DNA from: Streptomyces sp. NBC_01275
GTDB lineage: Bacteria > Actinomycetota > Actinomycetes > Streptomycetales > Streptomycetaceae
Direction: 5' to 3'
Length of the DNA: 64,000 nucleotides
NCBI RefSeq assembly: GCF_026340655.1
Contig: NZ_JAPEOZ010000001.1
Span: forward strand, 7,440,001 to 7,504,000
A program made the position numbers and the translations under genes. Shown one piece after another: positions 1 through 64,000 of the stretch (within the stretch, counting starts at the first letter, position 1; every line of letters starts with the position of its first letter). Under the pieces are notes generated by a model, which was not told where the DNA came from, did not search any database, and saw only the letters and a list, made by a program, of their open reading frames with translations.

Positions 1-1
1 G

Positions 2-94
2 TTCGGGGTGCGCATCGAGGACATCGTCACCGTCACCGAGGACGGCGGCCGACGGCTCAACGACACCACTCGCGAGCTGGTGATAGTGGACTGA
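2..94 (+). CDS. Xaa-Pro aminopeptidase (M24B), C-terminal end only
   Basis: Only the last 30 codons of this gene lie in the window. The peptide ends FGVRIEDIVTVTEDGGRRLN and closes at a TGA. The pattern VRIED-x-x-x-VTEDG is the usual end of aminopeptidase P enzymes, where the Glu of the RIED segment is one of the metal ligands of the pitta-bread fold. The family removes N-terminal residues that precede proline. The kinase-like gene that follows starts 52 bp downstream on the same strand. The assignment rests on this short motif alone. Confidence 0.7.
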   Translation, partial: FGVRIEDIVTVTEDGGRRLNDTTRELVIVD

Positions 95-146
95 GCCACC
101 CCTCCAGGAGCCCCCTGCCACCCACCCGATCGGCGACGGCGCGACC

Positions 147-1097
147 ATGACCCAGGCACCGACACCCACCGCGGACACCGTCCGCCGACTGGTCCGCGCC
201 CTCGTCAAGGAAGGCGGCACGGGCGGCGCCGGCCTCGAGGTGGCGCCCGTCGCCGAGGGCCGGCCCTCGACCTGGTGGGTCGGCGCCCGCCATGTGCTGC
301 GGCTCGCCCCCGACCGCGACGCGGCCGTGCGCCGGCGCCGCGAACTGCGCCTGCGCGACCTCGTGCGCCCGCACCTCCCCCTCGCCGTGCCGACCAGCGT
401 GGCGCACGGCGAGTGGTCGCCCGGACTGACGTACACCCTCGACGTCAAGGTGCCCGGCGGGACGGCCGAGGAGCATGACGTGTCGGCGATCGGCGAGGCC
501 GATCTGGCGGGGCTGCTCGGCGGTCTGCGCGAGGTGCCGCCCCGGCAGGCCGAGGCGCTCGGCGTGCCGCGCGTCGCTCCGCGCTCCCTGGAGGCGCTGC
601 GCCGGATGGCCGTGGCCGCCGCCCAACGCCTCGCCGCCGCCGACGAGTTCGATCCCGCACGTCTGCACCAGCTCACCCCGCCCGGCGCGGCCCAGCTCGC
701 CGCGCAGCCCGCGGCCGCCGTCCTCGTGCATCACCGGCTGCGGGGCGAGCATCTGGTGGTCAGCGCCGACGGCCGGGTGCGCGGTGTCCTCGACTGGACC
801 CAGGCGGTGCTCGGCGACCCCGCCGAGGACATCGCGGGCCTCGGCCTCGCCGTCGGCTCCGGCGCCGCCGTACGCGCCGCCACCCTGGCCGGCTACGGCG
901 CCCGCCCCTGCCTGCGCGGCCTGTGGCTCGCCCGCTGCGACACCGTCGTACGCCTCGCCGAACGTCTCGACGGTCAAGGGGCCGAGTCGCCGACGCTGCT
1001 GCGGACGCAGTTGCGGCGAGCCTGGGAGGCGATCCTGCTGGAACGGGTGACAGAGCTGCGCGAGGACGGCGAGCAGGGGGCGGACGAGGAGCTGTAG
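147..1097 (+). CDS. Aminoglycoside phosphotransferase-fold protein, catalytic Asp replaced
   Basis: A 316-residue protein of the APH/choline-kinase fold. The C-terminal half shows the family pattern: a degenerate Brenner motif HHRLRGEHLVV (about residues 195-205) followed by GVLDWTQAVLGDPAEDIAG (from about 214), where D216 is the metal-binding Asp. In active relatives the first motif reads HxDLxxEHL or HGDLxxxN. Here the catalytic Asp position is Arg197, so the protein may be a pseudokinase or use another chemistry. It lies between an aminopeptidase and treZ (opposite strand). No substrate can be inferred from context. Confidence 0.75.
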   Translation: MTQAPTPTADTVRRLVRALVKEGGTGGAGLEVAPVAEGRPSTWWVGARHVLRLAPDRDAAVRRRRELRLRDLVRPHLPLAVPTSVAHGEWSPGLTYTLDVKVPGGTAEEHDVSAIGEADLAGLLGGLREVPPRQAEALGVPRVAPRSLEALRRMAVAAAQRLAAADEFDPARLHQLTPPGAAQLAAQPAAAVLVHHRLRGEHLVVSADGRVRGVLDWTQAVLGDPAEDIAGLGLAVGSGAAVRAATLAGYGARPCLRGLWLARCDTVVRLAERLDGQGAESPTLLRTQLRRAWEAILLERVTELREDGEQGADEEL

Positions 1098-1208
1098 GGC
1101 GGCGGGCGGGGACAAGGGCGGCGAGTGCGGGGCGGCGGAGGCGCGGTAAGGCGGGGGGCGAGGGCGGCGGGTGAGGGCTGTGGGCGGTGTGGCGGCCCTG
1201 GAAGGCTC

Positions 1209-2954
1209 TCAGTCCTGTTCCAGGATCACGCACGCCTCCGCGGGCACATGCAGCAGACCGTCCGGTCCGGGGGCCTGGACCGGCTCCCAGGCGGCCAGTA
1301 CGCGCGCGGGGTGCGGGCCCAGGGGGAGGGCGGCCGGCTCCTTGCCGAGGTTCACGGCCACCCGGACGTCCCCGCGCCGGAAGGCCAGCCAGCGGGCCTG
1401 TGCGTCGTAGGCGACCTTGGTGTCGGCGAGGTCGGGGTCGGTGAGGTCCGCCAGTCGGCGGCGCAGCGCGATCAGCTCGCGGTACCAGGCCAGCACGCGC
1501 GCGTGGGGCTCGCGCTGCGGCTCGGACCAGTCCAGACAGGAGCGCTCGCGCGTCGCCGGGTCCTGCGGGTCCGGCACGTCCTCCTCGGCCCAGCCGTGCG
1601 CGGCGAACTCCCGCCGCCTGCCCCGCCGTACCGCCTCGGCGAGCTCCGGGTCGGTGTGGTCGGTGAAGTACTGCCAGGGCGTGCCCGCCGCCCACTCCTC
1701 GCCCATGAACAGCATCGGCGTGAACGGGGAGGTCAGGGTCAGGGTCGCCGCGCACGCCAGCAGACCGGGGGAGAGGGACGCCGCGAGCCGGTCGCCCTGG
1801 GCGCGGTTGCCGACCTGGTCGTGGGTCTGGGAGTAGCCCAGCAGCCGGTGCGCGGGCACCCGGGAACGGTCCAGCGGGCGTCCGTGGCGGCGGCCCCGGA
1901 AGCTCGAGTACGTGCCGTCGTGGAAGAAGCCGCCGGTGAGGGTCTTGGCGAGCGCGGCGAAGGGGTCGCGCGCGAAGTCGGCGTAGTACGCCTGGGACTC
2001 GCCGGTGAGCGCCGTGTGCAGGGCGTGGTGGAAGTCGTCGTTCCACTGGGCGTGCAGGCCCAGGCCGCCCTGCTTGCGGGCGGTGACGAACCGCGGGTCG
2101 TTCAGGTCGGCCTCGGCGATCAGGAACAGCGGCCGACCCGCCTCGGCGGCCAAGGCGTCCACCGCCGTCGACAGCTCCTCCAGGAAGTGGCACGCGCGTG
2201 TGTCCGCCAGCTCGTGCACCGCGTCCAGCCGCAGCCCGTCCAGCCGGTAGTCGCGCAGCCACGCCAGCGCGCTGCCCAGCAGATACGCGCGCACCTCGTC
2301 CGAGCCGGGCGCGTCCAGGTTGACCGCGGAGCCCCAGGGCGTGTGGTGCCGGTCCGTGAAGTACGGGCCGAACACCGGCAGATAGTTGCCGGCCGGGCCC
2401 AGATGGTTGTGCACGACGTCCAGGACCACGCCCAGACCCAGCTCATGGGCCCGGTCGACGAACCGCTTCAGCGCCTCGGGGCCCCCGTACGGCTCGTGCA
2501 CCGCCCACAGCGCCACCCCGTCGTACCCCCAGCCGTGCCGGCCGGGGAACGGGCACAGGGGCATCAGCTCGACGTGGGTGACGCCGAGGGCCACGAGGTG
2601 CTCCAGCCGCCCGGCGGCCGCGTCCAGCGTGCCCTCGGGGGTGTACGTGCCCACGTGCAGCTCGTAGAGGACCGCGCCGGGCAGCGGGCGGCCGGACCAC
2701 GGCGCCCGCCAGGCGTGGCGGCCGTGGTCGACGACCGCGCTCAGGCCGTCCGGTCCGTCCGGCTGCCGGCGCGAGCGCGGATCGGGCCGCACGGGGCCGT
2801 CGTCCACCGCGAAGCCGTACCGGGCGCCGTCCCCGGCCTCCGCCTCGCCGGTCCACCACCCCGCCCGCTGCGGATCGCGCTCCAACGCGCGCGTGACGCC
2901 CTCGCACCGGAGTGTCACCCGTTCGGCCTGCGGCGCCCACACCTCGAACTGCAC
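1209..2954 (-). CDS. treZ: Malto-oligosyltrehalose trehalohydrolase
   Basis: A 581-residue GH13 enzyme that releases trehalose from the malto-oligosyltrehalose made by TreY. It starts with an N-terminal beta-sandwich (FEVWAPQAERV). Next come the GH13 conserved regions: GLGVVLDVVHNHLGPAGNYL, LDGLRLDAVHEL with the nucleophile Asp, LFLIAEADLND with the acid/base Glu, and SQTHDQVGNR. The length is normal for TreZ. The start is a GTG. The gene diverges from the FHA gene across about 210 bp. treY and glgX, its pathway partners, lie further downstream on the same strand but are separated from it by about 4.7 kb of unrelated genes. Confidence 0.95.
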   Translation of the reverse strand: MQFEVWAPQAERVTLRCEGVTRALERDPQRAGWWTGEAEAGDGARYGFAVDDGPVRPDPRSRRQPDGPDGLSAVVDHGRHAWRAPWSGRPLPGAVLYELHVGTYTPEGTLDAAAGRLEHLVALGVTHVELMPLCPFPGRHGWGYDGVALWAVHEPYGGPEALKRFVDRAHELGLGVVLDVVHNHLGPAGNYLPVFGPYFTDRHHTPWGSAVNLDAPGSDEVRAYLLGSALAWLRDYRLDGLRLDAVHELADTRACHFLEELSTAVDALAAEAGRPLFLIAEADLNDPRFVTARKQGGLGLHAQWNDDFHHALHTALTGESQAYYADFARDPFAALAKTLTGGFFHDGTYSSFRGRRHGRPLDRSRVPAHRLLGYSQTHDQVGNRAQGDRLAASLSPGLLACAATLTLTSPFTPMLFMGEEWAAGTPWQYFTDHTDPELAEAVRRGRRREFAAHGWAEEDVPDPQDPATRERSCLDWSEPQREPHARVLAWYRELIALRRRLADLTDPDLADTKVAYDAQARWLAFRRGDVRVAVNLGKEPAALPLGPHPARVLAAWEPVQAPGPDGLLHVPAEACVILEQD

Positions 2955-3163
2955 GGACGGTCCCCTTCGTCAGCTCGGCTTCGTCTTCCCACCGTCATGT
3001 AGCCCGTCCATCGTGCTGCACGCGGGATCAATCCGCTGTGGGAACAGCCCTCTTCACGGCGGGTGTCGCGATGTCCTCTGCGGCGGGGCCGCGGGGCACG
3101 CGCGCGTGGGGGCGATTTCACGTCTTCTGGACACCCGCGGTTCACTGACCGACAATCACCAGC

Positions 3164-3715
3164 GTGACGTCGTCTTTCGAGTTCAACACGTACCCCGCGC
3201 GCCTGTCGGATGCGGAGCGCGACAGGGCGCTGAAGGTGCTCCGTGACGGCGTCGCCATGGGCCGGCTGTCGCACGACACGTTCATCCGGCGCATGGAGCT
3301 GGCGCTTTCCGCACGTCGCACCGACGAACTCGCCGTCCTCACCGCCGACCTGCCCAAGGAGAGCCGCCTCTCGCGCGTCGTCTTCGGCAGCGTCGAGGCG
3401 GTCTCCGGCTTCACCGTCCGGCTGCGCCGGGCCTGGCAGGCCGAGCGGCTGCCCAAGCTGCTGCTCCCGCACCCCGGCACCGACCAGGCGCTGCGCATCG
3501 GGCGGGATCCCGCGAGCGGCCTCAGACTGACCCACGAGAGCGTCTCGCGCGTGCACGCCGAACTCAGGCGCCAGGGCGGGATGTGGATCCTGCGCGACCT
3601 CGGCTCGACCAACGGCACCACCGTCAACGGCCGCCGCGTCATCGGCGCGGCCGTCGTCCGCGAGGGCGACCAAGTCGCCTTCGGCCGGACGGCGTTCCGG
3701 CTCTCGGCGAACTGA
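3164..3715 (+). CDS. DUF1707 and FHA domain protein
   Basis: A 183-residue protein. Residues 1-65 are a DUF1707 domain (RLSDAERDRALKVLRDGVA, then RMELALSARRTDELAVLTADLP), a short actinobacterial module often joined to membrane or signalling parts. Residues about 100-180 are an FHA domain with its phosphothreonine-reading signature: LRIGRDPASGLRL, SVSRVHAEL and DLGSTNGTTVNG. It probably binds a phosphothreonine partner of a Ser/Thr kinase. A GACAAT box ends 7 nt before the GTG start, compatible with a leaderless transcript. The stop codon overlaps the first copy of a 23-bp tandem repeat. Confidence 0.88.
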   Translation: MTSSFEFNTYPARLSDAERDRALKVLRDGVAMGRLSHDTFIRRMELALSARRTDELAVLTADLPKESRLSRVVFGSVEAVSGFTVRLRRAWQAERLPKLLLPHPGTDQALRIGRDPASGLRLTHESVSRVHAELRRQGGMWILRDLGSTNGTTVNGRRVIGAAVVREGDQVAFGRTAFRLSAN

Positions 3716-3816
3716 TCCGAAACCCACCTGGGAACCGATCCGAAACCCACCTGGGAACCGATCCGAAACCCACCTGGGAACCGATCCGAAACCCACCTGG
3801 GAACCGATCCGAAACC
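3714..3816. repeat. 23-bp tandem repeat, four exact copies plus a partial fifth
   Basis: Four identical 23-bp units (GATCCGAAACCCACCTGGGA plus ACC) follow one another at 3714, 3737, 3760 and 3783, and a fifth copy breaks off after about 11 bp. The first copy begins inside the TGA of the FHA gene. The tract ends about 75 bp before the next gene. There are no spacers, so this is not a CRISPR. The perfect copy identity points to recent slippage or unequal exchange. Confidence 0.95.
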
Positions 3817-3889
3817 GCCTTCGGAACTGTTCCGGCCCAAGTCTCCTCACCCGTCGCGGTGTTGACGTACCCCGATCCCATGACTCACT

Positions 3890-5293
3890 GTGCGTACACC
3901 AGACACGCCCGGTGAACCGACGGCCCGCCTGTGGAGGTGTGCCCTGCCGCCACTCCTCCGCTATCCGACCGTGGACGACCTCGCGGCCCAGGCGGCCGCG
4001 CTCGCCGCTCGCCGCCCCCGGGACGCCCGGCTGCGGCGCGTCGGGGTCTCCCGCGCGGGCACGCCCCTGTGGCTGCTCTCCCTCGGCCGGGGCGCCCGTC
4101 AGGCCCTCGTCGTCGCCGGACCGCACGCCAACGAGCCCGTCGGCGGCGCCACCGTCCTGCGGCTGGCCGAACGTGTCCTGGCCGACCCCCGGCTCACCGA
4201 GGGCGCCGACGCCACCTGGAACCTGCTGCTGTGCCTCGACCCCGACGGGCTGCGCCGCAACGAGGGCTGGCTGGCCGGCCCCTACAGCCTCGGCCGCTAC
4301 TTCCGGAACTTCTTCCGGCCCGGCTTCCACGAACAGCCCGAATGGCTGCCCGACGGCGCGGCCGCCGCCGCGCTGCCCGAGACCCGGGCGCTGCTCGGCC
4401 TCCAGGACGAACTGAAACCTTTCTTCCAGTGCTCGCTGCACGGCGTCGACGTCGGCGGCGCCTTCGTCGAACTGACCCGCGACCTGCCCGGCCTCTCCGC
4501 GCGCGTCGCCCACACCGCCGCCCGCCTCGGCATCCCCCGCGAACTCGGCGCCTACGACACCCTGTACTGGCCCGCGCTGGGACCCGCCGTCTACCGGATC
4601 CCGCCGCCGCGCCCGCGCGACCTGGCCGCCGCCATCACCGAGGCCGCCGTCGAGTCGACCTGGTACCACCCGCACCGGCACGGCACGGTCACCGCGATCG
4701 TCGAAGCGCCCATGTGGGGCGTGAGCGCCGTCGAGGACGACTCCCCGCCCGCCGACCGGGACGCGGTGCTGCGCGCCGTGAGCCGGGCCCTGCGCCACGA
4801 CACACGTCTCCTGGAGCGCATCCTCACGCGCGTGCGGCCCCATTTCACCGGCGTCCCCGACGCGGCGCGGTTGCTCGCCCCGGTCGACGACTACCTCCTG
4901 GTCTGCCCCGGGCTCGCCGACGCCTGGGATCCCGACACCGCCGACCCCGCCCGTCCGCTGCCGCCCCTCAGCACCGCCCATCTGACGGCCCTGCACATCG
5001 CCGGCCGGCGGATCTCCGTACGGACGGCGGGCCTGCTGCGCCAGCTGGTCGCCGGCTCGGGGCACGACCCCTGCGACGCGCTGCCGGAGCTGGACGGGCT
5101 GATCGACGGGTGGTGCGCCGCCTACCTCGACGACTGCGGGGCGCGCTGGATCCCCGTCGCGCGCCAGGTCGAGTACCAGGCGAGGGTGGTGCTCGCCGCG
5201 TTCGAACTGGCCGGCCGGGCCGGCGCCGCCCCCGCACGTTCGGGTGAGTCGGGCTGGGGTACGCGGCCCGCCGTGCCGATGCACGGGGAATGA
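3890..5293 (+). CDS. M14 family zinc carboxypeptidase (paralogue 1)
   Basis: A 467-residue M14 metallopeptidase. Zinc ligands are recognisable: HANE (H79 and E82, inside VVAGPHANEPVGG), a third His in CSLHGVDVGGAF, and the catalytic Glu in AIVEAPMWG. There is no signal peptide, so a cytoplasmic role, for example trimming cell-wall peptides or gamma-glutamyl compounds, is more likely than secretion. A close paralogue lies on the opposite strand at 6091-7359, with the same ANEP, LHG and VEVPMW motifs. The GTG start at 3890 is the only good one in frame. The stop overlaps the ATG of the inhibitor gene (ATGA). Confidence 0.85.
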   Translation: MRTPDTPGEPTARLWRCALPPLLRYPTVDDLAAQAAALAARRPRDARLRRVGVSRAGTPLWLLSLGRGARQALVVAGPHANEPVGGATVLRLAERVLADPRLTEGADATWNLLLCLDPDGLRRNEGWLAGPYSLGRYFRNFFRPGFHEQPEWLPDGAAAAALPETRALLGLQDELKPFFQCSLHGVDVGGAFVELTRDLPGLSARVAHTAARLGIPRELGAYDTLYWPALGPAVYRIPPPRPRDLAAAITEAAVESTWYHPHRHGTVTAIVEAPMWGVSAVEDDSPPADRDAVLRAVSRALRHDTRLLERILTRVRPHFTGVPDAARLLAPVDDYLLVCPGLADAWDPDTADPARPLPPLSTAHLTALHIAGRRISVRTAGLLRQLVAGSGHDPCDALPELDGLIDGWCAAYLDDCGARWIPVARQVEYQARVVLAAFELAGRAGAAPARSGESGWGTRPAVPMHGE

Positions 5294-5802
5294 AGCTCCT
5301 CTCAGCCGTCTCCTCGGCCTTTCCCCCGGCCTTCCCCCCGGCCGTCCCCTCGCCCCTCCTCTCGGCCACCGCGCTGCGGCGCGCCCTGCCGGCCGTGGCC
5401 ACGGCCGCCCTCCTGCTCGCCGTCGGCGTCGCCCCGGCCCAGGCCCAGGCGGCCTCCCCGGACGCCCTCCCCGGCAACTGGCTCCAGCTCACGCTCACCC
5501 ACGGCACCTCCCAGTCCCGCGACACCCGCGGCGTCCTGCTGCTGTGCGACCCGCCCCAGGGCCACTCCCGCGCCGCCGAGGCCTGCGCGGCCCTGACGAC
5601 GGCGAACGGCGACGTCGACGCCGTGGCGGGGCCCGGCGACCGCGTCTGCCCGCTCATGTACGCCCCGGTGACCGCCCGCGCGCACGGCCAGTGGAACGGC
5701 CGTCCGGTCGAGTACGCGCGGACCTTCGGCAACGACTGCGAGATGGAGGCGCTGACGGGCGCGGTCTTCGCCCTGGACGACGAGCAGGTCCCCGAGGTCT
5801 GA
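5290..5802 (+). CDS. Subtilisin inhibitor-like (SSI family) secreted protease inhibitor
   Basis: A 170-residue precursor with a long signal peptide that ends in a hydrophobic segment and AQAQA. The mature part has the four SSI cysteines (LLLC, EAC, RVC, NDC), which form two disulfides. The reactive-site loop reads CPLMYAPV. By alignment with classical SSI (CPMVYDPV) the P1 residue is Leu122 rather than Met, which would suit subtilisin- or chymotrypsin-like targets. Such inhibitors are abundant extracellular proteins of Streptomyces. The ATG overlaps the stop of the M14 gene, suggesting translational coupling although one product is cytoplasmic and the other secreted. Confidence 0.93.
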   Translation: MKLLSAVSSAFPPAFPPAVPSPLLSATALRRALPAVATAALLLAVGVAPAQAQAASPDALPGNWLQLTLTHGTSQSRDTRGVLLLCDPPQGHSRAAEACAALTTANGDVDAVAGPGDRVCPLMYAPVTARAHGQWNGRPVEYARTFGNDCEMEALTGAVFALDDEQVPEV

Positions 5803-5825
5803 GCCGACCGGCCGAACGGGTCCCG

Positions 5826-5945
5826 GCTCACACGCGCGTGTGGCGTCGGGTTCGGGCTCACACGCGCGTGTGGCGTCGGGTTCGGGCTCACACGCACGCG
5901 TGGCGTCGGGTTCGGGCACACACGCACGCGTGGCGTCGGATCCGG
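5826..5945. repeat. 30-bp tandem repeat with internal palindrome, four copies
   Basis: Four 30-bp units start at 5826, 5856, 5886 and 5916, right after the inhibitor gene. The first two copies carry the perfect palindrome CACACGCGCGTGTG, and the others a decayed form. A further hairpin follows at about 5950-5990 (GCGCGTGTGTGTGCC paired with GGCACACACGCGC). The tract fills most of the gap between two convergent genes and could act as a bidirectional transcription terminator. The rest of the gap up to 6090 holds loose copies of CCTACGCCGTCC and no gene. Confidence 0.9.
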
Positions 5946-6090
5946 TCGCCCGCGCGTGTGTGTGCCGACGGGTTCGGGCACACACGCGCGGGCCCGAACC
6001 CGCCACGCCCTACGTCGTCCTGTCTCCCCGTCGCCCTACGCCGTCCCCGCGTGCCTCCCCCTACGCCGTCCGCGCCCCCGCCCCCGGCGC

Positions 6091-7359
6091 CTACGCTGCC
6101 CCGTCGCTCCAGGCCGCGCCCGCGCGCGCGTGCAGGGCCGCCGCGACGACCGTGCCTGACTGGTGCTCCACCTGGTGCTCCAGGGGCACCCAGCGGGCGT
6201 GGAAGCGCTCGGCGAAGGCGTCGCTCCAGGTCCCCACGAGCTGTTCGAGGCGCGGGGCCGCATGGTCGTCGCTCGCCTGCAGGACCCGCCACAGCATCGC
6301 GGCCGCCCGCAGCGGCAGCCGGCGGGCGAAGGCGTCCACGCTGCCGACGTACGCCATCGTCGTGTCGGCCGGCGGCGTGTGGGTCCAGTCCGCGGCCAGC
6401 CCCGGCACCAGCTCCAGCGCCCACCGGGCCGCCCGCAGCAGCGGCCCGTCGACGCCGTCCAGGCGCGGCAGCGCCTCGTCGAGCACCCGCTCCACCTCGT
6501 GCGCGTCCCGCAGCAGCCGCACCGCCAGGCGCCGGATCGCACGGGCCGGGGCCGGATGCGGGGCCGGGTCGTCCACCAGGTCGCTCGCCCACATCGGCAC
6601 CTCCACGACCGCGGTCAGGCCGCCGTAGCGATGGGCGTGGTACCAGGTGCTGTGCCGTGCGTCGTCCGGCATGCTCGGGTAGGCCGCGTCCGCCCCGGGA
6701 GCCGGCATCACATGCACGCCGGGCCCGGACGCGGGCCAGCCCGCCGCGTCGGAGGCCCCGGTCTCCACCGGGATGTGCAACCGCGCCGCGGACTTGACGA
6801 ACGGCTCGGCCAGCCCCGGGATGTCCTTCGTCAACTGCACCCAGCTGCCGCCGAGATCGGTGCCGTGCAGGGTCACCTGGAGGTAGGGCCGCAGCTCGTC
6901 GATGACCCGGGTCAGCGCGCGCGTCTCGGGCGGCAGCCGGTGGGGCGGCAGCACGGCGGGCGACCACTCCGGCTGCTCCGGGCCCGCCGGCCGGAAGAAC
7001 CCCAGGTGGTAGTCGAGCAGGCTGCGCGGCGCCGGGGTCACATGCAGACTCGCCCCGTCGGGGTCCGCGCACAGCAGGAAGTGCCAGGAGGTATCGCTGC
7101 GCAACTCCCGCTCGTACAGCACCCGTTCGGCCAGGGCCAGCAGCGTCGAGCCGCCCGTCGGCTCGTTCGCGTGGGCCCCCGCGACGACGAGCACGGCACG
7201 CCGGGCCTGTCCCACGGACAGCAGATGCAGGGGCCGGCCCGCCCGGGAGACTCCCACCTGTCGCAGGGCGCACAAGCCGGGTCGAAGCGCGGCCAACGCC
7301 CGGGCTGAGCAGGTCAGTTCGGTCACCGTGGGGTAGCGCAGCTCCGGCAGGAGACTCAC
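6091..7359 (-). CDS. M14 family zinc carboxypeptidase (paralogue 2)
   Basis: A 422-residue paralogue of the M14 protein at 3890-5293. The zinc motif is HANE (H63, E66 in VVAGAHANEPTGG), the third ligand lies in TLHGTDLGGSW, and the catalytic Glu is in AVVEVPMWA. It begins MSLLPELRYPTV without a signal peptide. The two copies face each other across the inhibitor gene and a repeat tract, as expected from an old inverted duplication. It has the same orientation as treY, whose stop lies 347 bp upstream, so it may share part of that transcript. Confidence 0.85.
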   Translation of the reverse strand: MSLLPELRYPTVTELTCSARALAALRPGLCALRQVGVSRAGRPLHLLSVGQARRAVLVVAGAHANEPTGGSTLLALAERVLYERELRSDTSWHFLLCADPDGASLHVTPAPRSLLDYHLGFFRPAGPEQPEWSPAVLPPHRLPPETRALTRVIDELRPYLQVTLHGTDLGGSWVQLTKDIPGLAEPFVKSAARLHIPVETGASDAAGWPASGPGVHVMPAPGADAAYPSMPDDARHSTWYHAHRYGGLTAVVEVPMWASDLVDDPAPHPAPARAIRRLAVRLLRDAHEVERVLDEALPRLDGVDGPLLRAARWALELVPGLAADWTHTPPADTTMAYVGSVDAFARRLPLRAAAMLWRVLQASDDHAAPRLEQLVGTWSDAFAERFHARWVPLEHQVEHQSGTVVAAALHARAGAAWSDGAA

Positions 7360-7474
7360 CCCCGTACGCGTCCGCCAGGCCTTCGCCTCCGCAGTACCCC
7401 ACGGACGCGGGGAACTGTCAAGAACGCCCGAGGGCGGCTCCAGGGGGCGTCCGGAAGCACGCGCCGACGGCCGT

Positions 7475-7655
7475 CACAACGGGTGCGTGCCGCGCCCCCG
7501 CGCCGCCGGTGCTCGCGGTCGACGAGGCAGCACGTGATCCGCCAGTCGGGCAGTCCCGCGCCCTCGGCCCCTTCTCCCGCGCCCCCGCCGTTACCCGCGC
7601 CGAGCCGCGCGACGTACGCCCGCCGGTGCTTGATCCGAGGCAGCTCCTCTCCCTC
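7475..7655 (-). pseudogene. Remnant of a GNAT acetyltransferase
   Basis: On the minus strand this intergenic stretch still encodes EELPRIKHRRAY and, about 20 residues on, GLPDWRITCCLVDREHRRRG. These match consecutive parts of small Streptomyces GNAT acetyltransferases (the RITCFFVD-x-x-xRRRG segment contains the acetyl-CoA loop). The N-terminal half and everything after the loop are missing, and the reading degenerates into Arg-rich nonsense. A polypyrimidine tract (plus strand, 7644-7692, one purine) lies directly upstream of the fragment. The gap 7360-7706 contains nothing else I recognise. Confidence 0.62.
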
Positions 7656-7706
7656 TCCTCTCCCTCTCCCCACCTCTTCTCTTCTCCTCTTCGTTTCCGT
7701 GCCCGC

Positions 7707-10091
7707 TCAGCCCGCCCGCTCCAGCAGTGCCACCGGACGGTGTGCCAACAGCTCCGCCACGCGCGCGTGCCCCGTGAACTCCCGTTCCGGATCCAGCAGA
7801 TCGCGCCACCGCCCCGGCGGCAACGCCAGCCGGGTCTCCCGCCAGCCGCCCGCCCGCTCCAGCCGGAGTGACAGCCGCGTCACGGCCGTGACCACCGCGC
7901 CGGAGCGCGCGAACGCCAGGCAGTGCTCCGCGGCCGGCCCCTCGGCCGTCAGCGGCTCGTACGTCGCCCGGTCCCCGAAGACGGCGGGCCGCCGCCGACG
8001 CAGCCGCAGCGCGGCCGACGTCACCGCGTCCTTGACGCCGGGACTCTCCGGCGGGAACCGCACGGGACGCCGGTTGTCGGGGTCCACCAAGGCGCGGTAC
8101 TCGCTCTCGGTGCCCTGGTAGAGGTCCGGCACGCCCGGCATCGTCAGATGCACCAGCGCCGTGCCCAGCACATTGGCCTCGATGTACGGCTCCAGGGCGG
8201 CGCGCAGCGCGGCCACCCGCTCGCCCGGCGGCCCGCAGGGCCCCGCGGCGACGAACGCGGCCACCGCCTCCTCGTACGGCGGCTCCTGCTCCGTCCAGCT
8301 CGTGTACAGGCCCGCCTCGCGCGCGTGCTTCAGCAGGGCCTCCCGCACCCGCTCCACGGACGACGGCCCCAGCCCGAAGACGGTCTGCCAGGCCGCCCAC
8401 GCGAGCTGCCCGTCCGTCGCCGCGTCGTCCCTGTCGTCCTTCCGCGCGCGGGTGACCTGCGCCAGCACGTCCGCCCAGCGCTGCGGGCACTCGGTGAGCA
8501 CGGCCAGCGCGGCGCGCACGTCGGCGCTGCGCTTGGTGTCGTGCGTCGACACGACCGTCCCGGTGGCCGGCCAGTCGCGCTGCACGCGCGCGCAGTACGC
8601 GTGGAAGCCCGCCGGGGACACGCCCGGGCCGCCCGGATCGCCGCCCACCTCGTTCGCCGACAGCAGCGGCACGTACCGGTAGAACGCCGTGTCCTCCATC
8701 GACTTGGCGCGCAGCGCGGACCCGGTCTGCGCGAACCGGGCCCGGAACTCCTCCCGCGCGCGTCCCGCCCCGCCCAGCACCAGAGCGCGCACCGCGTCCA
8801 CCGCGCCGGCCTCCTCGGGCACGACGAACGCCCGCCGCGCCTCTTCGGCCGCCTTCTCGGTGACGACGAGGGCCGCGTCGCCCGAGGCGTACGGCCGGTA
8901 GACCTCCAGGCGCACCAGCAGCTCCTCCAGCGCCGTGCGCAGCGCCCAGGGGGCCCGGTCGCGCAGTGCGGGGTCCGGCGCGGCGGCGCACGCCCGGGAC
9001 GCGGTCCGGGTCAGCCGGTCCAGTTCGGCCGCCAGCTCGTGCGCGAGCACCCCGTACGCCGCCCGCCGCGCGGTCGCCGCCCAGTCGCCGCCACGGTCCG
9101 TCTGCGGGGCCGCGAAGCTCCTGTAATGGTCCAGGAGCTCCCGGGCCCCCTCGGAGTCCGTGAACAGGCCGTCCACGCGGCGCAGGGCGTCGTAGCCGGT
9201 GGTGCCGGCGACGGGCCAGGAGTCCGGCAGGCGCTCCCCGTCCGCCAGGATCTTCTCCACGACCGTCCAGCGGCCGCCGCTGGCCTGGTGCAGCCGGTCC
9301 AGGTAGCCGTCGGGGTCGGCGAGGCCGTCGGGGTGGTCGACGCGCAGCCCGTCGACCACGCCCTCGTGCAGCAGCTGGAGGATCTTGGCGTGGGTGGCCT
9401 CGAACACCTCCGGGTCCTCCACCCGCACCCCGATCAGCTCCGAGATGCTGAAGAAGCGTCGGTAGTTCAGCTCGGTGCGGGCCAGCCGCCACCACACCGG
9501 CCGGTACCACTGGGCGTCCAGCAGCTGCGGCAGCGGCAGCTCCTCGGTGCCTTCGCGCAGCGGCAGGACGTGGTCGTAGTAGCGCAGGACGTCCCCGTCG
9601 ACCCGCAGCCGGTCCAGCTCGGTCCCGACGGGGTGGGCGAGCACCGGGACCAGCAGCTGACCGCCCTGCGCCTCCCAGTCGACGTCGAACCAGCGCGCGT
9701 ACGGCGACTTCGGGCCCTCCCGCAGCACCTCCCACAGGGCGTGGTTGTGGCGCGGGGCCATCGCCATGTGGTTCGGCACGATGTCCACGACCAGCCCGAG
9801 CCCGTGCTCGCGCGCGACGCGCGCCAGCGCCCGCAGCCCCTCCTCCCCGCCCAGTTCCTCCCGCACGCGCGCGTGGTCCACCACGTCGTAGCCGTGCGGG
9901 GAGCCCGGCACGGCCTCCAGGACCGGCGACAGATGCAGATGCGAGACGCCGAGCGAGGCCAGGTACGGCACGGCCGCCGCCGCGGCCGCGAACGGGAACG
10001 CGGGCTGCAGCTGCAGCCGGTAGGTGGCCGTGGGCAGGACAGGCAGGACGGGCCGGACAGACAGGTCGGCGGCGGGGCGCGCAGAGGTCAT
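7707..10091 (-). CDS. treY: Malto-oligosyltrehalose synthase
   Basis: A 794-residue GH13 enzyme that converts the reducing-end maltose of a malto-oligosaccharide into a trehalosyl unit. Typical TreY features are TATYRLQL near the N-terminus, PYLASLGVSHLHLSPVLEA, GSPHGYDVVDH, GLVVDIVPNHMA, GLRVDHPDGLADPDGYL and DTKRSADVRAR-type sequence in the C-terminal half (STHDTKRSADVRA). Length agrees with actinobacterial TreY. The gene follows glgX by 91 bp on the same strand, and the debranched glucans made by GlgX are its substrates. Confidence 0.95.
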   Translation of the reverse strand: MTSARPAADLSVRPVLPVLPTATYRLQLQPAFPFAAAAAAVPYLASLGVSHLHLSPVLEAVPGSPHGYDVVDHARVREELGGEEGLRALARVAREHGLGLVVDIVPNHMAMAPRHNHALWEVLREGPKSPYARWFDVDWEAQGGQLLVPVLAHPVGTELDRLRVDGDVLRYYDHVLPLREGTEELPLPQLLDAQWYRPVWWRLARTELNYRRFFSISELIGVRVEDPEVFEATHAKILQLLHEGVVDGLRVDHPDGLADPDGYLDRLHQASGGRWTVVEKILADGERLPDSWPVAGTTGYDALRRVDGLFTDSEGARELLDHYRSFAAPQTDRGGDWAATARRAAYGVLAHELAAELDRLTRTASRACAAAPDPALRDRAPWALRTALEELLVRLEVYRPYASGDAALVVTEKAAEEARRAFVVPEEAGAVDAVRALVLGGAGRAREEFRARFAQTGSALRAKSMEDTAFYRYVPLLSANEVGGDPGGPGVSPAGFHAYCARVQRDWPATGTVVSTHDTKRSADVRAALAVLTECPQRWADVLAQVTRARKDDRDDAATDGQLAWAAWQTVFGLGPSSVERVREALLKHAREAGLYTSWTEQEPPYEEAVAAFVAAGPCGPPGERVAALRAALEPYIEANVLGTALVHLTMPGVPDLYQGTESEYRALVDPDNRRPVRFPPESPGVKDAVTSAALRLRRRRPAVFGDRATYEPLTAEGPAAEHCLAFARSGAVVTAVTRLSLRLERAGGWRETRLALPPGRWRDLLDPEREFTGHARVAELLAHRPVALLERAG

Positions 10092-10182
10092 GGAGACCTA
10101 CGTACCCGCCCCGCCGCCTTTCGTGTCATCGCCCCCGCCAGGTGGACGCTGCGACCTCGCCGGGGGGACGCCGGGCGGGTCG

Positions 10183-12369
<2,187 letters not shown>

Positions 12370-12560
12370 GACTCTTTCAGGTGTGCCGTCGCGCCGGGGG
12401 CGCCTTCACGACGAGTCTCCCCGAAAGTGAGGGAACCACCTTCGACTTACGTCCCTCTTACCCGACGACCGGTGCAGACGTCGCGTTAGGGACGGATGCC
12501 GAACCAGTGGGGCAGACACGTACTCCCGGGGCGAACGGGGAGTAGGGGGAAGATGTGCGC

Positions 12561-13373
12561 ATGCTAGTGCGCCGCCACCTGGGCAAGGTGGTGGCAGGCG
12601 CGGCCATGGCGGTCGCGGGGACGGCCGTGATGATCGGAATCACCCTTCCGGGCACGGCAGGGGCGGACGAGACAGGAGGGAGCACGGGCGGGAAGACCGG
12701 CCAGAGCGGACAGCAGGCGGCCGGGCAGCAGGGGGGCACGGTCCAGCCCGGCGTCGTCGAGCAGGCGCCGGCCGAGGGCGAGAAGGGCACGGGCCGCGAC
12801 CCGCTGACGGACGACGAGACGAAGCGGGTCGAGCGCCTCGCGCTGAGCCAGTCGCTCTTCAACAGCAGCGAGAACGTGGACGGCGACCGCGGCCCGCAGC
12901 GACTCGGCGTGGATCTCGCCGAGCCCGACGCGGACGAACTCGACGACCCGAACGCGCCCCGGCGCGCCGACGTGACGTTCTACGACTACAAGGACGACAC
13001 GCTCGTCACCAAGACGGTCAATCTCGACACGGGCAAGGTCGAACAGACCGGCACCCAGCACGGCGTCCAGCCTCCGCTGAGCACCGACGAGCAGACCGAG
13101 GCGGCCCGGCTGCTGATCGCCGACCCGCTCGGCGCGGGTCTGAAGGCGGACTTCAAGGACGCCACCGGCACGGAGCTCACCTCCCCGGACCAGCTGCTGC
13201 TCGCCAGCATGGTGTACCGGGCGACGCCGGGCGCCCAGTCCGCGGCCCTCGACCAGTGCGGTGAGCACCGCTGTGTGCGGCTGCTGCCGAAGGTGAAGAA
13301 CGGCCCGTGGATCGACACCCGGTCCCTGGTGATCGACCTCAGCACCCGCAAGGTCGCGAAGCTCACCGGCTGA
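12561..13373 (+). CDS. Secreted protein of unknown function, partner of amine oxidase gene
   Basis: A 270-residue exported protein. The N-terminus has Arg-Arg followed by a hydrophobic segment and a cleavage-like TAGADE, so a Sec or Tat signal. Next comes a Gly/Gln-rich low-complexity linker (about residues 35-70) and a folded acidic domain ending with one cysteine pair (DQCGEHRC). I do not recognise a catalytic motif. It lies 110 bp upstream of the copper amine oxidase gene on the same strand and is probably co-transcribed with it. I chose ATG 12561 because AGGGGGAAG lies about 9 nt upstream. GTG 12555 is also in frame. Confidence 0.7.
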   Translation: MLVRRHLGKVVAGAAMAVAGTAVMIGITLPGTAGADETGGSTGGKTGQSGQQAAGQQGGTVQPGVVEQAPAEGEKGTGRDPLTDDETKRVERLALSQSLFNSSENVDGDRGPQRLGVDLAEPDADELDDPNAPRRADVTFYDYKDDTLVTKTVNLDTGKVEQTGTQHGVQPPLSTDEQTEAARLLIADPLGAGLKADFKDATGTELTSPDQLLLASMVYRATPGAQSAALDQCGEHRCVRLLPKVKNGPWIDTRSLVIDLSTRKVAKLTG

Positions 13374-13483
13374 GCCGACCGCCCTTCGGGGCGCCGTGGT
13401 CGCGGTGACCGCGTCGGCCACCGTCCACTTTTCCAACCCGCACCTCCTGTCCAGAATTCATGCTGTCTAGGAGTCATGTCTTC

Positions 13484-14803
13484 ATGCCCGTGATCAGAAA
13501 CCGCCGTGCCCGCAAGGGAGCGGCCGTCGGCCTGTCCCTGGCCGCACTGGCCGTCGGCGCGACGGCCGGGGCCGGACCCGCCGCCGCCCAGCCGAAGGCG
13601 GCCCCCGCTGCGGCCGCCGACTGCAGCGCGGCCTACCGCATCGAACAGAAGCTCTCCACCGGCACCACCTGGCGCATGTGCTGGCGCTACGAGGCCAAGT
13701 CCGGGCTCATCCTGGAGAAGGTCACCTACCAGCCGCCCGGCGAGCCCAAGCCGATCAGGGTCCTCACCAGCGCCAAGATCGCCCAGATCCACGTGCCCTA
13801 CGACGACGGCACGAACGAGTACAACGACGTCACCGACTACAACTTCGGCTCCGGCCTGGTGAACCTGGCCCCCGCAGAATGCCCCGGCGGCACCATCAAG
13901 ACGGTCAAGGTCCCCGAGGCCTTCGACCCCGAGCACCCCAACGTCAAGGGCCTGTGCACCACCACCCGCTCGCGCGGCCACGCCTACCGCATGCAGGCCG
14001 ACACGGGCAACAAGGTCTACCAGGCCCAGGGCAAGGACCTGTTGATCTACACGGTCAACAAGGTCGGCTGGTACGAGTACATGACCGAGTGGCGCTTCTC
14101 CGACGACGGCACCGTCAACATGAACGTCGGCGCCACCGGCAGCCTCTCGCCCTTCGACTACGACGCCGGCGACGGCCGCGGCTGGCCGATAGGCAAGGGC
14201 GCGCAGGCCAAGGCCACCAGCCACAGCCACAACGTCTTCTGGCGGCTGGACTTCGGTCTCGACGGCTCCTCCGCCAACAAGATCGAGCAGTACGACTCGG
14301 TGGTCAGCCCGCCCGCGAGCGGCCAGCAGGGCCCGACCAACAAGACCACCCGCACCCCCGTCACCAAGGAACTCGCCGGGGACGCCAAGAACATGCGCTG
14401 GTGGCGTGTGGTCAGCAACATCGGCAAGAACAAGGACGGCCACCCGCGCTCGTACGAGCTCGTCCCCGGCGTCACCACCAAGTACTCCGGACGCAGCTTC
14501 ACCAAGCACGACGTCTACTTCACCGAGTACAACAAGTGCGAGATGTACGCCAGCAACAACCCCCTCAACTGCGGTACGGGGCACCCCAAGTCCGTGGACA
14601 AGTGGGTCGACGGGCAGACCCTCACACACCCCGTGGCCTGGGTGAACGTGGGCTTCCACCACATCGCGCGCGACGAGGACCAACAGCCCATGCCGGTCCA
14701 CTGGCAGGGCTTCTCGATCGTCCCCCGGGACGTCACCGCTATGAATCCGCTCACTCCGCCCGCACTCGCGGGTCAGAACGGGCGGCCGAGCACCGGCAGT
14801 TGA
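13484..14803 (+). CDS. Secreted copper amine oxidase
   Basis: A 439-residue exported copper/topaquinone oxidase. After a signal peptide (ends about AGAGPAAAQ), copper ligands are visible as HSH (about H247 and H249, followed by NVFWRLDF) and a C-terminal His in GFHHIARDEDQQPMPVHW. The presumed topaquinone Tyr is about residue 197 in VGWYEY, followed by DGTVNMNVGATG. The usual Asn before that Tyr is Trp here. The protein is shorter than classical oxidases (about 640) because the N-terminal cystatin-like domains are reduced. ATG 13484 has AGGAG 10 nt upstream; ATG 13460 does not. Confidence 0.8.
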   Translation: MPVIRNRRARKGAAVGLSLAALAVGATAGAGPAAAQPKAAPAAAADCSAAYRIEQKLSTGTTWRMCWRYEAKSGLILEKVTYQPPGEPKPIRVLTSAKIAQIHVPYDDGTNEYNDVTDYNFGSGLVNLAPAECPGGTIKTVKVPEAFDPEHPNVKGLCTTTRSRGHAYRMQADTGNKVYQAQGKDLLIYTVNKVGWYEYMTEWRFSDDGTVNMNVGATGSLSPFDYDAGDGRGWPIGKGAQAKATSHSHNVFWRLDFGLDGSSANKIEQYDSVVSPPASGQQGPTNKTTRTPVTKELAGDAKNMRWWRVVSNIGKNKDGHPRSYELVPGVTTKYSGRSFTKHDVYFTEYNKCEMYASNNPLNCGTGHPKSVDKWVDGQTLTHPVAWVNVGFHHIARDEDQQPMPVHWQGFSIVPRDVTAMNPLTPPALAGQNGRPSTGS

Positions 14804-14905
14804 GAAACGACCTGTCCATCCGGCTGCACCGTCGACCGCTCCCGGAGTACCCTTCCTTGATCGTTGGGACGGGGAGTGCTCGGGGGAGCGGAAGGCGGTG
14901 CGCGG

Positions 14906-16144
14906 GTGGGCTCGGGAGGGCTGGAGCTGCCCCCTGGTGACGAGGGTCACGAGGGGAGCTCCACAGAGGTCCCGCCCGGCACGGTGTCCCTGGCCCGGCC
15001 GATGGAGACGAACGCCATCGGACCGGAGCTGGACTGGGACGCCGACGCCTGGCGCGAGGTGCGCACCCGCGCCCAGCGGGCCGGCCGGGCCTACATCTGG
15101 CTGAACCTCGTCGAACAGCGGTTGCGCGCCGTCGTGTCGGCCGTGCTGCGGCCCATCTACGAACCCGTCCACGGCGACGAGTGGGCGGTCGCCGCGGCCG
15201 GACCCGCCGGACAGGAGTGGGTGCAGCGGGCGGTCGCCGTACGCGAAGTCAGCCGCCGCAAGGGCTACTTGCTCGACCCGGCCGACGACAACGTGGTCTC
15301 CTTCCTCACGCTGCCGCAGCTGCGCGAGCTGATGGTGCAGCACTGGCCGTGCTTCGAGCCGTACTTCGACGACCGCAGGGACGTCGAACTCGCCCTGGAC
15401 GAGCTGGAGGTCACCCGTAACGTCGTCTCCCGCAACCGGGCCCTGTCCGAGGCGGTCCTCAACCAGGCGGAGCGCGCCTCCTCGCGGCTGCTGGAGATGC
15501 TCGGCACGGGCGGCGACGTGCCGTCCGCGCGCCGGCTGCCCGTCGACGCGGTCGAGGACCTCGTGGGCGACCGGTACGCGGACGTGGTCGCCGTCCACTC
15601 CGACCGGGTGCGGCTGATGCGGCAGTTCCCCGCCGAGGACATCTTCGACGGCGCCCGCCGCCTCGACGCCATCGGCATCGGCCTCAACCTGCTGGTGCAG
15701 AACTTCTCCGGACGGCGGCTGATCCGCCTCGCCGAGGCCGGCGCCCGCATCCGGCTGCTCTTCATCAACCCGGCCTCCAGCGCGGTCAAGCGCCGCGAAC
15801 GCGAACTCGGGATGAAGCGGGGCGAGCTGAGCCGCGCAGTGGAGATGAACATCCTGCACATGCGCCGGGTCCGCTCCCGGCTGCGCGATCCGGACGCCTT
15901 CCAGATCCAGGTCTACGACGAGACGCCCCGCTTCACCGCCTACCTCGTCGACGGCGACGGCACCGACGGCGTCGCGGTCGTCCAGTCCTATCTGCGGCGG
16001 ATGCGCGGCATGGAGGCGCCGGTGCTGGTGCTGCGCAACGGCAGCCGGGTGGTCAAGTCGGGCGAAGCGGATGAAGGCGGACTCTTCGGGGCGTACCGCG
16101 AGGAGTTCGAGCAGGCCTGGGTGGATTCGCGACCGGTGTCCTGA
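14906..16144 (+). CDS. SAV2148 family HEPN domain protein
   Basis: A 412-residue conserved actinobacterial protein. The N-terminal part (from DWDADAWREVRTRAQRAGRA) is a Swt1-type HEPN domain with the helix ELEVTRNVVSRNRALSEAVL. HEPN RNases carry RNxxxH at that place; here the sequence is R171-N-V-V-S-R, so the catalytic His is absent. The C-terminal part (GIGLNLLVQNFSGRRLIRLAEAGARIRLLFINP) resembles a PLD-like/DUF5919 domain. The family is named after a Streptomyces avermitilis gene. GTG 14906 follows a GGAAGG; TTG 14864 is the alternative. Confidence 0.75.
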   Translation: MGSGGLELPPGDEGHEGSSTEVPPGTVSLARPMETNAIGPELDWDADAWREVRTRAQRAGRAYIWLNLVEQRLRAVVSAVLRPIYEPVHGDEWAVAAAGPAGQEWVQRAVAVREVSRRKGYLLDPADDNVVSFLTLPQLRELMVQHWPCFEPYFDDRRDVELALDELEVTRNVVSRNRALSEAVLNQAERASSRLLEMLGTGGDVPSARRLPVDAVEDLVGDRYADVVAVHSDRVRLMRQFPAEDIFDGARRLDAIGIGLNLLVQNFSGRRLIRLAEAGARIRLLFINPASSAVKRRERELGMKRGELSRAVEMNILHMRRVRSRLRDPDAFQIQVYDETPRFTAYLVDGDGTDGVAVVQSYLRRMRGMEAPVLVLRNGSRVVKSGEADEGGLFGAYREEFEQAWVDSRPVS

Positions 16145-16253
16145 GCTGTCCGGTCCCTTCCCGGGGTAAGCGGAACACGGTCCTCTGATTGTCAGTGGCG
16201 CATGCGATGGTGGAGGCCACTGGGGGAAAGCACCACCGAGAAGGGGGGCCACC

Positions 16254-16979
16254 ATGGCCTGGCACCGGGAACTGCTGATCGGCTTCGACCTGGAGACGAC
16301 CGGGACGGACCCGCGCGAGGCGCGCATCGTCACGGGAGCCGTGATCGAGGTCAAGGGCGGACAGGTCCTGGGCCGCCGCGAGTGGCTGGCGGATCCGGGC
16401 GTGGAGATCCCGGCGGATGCGGTGGCCGTGCACGGGATCAGCAACGAGCGGGCGAGCGCCGAGGGCAGCCCGGCCGACGGGGTCGCGGACGCGATCGCCG
16501 ACGTCCTCACGTCGTACTGGCGCACCGGGGTCCCGGTCGTCGCCTACAACGCCGCCTTCGACCTGAGCCTGCTCTCCGCCGAGCTGCGGCGGCACGGACT
16601 GCCCTCGCTGCGCGAGCGCCTGGGCGGCCTGGAGCCGGCCCCGGTCATCGATCCGTACACCATCGACCGCTGGGCCGACCGCTACCGCCGCGGCAAGCGC
16701 AACCTCGAAGCGGTCTGCTCCGAGTACGGCGTCCCGCTCGACGCCGCCCACGACGCCTCCGCCGACGCCCTGGCCGCGGCCCGGCTGGCCTGCGCGATAG
16801 GCGACCGCCACCCGAAGATCGCGGCCCTCGGCCCGGCGGAGCTGCACCGCCGTCAGATCGAGTGGTACGCCGAGTGGGCGGCGGACTTCCAGAGCTTCCT
16901 GCGCCGCAAGGGCGACGCGAACGCGGTGGTGGACGGGGTGTGGCCGCTGCGGGAGCCGGTGGACAGCCGGTCCGCCTGA
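16254..16979 (+). CDS. DEDDh 3'-5' exonuclease (DnaQ-like)
   Basis: A 241-residue exonuclease of the DNA polymerase III epsilon superfamily. ExoI is FDLETTGTD (D and E metal ligands), ExoII is VVAYNAAFDLSLL, and ExoIII is HDASADALAAARLA (His and Asp). There is no BRCT or other added domain. It is a stand-alone exonuclease for repair or RNA processing, not a proofreading subunit with a polymerase next to it. Its stop codon is the first of several TGA triplets inside a 14-bp tandem repeat. Confidence 0.9.
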   Translation: MAWHRELLIGFDLETTGTDPREARIVTGAVIEVKGGQVLGRREWLADPGVEIPADAVAVHGISNERASAEGSPADGVADAIADVLTSYWRTGVPVVAYNAAFDLSLLSAELRRHGLPSLRERLGGLEPAPVIDPYTIDRWADRYRRGKRNLEAVCSEYGVPLDAAHDASADALAAARLACAIGDRHPKIAALGPAELHRRQIEWYAEWAADFQSFLRRKGDANAVVDGVWPLREPVDSRSA

Positions 16980-17029
16980 GCCGGGCGGCCTGAGCCGGGC
17001 CGCCTGAGCCGGTCCGCCTGAGCCGGGCC
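16974..17029. repeat. 14-bp tandem repeat across the exonuclease stop codon
   Basis: Four units of the form GCCTGAGCCGGGCG start at 16974, 16988, 17002 and 17016, differing at one or two bases. The TGA in the first unit is the stop of the exonuclease gene. Looser GTGAGCCGC copies continue to about 17070. The tract lies between convergent genes. Confidence 0.9.
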
Positions 17030-17114
17030 GCGAGTCAGGCCGTGAGCCGCACGGCGTGAGCCGCGGCGGGAGTCCGGCCGTGACCTACGGCGCGAGCGAC
17101 GGCGTGCGCCACGC

Positions 17115-17978
17115 TCAGAACGGGTACCAGCGCACCGCCTCGTCCCCGTCCCGCAGGGACGCCACCCGCCGCTCGAACTCGGCCAGCGCCTTCGGGTTGC
17201 TCGGCGCGTGCTGGGCCACCCAGGCACAGCTGGCCGTCTCCCGGGCCCCGCGCAGCACCCCGCACCCCGCCCACTCCCGCACATCCCAGCCGTACGCCTC
17301 GGTGAAGGAGGCGTAGGCGTCGGCGGGCAGGCCGTAGCGGTCGTGGGAGAGGGCCATGACCACCAGGTCGTGCTCGCGCAGATCGGCGGAGACGGTCTCC
17401 AGGTCCACCAGGACCGGTCCTTCGGGGCCGATGTGCACATTGCGGGGCAGCGCGTCCCCGTGGATCGGGCCGGGCGGCAGCTGCGGGGCGAGCCCGGCGG
17501 CGGCCGCCGCGAAGCCGTCCCGGCGCTCGCGCAGATACGCCGCGTCCGCCGGGTCGATCGCGTCGCCCGCGAGCCGCAGCCAGCGCTCCACCCCGGACAG
17601 CAGATCGCGCGGGGGAAGGCCGAAGGAGGGGGTGGGCAGGGCGTGCACGAGCCGTAGCAGTTCGGCCAGATCCCGCGGCTGCGCGGGCCGCAGCGGATCG
17701 GGCAGCCGGTGCCACACCGTCACCGGACTTCCCTCGACGAGCAGCGGCCTCGGCTCGGCCGCCCGCACCGCGGGGACGCCCGCCTCGGCCAACCAGGCCG
17801 AGACGTCCAGCTCGCGCCGCGCCCGGTCGAGGAGCTCGGCGTCCCGGCCCACCTTCACCACCAGGTCACCGGCGGCGAACACCGCGTTCTCGCCCAGGGC
17901 GAGGAGCTGCGCCTCCGCCGCCGGACCCGGCAGCACCCCTGCCGCGGCCAGTACGTCCCGGGCCCGTGCCTCGTCCAT
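17115..17978 (-). CDS. Aminoglycoside/choline-kinase family phosphotransferase
   Basis: A 287-residue kinase-fold enzyme with intact catalytic motifs: IHGDALPRNVHI (Asp base and Asn) and VLVDLETVSADLREHDL (metal-binding Asp). The ATP-binding lobe is ENAVFAAGDLVVKVGR. The substrate is unknown; relatives act on aminoglycosides, homoserine or choline. The ATG at 17978 begins MDEARARDVLAAAG; a much longer upstream extension in this frame is Arg-rich and has no family similarity. The gene is divergent from the sugar importer operon. Confidence 0.85.
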   Translation of the reverse strand: MDEARARDVLAAAGVLPGPAAEAQLLALGENAVFAAGDLVVKVGRDAELLDRARRELDVSAWLAEAGVPAVRAAEPRPLLVEGSPVTVWHRLPDPLRPAQPRDLAELLRLVHALPTPSFGLPPRDLLSGVERWLRLAGDAIDPADAAYLRERRDGFAAAAAGLAPQLPPGPIHGDALPRNVHIGPEGPVLVDLETVSADLREHDLVVMALSHDRYGLPADAYASFTEAYGWDVREWAGCGVLRGARETASCAWVAQHAPSNPKALAEFERRVASLRDGDEAVRWYPF

Positions 17979-18150
17979 CGTCCGCCTCCGTGTCGTCGTC
18001 CGCGCGCCTGTCCAGGACGGCGTCGGGATCCGGCCATCCGCGGGCCAGTCTCGCATTCGTACAGGTCGGACGGTGTGCGCGGTGTCTTGACGGAGTACAG
18101 CGCCTTCACGACCATGGCGGGGCCCGTCGCAGCCGAGGGGAGGGGGCCCG

Positions 18151-19092
18151 GTGTCCGTGTCGTCGGCGACCCAGAGGAGACGGACGACGCGCCGCGTGTC
18201 CGGTGCGGGGCCACCGCGGGGCGTCGCCGCACCCGGCGCGTGGTTCCTCGTCCTGCCCGCCCTGATCCCCATCCTGGTGCTGAGCGTCGGCCCGCTGCTG
18301 TACGGGATCCTGCTGGCGTTCACCGACGCCCAGTCCGGCCGGACCGCGGCCACCCGGTGGATCGGCGGTCTCAACTTCTCCGACCTGCTGCACGACACGC
18401 TGTTCTGGGAGTCGTTCCGCATCGGGCTGGTGTGGGCGGTCGGAGTGACGCTCCCGCAGTTCCTGCTCGGTCTCGGCCTCGCCCTGCTCCTGAACCAGGA
18501 CCTGCGGCTGCGCTGGCTGGCCCGCGCCCTCGCCCTCGTCCCCTGGGCCATGCCCGAGGTCGTGGTCGGCCTGATGTGGCGGCTGGTCTACAACCCGGAC
18601 GCGGGCATCCTCAACGAGACCCTGCGCGACCTGGGCCTGGGCGAGGGCCGCGACTGGCTCAGCGGCCTGGCGACCGCCCTGCCCGCGGTGATCGTCGTCG
18701 GCGTGTGGGCGGGCCTGCCGCAGACCACGGTCACCCTGCTCGCCGGGCTGCAGAACACCCCGCGGGAACTGCACGAGGCCGCCGCGGTCGACGGCGCGGG
18801 CGCCTGGCGCCGCTTCCGGACGGTCACCTGGCCCGCCCTCAAGCCCATCGCCCTCGCGGTCACGGCCCTCAACTTCATCTGGAACTTCAACAGTTTCGCC
18901 CTGGTCTACGTGCTGACCAACGGCGGTCCCGGCGGCCGCACCCGGCTGCCCATGCTCTTCGCCTACGAAGAGGCCTTCCGCTACGGGCAGTTCGGATACG
19001 CGGCGGCGATGGGCTGTGTGATGGTCGCGGTGATCTCGGTGTTCCTGGCCCTGTTCCTGGCAGGCCGGATCAGAGGAGGCGACGACGCGTGA
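18151..19092 (+). CDS. Sugar ABC transporter permease, MalF/LacF type
   Basis: A 313-residue inner-membrane permease with six hydrophobic segments and the EAA loop LHEAAAVDGAGAWRRFRTVTWP, which docks the ATPase. It is the first gene of a three-gene importer with overlapping frames. GTG 18151 is preceded by GAGGGGAGGGGG. A possible promoter is TTGACG (18087) with GACCAT 17 bp later. No ATPase gene is nearby, as is common for Streptomyces sugar importers that share the MsiK ATPase. Confidence 0.9.
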   Translation: MSVSSATQRRRTTRRVSGAGPPRGVAAPGAWFLVLPALIPILVLSVGPLLYGILLAFTDAQSGRTAATRWIGGLNFSDLLHDTLFWESFRIGLVWAVGVTLPQFLLGLGLALLLNQDLRLRWLARALALVPWAMPEVVVGLMWRLVYNPDAGILNETLRDLGLGEGRDWLSGLATALPAVIVVGVWAGLPQTTVTLLAGLQNTPRELHEAAAVDGAGAWRRFRTVTWPALKPIALAVTALNFIWNFNSFALVYVLTNGGPGGRTRLPMLFAYEEAFRYGQFGYAAAMGCVMVAVISVFLALFLAGRIRGGDDA

Positions 19093-19922
19093 GGACGAGT
19101 CCCGCGGCCCGCGTCGGCCAGTACGCGGCCCTGCTGGCGTATCTGGTCTTCCTCGCCTTCCCCCTCCTGTGGCTGCTGTCCACCGCGTTCAAGCCGCCGC
19201 GCGAACTGGCGAGCCTGCACCCCACGTGGATCCCGATCCACCCCACCCTCGCCAACTTCCGCCAGGCCTTCGACGAACAGCCCCTGCTGCACGCCGCGTT
19301 CAACTCCCTGCTCGCCGCGCTCGGCGCCGCCGTGATCGCCGTGGCGCTCGCCACGCCGATGGCGTACGTCATGGCCCGCCACCGCACCCGCCTCGCCCGG
19401 GCCGCCACCGGATGGGTCGTGGTCAGCCAGGCCTTCCCCTTCGTGCTGGTGATCATCCCGCTGTTCCTGGTCCTGAAGAACCTCCGACTGATCGACTCCC
19501 TGCCGGGCCTGGTCATGGTGTACGTCGTGTGGGCGCTGCCGTTCGCGCTGTGGATGCTCGTCGGCTACGTCCGGGCCGTCCCCGTCGAGCTGGAGGAGGC
19601 GGCGGCGATCGACGGGGCCGGGCGGCTGCGGACGCTGGTGTCGGTGACGGCGCCGCTGCTCGCGCCGGGGATCGTGGCGACGGCGCTGTTCGCGTTCATC
19701 ACCGCGTGGAACGAGTTCTTCTTCGCGCTGGTGCTCCTGAAGACGCCTGAGAAACAGACGCTGCCGGTGATCCTGACCCACTTCATCGGAGCGGAGGGCG
19801 TGGCCGACCTCGGACCGCTGGCCGCGGCCGCCTTCCTCGCCACCCTCCCCTCGCTGGTGGTCTTCGCGGTCATCCAGCGGCGGATCACGGGCGGAATGCT
19901 CGCCGGGGCGGTGAAGAGCTGA
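19089..19922 (+). CDS. Sugar ABC transporter permease, MalG type
   Basis: A 277-residue permease, second of the importer pair. The EAA loop is VELEEAAAIDGAGRLRTLVSVTAP, followed by the typical AWNEFFFAL segment of MalG proteins. The GTG start overlaps the stop of the first permease (GTGA). A much longer upstream extension in this frame is a shadow reading of the preceding genes. Confidence 0.9.
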   Translation: MRTSPAARVGQYAALLAYLVFLAFPLLWLLSTAFKPPRELASLHPTWIPIHPTLANFRQAFDEQPLLHAAFNSLLAALGAAVIAVALATPMAYVMARHRTRLARAATGWVVVSQAFPFVLVIIPLFLVLKNLRLIDSLPGLVMVYVVWALPFALWMLVGYVRAVPVELEEAAAIDGAGRLRTLVSVTAPLLAPGIVATALFAFITAWNEFFFALVLLKTPEKQTLPVILTHFIGAEGVADLGPLAAAAFLATLPSLVVFAVIQRRITGGMLAGAVKS

Positions 19923-21208
19923 TGCGGACCAGACCGATCCTCCTGGCGTCACTGGCGTTTCTGCTGCTCCTGGCGGGCTGCTCGTCGGGCGGCGGTGCGC
20001 AGGGCGACGGCCGGATCACCCTCCGCTTCCAGTCCCTGGCCTGGCAGGAGGAGTCGGTCCGGGCCAACAAGGAACTGGTCGCGGAGTGGAACGCCGCCCA
20101 CCCGGACGTCAAGGTCGAGTACCTCCAGGGGAGTTGGGACAGCGTCCACGACCAGCTCCTGACCTCCTTCGAGGGCGGCGAGGCCCCGGACGTCATCCAC
20201 GACGCCTCCGACGACCTCGCGGACTTCGCCTACGGCGGCTACCTCGCCGATCTGACCGACCTGCTGCCCGCCCGTCTGAAGTCCGACATCCCGCAGCGCA
20301 GTTGGGAGACGACGACCTTCGGCGACGGCGTCTACGGCGTGCCCTTCCTCCAGGAGCCGCGGGTCCTCGTCGCCGACGCGACCTGGCTCAGAAGCTCCGG
20401 CGTCCGCATCCCGACCCCCGAACACCCGTGGACCTGGACGGAGTTCAGGAAGATCGCCAAGCAGCTCAGCGGCGACGGGAAGTACGGGGTGGCCTGGCCG
20501 CTGAAGGAGCCCGTGTCCGCCACGCTCAACCTCTCCCTGTCGGCGGGCGGCCGGCTCTTCCACCGGGGCGCCGACGGCAAGGTCACCGTCCGCTTCGAGG
20601 CCGGCGACGAGGTCGTGCCGCGCACGGTCCACGACCAGGTCGACACCGACCACAGCGCCTCGCCCACCACCCTGGGCAGCGGCGGCTCGGACACGCTGCC
20701 CGGCCTCTTCGGCGGCAAGTACGCCATGGTCCCGCTCGGGTTCTCCTACCGTCAGCAGATCGCCCAGCAGGCCCCGAAGGGCTTCGACTGGCAGGTGCTG
20801 CCCGCCCCGGCCGGCGCCGACGGCCTCGCCCAGGGCGTCAGCCCGCAGACCCTGTCCATCGCCGAGGACAGCCCGCACAAGAAGGAGGCCGCCCGGTTCG
20901 TCGACTTCCTGCTCCGGCCGAAGAACATGGTGCGCCTCGCCCTGGGCGACTGGATGCTGCCGACCGGGACCAAGGCGCTCGCGGACCCGGCCCTGCACAC
21001 GACGAAGGACGGCTGGGCGACCGGCACCGCCCTCGCCGCGTATCTGCGCCCCGCGCCCGCGCAGTCGGTCCGCGGCTACCCGGAGTGGAAGGACAAGGTG
21101 GCGACCCCGGCCTTCCAGGAGTACTACAGCGGGGCGATCGACCTCGGTGAGCTGCGGAAACGGCTGGAAACGGACGGAAACCTGGTGCTGGCCCGCTACC
21201 AGCGCTGA
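19922..21208 (+). CDS. Sugar ABC transporter substrate-binding lipoprotein
   Basis: A 428-residue extracellular solute-binding protein, family 1. The signal peptide ends in the lipobox LLAGC, so the mature protein is lipid-anchored outside the membrane. LRFQSLAWQEESVRANKELVAEW and GGEAPDVIHDA are typical of this family, and WMLPTGTKAL lies near the end. The ATG shares one base with the preceding stop (TGATG). No sugar can be named: no glycosidase or LacI gene is next to the operon. Confidence 0.9.
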   Translation: MRTRPILLASLAFLLLLAGCSSGGGAQGDGRITLRFQSLAWQEESVRANKELVAEWNAAHPDVKVEYLQGSWDSVHDQLLTSFEGGEAPDVIHDASDDLADFAYGGYLADLTDLLPARLKSDIPQRSWETTTFGDGVYGVPFLQEPRVLVADATWLRSSGVRIPTPEHPWTWTEFRKIAKQLSGDGKYGVAWPLKEPVSATLNLSLSAGGRLFHRGADGKVTVRFEAGDEVVPRTVHDQVDTDHSASPTTLGSGGSDTLPGLFGGKYAMVPLGFSYRQQIAQQAPKGFDWQVLPAPAGADGLAQGVSPQTLSIAEDSPHKKEAARFVDFLLRPKNMVRLALGDWMLPTGTKALADPALHTTKDGWATGTALAAYLRPAPAQSVRGYPEWKDKVATPAFQEYYSGAIDLGELRKRLETDGNLVLARYQR

Positions 21209-21225
21209 GGGCGGGCCCGACGCGT

Positions 21226-22128
21226 TCAAGGGACGGAGGGACCGGTGAGGTACTGGCCCTTTCCGTCGTACGGCCAGACATTGGGGACGCAGCCGAACAT
21301 GCCCTTGATCTGCTGCATCATCGCGGGGGCCGGTTTGCCCGGGCCGGGGCAGCCGACGTGGCCGTGGCCGAGGAAGTGGCCGACCTCGTGGTTGACGATC
21401 AGCGCGCGGTAGGCCGTGACGTCCTTGGCGTAGACGGGGGTGGCCAGCAGCCAGCGTCGGAGGTTGACCATGACGTTCTTGCCCACGCTGCAGTTGACCT
21501 CGCCGCCGGTGTCCAGCCCGTACTCCCCGCAGATCTCGTCCACGGTGCCGGGCGTCGCCACCCGTACGGAGAAGTCGACCGTACCGCTCGACACCCGCTG
21601 GAACGCCGAGTGGCCGTCCGCCGTCCAGCCCCGCGGATCGGCCAGGATGATCTCCACCTGCCGGGCGACGGTCGCGGCGGACAGCTTCAGGCCGTCCTCG
21701 ACGTCGACCCGGTAGCGCAGGGCGGTCCCCTTGCCCACTGCGGCGCTGCCGCCGGACGCGGTGGTGAACGTGCCCGGTCCGGTGGCCGGGATGTCGGGCT
21801 CGGAGGGAGCGTCGGGGGAGGACCTCGAGGACGGGCTCGAGGACGGGCTCGCGGAGGGACTCGCCGAGGGGCTCGACGGGGGCTCGGCGGTGCGCGTCCC
21901 GCCGGTGGCGGCGGAGCTGGATCCCGTGCGCCCGGTGGGCTCGGCCCCGGCGGCGCCGCCTGCGCCCGGTGACGTCCAGCCCACGGCCGCGAAACCGGCG
22001 GCGCCCAGGACGGTCAGCGCGGCGAGCCCGCCCCACAGCGGCCCCCTCCGGCCGTGCCGGACGGAGGCGTGCGAAGCACCCCTCCGACGGCGACGGGTGC
22101 GGGAAGGAGTTGCTTTGTGCGCGGTCAT
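21226..22128 (-). CDS. Secreted DUF3152 protein with metzincin-like zinc motif
   Basis: A 300-residue exported protein. An Arg-rich N-terminus precedes one hydrophobic segment (LWGGLAALTVLGAAGFAAVG), then a Ser/Pro-rich linker (about residues 75-115), then a DUF3152 domain. The domain carries HEVGHFLGHGH (H247, H251, H257), an exact HExxHxxGxxH zinc-protease signature, and four cysteines (EICGEYG, VNCSVG, VGCPG, FGCVP). It is probably an extracellular zinc peptidase, although activity of this family is not established to my knowledge. It converges on the lipoprotein gene with a gap of 17 bp. Confidence 0.82.
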   Translation of the reverse strand: MTAHKATPSRTRRRRRGASHASVRHGRRGPLWGGLAALTVLGAAGFAAVGWTSPGAGGAAGAEPTGRTGSSSAATGGTRTAEPPSSPSASPSASPSSSPSSRSSPDAPSEPDIPATGPGTFTTASGGSAAVGKGTALRYRVDVEDGLKLSAATVARQVEIILADPRGWTADGHSAFQRVSSGTVDFSVRVATPGTVDEICGEYGLDTGGEVNCSVGKNVMVNLRRWLLATPVYAKDVTAYRALIVNHEVGHFLGHGHVGCPGPGKPAPAMMQQIKGMFGCVPNVWPYDGKGQYLTGPSVP

Positions 22129-22140
22129 GGTCGTTCAGGT

Positions 22141-22227
22141 TGTGATCGCGATGTGATCGGATCTGGCTCGAACGATAACGGAAGGATAACGACCCGGCCG
22201 GTGTGGGTTCATATGATCATCTGGTAA
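22141..22227. promoter_or_regulatory. Direct repeats spaced 11 bp upstream of the response regulator gene
   Basis: Two pairs of direct repeats lie in the divergent promoter region. TGTGATCG occurs at 22141 and 22152, and GATAACG at 22174 and 22185, both with an 11-bp period. A single GGTAAC follows at about 22223. OmpR/PhoB-type regulators usually bind two direct half-sites 11 bp apart; for AfsQ1 a GTnAC-n6-GTnAC site has been described. Read on the other strand, GATAACG is CGTTATC, close to that half-site. Confidence 0.5.
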
Positions 22228-22268
22228 CAGTGCCCCGGTCGGGCGGAGGGCCTACGGATACTGAGCGC

Positions 22269-22961
22269 ATGCCACGCGTTCTGCTGATCGAAGACGACCG
22301 TGCCGTGCGGGAAGGCGTCGCTCTCGCCCTGCGCCGCCAGGGCCACGAGGTCGCCGCCGTCGAGACCGGCGAGGACGGGCTGGAGCGGCTGCGGTCCTTC
22401 CGGCCGGACGTCGTGGTGCTGGACCTGATGCTGCCCGGCCTGCCCGGCCTGGACGTGTGCCGGGGGATGCGCGCCCTCGACCCGACCCTGCCGATCATCA
22501 TGGCCACCGCGCGGGGCGACGACGAGGACATCGTCGTAGGACTGGAGGCCGGAGCCGACGACTACGTCGTCAAACCCGTGCAGGCCAGGGTGCTTCAGGC
22601 GCGGATCCGCGCGGTGCTGCGCCGGGCGGCCGGCGCGCCCGCCGAGGGCGGCATACCGAAGATCGACACCTACGGGGACCTGGCCATCGACCGGGCCGGC
22701 CTCTCGGTCGCCCGGCAGGGCGCGCCGGTCGCGCTCGCACCCTCCGAACTGCGGCTGCTGCTGACCCTGTCCGCCTCGCCCGGCCAGGTCTTCAGCCGGC
22801 AGCAACTTCTGGAAGCGGTCTGGGAACACAGTTACCACGGGGACGCGCGCCTGGTGGACGCCTGCGTCAAACGGCTGCGCTCCAAGATGGGCGAGCCGCC
22901 GCGCGAGCCCCGCTACATCCAGACCGTGCGCGGCTTCGGCTACCGGTTCGCGGCGCGGTGA
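22269..22961 (+). CDS. OmpR-family response regulator, AfsQ1-like
   Basis: A 230-residue two-component regulator. The receiver domain (1-120) has the acidic pair D9/D10, phospho-acceptor D52 in VVVLDLMLPGLPG and K102 in DYVVKPVQ. The winged-helix effector domain (from about 135) contains APSELRLLLTLSASPGQVFSRQQLLEAVW and ends RYIQTVRGFGYRF. The overall sequence is close to AfsQ1 of S. coelicolor, but the neighbouring genes do not include sigQ, so I give no symbol. It is followed by its kinase gene with a GTGA overlap. Confidence 0.92.
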   Translation: MPRVLLIEDDRAVREGVALALRRQGHEVAAVETGEDGLERLRSFRPDVVVLDLMLPGLPGLDVCRGMRALDPTLPIIMATARGDDEDIVVGLEAGADDYVVKPVQARVLQARIRAVLRRAAGAPAEGGIPKIDTYGDLAIDRAGLSVARQGAPVALAPSELRLLLTLSASPGQVFSRQQLLEAVWEHSYHGDARLVDACVKRLRSKMGEPPREPRYIQTVRGFGYRFAAR

Positions 22962-24535
22962 GGAACGCGGCGAAGGGCTCGACGCGGCAGGCGCCGGCGA
23001 AGGGCTCGAGGACGACTGCGGCGAAGGGCTCGCTGCGTGGTCGGGTCCGGGTGCCCCAACTGCGCGGTCTGCGCGTGCGGTTGGTGGTGGCGTTCGCGCT
23101 GGTCGCCGCGGTCACCGCCGCCTCCACCGGCGCCCTGACCTTCCGCGAGGCGCGCACCGGCGTGCTCCAGCAGAGCCAGGACACGGTGATCAGGCTGCTG
23201 CGCACCCAGGTCGACCGGCTCGCCCCCACCCTGTTCTTCCCGCCGGTCGAGCCCGAACTGGAGCGGTTCGCGGTCGCCGTGGCCGACACCGAACCGGCCG
23301 GGGCCTGGCGCGTCCTCGTCGCCTACGGCGATCTGAGCGCCACCTCCGTCCCCGACGACCCGTTCGGAGAGCTGACGCCCGCGCTGCGCAAGGCCGTCGA
23401 CGCCAGCTCGGCAACCGTCTTCCAGCGGGTGGACAGCGGCGACCACACCTCGCTCGTCGTCGGCATGTCGGTCCTCTTCGCCGTCTCCGACGCCGCGGCC
23501 GACGCCGAGGGCGCGACCCGCACCGGCGTCCAGGTGTTCCTGACGGTGCCGCAGACCACGGAACGGGCCTACGTCGATGCCCTGGTCGTCGCCGCCGAGC
23601 GGGCCACGGTGCCCGCGCTCGCCCTGGCCGTGCTGCTCGCGCTGCTCGCCGCGCGCGGGGTGCTGCGGCCGGTGCGGGCGCTGCGCAGCGCCACCCGCAG
23701 CATCGCCGAGGGACGCCTGGACACCCGGCTCGCGGTCGACGGATCGGACGAACTCGCCGATCTGTCCCACACGTTCAACGAGACGGCCGCCGCGCTGGAG
23801 GAGTCGGTGGCCGAACTGCGCGGCCTGGAGGCCCGGGCCCGCCGGTTCGCCGCGGACGTCTCGCACGAGCTGCGCACCCCGCTGGCCGCCATGTCGGCGG
23901 TCACCGACGTCCTCGACGAGGACGCCGCCGGCCTGGACCCGGACACCGCCACCGCGGTCCGGCTGATCAGCGAGGAGACCGTGAAACTGGCCCGGCTGGT
24001 GGACGACCTGATGGAGATCTCCCGGTTCGACGCGGGCGCGGCGGTGCTGCACCTGGACGAGATCGACCTCGCCGAGTCCCTGCGCCGCACGCTCGCCGCC
24101 CGCGGCTGGACCGACCTGGTCGACACCGACCTGCCGCCGCCCGACGCCCTGCGCGCCCGCGTCGACCCGCGCCGCCTCGACGTCGTCGTCGCCAACCTGA
24201 CCGGCAACGCCCTCCGGCACGGCGCCCGCCCGGTCCTTCTGCGCCTGTACGAGGGCGCCGGGCCCGGCGTCGAACGGAGGGCGGTCATCGAGGTGTCGGA
24301 CAGCGGCCCCGGCATCCCCGACCACGTGTTGCCGCATGTCTTCGAGCGTTTCTACAAGTCGGACGTCGCCCGCACCCGCACCGAGGGCAGCGGCCTGGGC
24401 CTCGCGATCGCCGCGGAGAACGTCCGGGTGCACGGCGGCGCCGTCCGCGCCGCGAACCGGCCCGAGGGCGGCGCGGTCTTCACCGTCGAGATCCCGCTGC
24501 GCGGCGACGAGCCGCCCCAGGAGGGCCCATGCTGA
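22958..24535 (+). CDS. Sensor histidine kinase
   Basis: A 525-residue membrane kinase, partner of the preceding regulator. Order: cytoplasmic N-terminus with three AKGS repeats, transmembrane segment (LVVAFALVAAVTAAS), extracytoplasmic sensor domain of about 150 residues, second transmembrane segment (LALAVLLALLAARGVL), HAMP (RPVRALRSATRSIAEGRLDTRL), H-box DVSHELRTPLAAMS with H303, N-box, and G-boxes DSGPGIPDHVLPHVFERFYK and GSGLGLAIA. The GTG start overlaps the regulator stop. The signal sensed is unknown. Confidence 0.92.
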   Translation: MRNAAKGSTRQAPAKGSRTTAAKGSLRGRVRVPQLRGLRVRLVVAFALVAAVTAASTGALTFREARTGVLQQSQDTVIRLLRTQVDRLAPTLFFPPVEPELERFAVAVADTEPAGAWRVLVAYGDLSATSVPDDPFGELTPALRKAVDASSATVFQRVDSGDHTSLVVGMSVLFAVSDAAADAEGATRTGVQVFLTVPQTTERAYVDALVVAAERATVPALALAVLLALLAARGVLRPVRALRSATRSIAEGRLDTRLAVDGSDELADLSHTFNETAAALEESVAELRGLEARARRFAADVSHELRTPLAAMSAVTDVLDEDAAGLDPDTATAVRLISEETVKLARLVDDLMEISRFDAGAAVLHLDEIDLAESLRRTLAARGWTDLVDTDLPPPDALRARVDPRRLDVVVANLTGNALRHGARPVLLRLYEGAGPGVERRAVIEVSDSGPGIPDHVLPHVFERFYKSDVARTRTEGSGLGLAIAAENVRVHGGAVRAANRPEGGAVFTVEIPLRGDEPPQEGPC

Positions 24536-25101
24536 AAGCCGTACGCCGGTCCGCGCCGCCGCTTCTTCTCGTCGCCGCCCTGGGCGCGCTCACCTCCTGC
24601 GGCATCCCCACGACCGGCGTGGTCGAGGCGGGCGGTCCGGCCGGCGGGGTCGTGCCGAGGACGCGGGTGTACTTCGTGTGGGACGGCGCCCTGATCGACG
24701 TCTCCCGCGAGACGGCGACGCCGGGCGACGTCGAGACCGCCGTACGGCTGCTGCTTCAGGGGCCGACCCGTAAGGAGATGACCGGGGGCCTCGCCACCCT
24801 GCTGCCCACGCCCCTGTCGACCGCGGTCCCCGCCGCCCCGGACCCGAACGGCCCCACCCAGGCGGCGCAGGAGGCCGGTACGCCGGACTCCGTGAAGGTG
24901 ACGGCGAGGGAGGACCGCGTCACCATCGAACTGTCCGCCCCGGTGGGGAAGTTGAGCGATCTCGCGGCGGCCCAGGTCATCTGCACGGCCGTCGCGGCAC
25001 AGCGCGTCGCCGACCCCGGGTCCCCGCCCGCGCCGGTGACCGTCACGGTCCCGGCCGGCCGACGAGTGGAGGGAACCGGCGCGGACTGCCCCGACGGCTA
25101 G
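24529..25101 (+). CDS. GerMN-domain lipoprotein
   Basis: A 190-residue lipoprotein with lipobox LTSCG after a short signal peptide (about residues 1-25), then a GerMN-type domain (VYFVWDGALIDVSRETATPGDVETAVRLLLQGPT and VTIELSAP). It overlaps the histidine kinase gene by 7 nt, so the three genes form one operon. By analogy with other actinobacterial kinase-lipoprotein operons it may modulate the sensor at the membrane surface; that is inference. Confidence 0.78.
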   Translation: MLKAVRRSAPPLLLVAALGALTSCGIPTTGVVEAGGPAGGVVPRTRVYFVWDGALIDVSRETATPGDVETAVRLLLQGPTRKEMTGGLATLLPTPLSTAVPAAPDPNGPTQAAQEAGTPDSVKVTAREDRVTIELSAPVGKLSDLAAAQVICTAVAAQRVADPGSPPAPVTVTVPAGRRVEGTGADCPDG

Positions 25102-25152
25102 GACCTGTAGTCCGGGCCATGCCGCGGACGCGGGGCTGCCGGATATTCACGT

Positions 25153-25188
25153 TGCACGAGACGTATCGTCTCGCCTAGCGTGACTGTC
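25153..25188 (+). promoter_or_regulatory. mgt promoter with operator-like inverted repeat, probably leaderless
   Basis: A -35-like TTGCAC (25153-25158) and a -10-like TAGCGT (25176-25181) are 17 bp apart. The spacer contains the inverted repeat CGAGACG-TAT-CGTCTCG (25157-25173), a typical TetR-family operator shape. The -10 box ends 7 nt before ATG 25189, so transcription would start at or next to the start codon. A repressor bound here would cover the core promoter. Confidence 0.65.
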
Positions 25189-26394
25189 ATGACCAGTCGC
25201 CCCGCGCATGTCGCCATGTTCTCCATCGCCGCCCACGGCCATGTGAACCCCAGCCTGGAAGTGATCCGCGAACTCGTCGCGCGCGGACACCGGGTCACGT
25301 ACGCCGTCCCGCCCGTCCTCGCCGAGAAGGCGGCCTCCACCGGCGCCGAGGTGAGGCCGTGGCGCTCGACGCTGCCCTCGCCCGACGACGACCCCTCGGC
25401 CTGGGGGACCACCCTCCTCGACCACGTGGAACCCTTCCTGGCCGACGCGATCCAGGCGCTGCCCCAGCTGACCGAGGCCTACGCCGGGGACGTGCCCGAC
25501 CTCGTCCTGCACGACATCACGTCCTACCCGGCCCGGGTCCTCGCCCACCGCTGGGGCGTCCCCGCGATCTCCCTCTCACCGAACCTCGTCGCCTGGGAGG
25601 GCTACGAGGAGGAGGTCGCCGAGCCGATGTGGGCGCAGCCCAGGAAGACCGAACGCGGACAGGCCTACTACGCCCGTTTCCACGCCTGGCTGGAGGAGAA
25701 CGGGATCACCGAGCACCCCGACTCCTTCGTCGGCCGCCCCGCCCGCTCCCTCGTGCTGATCCCGCGGGCGTTGCAGCCCCAGGCCGACCGGGTCGACGCG
25801 CGCGTGCACACGTTCGTCGGCGCCTGCCTGGGCGACCGCGCGGCCGAGGGCGACTGGACGCGGCCGGCGGACGCGGAGAGGGTCGTGCTCGTCTCGCTGG
25901 GATCGGCCTTCACCGACCGGCCCGACTTCTACCGGGAGTGCGTGCGGGCCTTCGGCGAGCTGCCCGGCTGGCGCCTGGTGCTCCAGATCGGCAGGCATGT
26001 CGACCCCGGTGCGCTGGGCGTCGTACCGGACACCGTCGAAGTGCGCTCCTGGGTACCCCAGTTGGCGGTCCTGAAGCAGGCCGACCTGTTCGTCACCCAC
26101 GCCGGCGCGGGCGGCAGCCAGGAGGGGCTGGCGACGGCGACGCCGATGATCGCCGTACCGCAGGCCGCGGACCAGTTCGGCAACGCGGACGTACTGCAGG
26201 CGCTCGGCGTGGCCCGGCGGCTGGACACGCAGGAGACGAGCGCCGAGGCACTGCGGGAGGCCGCCCTCGCACTGGTCGACGACCCGGAGGTCGCCCGTCG
26301 GCTCAAGGACGTCCAGGCGGAGATGGCCGAGGAGGGCGGCACTCATCGGGCCGCCGACCTCATCGAGGCCGAACTCCGCGCGCGGCGCGCATGA
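25189..26394 (+). CDS. mgt: Macrolide glycosyltransferase
   Basis: A 401-residue GT1-family enzyme nearly identical in pattern to Mgt of S. lividans, which inactivates macrolides by adding glucose from UDP-glucose. Signature parts are [20 protein letters not shown] at the N-terminus, [15 protein letters not shown] in the middle, and [20 protein letters not shown] followed by [18 protein letters not shown] in the nucleotide-binding half. The start at ATG 25189 is chosen over GTG 25180 because the GTG overlaps the -10 box. It converges on an MMPL exporter gene. Confidence 0.92.
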
Positions 26395-26395
26395 G

Positions 26396-26436
26396 TGAGG
26401 GCCCGTTGGCTCCCCCGGGATGCCAACGGGCCCTCA
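26396..26436. terminator. Bidirectional terminator hairpin between mgt and MMPL genes
   Basis: A perfect 15-bp stem (TGAGGGCCCGTTGGC pairing with GCCAACGGGCCCTCA) encloses an 11-nt loop. It starts 2 nt after the mgt stop and ends 23 bp before the stop of the convergent MMPL gene, so it can serve both transcripts. No clear U-run follows, as is common in this GC-rich genus. Confidence 0.9.
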
Positions 26437-26459
26437 GATCAAGGGAGTCGAAGGGGACG

Positions 26460-28745
26460 TCAGACCGTCAGTCGCTCGCCCTCGTCGTCCCGCGCCGCCG
26501 GTGCGACCGCGGCCGGAGACTCGTCGTGGGTGAAGTCGGGCAGTCGGTGCAGCCACTTCGGCAGGTACCAGTTGCGCTCGCCCAGCAGCGCCATCACCGC
26601 GGGGAGCAGCACGCCCCGGATGATCGTCGCGTCGATCAGCACCGCGGCCGCGAGGCCCACGCCCATCTGCTTCATCGACTGCATGGACAGCGTTCCGAAG
26701 ATCGCGAACACGGCGACCATGATGACGGCGGCGCTGGTGACCACGCCGGCCGTGGTGACCACGCCGTGCTGGATGGCCTCGTTCGTCGTCCGGCCCCGCA
26801 GCCGCGCCTCACGGATCCGGGAGACCACGAACACGTGGTAGTCCATCGACAGGCCGAACAGGATCACGAAGAGGAACAGCGGCAGCCAGGTGATGATCGC
26901 GCCCACGCCCTCCGCGCCCACCAGCGACGCGCCCCAGCCGTGCTGGAAGACGGCCACGAGGATGCCGTAAGCGGCTCCCACCGACAGCAGGTTGAGCACG
27001 ATCGAGGTGATCGCGACCGTCAGCGAGCGGAACGACAGCAGCATCAGCAGGAAGGCGAAGACCACGACGAACGCGAAGACCGGGACGACGGAGCCGATCA
27101 GCTGGTCGTTGAAGTCCTGGTTGCCCGCGACCTGTCCGGTGATCGGCGCCTGCACGCCGTCGACCTTGCCGAGCGTCGCCGGGCGGACCTCGTCGCGCAG
27201 CTTGTCCAGGCTCGCTCCCGCCTTGTCCTGGTCGGAGCCGCCGACCAGCGGGACATAGACGAACGCGACGTTCTGCGCGTCGTGCAGCTTGATCTCGACC
27301 GGGCCGCGGGAGGCGCCCGAGCTGACCGCCTGCTCCTTGAACCGCGCGAGCGCCGTCTGCACGTCGGCGGCGTTGATGTCGTCCGCCTTGACGACGACCT
27401 CGGCCGGCTCCGAGCCGCCCGGGAAGGCGTCGTTGACCCGGTTGTAGGTCTGCACGATGGGCAGCGAGTCGCCGAACTCCTGGTCCAGGGTGAGGTTCTG
27501 GGTCTTCATGCCGAGCGCCGGAGCGGCGATGGCGAGCAGCGCGCCGGCCGCGACGACCAGCGAGATCGCGGGCTTGGCGAGCACGACCTTCAGGACCGCG
27601 CTCCAGAACCGGCTGCCCTCCTCGGCGTTCCGTCCGTTGCCGCCGTTGCCGCCGTTTCCGTTCTTACGGCGCTTGTCGGGGTGCAGGAACGGGATGCGCC
27701 CCTTCTCCACCCGCTCGCCGAGCAGTGACAGCAGCGCGGGCAGCACGGTCACCGAGCCGACCATGGCGACCGCCACCACCATCAGGGAGGCCAGGCCCAT
27801 CGCCTCGAACGTCGCGAGCCCGGTGAACAGCATGCCCCCCATCGCCACGCACACCGTGACGCCGGAGACGATCACGGCCCGGCCGCTGGTCGCCGCGGCG
27901 ATCTGCAGCGCGGTCGCCGCGTCCCGGCCCGCCGCCCGCTCCTCGCGCTCACGGCGCAGATAGAACAGGCAGTAGTCGACGCCCACGGCCAGACCGACCA
28001 GCAGCATCACGGAGCTGGCGGTGTCGTCCATCGGCTGGAGATGGCTGACGATGCCCATCAGACCCATCGTCGCCATGATCGCGGTGATCGCGAGCGCCAC
28101 CGGCAGCAGCGCGGCGACCAGCGCGCCGAAGGCGATCAGCAGAATGCCCAGGGCCACCGGCACGGCGGAGTACTCGGCCTTCTGGAAGTCGTCGCCGAAC
28201 GCGTCGTCGAACGTCTTCATCATGCTGGCGCCGCCGATCTCCTCGATCCGCAGCGAGGAGTGGTCCTTCTGGACGCCCGCGACGGCCTTGAGCACGGGCT
28301 CGACCCGCTCGCCCGCGGTGTCGGAGTCGCCCCGCATGTCGAACTGCACGAGCGCGCTGCGCCCGTCCTTCGATATCGTGTCGGCGTCGTACGGCGAGGT
28401 CACGTCGGTGACCTTGCCCGTTCCGCCCACGGCCTCGACGACCGCGGCGACGGCGTCCTTGAACTCCGCGTCGGTGGCCTTGAGCGAGCCGTCCTTCGCC
28501 TGGACCAGGACGGTCTCGCCGGCCGGCTCCTCGATGCCGGCGTCCTCGATGATCCGGGCGGCCGTGTGGGTCTCGCCCCCCAGCTGGTCGCTCTCCTTGA
28601 CCTTGGCCGTGCCCACGGCCGAGCCGATGCCCATGGCCAGGACGACGAACAGCACCCAGACGCCGACGGCAGCCCATCGATGGCGTGCGCTCCAGCCGCC
28701 GGCCCGGGCGGCCAGACCCCGCACCCGTGTTTCTCGGTTCACCAT
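26460..28745 (-). CDS. MMPL-family RND exporter
   Basis: A 761-residue membrane protein with the MMPL double-repeat layout: one N-terminal transmembrane segment, a large extracytoplasmic loop (about 45-190), five membrane segments with GLAVGVDYCLFYLRRERE (proton-relay Asp and Tyr), a cytoplasmic linker rich in Gly/Asn (NGNGGNGGNGRN), and a second loop and membrane set with FGLSMDYHVFVVSRIRE. Such proteins export lipids or drugs in actinomycetes. Its position opposite mgt may suggest a shared detoxification role, but nothing in the sequence fixes the substrate. Confidence 0.9.
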   Translation of the reverse strand: MVNRETRVRGLAARAGGWSARHRWAAVGVWVLFVVLAMGIGSAVGTAKVKESDQLGGETHTAARIIEDAGIEEPAGETVLVQAKDGSLKATDAEFKDAVAAVVEAVGGTGKVTDVTSPYDADTISKDGRSALVQFDMRGDSDTAGERVEPVLKAVAGVQKDHSSLRIEEIGGASMMKTFDDAFGDDFQKAEYSAVPVALGILLIAFGALVAALLPVALAITAIMATMGLMGIVSHLQPMDDTASSVMLLVGLAVGVDYCLFYLRREREERAAGRDAATALQIAAATSGRAVIVSGVTVCVAMGGMLFTGLATFEAMGLASLMVVAVAMVGSVTVLPALLSLLGERVEKGRIPFLHPDKRRKNGNGGNGGNGRNAEEGSRFWSAVLKVVLAKPAISLVVAAGALLAIAAPALGMKTQNLTLDQEFGDSLPIVQTYNRVNDAFPGGSEPAEVVVKADDINAADVQTALARFKEQAVSSGASRGPVEIKLHDAQNVAFVYVPLVGGSDQDKAGASLDKLRDEVRPATLGKVDGVQAPITGQVAGNQDFNDQLIGSVVPVFAFVVVFAFLLMLLSFRSLTVAITSIVLNLLSVGAAYGILVAVFQHGWGASLVGAEGVGAIITWLPLFLFVILFGLSMDYHVFVVSRIREARLRGRTTNEAIQHGVVTTAGVVTSAAVIMVAVFAIFGTLSMQSMKQMGVGLAAAVLIDATIIRGVLLPAVMALLGERNWYLPKWLHRLPDFTHDESPAAVAPAARDDEGERLTV

Positions 28746-28787
28746 GACGGGCTTGCCCTTCGTGAGCGGCGACGGCCCCCTGCCATC

Positions 28788-28805
28788 ACCTTCCGATTCG
28801 AAGGT
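28788..28805. promoter_or_regulatory. Inverted repeat upstream of the MMPL gene
   Basis: ACCTTC-CGATTC-GAAGGT is a 6-bp inverted repeat with a 6-bp spacer, 42 bp before the MMPL start codon. The position and symmetry suit a repressor operator. The remaining part of the gap 28746-28981 shows no gene. Confidence 0.45.
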
Positions 28806-28981
28806 ATGGGCCGGATAAAGCCATCTCGTCGTGCTGCCCGGTGAGGTGTCCGGCCCCCGAGTCCTCCGCTCGGACCGCGCGGCCTCACCGCTGGGTAGGA
28901 CATCGGCCCCTTACATCTATGCGGCGGTCTCGGGGACGACGATCAGGGACGATCTCCACCGGGAGCGTTCCGCAGGGTGCC

Positions 28982-29890
28982 TCACCTGGCGTCCTGCCCG
29001 CTTTCCTGCCCGGCTTCGGCCGCGCCTTCCTGCCCGGCTTCCGGCACGGTTTCCTGCCCGGCCTCCAGCAGGGCCAGCTCCGCCTCCGACAGCCGTACGG
29101 CGCCGGCGTCCAGGTTCTCCTCCAGGTGCGCCAGGGTCCCGGTGCCGGGCGTGGGGCAGAGCACGGGGGAGCGGTGCAGCAGCCAGGCCAGCGCGACCTG
29201 CCCCGGGGTGGCGCCGTGCGCGGCGGCGACCGCCGTGCACACCGGGTCGGCGGTGAGCGAGCCGTTGCCCAACGGAAACCAGGGCAGAAACGCGATACCG
29301 CGCGCCTCGCACAGCTCCAGCAACGGCAGGGAGTCGCGGTCGAGGAGGTTGAAGCGGTTCTGCACGGACGCGATCGACGTCGACTCCACTGCCGCCGCCA
29401 GCTGTTCGGCCGTGACCGTGTCGAGGCCGATGAGCCGGATCTTGCCCTCGGTCCGCAACTCGTCCAGCGCGCCCAGCTGTTCGGCCATCGGCACCGCCGG
29501 ATCGAGCCGGTGCAGTTGATACAGGTCGATCGCGTCCAGCCGCAGCCGGCGCAGACTGGCCTCGCACATCGCCCGCAGGCTCTCCGGCCGCCCGTCGACA
29601 TGCCAGGCGCTGTCGCCGGTGCGGACCACTCCGCCCTTCGTGGCGATCACCAGCCCTGGCGGAAACGGATACAGGGCCTGCGCCACCAACTCCTCGGCGA
29701 CCGACGGACCGTAGTTGTCGGCGGTGTCGATCAGCGTGACCCCTCGCTCCACCGCCCGCCGCAGCACCGCGACCGCGTCCCGGGCCGCGCCCCGCGGACC
29801 CCAGTAGCCGGGGCCGGTGAGCTGCGCGGTGCCGTAGCCGAGCCGACGGACGGGCAGCTCGCCGCCGAGCACAAACGATTCCTCGATCAT
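28982..29890 (-). CDS. Aldo/keto reductase
   Basis: A 302-residue NADPH-dependent oxidoreductase with the AKR tetrad: Asp in DTADNYG, Tyr in the same motif, Lys in VIATKGG and His in LYQLHRLDP. The C-terminus carries an unusual tail with three tandem EAGQE-type blocks, encoded by short DNA repeats; relatives end before it. ATG 29890 is preferred because a TACCCT box lies 7 nt upstream. GTG 29908 would add six residues. The gene is divergent from the ketopantoate-reductase-like gene. Confidence 0.88.
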   Translation of the reverse strand: MIEESFVLGGELPVRRLGYGTAQLTGPGYWGPRGAARDAVAVLRRAVERGVTLIDTADNYGPSVAEELVAQALYPFPPGLVIATKGGVVRTGDSAWHVDGRPESLRAMCEASLRRLRLDAIDLYQLHRLDPAVPMAEQLGALDELRTEGKIRLIGLDTVTAEQLAAAVESTSIASVQNRFNLLDRDSLPLLELCEARGIAFLPWFPLGNGSLTADPVCTAVAAAHGATPGQVALAWLLHRSPVLCPTPGTGTLAHLEENLDAGAVRLSEAELALLEAGQETVPEAGQEGAAEAGQESGQDAR

Positions 29891-29960
29891 GGAGCGGAGG
29901 GTACCCACGGTAGTGCGCCCTCACGGCCGTGCCTGCACACGACTGTGCGAGGCTCGTTCC

Positions 29961-30980
29961 ATGCGCTACATCATCATCGGGGCAGGGGCCGTCGGCGGCA
30001 CCGTCGGCGGGCGGCTGGCGGGGTCCGGAGCGGAGGTCGTGCTGGTCGCGCGCGGTGCGCACCGGACGGCGTTGACGGAAGGCGGGCTGCGGCTCAGGGT
30101 GCCGCAGGGCGAGCAGACGTACCGGCTGCCCGTCGTCGACGGGCCCACGGCGCTCGGCACGCTGCGCGCCGACGACGTCCTCGTCCTCGCCGTCAAGACG
30201 CAGGACAGCGAGACGGCGCTCCAGGCCTGGGCCGCAGCCCCGGTCGAGGGCGGCGGCACGGCCGCCGAGCGGCTCCCGCTGGTCTGCGCCCAGAACGGCG
30301 TGGAGAGCCAGCGCCTGGCCCTGCGCCGCTTCCGGCACGTGTACGGCGTCTGCGTGTGGCTGCCCTCGACCCTGGTCGAACCCGGCGTGGTCTCCGCCGA
30401 CGGCGCCCCGCTCACCGGCATCCTCCACCTCGGCCGCCATCCGCACGGCGTCGACGACACCGCCCGCCGGATCGCCGCCGACCTGGAGAAGGCGCACTTC
30501 GAGGCGCCGGTCGTGGCGGACGTGTCCCGCTGGCAGTACGCGAAACTGCTGTCCAACCTCGGAAACGCGCTGGAGGCGGTGAGCGGCCTGGGCGGCGATC
30601 CCGAGGCCGAGGCGATCTACGCGAGGGTGCGGGCGGAGGGCGAGACCGTGCTGCGCGCCGCCGGGATCCCGTACGCGAGCACCGAGGAGCAGCGGGCGGT
30701 CCGCGGCGACAAGGTCACCCTCGTACCGCTCGACGACGCCCCGCGCGGCGGCTCCTCCTGGCAGTCCCTCAGCCGGGGCGCCGGCAGCATCGAGGCCGAC
30801 TACCTCAACGGCGAGATCGCCCTCCTCGGCCGCCTCCACGGAGTGCCGACCCCGCTGAACGAGTTGCTGCAACGGCTTGCGAACACGTTCGCGCGCGAGC
30901 ACCGGGCCCCCGGCTCGCTGCCGGTCGAGGAGCTGGCCCGCCTGGCCGACGACGCTGTCGCGTTTCTTCAAGAGGGCTGA
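29961..30980 (+). CDS. Ketopantoate reductase (ApbA/PanE) family oxidoreductase
   Basis: A 339-residue enzyme with N-terminal Rossmann motif YIIIGAGAVGGTVGGRLAG, the NADP-loop DDVLVLAVKTQDSE, the catalytic Lys region RWQYAKLLSNLGNALEA, and the C-terminal helix set with SSWQSLSRGAGSIEADYLNGEI. It reduces ketopantoate or a related 2-oxoacid; many actinobacterial genomes hold several such paralogues, so I do not assign pantothenate synthesis firmly. ATG 29961 starts exactly at the Rossmann strand. Confidence 0.85.
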   Translation: MRYIIIGAGAVGGTVGGRLAGSGAEVVLVARGAHRTALTEGGLRLRVPQGEQTYRLPVVDGPTALGTLRADDVLVLAVKTQDSETALQAWAAAPVEGGGTAAERLPLVCAQNGVESQRLALRRFRHVYGVCVWLPSTLVEPGVVSADGAPLTGILHLGRHPHGVDDTARRIAADLEKAHFEAPVVADVSRWQYAKLLSNLGNALEAVSGLGGDPEAEAIYARVRAEGETVLRAAGIPYASTEEQRAVRGDKVTLVPLDDAPRGGSSWQSLSRGAGSIEADYLNGEIALLGRLHGVPTPLNELLQRLANTFAREHRAPGSLPVEELARLADDAVAFLQEG

Positions 30981-30992
30981 GCCCGCGCCTCC

Positions 30993-31005
30993 TAGCGTGA
31001 GGCGC
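30993..31005 (+). promoter_or_regulatory. -10 box of a probable leaderless transcript
   Basis: TAGCGT (30993-30998) stands 7 nt before ATG 31006, the same box and spacing as in front of mgt. No Shine-Dalgarno sequence is present. No convincing -35 box is visible. Confidence 0.5.
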
Positions 31006-31596
31006 ATGAAGTACGACCAGACGCACCAGTACATGTCCGAATGCGCCGCCGAGGCGTCGCGCGTCGCGCGCGGCGTCCCGGCGGCCCGGCTGAGCGACCC
31101 CACCCACTGCCCCGACTGGGACGTCCGCGCCCTGGTCAACCACTGGGTCCTCTACACATCCCACGGCCTGGAGCACCGCGCCCTGCGCAGGCAGCTCCCC
31201 GACGACCTGACCGCCCGCGACTTCACCGCCGACCCGCGGTGGGCGCAGGCCTACGCCGACCAGCTGGACCGCGCGGTCGCGGCCTGGGCGGACCCCGCGG
31301 TGTGGGAGGGCGAGGTCGACCTGGGGACGGCCGCGATGCCCGCCGCCGAACTCGCCGCGATGATCATCAAGGAGACGGCGGTGCACGGGTGGGACGTGGC
31401 GGTCGCCACGGGCCAGGAGTACCGCATCTCGGAGCCCGCGGCCCGACTCGTCCTCGACGTGGTCGAACGCCACGGCGACCTCTACCGCCAGTACGACGGC
31501 TTCGCCGCACCGGTGCCGGTGCCGCAGGACGCGGGGACGTTCGCGCGGGCGCTGGGGGCCAGCGGACGGGATCCGGGACCGGCGTCGGCCGGGTGA
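31006..31596 (+). CDS. Mycothiol-dependent maleylpyruvate isomerase-like (DinB fold) protein
   Basis: A 196-residue TIGR03086-type metal-binding protein. Metal and thiol-binding residues are visible in PTHCPDWDVRALVNHWVLYT, SHGLEH and KETAVHGWDVAVATGQ, each with a conserved His. The fold is a four-helix DinB bundle. Family members use or modify mycothiol, the actinobacterial low-molecular-weight thiol. The specific substrate is unknown. It lies 25 bp downstream of the ketopantoate-reductase-like gene but has its own leaderless-type promoter. Confidence 0.8.
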   Translation: MKYDQTHQYMSECAAEASRVARGVPAARLSDPTHCPDWDVRALVNHWVLYTSHGLEHRALRRQLPDDLTARDFTADPRWAQAYADQLDRAVAAWADPAVWEGEVDLGTAAMPAAELAAMIIKETAVHGWDVAVATGQEYRISEPAARLVLDVVERHGDLYRQYDGFAAPVPVPQDAGTFARALGASGRDPGPASAG

Positions 31597-31628
31597 CCTG
31601 CGCAGTCACCCCTGTCGCGGAACCGCCT

Positions 31629-32405
31629 TCACGCCCCCACGGCCGCCAGCGTCGGCACCCGGGCCGACTTTGCTGTCCGGGCTGCACGGGCCGTGTCGTA
31701 CCGCTCCAGCAGGACGCGGGCCACCTCCGGCGCGGGGCCCAGCACCTCGGCCAGGACGTCCGCCTCGGCCGCGCCCCGGGCGATGCGGTCCGGCAGGAAG
31801 CCGGGGGCCAGGACGTACGGGGCGACGGCGATCCGGGCGCAGCCCAGCTCCCGCAGCTCGCGCACCGCGTCCTGGGTGCGCGGAAGGGATGCGGAGGCGA
31901 ACGCAGGCCGCACGGCGCACCAACCGGTGTGCCGCCACTCCCGCGCGATTTCTGCGATCACTGCGATCGCCTCCGGGTCCGTGGACCCCGCCGAGGCCAG
32001 CACGACCCCGGTCGAGGACTTGTCGGCGGGGCTCAACCCCGCCTCGTACAACCGCCGTTCGAGGGCGGTGAGCAGCAGCGGCGAGGGGCCCAGCACCTCG
32101 GCCTGGCTGATCCGCAGCCGCCGCGGCGCGTCCCGCAGGACCGCCGGGATGTCCGCCTTCGCGTGGAACGCGCGGGTCAGCAGCAGGGGGAGGGCGACGA
32201 CGTCCCGTACGCCCTCCGCCGCCAGGGACTCCAGCACCCCTTGTACGGACGGGATGGTGAAGTCCAGGAAGCCGGTCTCCACACGCAGCCCCGGCCGCAG
32301 CGACCGTACGCGCCGCACGAGGGCGTGCACGGTCGCCGCGTGCCGCGGGTCGCGGCTGCCGTGGGCGATGACCACGAGGACGGGGCGGACGGGCTTGTCG
32401 TGCAT
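31629..32405 (-). CDS. CbiX-type sirohydrochlorin chelatase
   Basis: A 258-residue protein with two CbiX-like halves. The first begins VLVVIAHGSRDPRHAATV, where the His is the chelatase base, and continues VVALPLLLTRAFHAKADIP with a second His. The second half has IAVAPYVLAPGFLPDRI. It is the last gene of the sulfur operon, 5 nt after ssuC. Iron insertion into sirohydrochlorin would complete the siroheme of the sulfite reductase at the other end of the operon. An upstream extension of this frame overlaps ssuC and is not used. Confidence 0.85.
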   Translation of the reverse strand: MHDKPVRPVLVVIAHGSRDPRHAATVHALVRRVRSLRPGLRVETGFLDFTIPSVQGVLESLAAEGVRDVVALPLLLTRAFHAKADIPAVLRDAPRRLRISQAEVLGPSPLLLTALERRLYEAGLSPADKSSTGVVLASAGSTDPEAIAVIAEIAREWRHTGWCAVRPAFASASLPRTQDAVRELRELGCARIAVAPYVLAPGFLPDRIARGAAEADVLAEVLGPAPEVARVLLERYDTARAARTAKSARVPTLAAVGA

Positions 32406-32410
32406 GGGGC

Positions 32411-33331
32411 TCAGCTCTTCACCAGGAGGCCCCGGCTGCGGAGCACCCGCCGCTCCAGCGGGCTGAAGACCAGCAGGTCGACGGCGATACCGACGAAGAG
32501 GATCAGGAAGATGGCCTCGAAGATCATCGGCATGGAGCTGGCGTTGCGGCCGTTCTCCAGCAGCGCGCCCAGACCGATGCCCAGGTCGGGCGAGGAGGCG
32601 ATGATCTCCGCCGCCATCAGCGAGCGCCAGGAGAACGCCCAGCCCTGCTTCAGACCGGCCAGATAGCCCGGCAGCGAGGCCGGCAGGACGATGTGCCAGG
32701 CGCCCTTCCACCCGGTCGCGCCCATCGTGCGGCCCGCCCGCAGGAACAGCGGCGGCACCTGGTCGATGCCGGAGACCAGGCCGTTGGCGATGGACGGGAC
32801 CGCGCCGAGCAGGATCACCGCGTACATCATCGAGTTGTTCAGGCCCAGCCACAGCACGGCGGGCGGCACCCACGCCACCGAGGGCAGCGACTGGAGGCCC
32901 GACAGGACCGGTCCGATCGCCGCGCGGATGAACTTCACGCGGGCCACCACCAGACCCAGCGGGGTACCGATCGCCAGCGCCAGCAGGAAGCCGAGCAGAC
33001 CGCGCTCGACGCTGGTCCAGATGTAGCCGAGAAGCTTGCCCTCCAGCCAGGCGTCCTTGAACTCGGTCGCCACATCGCCGGGCGAGGGCAGCTTCGTCGG
33101 GTCGGTGACGATGTCGAACGTGATCAGAGCCTGCCAGATCACCAGTACCACGGCGGTCGCGACGAGCGGCGGGAGGATCTTGGTGCGGGCGGTCACCGAG
33201 AAGGGCGTACGCCCGGTGGCCACGATCTCCAGGGCGTCCAGACCGGCCTCCAGGCCGGCGATCTGGTGGTTGCCGTCGGCCCGCGCCTCGCGCGTGTCCG
33301 TCAGGCCCGACTTCGTGTCACTGCTGGCCAT
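32411..33331 (-). CDS. ssuC: Aliphatic sulfonate ABC transporter permease
   Basis: A 306-residue permease of the SsuC/TauC family with about six membrane segments and the ATPase-docking loop FLRAGRTMGATGWKGAWHIVLP. Typical parts are LPSPGDVATEF, SLPSVAWVPPAVLWLG and KQGWAFSWRSLMAAEII. ATG 33331 lies 14 nt inside the end of ssuB; that overlap suggests coupled translation. The co-encoded ATPase and binding protein lie directly upstream. Confidence 0.9.
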   Translation of the reverse strand: MASSDTKSGLTDTREARADGNHQIAGLEAGLDALEIVATGRTPFSVTARTKILPPLVATAVVLVIWQALITFDIVTDPTKLPSPGDVATEFKDAWLEGKLLGYIWTSVERGLLGFLLALAIGTPLGLVVARVKFIRAAIGPVLSGLQSLPSVAWVPPAVLWLGLNNSMMYAVILLGAVPSIANGLVSGIDQVPPLFLRAGRTMGATGWKGAWHIVLPASLPGYLAGLKQGWAFSWRSLMAAEIIASSPDLGIGLGALLENGRNASSMPMIFEAIFLILFVGIAVDLLVFSPLERRVLRSRGLLVKS

Positions 33332-34112
33332 GACGGCGGATCTCCCCACGCAGTTGTTCGGTGATCTCGATGGACAGTTCGGCCACGGGGGCGTCCTCGA
33401 TGCGGCGCGGCTGCGGGATCTCCACCGTCCACTCGCGCGCCACCCGGCCCGGCCGGGACGACAGCAGGACGACGCGCTGCGCGAGCCGCACCGCCTCCCG
33501 CACGTTGTGCGTGACGAACAGGACGGAGACGCCCGTCTCCGCCCAGATCCGGGTCAGCTCGTCGTGCAGCACGTCACGCGTGATCGCGTCGAGCGCCGCG
33601 AACGGCTCGTCCATCAGCAGCAGTCGGCTCTCCTGGGCCAGCGCCCGCGCCAGCGCGACCCGCTGGCGCATACCGCCCGACAGCTCGTGCACCCGCTTGT
33701 CGTACGAGCCCTGCAGCCGGACGAGTCCGAGCAGTTCCTCGGCGCGTCCGCGCCGGTCGTTCTTCGCGACTCCCCCCAGTTTCAGGGCGAGTTCGATGTT
33801 CTTGCCCGCGGTCAGCCACGGGAAGAGGGCGTGCTCCTGGAACATCAGGGCAGGACGCCCGTCGGTCTTGATGCTGCCGGCGCTCGGGTCGTCGAGACCC
33901 GCGACAAGGTTGAGCAGCGTGGACTTGCCACAGCCCGAGGCCCCCAGGAGGGTGACGAACTCGCCCGGTGCGACATCGAGGGTGATGTCGTCCAGGACGA
34001 GCTGCTGCCCGGCGGGCCCGGCGAAGGACTTCGATACGTGCTCGATGCGGGCGGCGTACTCGACTGACTCGGCCGGTTCGGCCTTGGCGATCGCGGTGGC
34101 CATGGTCGTCAC
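33318..34112 (-). CDS. ssuB: Aliphatic sulfonate ABC transporter ATPase
   Basis: A 264-residue ABC ATPase. Walker A is LLGASGCGKSTLL, the signature is LSGGMRQRVALARAL, Walker B is LLLMDEPFAALD and the switch His is in VLFVTHNVREAV. It belongs to the nitrate/sulfonate/taurine importer group. It follows ssuA by 25 bp, and ssuC starts within its last codons. Confidence 0.92.
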   Translation of the reverse strand: MTTMATAIAKAEPAESVEYAARIEHVSKSFAGPAGQQLVLDDITLDVAPGEFVTLLGASGCGKSTLLNLVAGLDDPSAGSIKTDGRPALMFQEHALFPWLTAGKNIELALKLGGVAKNDRRGRAEELLGLVRLQGSYDKRVHELSGGMRQRVALARALAQESRLLLMDEPFAALDAITRDVLHDELTRIWAETGVSVLFVTHNVREAVRLAQRVVLLSSRPGRVAREWTVEIPQPRRIEDAPVAELSIEITEQLRGEIRRHGQQ

Positions 34113-34137
34113 CTCCTGGGGATTCTCGGGATCGGGA

Positions 34138-35250
34138 CTACTTGACGCCGAGACCGGCGTCGTCGACCGCGCTCTCGCCCTCGGCCTTGAGGACGTTGTT
34201 GAGGGGCGTGAGGTCGTAGATGCCCGTCAGCAGCGGGTCCTCCAGCAGACCGGCCTTGACCGCGTGCTCCGCCTCGGTGTTGAGGGTGGCGGCCAGCGGG
34301 TCGTTGGTGAACTGGATGGACTTCCACGCCGGGTCCAGGACGGCGGCCGGCAGCTCCTTGCCGGAGTCGATGCCCAGCTGCGCGTTGGCAGCCGCCTTCG
34401 CCGCGTCGGGGTTGGCGTTGATCCACTTGTTGGTGTCGACCGAGGCCTTCAGGACCGCCTCGACGGCCTTGGGGTGCTCCTTGAGGAACTTCTGCGACAC
34501 GATGATGTTCGTGATCACGAACTTCTTGTCCGGCCACAGGTCAGCCTCGTCGAGCAGGACCTTCGCGCCCTCGGCGACCAGCTTGGACGCGGTCGGCTCC
34601 GGCACCCAGGCGCCGTCGATGGAACCCGACTTGTAGGCGTCCGGGGTGACCTTGTTGTCGGTGCGGACGACCGACACATCGCCCTTGCCGCTCTCCGCGT
34701 CGACCTTCCAGCCCTGGTCGGCGATCCAGTTGAGGAACGCCACGTCCTGGGTGTTGCCCAGCTGCGGGGTGGCGATCTTCTTGCCCTTGACGTCCTTGAC
34801 GGACTTGATCTTCTTGGGGTTGACGACGAGCTTCACACCGCCGGACGCCGAACCGCCGATGATGCGGAGGTTGGTGCCCTTGGACTTGGTGTAACCGTTG
34901 ATCGACGGGGAGGGGCCGATCCAGCCGATGTCGATGGAGCCGGAGTTGAGGGCCTCGATCTCGGACGGGCCGGCGTTGAAGATCTGGTACTTGGCCTCGG
35001 TGGCGCCCAGCGCCTTCTGGAAGTACCCCTTGTTGACGCCGACGAGCGCGGTCCCGTGGGTCAGGTTGCCGAAGTAGCCGATCTTGACGGAGTCGAGGCC
35101 GTCGATCTTCTGGGCGCCGGCGGCGACCTTCGCCTTGGAGCTGTCGTCCTTCGAGTCCGACCCGTAACCGCAGGCGGCGAGCGTCAGGAGGGGCAGTGCT
35201 GTCACCACGGCGATGCCGCGGCGGAGGAGTGCTGAGCGGTTGGCAGGCAC
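34138..35250 (-). CDS. ssuA: Aliphatic sulfonate-binding lipoprotein
   Basis: A 370-residue periplasmic-binding-protein-type lipoprotein (NMT1/SsuA family). A short basic N-terminus and hydrophobic core end in the lipobox LTLAACG. The binding domain has VKIGYFGNLTHGTALVG, EALNSGSIDIGWIGPSPSING and SGSIDGAWVPEPTASKLV. GTG 35250 is preferred because GAGAGG lies about 10 nt upstream; GTG 35283 has no such site. Sulfonates taken up here would be desulfonated to sulfite, the substrate of the reductase in the same operon. Confidence 0.9.
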   Translation of the reverse strand: MPANRSALLRRGIAVVTALPLLTLAACGYGSDSKDDSSKAKVAAGAQKIDGLDSVKIGYFGNLTHGTALVGVNKGYFQKALGATEAKYQIFNAGPSEIEALNSGSIDIGWIGPSPSINGYTKSKGTNLRIIGGSASGGVKLVVNPKKIKSVKDVKGKKIATPQLGNTQDVAFLNWIADQGWKVDAESGKGDVSVVRTDNKVTPDAYKSGSIDGAWVPEPTASKLVAEGAKVLLDEADLWPDKKFVITNIIVSQKFLKEHPKAVEAVLKASVDTNKWINANPDAAKAAANAQLGIDSGKELPAAVLDPAWKSIQFTNDPLAATLNTEAEHAVKAGLLEDPLLTGIYDLTPLNNVLKAEGESAVDDAGLGVK

Positions 35251-35373
35251 GGGAGGGGTTCCTCTCGTTGGCCCGGCGGTCACGCCCTCAGGTCGTGGCC
35301 GGGAGGTCGGCAGGTCTTCGTCGATGTCGGGACGTCCGGTGGGGGGACGGGGCGCGCAGGCAGTGCGCGTACG

Positions 35374-35478
35374 TCAGCACGCACATCGCGCCACCCCGCC
35401 CTGCCCGCTGCCGAGGTAGCCGCTGCCGACGCGGCCGCCTTCCTTGGCGAACGTGGAGTAGTAGTCCCTGGAGTTCAT
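35374..35478 (-). CDS. Small ORF between cysN and ssuA, possible leader peptide
   Basis: A 34-codon ORF starts 1 nt after the cysN stop and encodes MNSRDYYSTFAKEGGRV, a Gly-rich middle, and the end VARCAC. It lies in the only large gap (about 230 bp) within the sulfur operon, directly before the transporter genes. Cys codons at the end of a short ORF are a known feature of cysteine-sensing leader peptides in actinobacteria. A second short frame starting MCVLTYAHCLRAP overlaps its stop. I do not recognise either as a known protein. Confidence 0.4.
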   Translation of the reverse strand: MNSRDYYSTFAKEGGRVGSGYLGSGQGGVARCAC

Positions 35479-35479
35479 G

Positions 35480-36814
35480 TCAGAAGTCCCACCCGTCGTC
35501 CTCGGCCCCGTCCTTGACGGGCTCCGGGGACGCGAACGACTCGCCGACCATGCCCGCGGTGAGCGTGGTGCCGTCGTTCGGGTCGATCAGGATGAACGAG
35601 CCGGTGCGCCGCGAGTCGGCGTACGAATCGACGGGCAGCGGCTCCGCGGTGCGGATCTTCACGCGGCCGATGTCGTTGGCGACGAGCTGTCCCGGATGCG
35701 GGTGCAGGGACAGGTCGTCGAGCGTGAGACGGGACGGGATGTCCTTGACGATCGCCTTGACCGTGCGGGTGCCGTGCTTGAGGAGCACCCGGTGGCCGAC
35801 CGTCAGCGGCGCGTCGGCGACATGGCACACGGTCGCCTCGACGTCCTGCGTGGTCGGCGGGGCGTCCTGGCTGGGCACGATCAGGTCACCGCGTGAGATG
35901 TCGATGTCGTCCTCCAGGAGGAGGGTCACCGACTGCGTGGTCCAGGCGATGTCGACCGGCTCGCCGAGCAGGTCGATGCCGGCGATCTTCGACGCGTGAC
36001 CGGACGGCAGGACCGTCACGGACTCGCCGACGCGGAAGGAACCGGCGGCGATCTGGCCCGCGTAGCCCCGGTAGTCGGGGTGCTCGGCGGTCTGCGGCCG
36101 GATCACGTACTGCACGGGGAGGCGGGCGTGGCAGTGGCTCAGGTCGTGGGTGACCGGGACCGTCTCCAGGTGCTCCAGGAAGGTCGGCCCGCCGTACCAG
36201 TCCATGTTCGCGGACGGGTCCACCACGTTGTCGCCGGCCAGCGCCGAGATCGGGATGGCGGTGATCTCCGGGACGCCCAGCTCCAGCGCGTACGCCGTGA
36301 ACTCCTCGGCGATCGCAGCGAACACGGACTCCTTGTACTCGACCAGGTCCATCTTGTTGACCGCGAGCACCACGTGCGGGACGCGCAGCAGCGCCGCGAG
36401 GGCGGCGTGCCGGCGGGTCTGCTCGACGACGCCGTTGCGGGCGTCGATCAGGATCACCGTCAGCTCGGCGGTGGAGGCGCCGGTGACCATGTTGCGGGTG
36501 TACTGCACATGGCCGGGGGTGTCGGCGAGGATGAACCGGCGCTTGGGGGTGGCGAAGTAGCGGTACGCCACGTCGATGGTGATGCCCTGCTCGCGCTCGG
36601 CCCGCAGACCGTCGGTGAGGAGCGCGAGGTCCGGAGCATCCTGGCCACGGCTCGCCGAGACGCGCTCCACGGCCTCCAGCTGGTCGGTGAGGATCGACTT
36701 GGAGTCGTGCAGCAGGCGTCCGACGAGGGTGGACTTGCCGTCGTCGACGGAGCCGGCGGTGGCGAACCGCAGCAGGGTCGTGGCCGAGAGTTCCTCGGAG
36801 ATGGTCGTGCTCAT
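35480..36814 (-). CDS. cysN: Sulfate adenylyltransferase subunit 1 (GTPase)
   Basis: A 444-residue EF-Tu-like GTPase that drives APS formation together with CysD. G1 is GSVDDGKSTLVGRLL, G2/G3 are GITIDVAYRYF and LADTPGHVQYTRNM, and G4 is AVNKMDLV. The C-terminal domains contain the sulfate-adenylyltransferase signature VQYVIRP. No APS kinase domain is fused; cysC is separate in this operon. It starts 2 nt after the cysD stop. Confidence 0.96.
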   Translation of the reverse strand: MSTTISEELSATTLLRFATAGSVDDGKSTLVGRLLHDSKSILTDQLEAVERVSASRGQDAPDLALLTDGLRAEREQGITIDVAYRYFATPKRRFILADTPGHVQYTRNMVTGASTAELTVILIDARNGVVEQTRRHAALAALLRVPHVVLAVNKMDLVEYKESVFAAIAEEFTAYALELGVPEITAIPISALAGDNVVDPSANMDWYGGPTFLEHLETVPVTHDLSHCHARLPVQYVIRPQTAEHPDYRGYAGQIAAGSFRVGESVTVLPSGHASKIAGIDLLGEPVDIAWTTQSVTLLLEDDIDISRGDLIVPSQDAPPTTQDVEATVCHVADAPLTVGHRVLLKHGTRTVKAIVKDIPSRLTLDDLSLHPHPGQLVANDIGRVKIRTAEPLPVDSYADSRRTGSFILIDPNDGTTLTAGMVGESFASPEPVKDGAEDDGWDF

Positions 36815-36816
36815 GG

Positions 36817-37755
36817 TTAGAAGTACCCCTCGCGCTTGCGGTCTTCCATCGCGGCCTCGGACATCTTGTCGTCGGCGCGGGTCGCGCCGCGCTCGGTGAG
36901 CCGGGAGGCGGCGATCTCGGCGATGACGTCGTCCAGCGTCACGGCGTCGGAGTCGACCGCCCCCGTGCAGGACATGTCGCCGACGGTCCGGTAGCGGACG
37001 AGGCGCTTCTCGACGGTCTCGCCGTCCTTGGGCCCGCCCCACTCGCCGGCCGTCAGCCACATCCCGGCGCGCTGGAACACCTCGCGGTCGTGTGCGAAGT
37101 AGATCTCGGGCAGTTCGATGCCTTCGCGGGCGATGTACTGCCAGACGTCGAGCTCGGTCCAGTTGGAGAGGGGGAAGACGCGGACGTGTTCGCCGGGTGC
37201 GTGGCGGCCGTTGTAGAGGTTCCACAGTTCGGGGCGCTGGCGGCGGGGGTCCCACTGGGAGAACTCGTCGCGCAGGGAGAAGACGCGTTCCTTGGCGCGG
37301 GCCTTCTCCTCGTCGCGGCGTCCGCCGCCGAAGACGGCGTCGAACTTCTCGGCCTGGATCTTCTCGGTGAGGGGGAGGGTCTGGAGGGGGTTGCGGGTGC
37401 CGTCGGGGCGTTCGCGCAGGACTCCGCGGTCGATGTAGTCCTGGACGGAGGCCACGTGGAGGCGCAGCCCGTGTGCGGCGACGGCTCGGTCGCGGTATTC
37501 GAGGACCTCGGGGAAGTTGTGTCCGGTGTCCACGTGGAGCAGGGAGAAGGGGACGGCCGCCGGGGCGAAGGCCTTGAGCGCCAGGTGGAGCATGACGATG
37601 GAGTCCTTGCCGCCGGAGAACAGGATCACCGGGTTCTCGAACTCGCCCGCCACCTCGCGGAAGATGTGCACCGCCTCGGACTCCAGCGCGTCCAGGTGGC
37701 TGAGCGTGTACGGGCTGGTCGTGCCCTCCTCGGCCGTGGCGACGGTCGTCGTCAT
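36817..37755 (-). CDS. cysD: Sulfate adenylyltransferase subunit 2
   Basis: A 312-residue ATP pyrophosphatase-type enzyme. The PP-loop is VILFSGGKDSIVML. Other typical parts are LLHVDTGHNFPEVLEYRD, DAVFGGGRRDEEKARAKER and the C-terminal DKMSEAAMEDRKREGYF. It activates sulfate to APS with CysN. Its ATG overlaps the end of cysC by 4 nt. Confidence 0.97.
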   Translation of the reverse strand: MTTTVATAEEGTTSPYTLSHLDALESEAVHIFREVAGEFENPVILFSGGKDSIVMLHLALKAFAPAAVPFSLLHVDTGHNFPEVLEYRDRAVAAHGLRLHVASVQDYIDRGVLRERPDGTRNPLQTLPLTEKIQAEKFDAVFGGGRRDEEKARAKERVFSLRDEFSQWDPRRQRPELWNLYNGRHAPGEHVRVFPLSNWTELDVWQYIAREGIELPEIYFAHDREVFQRAGMWLTAGEWGGPKDGETVEKRLVRYRTVGDMSCTGAVDSDAVTLDDVIAEIAASRLTERGATRADDKMSEAAMEDRKREGYF

Positions 37756-38312
37756 GCCAGTCCCCTCTCGCTGAGCAGTGCGTACACCGACGCAGCGGAC
37801 TCCTGCACGGTCTGGTCCTGGGACTCGATCCGCAGATCGGGCGACTCGGGCGACTCGTAGGGGTCGTCGACCCCGGTGAGCCCGGTCAGCTCGCCCGCCG
37901 CCTGCTTGGCGTACAGGCCCTTCACGTCCCGCTCGCTGCACACCTCGACCGGAGTGGCGACATGCACCTCCAGGTAGGCGGTTCCGCCCTCCTGGTGGCG
38001 CTTGCGCACCGCCTCGCGACTGTCGGCGTAGGGGGCGATCACCGGCACCAGCGTCTTGACGCCGTTGCGGGCGAGCAGCTCGGCGAGGAAACCGATGCGC
38101 TGCACGTTGATGTGCCGGTCCTCGCGGCTGAAGCCGAGGCCCGCCGAGATGAACTCGCGGATCTCGTCGCCGTCGAGCACCTCGACGAGGTGGCCCTCCT
38201 CGCGCAGCCGGGCGGCCAGCTCGTACGCGATGGTGGTCTTGCCGGCACTCGGCAGACCCGTGAGCCATACGGTGGCTCCGGTCGTCACGTGTGTCTCCTG
38301 TATCTGTGTCAT
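37752..38312 (-). CDS. cysC: Adenylylsulfate kinase
   Basis: A 186-residue APS kinase. Walker A is LTGLPSAGKTTIA, followed by VEVLDGDEIREF, GFSREDRHINVQRIG and the lid region VKGLYAKQAAGELTGLTGVD. It makes PAPS from APS. Since the cysH here looks like a 4Fe-4S APS reductase, PAPS is probably for sulfation or a side branch rather than for assimilation. It lies 2 nt after cysH. Confidence 0.95.
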   Translation of the reverse strand: MTQIQETHVTTGATVWLTGLPSAGKTTIAYELAARLREEGHLVEVLDGDEIREFISAGLGFSREDRHINVQRIGFLAELLARNGVKTLVPVIAPYADSREAVRKRHQEGGTAYLEVHVATPVEVCSERDVKGLYAKQAAGELTGLTGVDDPYESPESPDLRIESQDQTVQESAASVYALLSERGLA

Positions 38313-38314
38313 GG

Positions 38315-39025
38315 TCAGCCGTGCAGTCCGCACTCGGTCTTCGCCCGGCCGGCCCAGCGACCGGCGCGGGCGTCCTCGCCCTCGAGGACCCGACGCGTGC
38401 AGGGCGCGCAGCCGACGGAGGCGTAACCGTCCATCAGCAGCGGGTTGGTGAGGATGCCGTGTTCGGTGACGTACGCGTCCACGTCGTCCTGGGTCCAGCG
38501 TGCGATGGGCGAGACCTTGACCTTCTGCCGCTTGTCGTCCCAGCCGACGACCGGGGTGTTCGCCCGGGTCGGGGACTCGTCGCGGCGCAGCCCGGTCGCC
38601 CAGGCCGCGTAGGCCGTGAGGCCCTCCTCCAGGGGCTGCACCTTGCGGAGCTTGCAGCACAGGTCGGGGTCGCGGTCGTGCAGCTTGGGACCGTACTCGG
38701 CGTCCTGCTCGGCCACCGTCTGGCGCGGGGTGAGCGTGATGACGTTGACGTCCATCACGGCCTCGACCGCGTCCCGGGTGCCGATGGTCTCGGGGAAGTG
38801 GTAGCCGGTGTCGAGGAACACCACGTCCACGCCCTTCTGGACCCGGGACGCCAGGTGCGAGACCACCGCGTCCTCCATGGAGGACGTGACACAGAACTGC
38901 TTGCCGAAGGTGTCCACCGCCCACTGGAGGATCTCCAGTGCGGAGGCGTCCTCCAGGTCACGGCCCGCCTGTTCGGCGAGCGCCTTCAACTCCTCGGTCG
39001 TACGGCCTTCCTGAACCGTCGTCAT
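38315..39025 (-). CDS. cysH: APS reductase with 4Fe-4S motif (CysH family)
   Basis: A 236-residue adenylylsulfate reductase giving sulfite. The iron-sulfur cysteines are visible as DPDLCCKLRKV and GCAPCTRR, the pattern that separates assimilatory APS reductases from PAPS reductases. The C-terminal redox-active Cys is in KTECGLHG. The substrate site includes FCVTSSMEDAVVSH. Its ATG overlaps the end of the small zinc-ribbon gene. Confidence 0.94.
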   Translation of the reverse strand: MTTVQEGRTTEELKALAEQAGRDLEDASALEILQWAVDTFGKQFCVTSSMEDAVVSHLASRVQKGVDVVFLDTGYHFPETIGTRDAVEAVMDVNVITLTPRQTVAEQDAEYGPKLHDRDPDLCCKLRKVQPLEEGLTAYAAWATGLRRDESPTRANTPVVGWDDKRQKVKVSPIARWTQDDVDAYVTEHGILTNPLLMDGYASVGCAPCTRRVLEGEDARAGRWAGRAKTECGLHG

Positions 39026-39201
39026 ATCCGGTCCCCTCCCGTGTCGGTGCGCTGAACGCCCCGGGCGAGCAGCCCGAGGAACTTCAGCTGGAATGCGCGG
39101 TTGCATGCCGCGCATTCCCAGGCGCCGTGGCCCTGCTCGTTCGGACGCAGGTCCTCGTCGCCGCAGTACGGGCAGTAGAAAGGGGCGGCCCGCTCGCTCA
39201 T
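39022..39201 (-). CDS. Small zinc-ribbon protein of the sulfur operon
   Basis: A 59-residue protein with two Cys pairs, CPYC (about residues 10-13) and CAAC (about 30-33), spaced like a zinc ribbon or rubredoxin-type site, ending QLKFLGLLARGVQRTDTG. It is locked into the operon by 4-nt overlaps with the sulfite reductase gene before it and cysH after it. Homologues occupy this position in other Streptomyces sulfur operons as far as I recall. Function unknown; a role in metal or cluster handling for the reductases is a guess. Confidence 0.8.
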   Translation of the reverse strand: MSERAAPFYCPYCGDEDLRPNEQGHGAWECAACNRAFQLKFLGLLARGVQRTDTGGDRI

Positions 39202-40895
39202 GAGAGGGCCTCCTCGCTGGCACGCGCGGCCCAGACGGCGAACCGCTCGCCGTCCTCGCGCTCGTCCTGGAACCGCTTCAGCACGCGTTCCACGTAGTCC
39301 GGCAGCTCCTCCGAGGTGACCTTCAGACCCCGGACCTTGCGGCCGAAACCGGCTTCCAGACCGAGCGCGCCGCCCAGGTGCACCTGGAAGCCCTCGACCT
39401 GCTCGCCCTGGTCGTCGAGGACGAGCTGGCCCTTGAGACCGATGTCCGCGACCTGGATCCGGGCGCAGGCGTTCGGGCAGCCGTTGATGTTGATGGTGAT
39501 CGGCTCGTCGAACTCCGGGATGCGGCGTTCCAGTTCGTCGATCAGCGAGGCGCCGCGCGCCTTGGTCTCGACGATGGCGAGCTTGCAGTACTCGATGCCG
39601 GTGCAGGCCATGGTGCCGCGCCGGAACGGGGACGGCTTGGCCGTCAGGTCCAGCGCCTCGAGCGACTCGACCAGCGACTCGACCTGCGCCTCCTCGACGT
39701 CGAGGACGATCATCTTCTGCTCGACGGTGGTCCGCACCCGGCCCGAGCCGTGCGCCTCGGCCAGCTCCGCGATCTTCGTCAGGGTCGCTCCGTCGACGCG
39801 GCCGACACGCGGTGCGAAACCGACGTAGAAACGGCCGTCCTTCTGCCGGTGCACGCCGACGTGGTCGCGCCAGCGGGCGACCGGCTGGGCCGGGGCGGGC
39901 CCGTCGATCAGCTTGCGGCTCAGGTAGTCGTCCTCGAGGATCTGGCGGAACTTCTCCACGCCCCAGTCGGCGACCAGGAACTTCAGCCGGGCGCGGGTGC
40001 GCAGCCGGCGGTAGCCGTGGTCGCGGAAGATCGAGATGACGCCCTCGTAGACGTCCGGGACCTCCTCCAGCGGGACCCAGGCACCGAGCCGGACGCCGAT
40101 CTTGGGGTTGGTGGAGAGGCCGCCGCCGACCCAGACGTCGAAGCCGGGGCCGTGCTCGGGGTGGTCCACGCCGACGAACGCGATGTCGTTGATCTCGTGC
40201 GCCACGTCCAGCAGGGGCGAGCCGGAGACCGCGGACTTGAACTTGCGGGGCAGGTTCGAGAAGTCCTTGTTGCCGATGATCCGGCGGTGGATCTCCTCGA
40301 TGGCCGGGGTGCCGTCGATGATCTCGTCCTCGGCGATGCCGGCCACGGGCGAGCCGATGATCACGCGGGGCGTGTCGCCGCAGGCCTCGGTGGTGGACAG
40401 GCCGACCGCCTCCAGGCGGTTCCAGATCTCCGGGACGTCCTCGATGCGGATCCAGTGGTACTGGACGTTCTGCCGGTCGGTGAGGTCCGCGGTGCCGCGG
40501 GCGAACTCCTGCGAGATCTCGCCGATGACGCGCAGCTGCCGGGTGCTGAGCCGGCCGCCGTCGATGCGGACGCGCAGCATGAAGTACTCGTCGTCCAGCT
40601 CCTCCGGCTCCAGGATCGCGGTCTTGCCGCCGTCGATCCCGGGCTTGCGCTGGGTGTACAGACCCCACCAGCGCATCCGTCCGCGCAGATCGTTGGGGTC
40701 GATCGAGTCGAAGCCCCGCTTGGAGTAGATCGTCTCAATGCGTGTCCGCACATTGAGACCGTCGTCGTCCTTCTTGAACTGCTCGTTGCCGTTGAGCGGG
40801 GTGAAGTGCCCCGCGGCCCACTGACCCTCGCCACGGTGACGACTCACCTTGCGGCGGGGCGCGGAGGCGGCAGGGTTCTGCGGGGTGGCGGCCAT
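39198..40895 (-). CDS. cysI: Ferredoxin-dependent sulfite reductase (siroheme, 4Fe-4S)
   Basis: A 565-residue nitrite/sulfite reductase of the mycobacterial SirA type, reducing sulfite to sulfide. The two ferredoxin-like half-repeats are visible (RQLRVIGEISQEFARGTADL; RVRTTVEQKMIVLDVEEAQV). Cluster and siroheme ligands lie in ACTGIEYCKLAIVETK and NGCPNACARIQVADIG. It is the first structural gene of the operon, preceded by a leader peptide about 140 bp upstream. ATG 40895 begins MAATPQNPAASAP; the longer frame upstream reads through the leader region. Confidence 0.94.
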   Translation of the reverse strand: MAATPQNPAASAPRRKVSRHRGEGQWAAGHFTPLNGNEQFKKDDDGLNVRTRIETIYSKRGFDSIDPNDLRGRMRWWGLYTQRKPGIDGGKTAILEPEELDDEYFMLRVRIDGGRLSTRQLRVIGEISQEFARGTADLTDRQNVQYHWIRIEDVPEIWNRLEAVGLSTTEACGDTPRVIIGSPVAGIAEDEIIDGTPAIEEIHRRIIGNKDFSNLPRKFKSAVSGSPLLDVAHEINDIAFVGVDHPEHGPGFDVWVGGGLSTNPKIGVRLGAWVPLEEVPDVYEGVISIFRDHGYRRLRTRARLKFLVADWGVEKFRQILEDDYLSRKLIDGPAPAQPVARWRDHVGVHRQKDGRFYVGFAPRVGRVDGATLTKIAELAEAHGSGRVRTTVEQKMIVLDVEEAQVESLVESLEALDLTAKPSPFRRGTMACTGIEYCKLAIVETKARGASLIDELERRIPEFDEPITININGCPNACARIQVADIGLKGQLVLDDQGEQVEGFQVHLGGALGLEAGFGRKVRGLKVTSEELPDYVERVLKRFQDEREDGERFAVWAARASEEALS

Positions 40896-41032
40896 GGTGG
40901 ATACGTCCTTCGGGACAGGCGGAAAGCGGCTCTGACCTGCGCGTACGGGCGCATGGGGGTATACGTGCGCAAAACTGCGCGAGAAGCAGGCGGAAGAGTG
41001 GGCGCGGCGGTGCTGGGCCTCTGCGGGCGGGA

Positions 41033-41116
41033 TCAGCTCGCCGGACAGATGGCGCTGGACATGCGGCCGAGGTCGACGTGCCGCCGACTCACCAAGGCAA
41101 TTCCAGTTCCAGACAT
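41033..41116 (-). CDS. Leader peptide of the sulfur operon
   Basis: A 27-codon ORF encoding MSGTGIALVSRRHVDLGRMS then SAICPAS. The RRHVDLGRM-SSAIC pattern is the hallmark of short putative leader peptides found upstream of actinobacterial sulfur and cysteine genes. It stands 137 bp before the sulfite reductase start, in the right place for a translation-dependent attenuator with a single Cys codon near the end. A short GCGCA-GTTT-TGCGC hairpin lies between it and the gene. Confidence 0.85.
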   Translation of the reverse strand: MSGTGIALVSRRHVDLGRMSSAICPAS

Positions 41117-41292
41117 GACGGAAGCGTGTCACGGCGATCTGGACACAGTCCAGCTTCGTCCGTCATGTGGACACCCTGGTCTCGACATGCGAGACGAGGG
41201 TGTCGTCGATCACATGGCCCGCGCGGGCTCTTGTCCACGCAGGTCAATGCCGGTATGTGGGCGGGGTCGACGAAGCCGGTGCGTGCGCCGGG

Positions 41293-41865
41293 TCAGCCGG
41301 TGAGCGCGCCTGGCCAGGGGCCCGGCGACGAGACCTCGGGCTGCTCCTCGACCTTGGTGTCGAACAGTTTGAAACCGCGCCGCTGGTAGTTGTCCATCGC
41401 GTGCTCGCCGTCCAGGCTGCAGGTGTGCAGCCACACCCGCTTGGTCCCCGGCAGCCCCGGCCAGCGGTCCGCGAGATCCCAGGCGCGGGCGGCGCCGTAC
41501 GACAGCAGGTGGCCGCCGATCCGCCGCCCGCGGAAGGCGGGGAGCAGACCGAAGTAGACGATTTCCACGACCCCGTCGTCCTGCGGCTCCAGCTCCGCGT
41601 AACCGGCGGGCGTGCCCCGGTCGTGGGCGACCCAGGTCTCGACCCCCGGCCGCGCCAGGTGTTCCTGCCAGCGCGCGTACGTCCAGCCGAGCCGGTCGAT
41701 CCAGCGGATGTCCCCGCCCACCGACGCGTACAGGAAACGGCTGAACTCGGGCGAGGGCGCCTCGGAGCGGACGATCCGGACGTCTCCCTCGGGCGCGGCG
41801 GCCGGCAGAAGGTCGCTCGGGGCGGTTTGCTCCAGGGACCAGGTGGTCACGGGGATGTTCGTCAT
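41293..41865 (-). CDS. GNAT family N-acetyltransferase
   Basis: A 190-residue acetyltransferase. The acetyl-CoA motif A is VEIVYFGLLPAFRGRRIGGHLLSYG, with RGRRIGG the pyrophosphate loop, and the C-terminal part has LHTCSLDGEHAMDNYQRRGFKLF, typical of N-acetyltransferases acting on amines or peptides. Substrate unknown. It is 17 bp downstream of the secreted protein gene at 41883 on the same strand, so the two may be co-transcribed. Confidence 0.85.
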   Translation of the reverse strand: MTNIPVTTWSLEQTAPSDLLPAAAPEGDVRIVRSEAPSPEFSRFLYASVGGDIRWIDRLGWTYARWQEHLARPGVETWVAHDRGTPAGYAELEPQDDGVVEIVYFGLLPAFRGRRIGGHLLSYGAARAWDLADRWPGLPGTKRVWLHTCSLDGEHAMDNYQRRGFKLFDTKVEEQPEVSSPGPWPGALTG

Positions 41866-41882
41866 GCCCGTCAGGGAATCAT

Positions 41883-43187
41883 CTACTCCGCTGATCTGTC
41901 GATCGAGGCCAGCGGCGTCGCGAAGAGCACCCGCCCCGACTGGGTCCAGACTTCGCCGGTCTCCTCCCAGTAGGAGAGGGAGTCGGTCAGTCCGCTCCAG
42001 CAGGTGTGCGTGTCGGCGGCGCCGCACTCCGGGGCCTTCGCCGCCCCGCCCGCCGGGTCGGCGGTCTGCCGCCACAGCGCGCCATGCTGTTTCTTCGTCC
42101 CCGCCGCCCGGGTCACGTACCACGCGTTCCCGTACGACAGCACGGCGCGCACGCCGGTGACCTTCGTCTCGTACGCCTCGGACGCGCCCACGCGTCCGGC
42201 GGCGTCCGCGGCGAGCAGGCCCTCGTGGCCCGGGACCGTACTGAAGGGGTAGCGCCACAGCCGGGAGGACCGGTCGCCGCCGTCCAGCGTCCACTCCCCG
42301 GCGACCAGGCTGTCCGGGGCCGTGCTGCGGTCCAGGGAGACGGCGGCCGGGTGCGGGGCCCCCGAGGCGTCGCTCAGCCGGTAGGAGCCGACGGCCGGCA
42401 GAACGTACCGGTAGCCGCTCGCCGACCAGCCGCCGGGCACCCGGCCGACCGCGTCGGCGTCGACGGTGGCGCGCTGGACGCGGTTCATGTCGTACACGTA
42501 CAGCGCCGTCTCGTCCCCGTCGTCGGCGGTCACCAGCAGTTTGTCCTGGTACCAGACCATTCCGGAGACATGGGAGACCAGCCCCCGGTAGTCGCGTCCG
42601 CCGTCGACCGGGACGGCGAGCAGCGCCCAGGCGTAGGCGGGGTGGTTCAGGTCGTTGGCGTCCACGAAGGCGACCCGGGCCAGGCCCCGGTCGGCCGTCG
42701 GGCCGTCGCTGCGCGACCAGCCGGAGAGGATCACCCGGTTGGCGCCCCAGACGCCGTCGTCGTCCGCGTCCCCGGAGGTGGTGACCGCGCCCGGCTGCCA
42801 GCCCTGGGTGTCGTCGGTGTTCCAGCAGTACGCGCGGGTGGCCGTCGGGGCGACCGGCAGGGCTCGGCGTTCGGCGGACGAGCAGTCGATCGCGTCCCGC
42901 AGGGTGCGGTCGGCGCCCTCCAGCACCGCGCCGACGCCGACCGGCCGGCCCATCTCGGCGGAGAGCCGGTCCAGGGAGGCCTGCGGCACCAGGTTCTCCG
43001 TCAGCCGCAGCTTCCCGGTCTCGGCGGCCGCGGTCAGCGGTTTCAGGCCGCCGGGAGCGTCGGGGACCGTCGCCTGGGAGACGCTGATCATGGTGGCGGC
43101 TGCGGTGAGTGCGAGAGCGGTTCCGGAGAGGAACGCCCGCAGCGCTCTGCCCCGCCTACGTCGACGATGTCGGCCGCGATGTCTCAT
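41883..43187 (-). CDS. Secreted protein of unknown function
   Basis: A 434-residue exported protein. The very basic N-terminus (RHRGRHRRRRRGRALRA) runs into a hydrophobic signal segment (LSGTALALTAAATMIS). The rest is Trp/Gly-rich with repeating blade-like segments such as GLARVAFVDANDLNHPAYAW, DKLLVTADDGDETALYVYDM and SSRLWRYPFSTVPG, which suggests a beta-propeller. Five cysteines are present (two near residues 100-120, two in PECGAADTHTCW). No catalytic motif is recognised. The gap 43188-43420 beyond its start holds only small hairpins. Confidence 0.7.
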   Translation of the reverse strand: MRHRGRHRRRRRGRALRAFLSGTALALTAAATMISVSQATVPDAPGGLKPLTAAAETGKLRLTENLVPQASLDRLSAEMGRPVGVGAVLEGADRTLRDAIDCSSAERRALPVAPTATRAYCWNTDDTQGWQPGAVTTSGDADDDGVWGANRVILSGWSRSDGPTADRGLARVAFVDANDLNHPAYAWALLAVPVDGGRDYRGLVSHVSGMVWYQDKLLVTADDGDETALYVYDMNRVQRATVDADAVGRVPGGWSASGYRYVLPAVGSYRLSDASGAPHPAAVSLDRSTAPDSLVAGEWTLDGGDRSSRLWRYPFSTVPGHEGLLAADAAGRVGASEAYETKVTGVRAVLSYGNAWYVTRAAGTKKQHGALWRQTADPAGGAAKAPECGAADTHTCWSGLTDSLSYWEETGEVWTQSGRVLFATPLASIDRSAE

Positions 43188-43420
43188 TCGTCCTCCCGAG
43201 GCGGGCCAACTGCGCCTGTTGATCCGTACGTTGAACGAGGAGCAGGTGGGGTGACCCGTAGGGGGATGCTACGGCAGTCGGTCGCCGCCACGGACGAAGA
43301 CCCCGCAAATATGTGGAAGATGCCACCGGGTGCCCCATTCCCGGTACGGAACAGGCCCGTCGACCCCTTGTCGCGGCACGGATTCCGGCGTGCCGTGACG
43401 GCACGGACGCCGAAGTGCGC

Positions 43421-44719
43421 TTACGGCACGGTTTCCGGCGTCCGTGCCCGTACCACCGCCGGCGCCGTCGAGTACGGCAACAGGTCCTCGCGGTCGGCCG
43501 GGAGGAGCGCCTCGATCTCCGCGTCCTCGCAGAACCGATACGGACGGTGCTCCAGAAACGCCCCGAGATACCGCCGTACCCGGGACATCTCCGCGCGCAC
43601 CGTCACCGTACGGCCCGGGTCGCCGAACATGTCCTCGGCCAGGCCCGCCGCGCTGCGGCCGCCGCGGTGCACCGCGAGGAGATAGAGCAACTCGGCGTGC
43701 CGCGGACTGAGTTCCTGGGACCACGAGCCGACGCCGCCCGACACCGTCACCGACCAGCGGCGCGGCCGGGTCAGGTCCAGCACGATCCGGGCGCCGGCCC
43801 GCTGCGGCGACTCGGCGCCGTCGTCCACGGACCGCAGCAGCCAGCCCCCGGCCAGCGGCTCCACCGAGCACAGCCCGAGCCCCGGCAGCCACCGGATGCC
43901 CGCGGAGGGCGACTTGGGCAGCGCGATCCGCTGCGCGTACGGCATCCCGGTGACCGCGGCCGTCCAGCCGTCCCCGTCCACCGCGGCCGCCCGTCCGCCG
44001 AGCCGGGCCAGCACCGGCGCCGCCACCGCACGCAACCGCTCCAGCGAACTCACGTGCGTCTCCCGCAGTCTGGCCTCGGCGAGCTTCGCCACCGAGTCGA
44101 CCCAGGCGAGGGTGGCCGGATGCATCGTCTCCAGCGGCCCGCTGACGTCCACCACGCCCAGCAGCCGGCCGTTGCGCGGATCCGTGATCGGGGCGCCCGC
44201 ACAGGTCCAGGCGGCATGCGAGCGCACGAAGTGCTCGGCGGCGAACACCTGTACGGGTCGACGCACCACGGCCGGCGTGCCCACGCCGTTGGTGCCGACG
44301 ACGGCCTCGCCCCAGTCCGCGCCCGGCTCGAACCCGAGCATGTCGGCCTTGCGCAGCACCGGACCGCAGCCCTCCCGCCACAGCACCCGGCCCTCCTCGT
44401 CGGCGACGACCATGATGTGGTGGGCGACGTCCGCGACCGACAACAGCCCCTCCCGCAGCACGGGCAGGACCTCCCGCAACGGCGACTCCTCCCGCCGGCG
44501 CATCACCTCGTCGGGACTGAGCGGCCCCGCCCGGAAGCCGTGCTCGGGGTCGACGCCGCCCCGCAGCATCCGCTCCCAGGACTGCTCGATCACCGGGCGC
44601 AGGGCGACGCGCGTGCGCTGGCCGGCCAGCCGGGCGTCCCGCACCTCGTTGAGGACCCGGGCCGCACGCGCGGCGTCGGCGGCCACGAGCTGCGGCACGT
44701 TCATCGGCTGCTTCGGCAC
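43421..44719 (-). CDS. GAF-domain transcriptional regulator, AcoR/MimR-like without AAA domain
   Basis: A 432-residue regulator. The N-terminal part (VIEQSWERMLRGGVDPEHG) and the GAF-like domain (GADWGEAVVGTNGVGTPAVV, then GAPITDPRNGRLLGVVDVSG) match sigma54-activator sensor regions of the AcoR group. The AAA+ ATPase domain is absent, and the C-terminus (QELSPRHAELLYLLAVHRGG, TVTVRAEMSRVRRYLG) looks like a winged-helix DNA-binding domain. Similar proteins in actinobacteria respond to small organic molecules. Confidence 0.75.
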   Translation of the reverse strand: MPKQPMNVPQLVAADAARAARVLNEVRDARLAGQRTRVALRPVIEQSWERMLRGGVDPEHGFRAGPLSPDEVMRRREESPLREVLPVLREGLLSVADVAHHIMVVADEEGRVLWREGCGPVLRKADMLGFEPGADWGEAVVGTNGVGTPAVVRRPVQVFAAEHFVRSHAAWTCAGAPITDPRNGRLLGVVDVSGPLETMHPATLAWVDSVAKLAEARLRETHVSSLERLRAVAAPVLARLGGRAAAVDGDGWTAAVTGMPYAQRIALPKSPSAGIRWLPGLGLCSVEPLAGGWLLRSVDDGAESPQRAGARIVLDLTRPRRWSVTVSGGVGSWSQELSPRHAELLYLLAVHRGGRSAAGLAEDMFGDPGRTVTVRAEMSRVRRYLGAFLEHRPYRFCEDAEIEALLPADREDLLPYSTAPAVVRARTPETVP

Positions 44720-44867
44720 GAGGGCCTCCCGGGGCGTGCTCAGGCGGACGAACCGGATGTCAAGGTTCTCCGCCGACTGTTTCCGGTCTTACCGGGGGTC
44801 TTACGGGGGTCCCATACTGCCGCCCATTCGGGACGGAGGGACCCACTCCGGTCGTAACCCCCGGCAC

Positions 44868-44885
44868 GTTGCAACCCCCTGCAAC
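44868..44885. promoter_or_regulatory. Inverted repeat upstream of the GAF regulator gene
   Basis: GTTGCA-ACCCCC-TGCAAC is a perfect 6-bp inverted repeat, about 150 bp upstream of the GAF regulator start. It may be an operator for autoregulation. The surrounding gap 44720-45028 otherwise holds only a terminator and no gene. Confidence 0.4.
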
Positions 44886-44966
44886 CCTGGTGAACATCCA
44901 CACGCTGTCTGAAACTTGAGCCACGTCGCCCGAGGGGCGATTCTGGCCTCGCAGGGCCATAGCCGC

Positions 44967-45000
44967 GGGGGTGGTGCCGTGTCGGCGCAGCACCACCCCC
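44967..45000. terminator. Terminator after the AidB-like gene
   Basis: A perfect 11-bp stem (GGGGGTGGTGC with GCACCACCCCC) and a 12-nt loop, 29 bp after the end of the minus-strand acyl-CoA dehydrogenase gene. It separates that gene from the GAF regulator promoter. Confidence 0.85.
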
Positions 45001-45028
45001 GTGTCCTGTCCCTCTTCTTCCTCGCGGG

Positions 45029-46711
45029 TCAGAGTCGGGGGCGCGCCCGTTCCACGACGGCCGCCAGATCCAGACTGTGCGGCAACGTTCCGAACGCTGC
45101 TCCCGAGTCCCCGCCCAGCCGCGAGGCGCAGAACGCGTCGGCGACCTCCGGCGGCGCGAACCGTACGAGCAGCGAGCCCTGGAGCACCAGCGCGAACCGC
45201 TCCGTCAGCCGCCGGGCCCGCCCCTCGATCCCGTCCAGGTCGGCCAGTTCCGTCAACAGGCCCTTGATCGCCCCGTCCAGCCGATGGTCGGCCCCGCGCG
45301 CCTGCCCCACCTCCTGCAGATAGGCGTGCAGCGCCGACGGCTCCCGCCGCAACGCCCGCACCACGTCCAGCGCCTGGACGTTGCCCGCGCCCTCCCAGAT
45401 CGAGTTCAACGGCGACTCGCGCACCAGCCGGGGCATCCCCGACTCCTCGACGTAGCCGTTCCCGCCCAGACACTCGGCGGCCTCCACCACCACCGGCGTA
45501 CACCGCTTGGTCACCCAGTACTTGGCGGCCGGCACCGCGATCCGCAGCAGCGCCCGCTCCTGCTCGCCGCCGTCGTCGTAGGCCGCCGCGAGCCGCAGCG
45601 CGAGCGTCGTCGCCGCCTCCGACTCCAGCGCGAGATCGGCCAGGACATTGCGCATCAACGGCTTGTCGACGAGTCTCCCGCCGAACGCCTCGCGGTAGGC
45701 GCAGTGATGGACCGCCTGCGCCACGGCCTGCCGCATCAGCCCCGCCGACCCCAGCACACAGTCCAGCCGGGTCGCCGCCACCATGTCGATGACGGTGCGC
45801 ACCCCGCGCCCCGGCGCGCCGATCCGCCGCGCCCACGTCCCGTCGAACTCGACCTCGGCGGAGGCGTTGGACCGGTTTCCCAGCTTCTCCTTGAGCCGCT
45901 GCAGCCGGAAGACGTTACGCGTGCCGTCCTCCAGCGCCCGGGGAACGAGGAAACAGGTGAGACCGCCCTCTTCCTCCCCCGTTTCCTCCCCCGACGAGCC
46001 CGACGAGCCCGACGGGTCGGCCTGCGCCAGCACCAGGAACCCGTCCGACATCGGCGCCGAGCAGAACCATTTGTGCCCGGTCAGCGCGTACGTGCCGGCC
46101 TCGGCGAGCGGGACGGCGAGCGTCGTGTTGGCCCGTAGGTCGCTGCCGCCCTGTTTCTCCGTCATCGCCATGCCGAAGAGCGCCCCCGCCTTCAGCCGGG
46201 CGGGCCGCAGCCCACGGTCGTAGACCGCGGAGGTCAGCCGGGGCTCCCACTCGGCCGCCAGCTGCGGATCGGCGCGCAGCGCGGGCACGGCCGCGTGGGT
46301 CATCGACAGCGGGCAGCCGTTGCCCGCCTCGGCCTGCGTCCACACCAGGAAACCCGCGGCCCGCCGCACATGCCCGCCGGGCCGCGTCCAGGCCCCCGTC
46401 AGACCGGCGCCGACGCCCTTGCCGAGCAGCCGGTGCCAGGCCGGATGGAAGTCGACCTCGTCGACGCGGTTTCCGTAGCGGTCGTGCGTGCGCAGCCTCG
46501 GCGGGTTCTCGTCGGCCTGCGTCGCCCACTCCTGCACCTGCGCCGACCCGGCGGCCCGCCCCAGTCCCGACAGTTCCTCGCACGCCTCGTCGAGCAGCCC
46601 GGGGCCGAGATGCCGCCGCACGGCGGACACCAGGGCCCGGTCCGCGCCGAAGACGTCGTACCCGGTCAGCGGAGGGGGCTGGTTGGTCACGGTGTGTGTG
46701 CTGCGCGCCAT
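45029..46711 (-). CDS. AidB-like acyl-CoA dehydrogenase family flavoprotein
   Basis: A 560-residue flavoprotein of the acyl-CoA dehydrogenase superfamily with the AidB layout: a long N-terminal extension, GCPLSMTHAAVPALRADPQLA, the FAD-binding GMAMTEKQGGSDLRANTT, GTRNVFRLQRLKEKLGNRSN and the C-terminal ECLGGNGYVEESGMPRLVRE. AidB of E. coli belongs to the alkylation response and binds DNA. Whether this one acts on acyl-CoA or in DNA protection cannot be told from sequence. A TAGGTT box lies 6 nt before the ATG, suggesting a leaderless transcript. Confidence 0.85.
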   Translation of the reverse strand: MARSTHTVTNQPPPLTGYDVFGADRALVSAVRRHLGPGLLDEACEELSGLGRAAGSAQVQEWATQADENPPRLRTHDRYGNRVDEVDFHPAWHRLLGKGVGAGLTGAWTRPGGHVRRAAGFLVWTQAEAGNGCPLSMTHAAVPALRADPQLAAEWEPRLTSAVYDRGLRPARLKAGALFGMAMTEKQGGSDLRANTTLAVPLAEAGTYALTGHKWFCSAPMSDGFLVLAQADPSGSSGSSGEETGEEEGGLTCFLVPRALEDGTRNVFRLQRLKEKLGNRSNASAEVEFDGTWARRIGAPGRGVRTVIDMVAATRLDCVLGSAGLMRQAVAQAVHHCAYREAFGGRLVDKPLMRNVLADLALESEAATTLALRLAAAYDDGGEQERALLRIAVPAAKYWVTKRCTPVVVEAAECLGGNGYVEESGMPRLVRESPLNSIWEGAGNVQALDVVRALRREPSALHAYLQEVGQARGADHRLDGAIKGLLTELADLDGIEGRARRLTERFALVLQGSLLVRFAPPEVADAFCASRLGGDSGAAFGTLPHSLDLAAVVERARPRL

Positions 46712-46834
46712 ACCGCGAACCTACCCTCGGGTACGGCCGCCGCGGGCGCCCGGAGACCGCGCGCCGCTACCCGCACCGGTGACGTCGCCTTGCCTGAGGT
46801 GAGTACAGCCCCGAACGGCGGATACCTTTAGGGC

Positions 46835-48004
46835 GTGCAGCCAGCAAGTCAGTCACCCGAGCAACCCGGGAACCCCTCAGGGCGTCTCCACCGGGCACGT
46901 GCCCTTTACCGGAACGTCTCCAAGCGCCGGACCGCCTGGCTGCTGTTGAAGGACACCGTCAACTCCTGTATCGAGTACCGCATCCTCGGCCTCGCCGCCG
47001 AGGCCGCGTTCTTCACGCTGCTGTCCGTGCCGCCGCTGCTGCTCAGCCTCATCGGCCTGCTCGGCTACGTCGACGACTGGACCGGCACCGACTCCATCAG
47101 CAGCCTGGAGAGCAACATCCTGGAGGCCTCGCGCACGGTCCTGTCCGACAAGGGCGTCGCGCAGATCGCCCAACCGATCCTGGACGACGTGATGAAGGGC
47201 GGCCGCCCCGACGTCATCTCCATCGGTTTCCTGTTCGCCCTGTGGTCCGGCTCGCGCGCGGTGAACGTCTTCATCGACACCATCACCGTCATGTACGGCC
47301 TCGACGGGGCGCGCGGCATCGTCAAGACCCGGCTGGTGGCGTTCCTGCTGTTCATCGCGGCCCTGCTGATCGGTTCGATCGCGTTGCCGCTGATGGTCGC
47401 CGGGCCGGACGCGGTGGTGCGGGTCGTGCCGTGGTCGACAACCGTGGTGCAGGTCCTGTACTGGCCGGTCGTGATCATCCTGTCGATCGCGTTTCTGACC
47501 ACGCTCTACCACGTCTCCGTGCCGGTGCGCTCCCCGTGGATCGAGGACGTGCCGGGCGCGCTGGTCGCCCTCGCCATGTGGGTGCTCGGCAGTTTCCTGC
47601 TGCGCATCTACCTCACCCACACCATCGAGGGCGCCACGATCTACGGCTCCCTCGCGGCGGCCGTCGCCGTCCTCCTGTGGATCGGCGTGTCCGCCTTCGC
47701 CGTGCTGGTCGGCGCCGCCGTCAACGCCGCGATCGACCGGGTCTGGCCGGCCGCCGCGACCGCCGCGGCCCGCGCCGCCAACGAGCGGCTGCGTCAGGAG
47801 GAGGCCGCGGAGTACGTCGCCCGCATGACCGCCGCCCGCTCCCACGAGGACGACGACCCCGACGACCCCGACATGCCCTCCGAGTTCCCCGAACGCTGGT
47901 CGCGGTTCCTGCCCCCGGAGGACGTGACAGGACGCTTCCGCACCCATGCGAAGAGTTCCCCCAAGGGGAACAACGGGGAGGACCAGCCGCCCGCGGAGAA
48001 GTGA
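46835..48004 (+). CDS. YihY/BrkB family membrane protein
   Basis: A 389-residue membrane protein with about six hydrophobic segments. Family signatures are ILGLAAEAAFFTLLSVPPLL, ALWSGSRAVNVFIDTITVMY and TIEGATIYGSLAAAVAVLLW. The C-terminal tail is hydrophilic and acidic (HEDDDPDDPDMPSEFPER). The molecular role of the family is unsettled; the old ribonuclease BN assignment was withdrawn. GTG 46835 follows a TACCTT box by 6 nt, so it may be leaderless, mirrored by the divergent AidB-like gene. Confidence 0.87.
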   Translation: MQPASQSPEQPGNPSGRLHRARALYRNVSKRRTAWLLLKDTVNSCIEYRILGLAAEAAFFTLLSVPPLLLSLIGLLGYVDDWTGTDSISSLESNILEASRTVLSDKGVAQIAQPILDDVMKGGRPDVISIGFLFALWSGSRAVNVFIDTITVMYGLDGARGIVKTRLVAFLLFIAALLIGSIALPLMVAGPDAVVRVVPWSTTVVQVLYWPVVIILSIAFLTTLYHVSVPVRSPWIEDVPGALVALAMWVLGSFLLRIYLTHTIEGATIYGSLAAAVAVLLWIGVSAFAVLVGAAVNAAIDRVWPAAATAAARAANERLRQEEAAEYVARMTAARSHEDDDPDDPDMPSEFPERWSRFLPPEDVTGRFRTHAKSSPKGNNGEDQPPAEK

Positions 48005-48084
48005 GCGCGGGCGGTCGGTCGGCGTGCGCGAAGGCTGAACGTCGGTCCCTTGCGCCGACGGGAACAGGCCAGGAAACGCTCACA

Positions 48085-48450
48085 CCCTCCAGACTCGAAC
48101 AGCTCCACCAGGAACCCGACCTCCCCGGCCGGGAGCACCAGCTCCCCGCTCAGCCGCAGCCCCTCCACCAGCGGCCCCTCGCTGAAGCTCGGCGTGAACC
48201 ACGCGGCCCGTACGACCGTCCGGTCCGCGTCCGACGCCGCCGGCGCCTCCTCGGTGGACGCGCCCGCTTCTCGCCCCGGGCGGACAGCAGCACCAGCCGC
48301 CGTACGCCGAGCGCGACCGCCTCGTCCGCCGGCAGCCCCACGGCGCGGTCTGCGTCCGGGGAGCCGGCGTCCGTGGGATACACCGGGTAGGCGGCGTCCG
48401 CGCCGCGCAGGACGTCCGACCACGTCGAACGGTCCGCCAGCCGAAGCCCT
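48085..48450 (-). pseudogene. Frameshifted fragment of an NmrA-type NAD(P)-binding protein gene
   Basis: The 513-bp gap between the YihY and AraC genes encodes, on the minus strand, two pieces of one protein in different frames. The first (about 48445-48268) reads DRSTWSDVLRGADAAYPVYP then ALGVRRLVLLSARGEK. The second (about 48260-48090) reads RTVVRAAWFTPSFSEGPL then GLRLSGELVLPAGE. In intact NmrA-type enzymes these follow each other (D-P-S-T-W, GVRRLVLLS, WFxQNFSEG, LPAG). The N-terminal GxxGxxG strand and the C-terminal third are gone. Confidence 0.72.
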
Positions 48451-48517
48451 GGGCGGGGTGGGGGAGCGGCGCCGCTCCGACGGGTGCCCCGGCCTCCGGC
48501 CGCGTAGCCTGGCGTAT

Positions 48518-49204
48518 GTGTACGAGGAGCGGCCCTCCCGGCTGCCCGGCGCGGTGGTCTGGACGAACATCCCGTCGCCGGGGCCCGGCGCGCGTCCCGT
48601 GCTGCCCGACGGCTGCATGGACCTGCTGTGGAGCGAGGGCAGACTGCTCGTCGCGGGACCGGACACCCGGGCGTACGTCCCCGACGGCCCGCCCGCGTCC
48701 TGGGCGGGCATCCGTCTCTTCCCCGGCACGGCGCCCGCTCTCCTCGGCGTACCCGCACACGAACTGCGTGACCGACGCGTGGAGTTGGCCGACCTGTGGC
48801 CCGCGACAGAGGTACGGCGGCTGAGCGCCAGGATCGCCGCCGCACCTCACCCGGCGACGGCGCTGGAGGACCTGGCGCTGGAGCGGGCGGCCCCGCCCGA
48901 CCCCCAGCTGCGTCGACTGGTCGCCGCCCTCGCAGCCGGCCGCTCGATCGCCGTCACCGCCGACGAAATCGCCCTGAGCGCCCGCCAGTTGCACCGCCGA
49001 TCCCGCACCGCCTTCGGCTACGGCCCCAAGACCCTGGCCCGGATCCTGCGCCTGCAACGCGCCCTCGCGCTGGCCGGGAAGGGCGTGCCGTACGCGGACA
49101 CGGCGGCTCGCGTCGGCTACTCCGACCAGGCCCATCTCGCCCGTGAGGTAAGGGAGTTCACGGGCACGACACTGGGCGACCTACTGCATCGGGACCTGTC
49201 CTAG
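48518..49204 (+). CDS. AraC-family transcriptional regulator
   Basis: A 228-residue regulator. The N-terminal 110 residues match the DUF6597-type domain (VLPDGCMDLLWSEGRLLVAGPDT). The C-terminal AraC domain has both helix-turn-helix units, including ALSARQLHRRSRTAFGYGPK and VGYSDQAHLAREVREFTG. GTG 48518 is preceded by a TAGCCT box with a 7-nt spacer and no Shine-Dalgarno. The frame extends upstream but only into the pseudogene. Its end overlaps the convergent VOC gene by 24 bp. Confidence 0.88.
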   Translation: MYEERPSRLPGAVVWTNIPSPGPGARPVLPDGCMDLLWSEGRLLVAGPDTRAYVPDGPPASWAGIRLFPGTAPALLGVPAHELRDRRVELADLWPATEVRRLSARIAAAPHPATALEDLALERAAPPDPQLRRLVAALAAGRSIAVTADEIALSARQLHRRSRTAFGYGPKTLARILRLQRALALAGKGVPYADTAARVGYSDQAHLAREVREFTGTTLGDLLHRDLS

Positions 49205-49588
49205 CGGTGCGAACAGGTCGACGCCGTTGCCGTCCGGGTCGAGCAGGACGGCGTACCGCTGCCCCCAGAAGGCGTCCCACGGCTTCAACTCGCCCCGGTG
49301 GCCGGCGCTCACCAGTTCCTCGTACACCGAGTCGACCTCGGCCGGCCCCTCGCAGCGCAGCGCCAGCGAGGCCCTGCCGTTTCCGGACGGCGGCCGCCAC
49401 CCGGCGTGGAACGAGCGGACGGTGTCCTCGGTGTCCAGCAACAGCCGCAGCCCACCGGGCAGTTCGGCCTCGACGTGCGGCTCCCGCTCGGCGCCCTCGG
49501 GGAACGCGAACCCGAGCCGGCGGTAGAAGGCGACAGCGGCGGCCATGTCGGAGACGACCAGCCCGATGGCATCGAATCGTGGACTCAT
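49181..49588 (-). CDS. VOC family protein (glyoxalase/bleomycin-resistance fold)
   Basis: A 135-residue single-domain VOC protein starting RFDAIGLVVSDMAAAVAFYR, ending AVLLDPDGNGVDLFAPL. The DPDGNxVDL end carries the usual metal-ligand area. Function in this family ranges from thiol transferases to drug-binding proteins, and context does not narrow it. A TACCGT box lies 7 nt upstream of the ATG. The 3' end runs 24 bp into the AraC gene on the other strand. Confidence 0.85.
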   Translation of the reverse strand: MSPRFDAIGLVVSDMAAAVAFYRRLGFAFPEGAEREPHVEAELPGGLRLLLDTEDTVRSFHAGWRPPSGNGRASLALRCEGPAEVDSVYEELVSAGHRGELKPWDAFWGQRYAVLLDPDGNGVDLFAPLGQVPMQ

Positions 49589-49683
49589 GGGGCCCACGGT
49601 AGGCGGCGCGGGGACGACCGGTCTTGAAGGAAACGGACGTGGCTCGCCGCGGTGGCTGTCGGGTCTGCCGCGGACGGCGTCCG

Positions 49684-50316
49684 TCAGCTGAAGCCGACCG
49701 GCCCGTTCGGCGTGTCCACCGTGAAGGAGAAGGCCGCCGATCCCGCGGTGAGGGTCAGGTCGGTGCCGAGGACGGTCAGCAGAGGGCGGATCTCGTCGGG
49801 CTCGGGCGCGGTGGCGGTCAGCTCCAGCAAACGGGTGACGGGCAGGTCCGACGAGGAGGGGTGCGGCGTGACGCCCCAGTCGATGAGGAAGGGCACCAGG
49901 CCCGAGGGGTGCGGGACGCCGCCGTCGGTGAGCCGCCACCGCAGCAGGGCGCCGTCGGGGCGACGCCGGCTCATCTCCCTTACGTCACCGGTGTCGTAAC
50001 CCCGGGCACGGGCGGCCGCGACCGCCCTGTCGATGTCGGGCGGGCTGATCGCCCAGGTGATCGTCCGCGCGGAGTCGAGCCCGTCCACGCCGAACGGGCG
50101 CGGGCCCCTCGGAGCGGGCTGCTCCGGGTCGGGGCCGAGGATCTCCAGATAGGCGCCGTCGCCCAGCCCGACCAGGTGGTTGCGGGTGCCGAGCCCGATG
50201 TGCACACCGCCCGGCGCGGGGGCCACTCCCGTGCGCCGGGTGAACTCGGCGACCGTCGCCGCCAGATCGGGGGTCGCGAGGACGATGTGGTCGAGGCGTG
50301 CGGGAATGGTGTTCAT
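49684..50316 (-). CDS. VOC family protein, glyoxalase-like domain
   Basis: A 210-residue protein of the glyoxalase-like group (PF13468 type): RLDHIVLATPDLAATVAEFT, GTRNHLVGLGDGAYLEILGP and VPFLIDWGVTPHPS. It is longer than the neighbouring VOC protein and not a close copy of it. Relatives are small-molecule binding or dioxygenase-type proteins with unknown substrates. TAGTCT lies 8 nt before the ATG. Confidence 0.82.
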   Translation of the reverse strand: MNTIPARLDHIVLATPDLAATVAEFTRRTGVAPAPGGVHIGLGTRNHLVGLGDGAYLEILGPDPEQPAPRGPRPFGVDGLDSARTITWAISPPDIDRAVAAARARGYDTGDVREMSRRRPDGALLRWRLTDGGVPHPSGLVPFLIDWGVTPHPSSSDLPVTRLLELTATAPEPDEIRPLLTVLGTDLTLTAGSAAFSFTVDTPNGPVGFS

Positions 50317-50388
50317 CCCGCCCGAGACTACGCGTCCCGTCGCCGAAAAGACGGTGCCTGTGGGACACCTGTGCGGCACGATGAGCCC

Positions 50389-50991
50389 ATGATCCGTACC
50401 GTACGCGCGCTGCCGGTTCTGCTGCTGATCCCCGCGCTGCTCGCGGGCTGCGGCACCGAGAAGAGCGGCGCGGACCCGGCCGAACTGAGCTCCAGGGCCG
50501 AGGCGTTGGGCATCGCGCCCGAGCTGGTGTACACGACCGAGGCACCCGGATACAGCCTCGCCCAGCAGTCCGTCGGCGTGTACGGAGACGACGGCTTCTC
50601 CGCCGTCTACTTCTCGCAGAAGAACGGAGCCCAACTCCAACTCGCCGTCGACCGAGGCTCGATGACCGCCGACACCTGCCCGCAAGAGCCGGTCGCCGGT
50701 TCCTCCGAGACGGCCGTCGTCTGCACCCGCGACGGCGACGCCTACTACCGCAGCGCCGGCGAGCGGTCCGAGTACGCGGTCCCGAAGAACGGGTTCGTCA
50801 TCCGGATCTCCGGCGAGGGCGTGCCGCGCGACGTCCTGCGCCAGGCCGCCCGCAACGCCCACCGCCCGTCCGCCGACGAACTCGACGCCCTCCTGCCGTC
50901 CGCCCCGGCGGCCGGCGAGCCGGTGGAACGCGGCGACCTGCCGTCGACGGGAGACGGCGCACCGGACAACAACGTCGGCGCCGGGGGCTGA
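50389..50991 (+). CDS. Hypothetical lipoprotein
   Basis: A 200-residue lipoprotein with signal peptide and lipobox LLAGCG at about residues 18-23. The mature part is about 140 residues with two further cysteines (DTCPQ and VVCTR), probably disulfide-bonded, and a Pro/Gly/Asp-rich tail. I recognise no family function. Upstream CACGAT stands 6 nt before the ATG. Confidence 0.78.
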   Translation: MIRTVRALPVLLLIPALLAGCGTEKSGADPAELSSRAEALGIAPELVYTTEAPGYSLAQQSVGVYGDDGFSAVYFSQKNGAQLQLAVDRGSMTADTCPQEPVAGSSETAVVCTRDGDAYYRSAGERSEYAVPKNGFVIRISGEGVPRDVLRQAARNAHRPSADELDALLPSAPAAGEPVERGDLPSTGDGAPDNNVGAGG

Positions 50992-51026
50992 CGCGGGGCG
51001 ACGGCCACCGCCACCGGCTGCCTGCT

Positions 51027-51237
51027 GCCGAAATTTTCGGCCCGATCGGGACCCGGACTTTCCTGGCCCGTCTGCGGGGTGGGATCGCCTGGGCGACGGG
51101 TCGGGGAGGTGACGTCCCGGCGGTCCAGTGACGTTTCTGCGGTGAACCGCTTGCGCCAACGGGGTGAGTGGGACCCGCGCGGAGGCCGACGCCCGCGCTC
51201 CGCCCGGCGATCCTCTTGACCGATGAAGAAACGGTCA
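51027..51237. promoter_or_regulatory. Two operator-like inverted repeats before the PEP mutase-family gene
   Basis: GCCGAAA-T-TTTCGGC (51027-51041) is a near-perfect palindrome and one of the few A/T-rich spots in the area. TGACCG-N9-CGGTCA (51217-51237) lies immediately before the Shine-Dalgarno of the gene at 51252. The gap 50992-51251 contains no gene. Confidence 0.45.
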
Positions 51238-51251
51238 GGAGGAGCCGGACG

Positions 51252-52115
51252 TTGACTTACGGAACCAAGCTGCGGGAACGGATCGCGGACCCGGGCACGA
51301 CCCCGCTGATCGGCGTGTACGACATGTACTCGGCGTCGATCGCGGCGCAGCACTACGACGCGATGTTCGTCTCCGGCTTCGGCTTCGCGGCCTCGTACTA
51401 CGGGCTGCCGGACATCGGTTTCATCGCCTGGCCGGACATGATGGCCTTCGTACAACGGTTGCGGGGTGCGTTTCCGGGCCACCATCTGCTGGTCGACATC
51501 GACGACGGCTACGTCGATCCGGAGGTCGCCTGCCATGTGGTGGAGGGCCTGGAACGGGCCGGCGCGTCCGGCGTGATCCTGGAGGACCAGAAACGGCCGC
51601 GCCGCTGCGGGCACGCCGACGGCAAGCAGGTGCTGCCGCTGCGCGAGTACCTCGCCAAGCTGGAGATGGTGCTGGCCGCCCGCCGCGACCTGGTCGTGGT
51701 GGCCCGCACGGACGCCGTCGACGAGAGCGACATCCTGCACCGCGCCGAGACCCTCGCGGCCACCGACGCGGACGTCGTCCTGGTCGACGGCGTGCGCAGC
51801 GTGGACTGGATTCGCCGCATCCGCGCCGTGGTCGGCGACAAACCGCTGCTCTTCAACCAGATCGCCGGCGGCAAGTCCCCCCGACTCTCCCTCGGCGAAC
51901 TCTCCGACCTGGGCGTCGACGTCGCCGTCTACAGCACCCCCTGCCTCTTCGCCGCCCACGAGGCGATGCACTCGGCCCTCACCGAACTACGCGGCACGGA
52001 CGGCCGGTTGCCCCGGCCGGACGCCGCGAGCGGCGTCGGAGTACAGACCGCCACGCAGTTGCTGGAGCGCAACATCGCCCGTCTGCGATCGGCGCCCGAG
52101 AACGCGAGCGTCTGA
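51252..52115 (+). CDS. Isocitrate lyase/phosphoenolpyruvate mutase family enzyme
   Basis: A 287-residue single-domain enzyme of the ICL/PEP-mutase superfamily. Conserved parts are GVYDMYSASIAAQHYDAMFV, HHLLVDIDDGYVDPE (metal-binding DIDDGY), LEDQKRPRRCGHADGK (catalytic Cys loop) and VVVARTDAVDE. Members cleave or isomerise 2-methylisocitrate, oxaloacetate or phosphonates. No phosphonate gene is nearby, so a C-C lyase is more likely than a mutase. TTG 51252 is chosen because a strong AGGAGGAG (51237-51244) sits 7 nt upstream. Confidence 0.85.
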   Translation: MTYGTKLRERIADPGTTPLIGVYDMYSASIAAQHYDAMFVSGFGFAASYYGLPDIGFIAWPDMMAFVQRLRGAFPGHHLLVDIDDGYVDPEVACHVVEGLERAGASGVILEDQKRPRRCGHADGKQVLPLREYLAKLEMVLAARRDLVVVARTDAVDESDILHRAETLAATDADVVLVDGVRSVDWIRRIRAVVGDKPLLFNQIAGGKSPRLSLGELSDLGVDVAVYSTPCLFAAHEAMHSALTELRGTDGRLPRPDAASGVGVQTATQLLERNIARLRSAPENASV

Positions 52116-52186
52116 CCGGCCAGGCCGTCAACAGGCGAACGAACCAGGGGATTCGGGCAGCAAGACACTACAGGTCCTGCTCCGCG

Positions 52187-53254
52187 TCACCTCCGTGGCG
52201 CAGCCGTGCTGGCCCGTTCCACCAGCCGCGTCGACAGCTCCGTCCGGATCCCCTCCGGGTGGTCCCCGTCCATCATCCGCACCAGCAGCCGCAGACCCGT
52301 CGCCGCCATCTCGGCCAGCGGCTGACGGACGGTGGTCAGGGCGGGGGTGGTCCAGCGGGACTCGGGCAGATCGTCGAACCCGACCACACTGACGTCGTAC
52401 GGGATCCTCAACCCCCGTTCCGACAGGGCCTGGTAGACGCCGAGGGCCATACGGTCGGAGCAGACGAAGACGGCCGTCGGCGGCTCGGGCAGGTCGAGCA
52501 GTTCGCGCATCCGGCGATGGGCGATCGACTCGTCGAAGCCGCCGTTGCGGACGTACTCCGGGCGGTGCCCGAGCCCGGCCGACGCCAGCGCCGAGCGATA
52601 GCCGGCGACCCGGGCGCTGCTGCACATCTTGCGGCGCGGACCGGCGATCACGGCGATGCGTTCATGGCCGAGCGCCAGCAGATGCTCGGTCGCCGTCACC
52701 CCGCCCTGCCAGTTCGCCGCGCCCACCGACACCACCCCGGGCGGCGGATCGACCACCGGGTCGATCATCACGAACGGGGTGCGGTGCTGCTCCAGCCAGG
52801 CGTACTGGGACTCCGTCAACTCCGCCAGGTTGAACAGCACTCCGGCCGAGCCGCGCACGGTGATCTTGTCCAGCCAGCCGCGCTGCGGGCGGCCGACGCG
52901 GGTGCGGGACAGGGCGGCCGAGACCACCACGTCCAGGCCCGCGTCGTGCGCGGCCTCCTCCACGCCGTGCAGCACCGCGCCCGACCAGGAACTGTCCAGC
53001 GAGTGCACGACGAGGTCGATCAGGCGGGGCGGCTTCGTCGCGTCGAAGCGCGGTCTGCGCACATAGCCGAGCCGGTCCAGCGCCTCCGTGACCCGCCGCC
53101 GGGTCTCGGGGGCGACGTCCTCGCGGCCGTTGACCACCTTGGAGGCGGTCGGCACGGACACCCCCGCCTCGCGGGCCACGACCGCCAGCGTCGGTCCGGC
53201 CGTTACGCTCGCGCTCGCATTCGCACTCGCGCTCGCACTCCCCGTGCGCACCAT
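52187..53254 (-). CDS. LacI-family transcriptional regulator
   Basis: A 355-residue repressor. After a low-complexity Ser/Ala N-terminus, the helix-turn-helix is TLAVVAREAGVSVPTASKVV with hinge helix RRRVTEALDRLGYVRR, followed by a periplasmic-binding-type sugar domain (LIDLVVHSLDSSWSGAVLHG; TAVFVCSDRMALGVYQAL; VSVVGFDDLPESRWTTPALT). It stands at the left edge of the pectin-type locus. A 12-bp palindrome of the class found at the locus promoters lies 86 bp upstream of its start, so autoregulation and control of the locus are likely. Confidence 0.9.
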   Translation of the reverse strand: MVRTGSASASANASASVTAGPTLAVVAREAGVSVPTASKVVNGREDVAPETRRRVTEALDRLGYVRRPRFDATKPPRLIDLVVHSLDSSWSGAVLHGVEEAAHDAGLDVVVSAALSRTRVGRPQRGWLDKITVRGSAGVLFNLAELTESQYAWLEQHRTPFVMIDPVVDPPPGVVSVGAANWQGGVTATEHLLALGHERIAVIAGPRRKMCSSARVAGYRSALASAGLGHRPEYVRNGGFDESIAHRRMRELLDLPEPPTAVFVCSDRMALGVYQALSERGLRIPYDVSVVGFDDLPESRWTTPALTTVRQPLAEMAATGLRLLVRMMDGDHPEGIRTELSTRLVERASTAAPRR

Positions 53255-53340
53255 CGGGAACCACCTCTCCAGCCCGCCCGAGGGCCAGCGAAAGCTCGAC
53301 CAGCGCTGTTTCCGAGCCGACTGGAGACAGACGACTCACA

Positions 53341-53352
53341 GAAAGCGCTTGC
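53341..53352. promoter_or_regulatory. LacI-type operator upstream of the lacI gene
   Basis: GAAAGCGCTTGC, a CG-centred palindrome of the LacI operator class. The identical 12-mer recurs at 63640-63651 next to the acetylesterase gene, and variants occur at 54562, 54575, 60248 and 63584. Confidence 0.75.
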
Positions 53353-53449
53353 TATCCTAGGTGCGCCTCAGCGCGGCGTGAAGACACCGGGAAACGCGGG
53401 ATCTTGGCGGGCTGGAGCGCGTGACCGGCGCGCTCGAGTCGACGTCCAC

Positions 53450-53491
53450 GCCCGCCGCCCGCCGCCCGCCGCCCGCCGCCCGCCGCCCGCC
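53450..53491. repeat. Heptanucleotide repeat, six copies
   Basis: GCCCGCC is repeated six times without error, 37 bp after the end of the hydroxyacid dehydrogenase gene. The palindrome GCCCTCGAGGGC follows at about 53496. A 7-bp unit is not a codon multiple, so length change here would be tolerated only outside genes. Confidence 0.92.
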
Positions 53492-53528
53492 GAGCGCCCT
53501 CGAGGGCTGCTCCACCGCCTCGTCCGCG

Positions 53529-54542
53529 TCAGGCGACTCGGGCCAGGTCCGCGTGCCGTACCTCGTGGGCGAGGGGCAGGCCGTCGGCCACGCGCTCCAG
53601 CTCCTCCACGACGATGCGGCCGAGCCGCTCCAGTTCGTTGCCGAGGGAGCCCGCGATGTGCGGGGTGAGAAACACGTTCGGCAACCGGTACAGCGGAGAG
53701 TCGGCGGGCAGCGGCTCGGGCTCGGTGACGTCCAGGACGGCGTGCAGCCGGCCGGAGACCAACTCGTCGACGAGGGCCGCATGGTCGACGAGCGCACCCC
53801 GGGAGGTGTTGACGAGCACGCCGCCGTCGCGGATCAGGGCGAGCCGCGCACGGTCGAGCAGGTGGTGGGTCTCGGGGATGTCGGGCGCGTGCAGGCTGAC
53901 GATGTCGCTGTGGAGCAGCAGGTCTTCCAGAGAGAGCAGACGGACGCCCAGTTCGGCGGCCTCGGCGGGCTCGACGTAGGGGTCGTGGAGCAGGACCTCG
54001 AAGTCGTACGGGCGCAGCAGTTCCAGGAGGCGGCGGCCCACGCGGGAGGCGCCGATGACGCCGATCCGGCGGCCGAGGTTGCCGGTGGCGGCGGTCTCGG
54101 CGGGGGTGGGCTGGGCGTGGGTGCGGCGGTAGCGCTCGCGATGGGCGAAGGCGTCCTTCCCGGCGAGCAGGATCATCCCGAGCGTGTACTCGGCGACCGG
54201 GACGGCGTTGCCGGTGACCGCGCTGGAGACGCTCACCCCGCCGTTCCACAGCGCCTCGCCGATCAGCGAGCGGACCGAGCCCGCGGCGTGCAGGACCGTG
54301 CGCAGCCGGGGTGTTGCGGCGAGCGTGTCCGCGTCGAGGCGGGGACAGCCCCAGCCGGTGATCAGGACCTCGGCGTCGGCCAGGGCGGGCGAGGCGGCGG
54401 GGTCGGCGAAGTCCTGTACGACGAGCGTCGGGTCGATCTCGGCGGTCCGCCGCAGCCGGGCCACGAGCGGTGCGGGAAACAGCAGAGGGAGGTGCACCGG
54501 ATCCATGGCGAACACGGCCCTGGGCAGCTGGGCGCTGGGCAT
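53529..54542 (-). CDS. D-isomer specific 2-hydroxyacid dehydrogenase
   Basis: A 337-residue NAD-dependent dehydrogenase. The NAD site is GRRIGVIGASRVGRRLLELL (G-x-S-x-x-G variant), and the catalytic Arg, Glu and His lie in NTSRGALVDH, DVTEPEPLP and TPHIAGSLGN. The substrate is unknown; in a pectin-type locus a sugar-acid-derived 2-oxoacid is plausible. ATG 54542 follows two LacI-type operators by 20-45 bp. An upstream ATG (54617) would place the operators inside the gene, so I reject it. Confidence 0.88.
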   Translation of the reverse strand: MPSAQLPRAVFAMDPVHLPLLFPAPLVARLRRTAEIDPTLVVQDFADPAASPALADAEVLITGWGCPRLDADTLAATPRLRTVLHAAGSVRSLIGEALWNGGVSVSSAVTGNAVPVAEYTLGMILLAGKDAFAHRERYRRTHAQPTPAETAATGNLGRRIGVIGASRVGRRLLELLRPYDFEVLLHDPYVEPAEAAELGVRLLSLEDLLLHSDIVSLHAPDIPETHHLLDRARLALIRDGGVLVNTSRGALVDHAALVDELVSGRLHAVLDVTEPEPLPADSPLYRLPNVFLTPHIAGSLGNELERLGRIVVEELERVADGLPLAHEVRHADLARVA

Positions 54543-54561
54543 GACTCTCCCGAGGTGCGTA

Positions 54562-54586
54562 GGAAACGTTTTCTGAAAGCGCCTTC
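54562..54586. promoter_or_regulatory. Paired LacI-type operators before the hydroxyacid dehydrogenase gene
   Basis: Two palindromes, GGAAACGTTTTC (54562-54573) and GAAAGCGCCTTC (54575-54586), are centred 13 bp apart. The second matches the locus operator at 10 of 12 positions. They lie 20-44 bp upstream of the dehydrogenase ATG. Confidence 0.72.
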
Positions 54587-54764
54587 TACGGTAGGTCTGG
54601 CGTGCAGACATGGTCAATCGGTCGGAGGGATCGCCAGATCGCCCGAAAGGGGAAGCCTTTCAGGCGAGTTCATGCGCAAATGACAGAGGGGGAGGATGTC
54701 ACCAGCGGCGGTTACGACCAGTTGGGTTTCGGCACCCTCACGTACGCCAAATAGCCCTGCTACA

Positions 54765-54823
54765 GCTCGTGCACCGGAATACCGCGTGCCGCTGTGGTGC
54801 TCTGGTGTTACCGGTGCACGAGC
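54765..54823. promoter_or_regulatory. Perfect 13-bp inverted repeat in front of the esterase gene
   Basis: GCTCGTGCACCGG (54765-54777) and CCGGTGCACGAGC (54811-54823) are exact inverted copies with 33 nt between them, ending 22 bp before the esterase ATG. In RNA this would be a stable hairpin just upstream of the ribosome-binding site; as DNA it could be a two-site operator. No gene lies in the gap 54543-54845. Confidence 0.8.
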
Positions 54824-54845
54824 GCGGCGAAGGGCTGGTGAGCAG

Positions 54846-56519
54846 ATGGCACAAGACCAGACGAACCCCGTGGACGATTCCCGGGTGAACCCCGATCCCG
54901 TCGCGAGGACGCCCTACGGGGCCGTACGCGGGAGGTATGAGGACGGCATCGCGGTCTTCCGGGGCATCCCCTACGCGGCGCCCCCCTTCGGGCCCCGCCG
55001 GTTCCGGCCGCCCGAGCCGCCCGAGCCCTGGGACGGGGTGCGCGACGCGGGCGCCTTCGGGTCGACGCCGCCGAAACCGCCGTACTCCGACGCCTTCGCC
55101 CAGTATCTGGCCGATCCCGTCGTGCCGGGCGACGACTGTCTCAACCTCAACGTCTGGACGCCCGAGCCCGGTCCCGGCGCCCGGCTCCCCGTCCTGGTGT
55201 GGCTGCACGGCGGCGCGCTGACCAGGGGATCCTCGGCCGTGCCCGTGTACGACGGGCGGAACTTCGCACGCGATGGAACCGTCTTCGTGTCGATCAACTA
55301 CCGACTGGGGGTGGAGGGCTACGGACTGTTCCCGGACGCCCCCGCCAACCCCGGTCTGCGCGACCAGCTCGCCGCCCTGGAATGGGTCCACCGGTCGATC
55401 AGGGACTTCGGCGGCGACCCCGACAGGGTCACCCTGGCCGGTCAGTCCGCCGGCGCGATCAGCGTCGGCGCCCTGATCGCCGCCCCGCAGGCCCAGGGAC
55501 TCTTCCGGCGGGCCGTCCTGCAGAGCGGGCCGCCGGAGGCCTTCGAGCGGGACAAGGTGCGGCGCATGGTGCGCCGTATGGCGACCCGGTTGAAGATTCC
55601 CGCCACCGCCGAGGCCTTCGCCGCCGTCGACCGCGACCTGCTGCTGCGCACCCAGGCCGACGTCGGCAGACTCAGCAGCCCCGTCCTGGGCGGGCCCGGC
55701 TTCGGCGTCGTCGTCGACGGCGACCTCGTCCCGCGCGACCCGCTCGAAGCCCTGATCGACGGCGACGCGGCCCCCGGCGTCGACCTCCTGCTCGGCTGGA
55801 CCCGCGACGAGTACCGGCTCTGGCTGGTCCCGGGCGGTCTGCTGGAACGCGTCGACCGCCTCGGCGCCGTCGCCCTCGCCGGCGCCATGGCCCGCTGCCA
55901 CTGCGGCCACGAGGTGCCGCGCGGCTACCGTGCCCTGCACCCGGAGGCCGGCACCGCCGAGACCGTCGGCCAGATGGTCACCGACCACCTGCTGCGCACG
56001 CCCCTGCACCGGCTGGCCGACGCCCGCCCCGGATCGTCGTATGTGTACGAGTTCGCCTGGCCCTCGCTGCGGCCGGGGCTCGGCGCCTGCCACGCCCTCG
56101 AGCTCGGCTTCGTCTTCGACACCGGTGACGCGCCCGAGTCCGCCAGGCTCGCCGGGGACGGCGCCCCGCGGGAGCTCGCCGACGCGATGCACGGCGCGTG
56201 GGTGCGGTTCGCGGCGACGGGCGACCCCGGCTGGGAGGCCTGGGACGCGGCGCACCCGGTGCGGATCTTCGGCGAGGTCGAGGGCGAGGGCGCACCGTAT
56301 CCGGGCGATGTCACCTCCAGCGGTCACCGCATGCCCTACACGTCCTACGGTCCGCGTGACCGGGAGCTGGCCCTGTGGACGGCGCAGACCCCCACCGGGG
56401 AGAGCGCGATCCCCGCGCCGCCGCCGGATCCGCTCACCGGAAAAGGCGTCGTACGCGGTACCGAGCTCAGGTCGGCGGTACGCCGACTGCGGCGGGCCGG
56501 GGGAGCACGGCGGACCTGA
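54846..56519 (+). CDS. Type-B carboxylesterase/lipase family protein
   Basis: A 557-residue alpha/beta hydrolase. The oxyanion and nucleophile regions are VLVWLHGGALTRGSS and VTLAGQSAGAISVG (GxSxG with the catalytic Ser). The acid is in LLLGWTRDEYRLW and the His in LGACHALELGFVF. The family uses esters of many kinds; beside pectin enzymes an aryl- or acetyl-ester role is possible. There is no signal peptide, so the protein is cytoplasmic. ATG 54846 begins MAQDQTNPVDDSR. Confidence 0.88.
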   Translation: MAQDQTNPVDDSRVNPDPVARTPYGAVRGRYEDGIAVFRGIPYAAPPFGPRRFRPPEPPEPWDGVRDAGAFGSTPPKPPYSDAFAQYLADPVVPGDDCLNLNVWTPEPGPGARLPVLVWLHGGALTRGSSAVPVYDGRNFARDGTVFVSINYRLGVEGYGLFPDAPANPGLRDQLAALEWVHRSIRDFGGDPDRVTLAGQSAGAISVGALIAAPQAQGLFRRAVLQSGPPEAFERDKVRRMVRRMATRLKIPATAEAFAAVDRDLLLRTQADVGRLSSPVLGGPGFGVVVDGDLVPRDPLEALIDGDAAPGVDLLLGWTRDEYRLWLVPGGLLERVDRLGAVALAGAMARCHCGHEVPRGYRALHPEAGTAETVGQMVTDHLLRTPLHRLADARPGSSYVYEFAWPSLRPGLGACHALELGFVFDTGDAPESARLAGDGAPRELADAMHGAWVRFAATGDPGWEAWDAAHPVRIFGEVEGEGAPYPGDVTSSGHRMPYTSYGPRDRELALWTAQTPTGESAIPAPPPDPLTGKGVVRGTELRSAVRRLRRAGGARRT

Positions 56520-56539
56520 CCGCCAGGCCAGGGCACTCC

Positions 56540-56667
56540 CACGCCACGCCCCCACGCCACGCCCCCAGGCCACCGCGCCCACGTCACCGCACCGTCACGC
56601 CCCACGTCACCGGACCGCAGGCCCCCCACATCACCGCACCACCGGTCTCCCCACGTCACCGCACCGC
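56540..56667. repeat. Degenerate repeats after the esterase gene
   Basis: On the plus strand CACGCCACGCCCC and CACGTCACCGCACC-type units of about 13-15 bp repeat at least six times with variation. They lie between the esterase stop and a truncated LacI reading frame, and run into the end of that frame. Confidence 0.7.
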
Positions 56668-56748
56668 CAGGGAACCCTTGCCGACCCCCGCCTGGGCCGC
56701 CACATCTCTGACGGTGCTGCGCACCCCGACCGCGCTCTTCCTCGTCAT
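56656..56748 (-). pseudogene. Truncated LacI-type regulator, helix-turn-helix only
   Basis: A 30-codon frame with a good Shine-Dalgarno (GGAGGGGCGGGG then ATG) encodes MTRKSAVGVR then STVRDVAAQAGVGKGSLAVR and stops. The TVRDVAAQAGV-x-x-G-S pattern is the first helix-turn-helix of LacI regulators, which normally continues SRVLN and about 300 more residues. The frame ends exactly where the GTGACGTGGG-type repeats begin. It is 83 bp downstream of mmuM on the same strand. The rest of the gap 56520-56831 is repeat sequence. Confidence 0.6.
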
Positions 56749-56831
56749 CCCCGCCCCTCCCCCCGGAAAGCCCGGCGACAACCGGTTTCCCCGAGCGGAG
56801 GCCAGCAGCGGTGGTCACGTCGGCGGAGGGC

Positions 56832-57773
56832 TTACGACGTGGTCAGCGTCCGGGCGATCGACGCCACCGCCTCCGGACCCACCCGACAGCAGCCGCCGAT
56901 CAGCCGGGCCCCCGACTCGCGCCAGACCAGGACCTGTTCGGGAGCGAAGGTGGAACGGCCCTGCCACGCCCGCGCCCGGGCGTCCCAGACCTCGCCGCTG
57001 TTGGGGTAGACGACGACCGGCTTGCCCGTCACCCGCGCCGCGGTCGCCACGGCGGCCTCGACGTCCTCGGGGGCGCAGCAGTTGACGCCGACCGCGATCA
57101 CCTCGTCCGCGTCCGCGGCCAGTGCGAACGCCTCCTCCAACGGCTGCCCGGCACGCGTACGGTCACCGGAGATCGAGTACGACAGCCAGGCCGGCACGCC
57201 GAGGCCGCGCACCGCCCGCAGCAGCGCCTCGGCCTCGTCGGCGTCGGGAACCGTTTCCAGGGCCAGCACGTCGGGCGCCGCGGCGGCCAGCACCTCGAGA
57301 CGCGGACGGTGGAAACGCTCCAGCTCCTCGACGCTCAGGCCGTAGCGGCCCCGGTACTCGGAACCGTCCGCGAGCATCGCCCCGTACGGGCCCACCGACG
57401 CGGCCACCCACAGGGGGTGTGCGACCCCGTTGTCCCGGGCCTGCCGGGCCGCCTCTCGGGCCAGTTCCACACTCAGCGTGAGCAGCCGGGCGGCTTCCTC
57501 GCGGGTGATTCCGCGCTTCGCGAAGCCCTCGAAGGTGGCCTGGTAACTGGCGGTGATCGCCACGTTCGCGCCCGCCTCGAAGTAGGCGAGGTGCGCCTCG
57601 GTGATCGCCTCGGGCCGCTCGGCGAGCAGCCGCGCCGACCACAGCTCGTCGCTCAGGTCGTGCCCGGCGGACGCGAGCTGGTTGGACATGCCGCCGTCGA
57701 GGACGACGGCGCCGGCGGCGAGGGCCGCTGCGAGGGAGGTCTCCGCGAGGGGAGCAGGAGTGTCGCTGGTCAT
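56832..57773 (-). CDS. mmuM: Homocysteine S-methyltransferase
   Basis: A 313-residue zinc methyltransferase that makes methionine from homocysteine, usually with S-methylmethionine. The first strand is GAVVLDGGMSNQL. Zinc cysteines are visible in AVGVNCCAPEDVE and RLIGGCCRVGPEA. PNSGEVWDARARAWQG is the substrate-loop region. The TAGCGT box 6 nt before the ATG suggests a leaderless transcript. S-methylmethionine is a plant compound, which agrees with the plant-polymer genes next door, but this is only suggestive. Confidence 0.92.
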   Translation of the reverse strand: MTSDTPAPLAETSLAAALAAGAVVLDGGMSNQLASAGHDLSDELWSARLLAERPEAITEAHLAYFEAGANVAITASYQATFEGFAKRGITREEAARLLTLSVELAREAARQARDNGVAHPLWVAASVGPYGAMLADGSEYRGRYGLSVEELERFHRPRLEVLAAAAPDVLALETVPDADEAEALLRAVRGLGVPAWLSYSISGDRTRAGQPLEEAFALAADADEVIAVGVNCCAPEDVEAAVATAARVTGKPVVVYPNSGEVWDARARAWQGRSTFAPEQVLVWRESGARLIGGCCRVGPEAVASIARTLTTS

Positions 57774-57919
57774 GCGACGACGCTAGTCGAAGGCGCGGCG
57801 GGCGGCCGGACGAGTCCGGTCCATGAACGGATCGACCACGATGTGGGACCGGGGGCGCGGTCACCCTTTCGTTCGCGCGCCGTGGGCAGGCCACCCCGGT
57901 GGCGCTTCCGCGTTGTGGT

Positions 57920-60163
57920 TCAGCGGCCGCGGGCGGAGTGCCGCCCACCCCGGCGGCGGCCTTCGCCGCGCGTCCGTCTGGTCGTCGGCATCAGCAGCCC
58001 GCCGAGCAGCCCGGCCGCCAGGACGTACGGCCACCAGCCGAACGCGCCGCTCTCGGCCGCGCTCGCGCTCCGGGTCCGAGCCGTCACCGCCCCCGACGAG
58101 GCCTGCCCGGTCGCGCGCGCCGAGGGGCTCGCGGCCGTCGCCGTGAGGACGACGTCGTTGCCGTCGCCGCCCCGGTAGCTGATCCGGTAGACGGTGTCGG
58201 CGAGCTTCACCTCGGTGCCCTCGCGCAGCCCGTCGAAGGCGCCGGAGACCACGGTGCCCCCGGTGTGTTCGAGGACGGTGATCTCCTTCCCGGACCCCTC
58301 CTGCCCGGACCCCTCCTTCCCGGACCTGTCCTGCCCGGACCCCTCCTTCTCCTCGCCCGTGCTCAGGCTCGCCGCCGGGCTCGCGCCGGTCTCCTGCGCC
58401 GTGCCGGTGCTCTCTTGCACCGGATCCGCCGCCCCGGCCGCCGACAGGTCGAGCCCGCCGCTCAGCCGCACCTTCCCGCCGACCTTCAACGGGGAGCTCT
58501 TCAGCACGAGTTGGCCCTGGTCGCTCTGGGTGTAGTCGCCGGTCACCGTCAACCCGCCCGCGACGACGCCGTCGTTCGTCACGGCCCCCTTCACCGTGCC
58601 CTTGCCGCTGAGCGTGCTTGTCACCCGCAGCGCCGAGCCGCCGGTGTCCAGCCGCGCCCCCGCCGCCGTCAGCCGGACGGCCCTGCTGTTCGCGAGGGTC
58701 GCCCCGTCCTTGAGCGCCAGGGTCCCCTTCCGGACCGTCGTCGTTCCGGTGTACGTCACCGCGGACCCCGTAAGGGTCGTCGTCGCGGCCCCGGACTGGA
58801 CGAGCGAGCCGCTCCCGCCGATCCGCGACAGGGAGACCGCCTTCTCGGTGTTCCGCACGACGAGCGTCCCGTCGTTCACGACCCGTCGCAGCGTGGTGCC
58901 GGTGAGCAGCGAACCGTCGCCGCCCGCCGCGCCCGACCCCAGCCGCAGCACCGCCCCCGGCCCCACGGTCGTCGTGCCGTCGTAGTGCTGATCGGCCGCG
59001 AAGGTGACGTCGTTGCCCTTCGTCCCGGCGATGACGACGTCCCCGGCGCCGGGCGCCGCCAGCGTGTCGTGGTACCTGCCCCCGCCGATCGGCGCGCCCA
59101 GGGTCACGGGGCCGTTGTAGTCGAACGTCAGCAGCGACCGGCGGCCGCTCGCCTGGTGAAGATTGATGTAGACGGTCTCCTTCGTTCCCGGCATGAAGAT
59201 CCGGTGCGTGGTGCCGTCGCCCCACTGCACGTTCGCACCCTCGATGTTGGTGCCGCGCTTGTTCAACTGATGAGGTATCGCCCGCCAGTTGATGCCCGGG
59301 TCGCTCAACGACGGGTCGGTTTCGCCGCCCCGGTCGCTGTAGCTGTACTGCCCGGTGAGCACGACCTTGCTGCCGGGCCGGGTGTGGACGTTGACGTCGC
59401 TGCCGTACGCCCGCTGGTAGAAGTCCTGGCGCAGGGTGATCGTCTGGTCGAGCGGGGTGTCGATGATCCAGGAGCCCTGGTTGAGGATCGCGCGGGCGTC
59501 GGGCAGCGACACCGGGTACTCGGGGCGGCCGACGGCCATGCCGGTGCCGTTGTCGATGACACCGGAGAACGGGTGGGTGCCCGCCAGGTCGAGGGTGCCC
59601 CACATGTTGCGGGGCTGGGTGACCAGACCCGAGCCGCTGATCGTGCCGATGTTGAAGGTGCGGGTCAGGGAGAGGCGGAGGGTGCCGTCGACGCGGACGT
59701 TGAGCTGGTTCAGCCGGTAGCCGGGCGTGTCGTAGGGGAAGTGCCCGATGAGACCCGTACCTCCGCCGGCGCCGTACTGGAGCGTGGCCCCGCGCTCGAT
59801 GGTGATCGCGGGCGGGTCGGGGCGGGTGACCGTCGTGTACGGATGGTTGCCGCCCTGCGTGCGCACCACCTGCCGTTGCCGGGCCTTCGGCAGCGTGAAG
59901 TCGCTGTCCCTGGTGAGGATCAGCGTCCCGCTGCCGCGCACGGTGAGACTCCCCTGACCTCGGAAGACGCCGTCGTACGTGGTGGTCCCGGAGGGCACGG
60001 TGACCACCGTGTCGCCGGTGAGGGCCACGTCCCGGTCGGCGAGGACGTCGGCGGTGACGTCCCGGGCGTCGGCGGCCGCGGCCGGGGGAGCGGTGGCCAG
60101 GAGGGCGGCGACGGCCGCGAGGGCCCCGGCGGCCGCTGCTGTGGTGTGGAGGGGGGTGCGCAC
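57920..60163 (-). CDS. Membrane-tethered beta-strand-repeat (PATR-like) surface protein
   Basis: A 747-residue exported protein. A signal peptide (ends PPAAAAD) is followed by about 550 residues of beta-helix-like sequence with autotransporter-associated repeats (YDGTTTVGPGAVLRLGSGAA; YTGTTTVRKGTLALKDGATL; VTGDYTQSDQGQLVLKSSPL). Next come a Gly/Ser/Glu repeat linker (KEGSGQEGSGKE), a final GGTVVSGAFDGL-type strand, and a C-terminal tail of one hydrophobic segment plus an Arg-rich end. No LPXTG is visible. GTG 60163 begins VRTPLHTTAAAAG. A LacI-type operator lies 85 bp upstream. Confidence 0.75.
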   Translation of the reverse strand: MRTPLHTTAAAAGALAAVAALLATAPPAAAADARDVTADVLADRDVALTGDTVVTVPSGTTTYDGVFRGQGSLTVRGSGTLILTRDSDFTLPKARQRQVVRTQGGNHPYTTVTRPDPPAITIERGATLQYGAGGGTGLIGHFPYDTPGYRLNQLNVRVDGTLRLSLTRTFNIGTISGSGLVTQPRNMWGTLDLAGTHPFSGVIDNGTGMAVGRPEYPVSLPDARAILNQGSWIIDTPLDQTITLRQDFYQRAYGSDVNVHTRPGSKVVLTGQYSYSDRGGETDPSLSDPGINWRAIPHQLNKRGTNIEGANVQWGDGTTHRIFMPGTKETVYINLHQASGRRSLLTFDYNGPVTLGAPIGGGRYHDTLAAPGAGDVVIAGTKGNDVTFAADQHYDGTTTVGPGAVLRLGSGAAGGDGSLLTGTTLRRVVNDGTLVVRNTEKAVSLSRIGGSGSLVQSGAATTTLTGSAVTYTGTTTVRKGTLALKDGATLANSRAVRLTAAGARLDTGGSALRVTSTLSGKGTVKGAVTNDGVVAGGLTVTGDYTQSDQGQLVLKSSPLKVGGKVRLSGGLDLSAAGAADPVQESTGTAQETGASPAASLSTGEEKEGSGQDRSGKEGSGQEGSGKEITVLEHTGGTVVSGAFDGLREGTEVKLADTVYRISYRGGDGNDVVLTATAASPSARATGQASSGAVTARTRSASAAESGAFGWWPYVLAAGLLGGLLMPTTRRTRGEGRRRGGRHSARGR

Positions 60164-60247
60164 GGACGGGAGACGGTCCGGGGCCCCGACCGATAACAGA
60201 AAATCGCCGCCCCGCCGGAAAACACCGGACCCCGAAGGGATCCTCCG

Positions 60248-60259
60248 GAAAAGGCTTTC
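60248..60259. promoter_or_regulatory. LacI-type operator between the surface-protein and GH43 genes
   Basis: GAAAAGGCTTTC, a variant of the locus operator, sits in the 252-bp divergent region between the surface-protein gene (start 60163) and the GH43 gene (start 60416) and could control both. Confidence 0.65.
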
Positions 60260-60415
60260 TATCAAGTCTCGTCCGACCCGTTGACCTGCTCGTAACACAC
60301 CCTTACCTTTTCGGCGTTCGTCATTCCACATCCCGTTCGCAGTACCGAACGTCCCTCGCTCGGTATCCAGGACTTCGGCGCCCCGTCGCCGACACCGTGA
60401 AGGAGAGTGCGTGAG

Positions 60416-61828
60416 ATGAGACGTGCGTACGCGACCCTGCTCGCCCTCTGTCTGGCGCTGATCGGCGCCTTCGTCACCGCGGGCCCCGCCGGGGCGGCGG
60501 CGCAGACCGTGCCCAACGGCGTCCAGTTCACCGACACCTCGGGCAACGTCGTGCATGCGCACGGCGGGGGTGTCATCAAGGTCGGCAGCTACTACTACTG
60601 GTTCGGCGAGGACCGCAACGCGGACAACACCTTCCGGTCCGTGGACGCCTACCGCTCCACCGACCTGAAGACCTGGGAGTTCAGAAACCGCGTGCTGACC
60701 CAGTCCAGCGCCTCCGAGCTGAGCACCGCCTACATCGAGCGGCCCAAGGTCGTGTACAACGCGTCCACCGGCAAGTTCGTGATGTGGATGCACAAGGAGA
60801 ACGGCGTCGACTACAGCGAGGCCCGCGCGGCCGTCGCCGTGTCCGACACGATCGACGGCAGCTACACCTACCAGAGCAGCTTCCGCCCGCTCGGCCAGTA
60901 CATGTCCCGTGACATCACGACGTTCGTCGACACCGACGGAACCGGTTACATGGTGTCGGCCGCCAACGAGAACTACGACCTGCACATCTACCGGCTCACC
61001 GCCGACTACACCGGCATCGCGAGCCTGGTCGCCAACCCCTGGGCGGGCGGCCACCGCGAGGCGCCGGCCCTGTTCAAGCGCGACGGCGTCTACTTCATGC
61101 TGACGTCGGGGGCGACCGGCTGGAGCCCCAACCAGCAGCAGTACGCCACCGCGACCAGCCCGGCCGGCCCCTGGACGTCGATGACGAACGTGGGCGACTC
61201 CACGGCCTACGGCTCGCAGACCGCGTACGTCCTGCCCGTCGACGGGACCTCCGGCACGTCGTACCTCTACATGGGCGACCGCTGGGGCAACTCCTTCGGC
61301 GGCACCGTCAACGACTCCCGCTACGTCTGGCTGCCGCTGACGTTCCCGTCCTCCACCTCCCTCTCGTTGTCCTGGTCCCCGGAGGTCACCGTCGACACGG
61401 CCGCCGGGACGGTCGGCGGCACCAGCGCCACGTACAACACGCTGATCGCCCGGCACTCCGCCAAGTGCGCCGATGTGACCAGCCAGTCGCTGTGGGCGGG
61501 CGCGCAGGTCAAGCAGTACGACTGCAACGGCGGCAACAACCAGAAGTACTGGTTCAAGTCGGTCGCGACCGGTTACTACCAGCTGGTCGTCCGCAACAGC
61601 TCCCTGTGCCTGCAGGAGAACGCCAACACGGTCACCCAGGAGAACTGCGACACGTCGGCCACCGCCCAGCAGTGGTCCCTCACCACCAGCGGGAGCTACG
61701 TGAACGTGAAGTCCCGCGCGAGCGGCGAGTGCCTGGACGTGAACGGCGCGTCCACCGCCAACTCCGCCGCGATCATCACGTACACGTGCAACGGCGGAAC
61801 GAACCAGCAGTGGACGCGCGGTAGTTGA
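60416..61828 (+). CDS. GH43 exo-beta-1,3-galactanase-type enzyme with CBM13
   Basis: A 470-residue secreted glycosidase. The signal peptide ends AGPAGAAA. The five-bladed GH43 propeller (about 30-330) has HAHGGGVIKVGSYYYWFGED, ERPKVVYNASTGKFVMWMH, GHREAPALFKRDGVYFMLTS and YGSQTAYVLPV, closest in pattern to subfamily 24 (galactan 1,3-beta-galactosidase). A ricin-type CBM13 (about 340-470) shows three QxW-like repeats: NNQKYWF, AQQWSL and NQQWTR. It would trim arabinogalactan side chains. ATG 60416 has AAGGAG 10 nt upstream. Confidence 0.85.
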   Translation: MRRAYATLLALCLALIGAFVTAGPAGAAAQTVPNGVQFTDTSGNVVHAHGGGVIKVGSYYYWFGEDRNADNTFRSVDAYRSTDLKTWEFRNRVLTQSSASELSTAYIERPKVVYNASTGKFVMWMHKENGVDYSEARAAVAVSDTIDGSYTYQSSFRPLGQYMSRDITTFVDTDGTGYMVSAANENYDLHIYRLTADYTGIASLVANPWAGGHREAPALFKRDGVYFMLTSGATGWSPNQQQYATATSPAGPWTSMTNVGDSTAYGSQTAYVLPVDGTSGTSYLYMGDRWGNSFGGTVNDSRYVWLPLTFPSSTSLSLSWSPEVTVDTAAGTVGGTSATYNTLIARHSAKCADVTSQSLWAGAQVKQYDCNGGNNQKYWFKSVATGYYQLVVRNSSLCLQENANTVTQENCDTSATAQQWSLTTSGSYVNVKSRASGECLDVNGASTANSAAIITYTCNGGTNQQWTRGS

Positions 61829-61835
61829 CGGATCG

Positions 61836-63515
61836 TCAGGGCAGCAGGTCGATCGCGTCGATCGATGTGCCCGCGCTGAGGAAGGACGTCGTCCCCGAGC
61901 CGCTCGCCACGTAGATCTTCAGCTGGTTGTAGGCACTGGCATCGGTCAGCCAGGCGGACGCCGGGACGCTGTAGGTGAACGTGTAGTTGTTGCCCCGGTA
62001 GGAGCCCACGGTCAGCGACCGGGTGCTCGGCTGGGTGGGCGGCGAGGGGACGGCCGACGTCCAGGTGTCGTTGACGACGATCTGCGGACGGCCGTTGGCG
62101 TAGGCCGTCGTCACGCCGATGCGCAGGGTGTGCGCGGCGGCGGCCTGCGCCGCGGTCAGCTTGAAGTAGACGATGAGACCGCTGTTGACGTCCTTCCAGA
62201 GGTAGCAGGGGAAGGCGGACGTCTCGCTGCCGCTGCCGATGACGACGTTTCCGGTCCAGGCGGCGGCCCGGGGGTCGGACGGATGGGCGTACGTCATCAG
62301 GTCGGCGTTCTTGAAACCGCTCGGCGTGCCGTTCCAGTCGCCGATCCGCCAGATCGCGCTCGCGTTGCTCGGATCGTTGGAGGACGGGATCGCGATCGTG
62401 TTGAGGGTGGTCGTGCCGCCGGCGGACACGGTCGTCTGGGTGCTGTAGACAGCCAGCTCGCCCTTGAAGACCGTCAGCGTGTACGTCCCCGGCAGCACCC
62501 CGCCGACGGAGAAGTAGCCGTCCGAGGCCCGCGCCGAACCCCAGTACTGTGCCGCCGAGTTGGCCAGTCCGACCGTGTACGGGTAGGCCGTGTTCCGCCC
62601 GGTGATGCCGACGCCCGCGACCCTGCCCCGGCCGCTCGCGCCGACGTAGCCCGAGATGCCCAGCGAGTCCGCCCACGAGGTGGTCAGCGTGCCCGGGAAG
62701 AGGGACGAGGAGGGCGCCCCGCCGCCCGTGAAGGCGATGACGTAGGGGCCCTGGAGGCCGAAGCGCTGGGCCTCGGTCTGGTTCTCGCCGTAGTAGAGGA
62801 TCTCGTACAGACCGCCGCCGTCGGCGCTCTGGTGGCGCAGGAGGGAGCGGTAGAACGGGCCGCCGGAGGCCTTCTCGTGGTTGCTGCGCACGATCCACAG
62901 GCCGACGCCGCCGGCCGTCCAGCCGATGTAGTCGTAGTCGACGACGCGCACCTTGGAGTAGTGCTTGGAGCGGGTCTGGCCGTCGGACTTCGCGAACACG
63001 TCCGAGGCTTCGATGGTGCTGGTCGTGTACGTGTAGGAGTCGGGCTCGTCGTTGAGGAACAGGCCCTTCTTCACGCGCACGATGTAGCGGGTGGCCGAGA
63101 CGGAGGCGTCGGCCTTGTTGGTCCACAGATAGACGTTGTTCTCGCCGCTGCGGGCCGCGTAGTAGTGCTTGAGCGTGCCGTAGGCGACGGAGACGAGAAT
63201 CGTCGAGCCGGACTGACTGATCGTCACCGTCGAGGCGCCGAGGCCGGATTCGATGTGCGAGTTCTTGCCGTCGTAGCCCTGGTACTCGGTTCCCTTGTAG
63301 GCCAGCGAGGTCAGGTCGCCGTTGGTCTTGCTGACCTTGAAGACCAGGTCGGCGCCGGTGTCGACGACGTAGTTCGAGCCGTCGTCGGTGTAGCCGAAGG
63401 CCGCGGCGGACGCGCTCGGCGCGAGCGGCCCGGCGAGGGCGGCCGAGCCGGCGGCGGCAGCGGTGCCGAGGACGAAGGTGCGGCGTCGGACCGTGTGGCT
63501 GTCGGATCCGGACAT
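61836..63515 (-). CDS. PL4 rhamnogalacturonan lyase
   Basis: A 559-residue secreted polysaccharide lyase. A Tat-type signal peptide (RRRTFVLGTAAAAGSAAL) is followed by the PL4 catalytic beta-sandwich (DLVFKVSKTNGDLTSLAYKG; YDYIGWTAGGVGLWIV; NHEKASGGPFYRSLL), a fibronectin-like domain (SVGGVLPGTYTLTVFKGELA) and a C-terminal carbohydrate-binding domain (WRIGDWNGTPSGFKNADLMT). Such enzymes cut the rhamnogalacturonan-I backbone. It converges with the GH43 gene, 7 bp apart. Operators lie 55-135 bp upstream. Confidence 0.9.
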   Translation of the reverse strand: MSGSDSHTVRRRTFVLGTAAAAGSAALAGPLAPSASAAAFGYTDDGSNYVVDTGADLVFKVSKTNGDLTSLAYKGTEYQGYDGKNSHIESGLGASTVTISQSGSTILVSVAYGTLKHYYAARSGENNVYLWTNKADASVSATRYIVRVKKGLFLNDEPDSYTYTTSTIEASDVFAKSDGQTRSKHYSKVRVVDYDYIGWTAGGVGLWIVRSNHEKASGGPFYRSLLRHQSADGGGLYEILYYGENQTEAQRFGLQGPYVIAFTGGGAPSSSLFPGTLTTSWADSLGISGYVGASGRGRVAGVGITGRNTAYPYTVGLANSAAQYWGSARASDGYFSVGGVLPGTYTLTVFKGELAVYSTQTTVSAGGTTTLNTIAIPSSNDPSNASAIWRIGDWNGTPSGFKNADLMTYAHPSDPRAAAWTGNVVIGSGSETSAFPCYLWKDVNSGLIVYFKLTAAQAAAAHTLRIGVTTAYANGRPQIVVNDTWTSAVPSPPTQPSTRSLTVGSYRGNNYTFTYSVPASAWLTDASAYNQLKIYVASGSGTTSFLSAGTSIDAIDLLP

Positions 63516-63569
63516 GGGGGTGCCTCCTTCGGGAGGTGTGGGGGTGCGGGTGAGGGAGAGAGTGGCAGT

Positions 63570-63651
63570 TGAATCGATTTCGCGAAAGGGCTTTCACGTG
63601 CGGGAGGTTGGCAATCTTGTGAAATGAGTCCAAGGGCTAGAAAGCGCTTGC
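63570..63651. promoter_or_regulatory. LacI-type operators between PL4 and acetylesterase genes
   Basis: GAAAGGGCTTTC (63584-63595) and GAAAGCGCTTGC (63640-63651) lie in the divergent promoter region, with a weaker TGAATCGATTTC at 63570. The last strong site is identical to the one in front of lacI. The first is nearer the lyase start, the second nearer the acetylesterase start. Confidence 0.75.
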
Positions 63652-63706
63652 CAGAGGCGGTACGGTCCAGCCGCCAGGCCCTGTTGCCGTGACGGAGGAG
63701 TCGCAC

Positions 63707-64000
63707 GTGAGACGTTTCACCATCGCCGTGTCGGCGGCGCTGACCCTGACCGCCGCGCTGACGGCCATGCCCACCGCCCAGGCCCACGAAGGCCGAGGGC
63801 CGCTCGGCATGGCCGACTGCACCGCTGCCGCCTGCCACTTCGACGTCCCGCCCGGCACATACGACGTGAAGGTCCTCCTCGGCGGCGACGCCGAGTCGAG
63901 CACGAGCATCAGCGGAGAGACGCGGCGCGCCCTGCTCCCCGAGACCGCCGCCCCGGCCGGCGAGCGCGTCGCCCGCAGCTTCACCGTCAACGTCCGCACC
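63707..64000 (+). CDS. Rhamnogalacturonan acetylesterase, N-terminal part
   Basis: The first 98 residues of a secreted esterase cut by the window edge. The signal peptide ends PTAQAHE. The visible part, HFDVPPGTYDVKVLLGGD then STSISGETRRALLPE and FTVNVRT, matches the N-terminal beta-sandwich of CE12-type rhamnogalacturonan acetylesterases; the SGNH catalytic domain would follow outside. It removes acetyl groups that block RG-I lyases. GTG 63707 has GGAGG about 10 nt upstream. Confidence 0.82.
   Translation, partial: MRRFTIAVSAALTLTAALTAMPTAQAHEGRGPLGMADCTAAACHFDVPPGTYDVKVLLGGDAESSTSISGETRRALLPETAAPAGERVARSFTVNVRT

Follow-up and report, generated by a model that had tools for sequence, protein, structure and literature searches.

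A recurring palindrome at pectin and rhamnogalacturonan genes of Streptomyces: a predicted LacI-type operator with two candidate repressors

The question raised by this locus is whether a palindrome that recurs among its polysaccharide genes is a regulatory site, and whether it belongs to the LacI-type regulator encoded beside it. The window, which is the whole 64-kb stretch of DNA that was analysed, carries the lacI gene at 52187..53254 on the minus strand. Its product (the window LacI, helix SVPTASKVVNG) is a member of the LacI family, with the Pfam domains LacI and Peripla_BP_3 (PF00356, 45.1 bits; PF13377, 144.6 bits) both above cut-off. A D-isomer-specific 2-hydroxyacid dehydrogenase (HADH; 53529..54542, minus; Pfam 2-Hacid_dh_C), whose start at 54542 is the probable one within a longest reading frame from 54617, lies divergent from a carboxylesterase (54846..56519, plus; Pfam COesterase). 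They are followed by a secreted or surface protein with an autotransporter-type repeat (57920..60205, minus), which scores 24.9 bits for PATR, below the Pfam cut-off of 27, and 23.5 for NCBIfam autotrns_rpt, above the cut-off of 19.85. A GH43-type enzyme with a ricin-B lectin domain (60416..61828, plus; Pfam) precedes a rhamnogalacturonan lyase (61836..63515, minus), which the Pfam domains RhgB_N, fn3_3 and a CBM-like domain place in polysaccharide lyase family 4 (PL4). The last gene starts at 63689 on the plus strand and runs beyond the window end at 64000; it encodes an acetylesterase of the GDSL family (Pfam Lipase_GDSL_2, above cut-off) possibly acting on pectin or rhamnogalacturonan, with 44 bits for NCBIfam PaeY against a cut-off of 1000.

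The initial annotation had reported one identical palindrome at two positions and close variants at four others, and these observations were confirmed. The 12-mer GAAAGCGCTTGC occurs exactly at both 53341-53352 and 63640-63651, and the variants lie at 54562, 54575, 60248 and 63584. The fuller element is the 16-bp palindrome TAGNAAGCGCTTNCTA, of which the 12-mer is an imperfect core. The predicted operator CAGAAAGCGCTTGCTA (53339..53354) precedes the lacI start codon by about 85 bp, and on the minus strand it reads TAGCAAGCGCTTTCTG immediately after a -10-like TAGGAT hexamer; no promoter emerged when 53200-54700 was scanned for the sigma-70 consensus. Two operator-like sites, TAGGAAACGTTTTCTG (54560..54575) and CTGAAAGCGCCTTCTA (54573..54588; minus strand TAGAAGGCGCTTTCAG), form a tandem pair between HADH and the carboxylesterase, the first about 20 bp before the probable HADH start. 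A weaker operator-like site, CGGAAAAGGCTTTCTA (60246..60261; 12-mer 60248-60259), is shared by the surface protein and the GH43-type enzyme. Between PL4 and the acetylesterase lie the operator-like site GAAAGGGCTTTC (63584..63595), 69 bp upstream of the PL4 start, and the predicted operator TAGAAAGCGCTTGCCA (63638..63653) on the acetylesterase side. A CG centre, claimed for all sites, was found in four of the six, the sites at 60248 and 63584 having GG instead. As a CG-centred palindrome near the starts of sugar genes, TAGNAAGCGCTTNCTA has the form of a LacI-type operator, and it is predicted to be, very probably, a repressor-binding site. The CcpA cre boxes of Bacillus, another LacI-family site type, share the core AAGCGCTT, which lies inside the palindrome; the outer bases differ (AG...CT here, TG...CA in cre), and the targets here are pathway-specific, whereas cre is global.

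The apparent frequency of the motif depends on how it is scored. With up to three mismatches the 12-mer is not enriched in the 64-kb window (41 matches against a shuffle mean of 50.9, with 88 of 100 shuffles reaching 41). A scoring matrix was built from 35 distinct sites in the promoters of lacI orthologs only and used at a cut-off of at least 13; the loci L078 and L083 were left out of it, and both nonetheless show TAGGAAGCGCTTACTG. It gave five matches in the window, all at sites of the initial annotation, namely at 53337 (27.2 bits), 63636 (19.0), 54558 (16.0), 54571 (14.8) and 60244 (13.7), with the next best at 11.0 and the 63584 site below the cut-off. Markov shuffles of the window (n=100) gave a mean of 0.13 matches and a maximum of 2 with the same matrix. 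The score at 53337 is not independent support, because the matrix was built from orthologs of that site.

The sites are retained in relatives. A comparison of orthologous promoters, proposed earlier as a check, bore the motif out: upstream of lacI a 12-mer match with up to three mismatches is present in 80/80 orthologous loci, with TAGGATAGCAAGCGCTTTC in 16 of them, and the recognition helix of the window LacI is identical in all 80. In the 29 other PL4-acetylesterase loci, the 63584 site is always found (28 exact, one with one mismatch), as is the 63640 12-mer (22 exact, seven with one mismatch), at a spacing of 56-57 bp in every case. Both sites stand out as peaks of conservation when 34 other loci are aligned, and 63584 is the best-conserved 12-bp stretch between the two genes (0.993). 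Upstream of HADH, many of 48 relatives have the form TAGAAGGCGCTTTC or TAGAAGACGCTTTC.

Matrix matches were counted up to 350 bp upstream of each gene, in distinct regions, with the window's own locus excluded and genes with too short a flank left out. They were found for the acetylesterase in 28/34, for PL4 in 25/33 and for HADH in 38/47, against 1/23 for a linked methyltransferase gene. The PL4 and acetylesterase figures replace earlier counts of 27/35 and 29/35, which had counted L149, the locus of the window itself, along with repeated sequences; in the corrected figures two pairs of PL4 loci remain identical over a 300-bp piece, and a few loci are almost duplicates of each other. The carboxylesterase has a site in 23/33, in a region partly common with HADH, the surface protein in 7/9 and the GH43-type enzyme in only 4/11; lacI itself, the training set of the matrix, has one in 77/77. 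In a separate count among relatives, a linked ABC binding-protein gene has a site upstream in 24/42.

A genome scan, also proposed as a check, gave an answer that varied with stringency. The exact 12-mer occurs nine times in the genome against two for the reversed pattern, and across 246 genomes of the genus TAGNAAGCGCTTNC occurs 775 times against 63 for its control. With up to one mismatch the 12-mer falls to background in this genome (38 matches, 42 for the reversed pattern), and with up to three mismatches the 16-mer gives 88 matches, fewer than the 170 of the reversed control, which counts against our reading; a simple cause may be that this DNA is richer in the reversed core TTCGCGAA, and no conclusion is drawn from that comparison. 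The refuting condition set earlier, a motif at random frequency across the genome, does not hold for the exact form. This lack of enrichment under relaxed matching is what a chance or compositional pattern would leave. The excess of exact matches, the conservation peaks, the fixed spacing, the upstream placement and the matches of the ortholog matrix all speak against such an origin, which we consider extremely improbable.

The exact sites lie at the genes of PL1, PL9 and PL11 lyases, of the acetylesterase and of an ABC binding protein, at a GntR gene, and at two Gfo/Idh genes and two lacI genes. The predicted operator with its rhamnogalacturonan and pectin target set, as first put forward, is supported and extends genome-wide. 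The idea that the enzymes fit one polymer was too narrow, since homogalacturonan-type lyases, an ABC transporter gene and Gfo/Idh genes have sites as well. The site at 8392279 falls just within the PL11 reading frame and may be there by chance. Sites of the form GAAAGCGCTTTC were found at GH38 and GH115 genes, which suggests that similar DNA is used by further regulators. The prediction of an operator and a multi-locus pectin regulon is well supported; ownership by one LacI is not, and the interpretation first given to the locus is supported in part.

One doubt about ownership comes from the promoters of the LacI genes. Among those in the genome (n=51), only two score above 20, and both reach 27.2: the window LacI and a second LacI (G000:C1:3484006-3485049, helix PAR), which has the same architecture of a helix-turn-helix and a sensor. 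As two LacI genes carry the palindrome, the neighbouring one cannot be taken as its proven owner. Of the 246 genus genomes, 214 have a match to the second LacI. The window LacI follows the lyase, occurring in 51/58 PL4 genomes and 23/188 others, a comparison that ignores kinship and counts G004 and G238, with PL4 homologs at 67%, as PL4-negative.

That the window LacI alone runs a local rhamnogalacturonan regulon was the first explanation given. Its linkage to the genes, the site in its own promoter throughout the orthologous loci, the co-occurrence with PL4 and the genome G032 are in its favour. In G032, which has neither LacI362 nor any full-length 3484006-type match above 38%, the palindrome before the window LacI is kept; this is a single genome, split into 560 contigs, and it has many other LacIs, two of which have a partial 43% match to the sensor half. 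The equal site before the second LacI points the other way, as do the site numbers: genomes with both LacIs have a mean of 5.33 sites, the 114 that have only the 3484006 type average 2.63, and 40 with neither have 0.88, where a LacI counts as lacking if no match is better than E 1e-100, weak matches included. (A truncated 3484006-type copy in G119 and a split one in G073 count as lacking in these means and as present in the regression.) Moreover, the PL4-region pair is found in 7/7 PL4 genomes negative for the window LacI, with both 12-mers exact in four. The claim that this LacI is the regulator is accordingly not established, and its sole control of the genes seems quite unlikely.

Site counts modelled with genome size included and kinship ignored gave rate ratios of 2.95 and 1.59 for the two LacIs. 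Once two own-promoter sites were subtracted per LacI, which over-corrects where one strand only matched, neither LacI predicted more sites (rate ratios 0.87 and 1.16; z -0.6 and 0.6), and the regression fails as a means to separate them. LacI362, a further LacI that many relatives carry in their gene cluster, was no predictor of how many sites a genome has (rate ratio 1.08), and its best match in this genome, at 54%, is not a close ortholog. In G102, which yielded no LacI of any of the three types, both PL4-region sites are kept with one mismatch each, so that site conservation may not need these regulators; its form of the acetylesterase-side site also occurs in 7/27 other window-LacI-positive loci.

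A different division is suggested by the boxes of BxlR, described in PMC4743123 and PMC12772271 as a xylobiose-responsive LacI-type repressor of Streptomyces with the box CGAAACTTTCG. The window LacI resembles BxlR, known here by the description of its box, in family, genus and link to polysaccharide use. It is 41.8% identical to LacI 10292003, itself not proven to be BxlR, with which it shares the helix residues VPK and which has the BxlR-type box CGAAAGTTTCG just downstream. A sister LacI, 53% identical and with APK, has CGAATGTTTCG in its own promoter. The box CGAAASTTTCG, with up to one mismatch, is present in 36/80 relatives' window-lacI promoters, two boxes in 21 of them, against 2/1600 shuffles. 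The 3484006 LacI could then be the sole owner of the palindrome, with the window lacI as one target and its product binding CGAAA-S-TTTCG boxes. Pectin sites that persist with the 3484006 type and without the window LacI agree with this (PL1 in G212 and G095; PL4 in G014, G091, G212 and G221). The window sites are of the form TAGNAAGCGCTTNCTA and not of the BxlR type, and this genome's own lacI promoter (53240-53520) has no BxlR-type box within three mismatches; 44/80 ortholog promoters have none within one mismatch, whereas the palindrome or a variant is in all 80. Exact CGAAANTTTCG is almost absent before genes of the 80 loci (lacI 3/71), the enrichment being confined to the one-mismatch form. 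Since PL4 and the window LacI tend to occur together and G032 keeps the palindrome intact, sole ownership by the 3484006 LacI is possible, and we hold it doubtful.

The reading to which we lean, by a modest margin over its being wrong, is that the 3484006 LacI and the window LacI share TAGNAAGCGCTTNCTA as operator for pectin and rhamnogalacturonan genes. Dimers would bind near the transcription starts of lacI and of the HADH/esterase, surface protein/GH43 and PL4/acetylesterase pairs, and also, elsewhere in the genome, at pectate lyase, ABC-transporter and Gfo/Idh genes. The genes would be held off until a sugar derived from pectin or rhamnogalacturonan frees the repressor. The widely distributed 3484006 LacI (PAR) would be the general owner, and the window LacI (VPK) would repress its own gene at the least and, probably, the rhamnogalacturonan genes around it.

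In our judgement, few Streptomyces LacI regulators have known targets; this genome encodes at least 51 LacI regulators. What is gained for pectin use is a concrete predicted operator, a list of targets and two repressor candidates; the locus also illustrates a trap, in that the regulator adjoining a motif need not own it. A search of titles and abstract beginnings in the open-licence literature found no pectin or rhamnogalacturonan LacI of Streptomyces. The comparative genomics of PMC3870299 describes RhaR (LacI-family, Actinomycetales), RhiR and RhmR as regulators of rhamnose or rhamnogalacturonide use; like the present system, they involve LacI-type regulators with palindromic operators. Their targets are the catabolism of rhamnose and the uptake of oligosaccharides, while 0/9 exact sites here lie at a recognised rha gene. 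A survey of LacI regulons by the same method, covering the same kind of system, found Streptomycetaceae very rich in LacI regulators and named galacturonate regulators, and the strings "pectin" and "rhamno" are absent from its main text (PMC4052901).

Two non-orthologous LacIs (PAR and VPK) might read one palindrome, and one lacI, BxlR-boxed in many relatives, might be a junction of pectin and xylan signals. This is a tentative idea; if true, the use of plant cell walls would be governed by repressors in a layered network and not by one regulator per polymer. As a separate observation, the 12-mer of the 60248 site also occurs upstream of another LacI gene, at 1104021.

The palindrome that recurs in the window is a predicted operator which, judged from sequence, marks pectin and rhamnogalacturonan genes. 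The initial annotation had reported an exact 12-mer at 53341 and 63640 and variants at 54562, 54575, 60248 and 63584, and all six are present at these positions. Counting with mismatches, taken alone, would make the motif claim fail in both window and genome. As an independent test of the motif, the best 80 of 306 loci orthologous to that of the window LacI (52187-53254, minus strand) were fetched; 79/80 are labeled Streptomyces and 1/80 'Actinobacteria bacterium'. Upstream of the orthologous lacI, the best match to the 12-mer has at most 3 mismatches in 80/80 loci (0/1/2/3 mismatches in 16/30/27/7), compared with 0/0/2/15 in a control of one shuffle per locus, the other 63 being worse. The alignment of these sites gives the element TAGNAAGCGCTTNCTA, and a matrix made from 35 distinct sites returned 53341, 63640, 54562, 54575 and 60248 as the top five of the 64 kb, with no other site scoring 13 or more. 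The sixth site, 63584, has a GG centre and was missed by the matrix, but it is conserved in the regions between PL4 and the acetylesterase. The pair GAAAGGGCTTTC and GAAAGCGCTTGC, 56-57 bp apart, occurs with at most one mismatch each in 29/29 other such regions. In 12-bp windows of an alignment with 34 other loci, 63584 reaches 0.993 and 63637 reaches 0.978 (median 0.80), and a stretch by the PL4 start (63517) is equally high, at 0.980. In the lacI promoter, the palindrome directly follows a TAGGAT hexamer, a placement that fits repression, but a generic promoter scan predicted no promoter at the window lacI.

The conservation of the sites was counted per gene as matrix matches within 350 bp upstream in distinct regions, the own locus being excluded and divergent neighbors sharing regions. 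Sites precede the 2-hydroxyacid dehydrogenase (53529, minus) in 38/47 regions, the carboxylesterase (54846, plus) in 23/33, the PL4 rhamnogalacturonan lyase (61836-63515, minus) in 25/33 and the GDSL acetylesterase (63689, plus, running past the window end) in 28/34. The values are 7/9 for the surface protein (57920-60205, minus), 4/11 for the GH43 with a ricin-B domain (60416, plus), 2/12 for the PEP-mutase-like gene (51168, plus) and 1/23 for the homocysteine methyltransferase (56832-57773, minus); lacI, with 77/77, is the training set of the matrix. About half of the 80 relatives carry flanking genes for an ABC binding protein (42 loci), the dehydrogenase (47) and a further LacI, LacI362 (45). 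The usual order in 18/80 loci inspected is binding protein, dehydrogenase, LacI362, binding protein, permeases, GH43 and LacI, with sites in between; the window lacks the binding protein-dehydrogenase-LacI362-permease arrangement.

Across the 10.4-Mb genome (window, bases 7440001-7504000 of contig 1), the frequency check favored the motif in its exact form, with nine exact 12-mers versus two for the reversed pattern. Besides window sites 53341 and 63640, there is one each at 573343 (5′ of a PL1 pectate lyase), 9330595 (5′ of a PL9-like lyase, with lacI flanking the site opposite), 1593254 (5′ of an ABC sugar-binding protein), 1322353 (5′ of a Gfo/Idh gene), 2450896 (5′ of a GntR/FCD gene), 3483784 (flanked by Gfo/Idh and lacI genes) and 8392279 (at a PL11 rhamnogalacturonan lyase). 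The last is doubtful, since it falls a few codons inside the PL11 reading frame as read. The 1322353 site lies inside the longest Gfo/Idh frame but 5′ of the first Pfam match, so the true start is taken as later. In other genomes, sites precede PL1-type lyase, Cupin_2, DUF6250, Gfo/Idh and ThuA-GSDH-CBM6 genes, and an ABC permease gene behind a dehydratase gene. The operator proposed at rhamnogalacturonan genes is supported by the ortholog matrix, the conservation of the PL4 region and the genome-wide placement at pectin/rhamnogalacturonan genes. Regulation of sugar-polymer genes by LacI proteins is already known (PMC4052901, PMC3870299), and an open-licence literature search of titles and abstract starts returned no account of this operator or of a Streptomyces pectin LacI.

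The window LacI, which had been proposed as the regulator, is one of two candidates. A second LacI (G000:C1:3484006-3485049; L093:10007-11050; helix SPATVSRVLNG) is divergent from a Gfo/Idh gene, and in the relatives examined the palindrome lies between these genes. Only 2/51 LacI promoters in the genome exceed 20 bits, those of the window LacI and the 3484006 LacI, both at 27.2 (next 15.3), with a matrix trained on orthologs of the former and not of the latter. Among 246 genus genomes, 214 contain a match to the 3484006 LacI at E<=1e-70, and 74 contain an ortholog of the window LacI (>=66% identity). TAGNAAGCGCTTNC occurs 775 times in these genomes, versus 63 for the reversed pattern; its mean per genome is 5.33 where both LacIs occur (n=72), 3 where the window LacI occurs but a strong match to the 3484006 LacI does not (n=2), 2.63 where only the 3484006 type occurs (n=114), 2.78 where the match to that type is intermediate (n=18) and 0.88 where neither is found (n=40, of which 24 hold none). 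In a regression including genome size, both LacIs predict site counts (rate ratios 2.95 and 1.59); with own-promoter sites subtracted, neither does. Close PL4 genes without the window LacI occur in seven genomes, where both PL4-region 12-mers are exact in four (G014, G091, G212, G221), one has a single mismatch in G024, and each has one in G102 and G181; one-mismatch forms also occur in 7/27 other window-LacI-positive loci. In G102 none of the three LacI types (window, 3484006, LacI362) was found. Promoter scores, genus distribution, site counts and these PL4 genomes point to the 3484006 LacI as the general owner.

That the window LacI reads the palindrome too is suggested by G032. In this genome no full-length protein matches the 3484006 LacI above 38%, and LacI362 is likewise without a match, but the palindrome at its window LacI is intact (30.0 bits) and ABC transporter genes carry two more sites. 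PL4 co-occurrence points the same way: both genes are found in 51 of the 246 genomes, PL4 only in 7, the LacI only in 23 and neither in 165, as raw counts ignoring phylogeny. Against the window LacI as sole regulator stand the equal site at the 3484006 promoter and the sites in genomes that lack the window LacI. The window LacI may read another box: its recognition helix, SVPTASKVVNG, is identical in 80/80 orthologous loci, the promoter of a sister LacI with APTVSK contains CGAATGTTTCG, and downstream of another VPK LacI, CGAAAGTTTCG precedes a GH43 gene and a gene with weak likeness to GH79. The box of BxlR, the xylobiose-responsive repressor of Streptomyces, is given as CGAAACTTTCG in PMC4743123. 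BxlR-type boxes (at most one mismatch) are present in 36/80 window-lacI promoters of relatives (L009-L088), 21 of which carry two, whereas a search of the window's own lacI promoter found none. On balance, ownership shared by the window LacI and the 3484006 LacI is favored with moderate confidence. Excluding the own locus and repeated sequences altered the counts but not this weighting.

In those 36/80 loci, CGAAASTTTCG boxes, often paired, accompany the AAGCGCTT palindrome. CGAAACTTTCG itself lies at G000:C1:2058770 (L248:10771), where the genes of a PL9-like lyase and a GH43 begin facing each other beside a second PL4 copy, a pectin cluster bearing a xylan-repressor-type box. The symmetric GAAAGCGCTTTC occurs at three places in the genome, by a CBM6/35 protein, a GH38 gene and a GH115 gene, which are probably targets of other regulators. 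The 12-mer GAAAAGGCTTTC of site 60248 recurs at G000:C1:1103818, upstream of the LacI gene 1104021 (helix SLATASKALNG), and a third regulator may own site 60248. The surface protein at 57920-60205 is an autotransporter-type repeat protein in a Streptomyces-type genome, and it has an operator-like site in common with GH43. Large ThuA-GSDH-PKD-CBM6 proteins with the operator upstream occur in two other genomes (L129, L146). A perfect CGAAATTTTCG lies at window 51029-51039, 129 bp 5′ of the PEP-mutase-like gene, and CGAAANTTTCG is found at six places in the genome, including this one. Between the dehydrogenase gene and the lacI operator, window 53450-53492 holds a short series of CCGCCGCCCG-type units.
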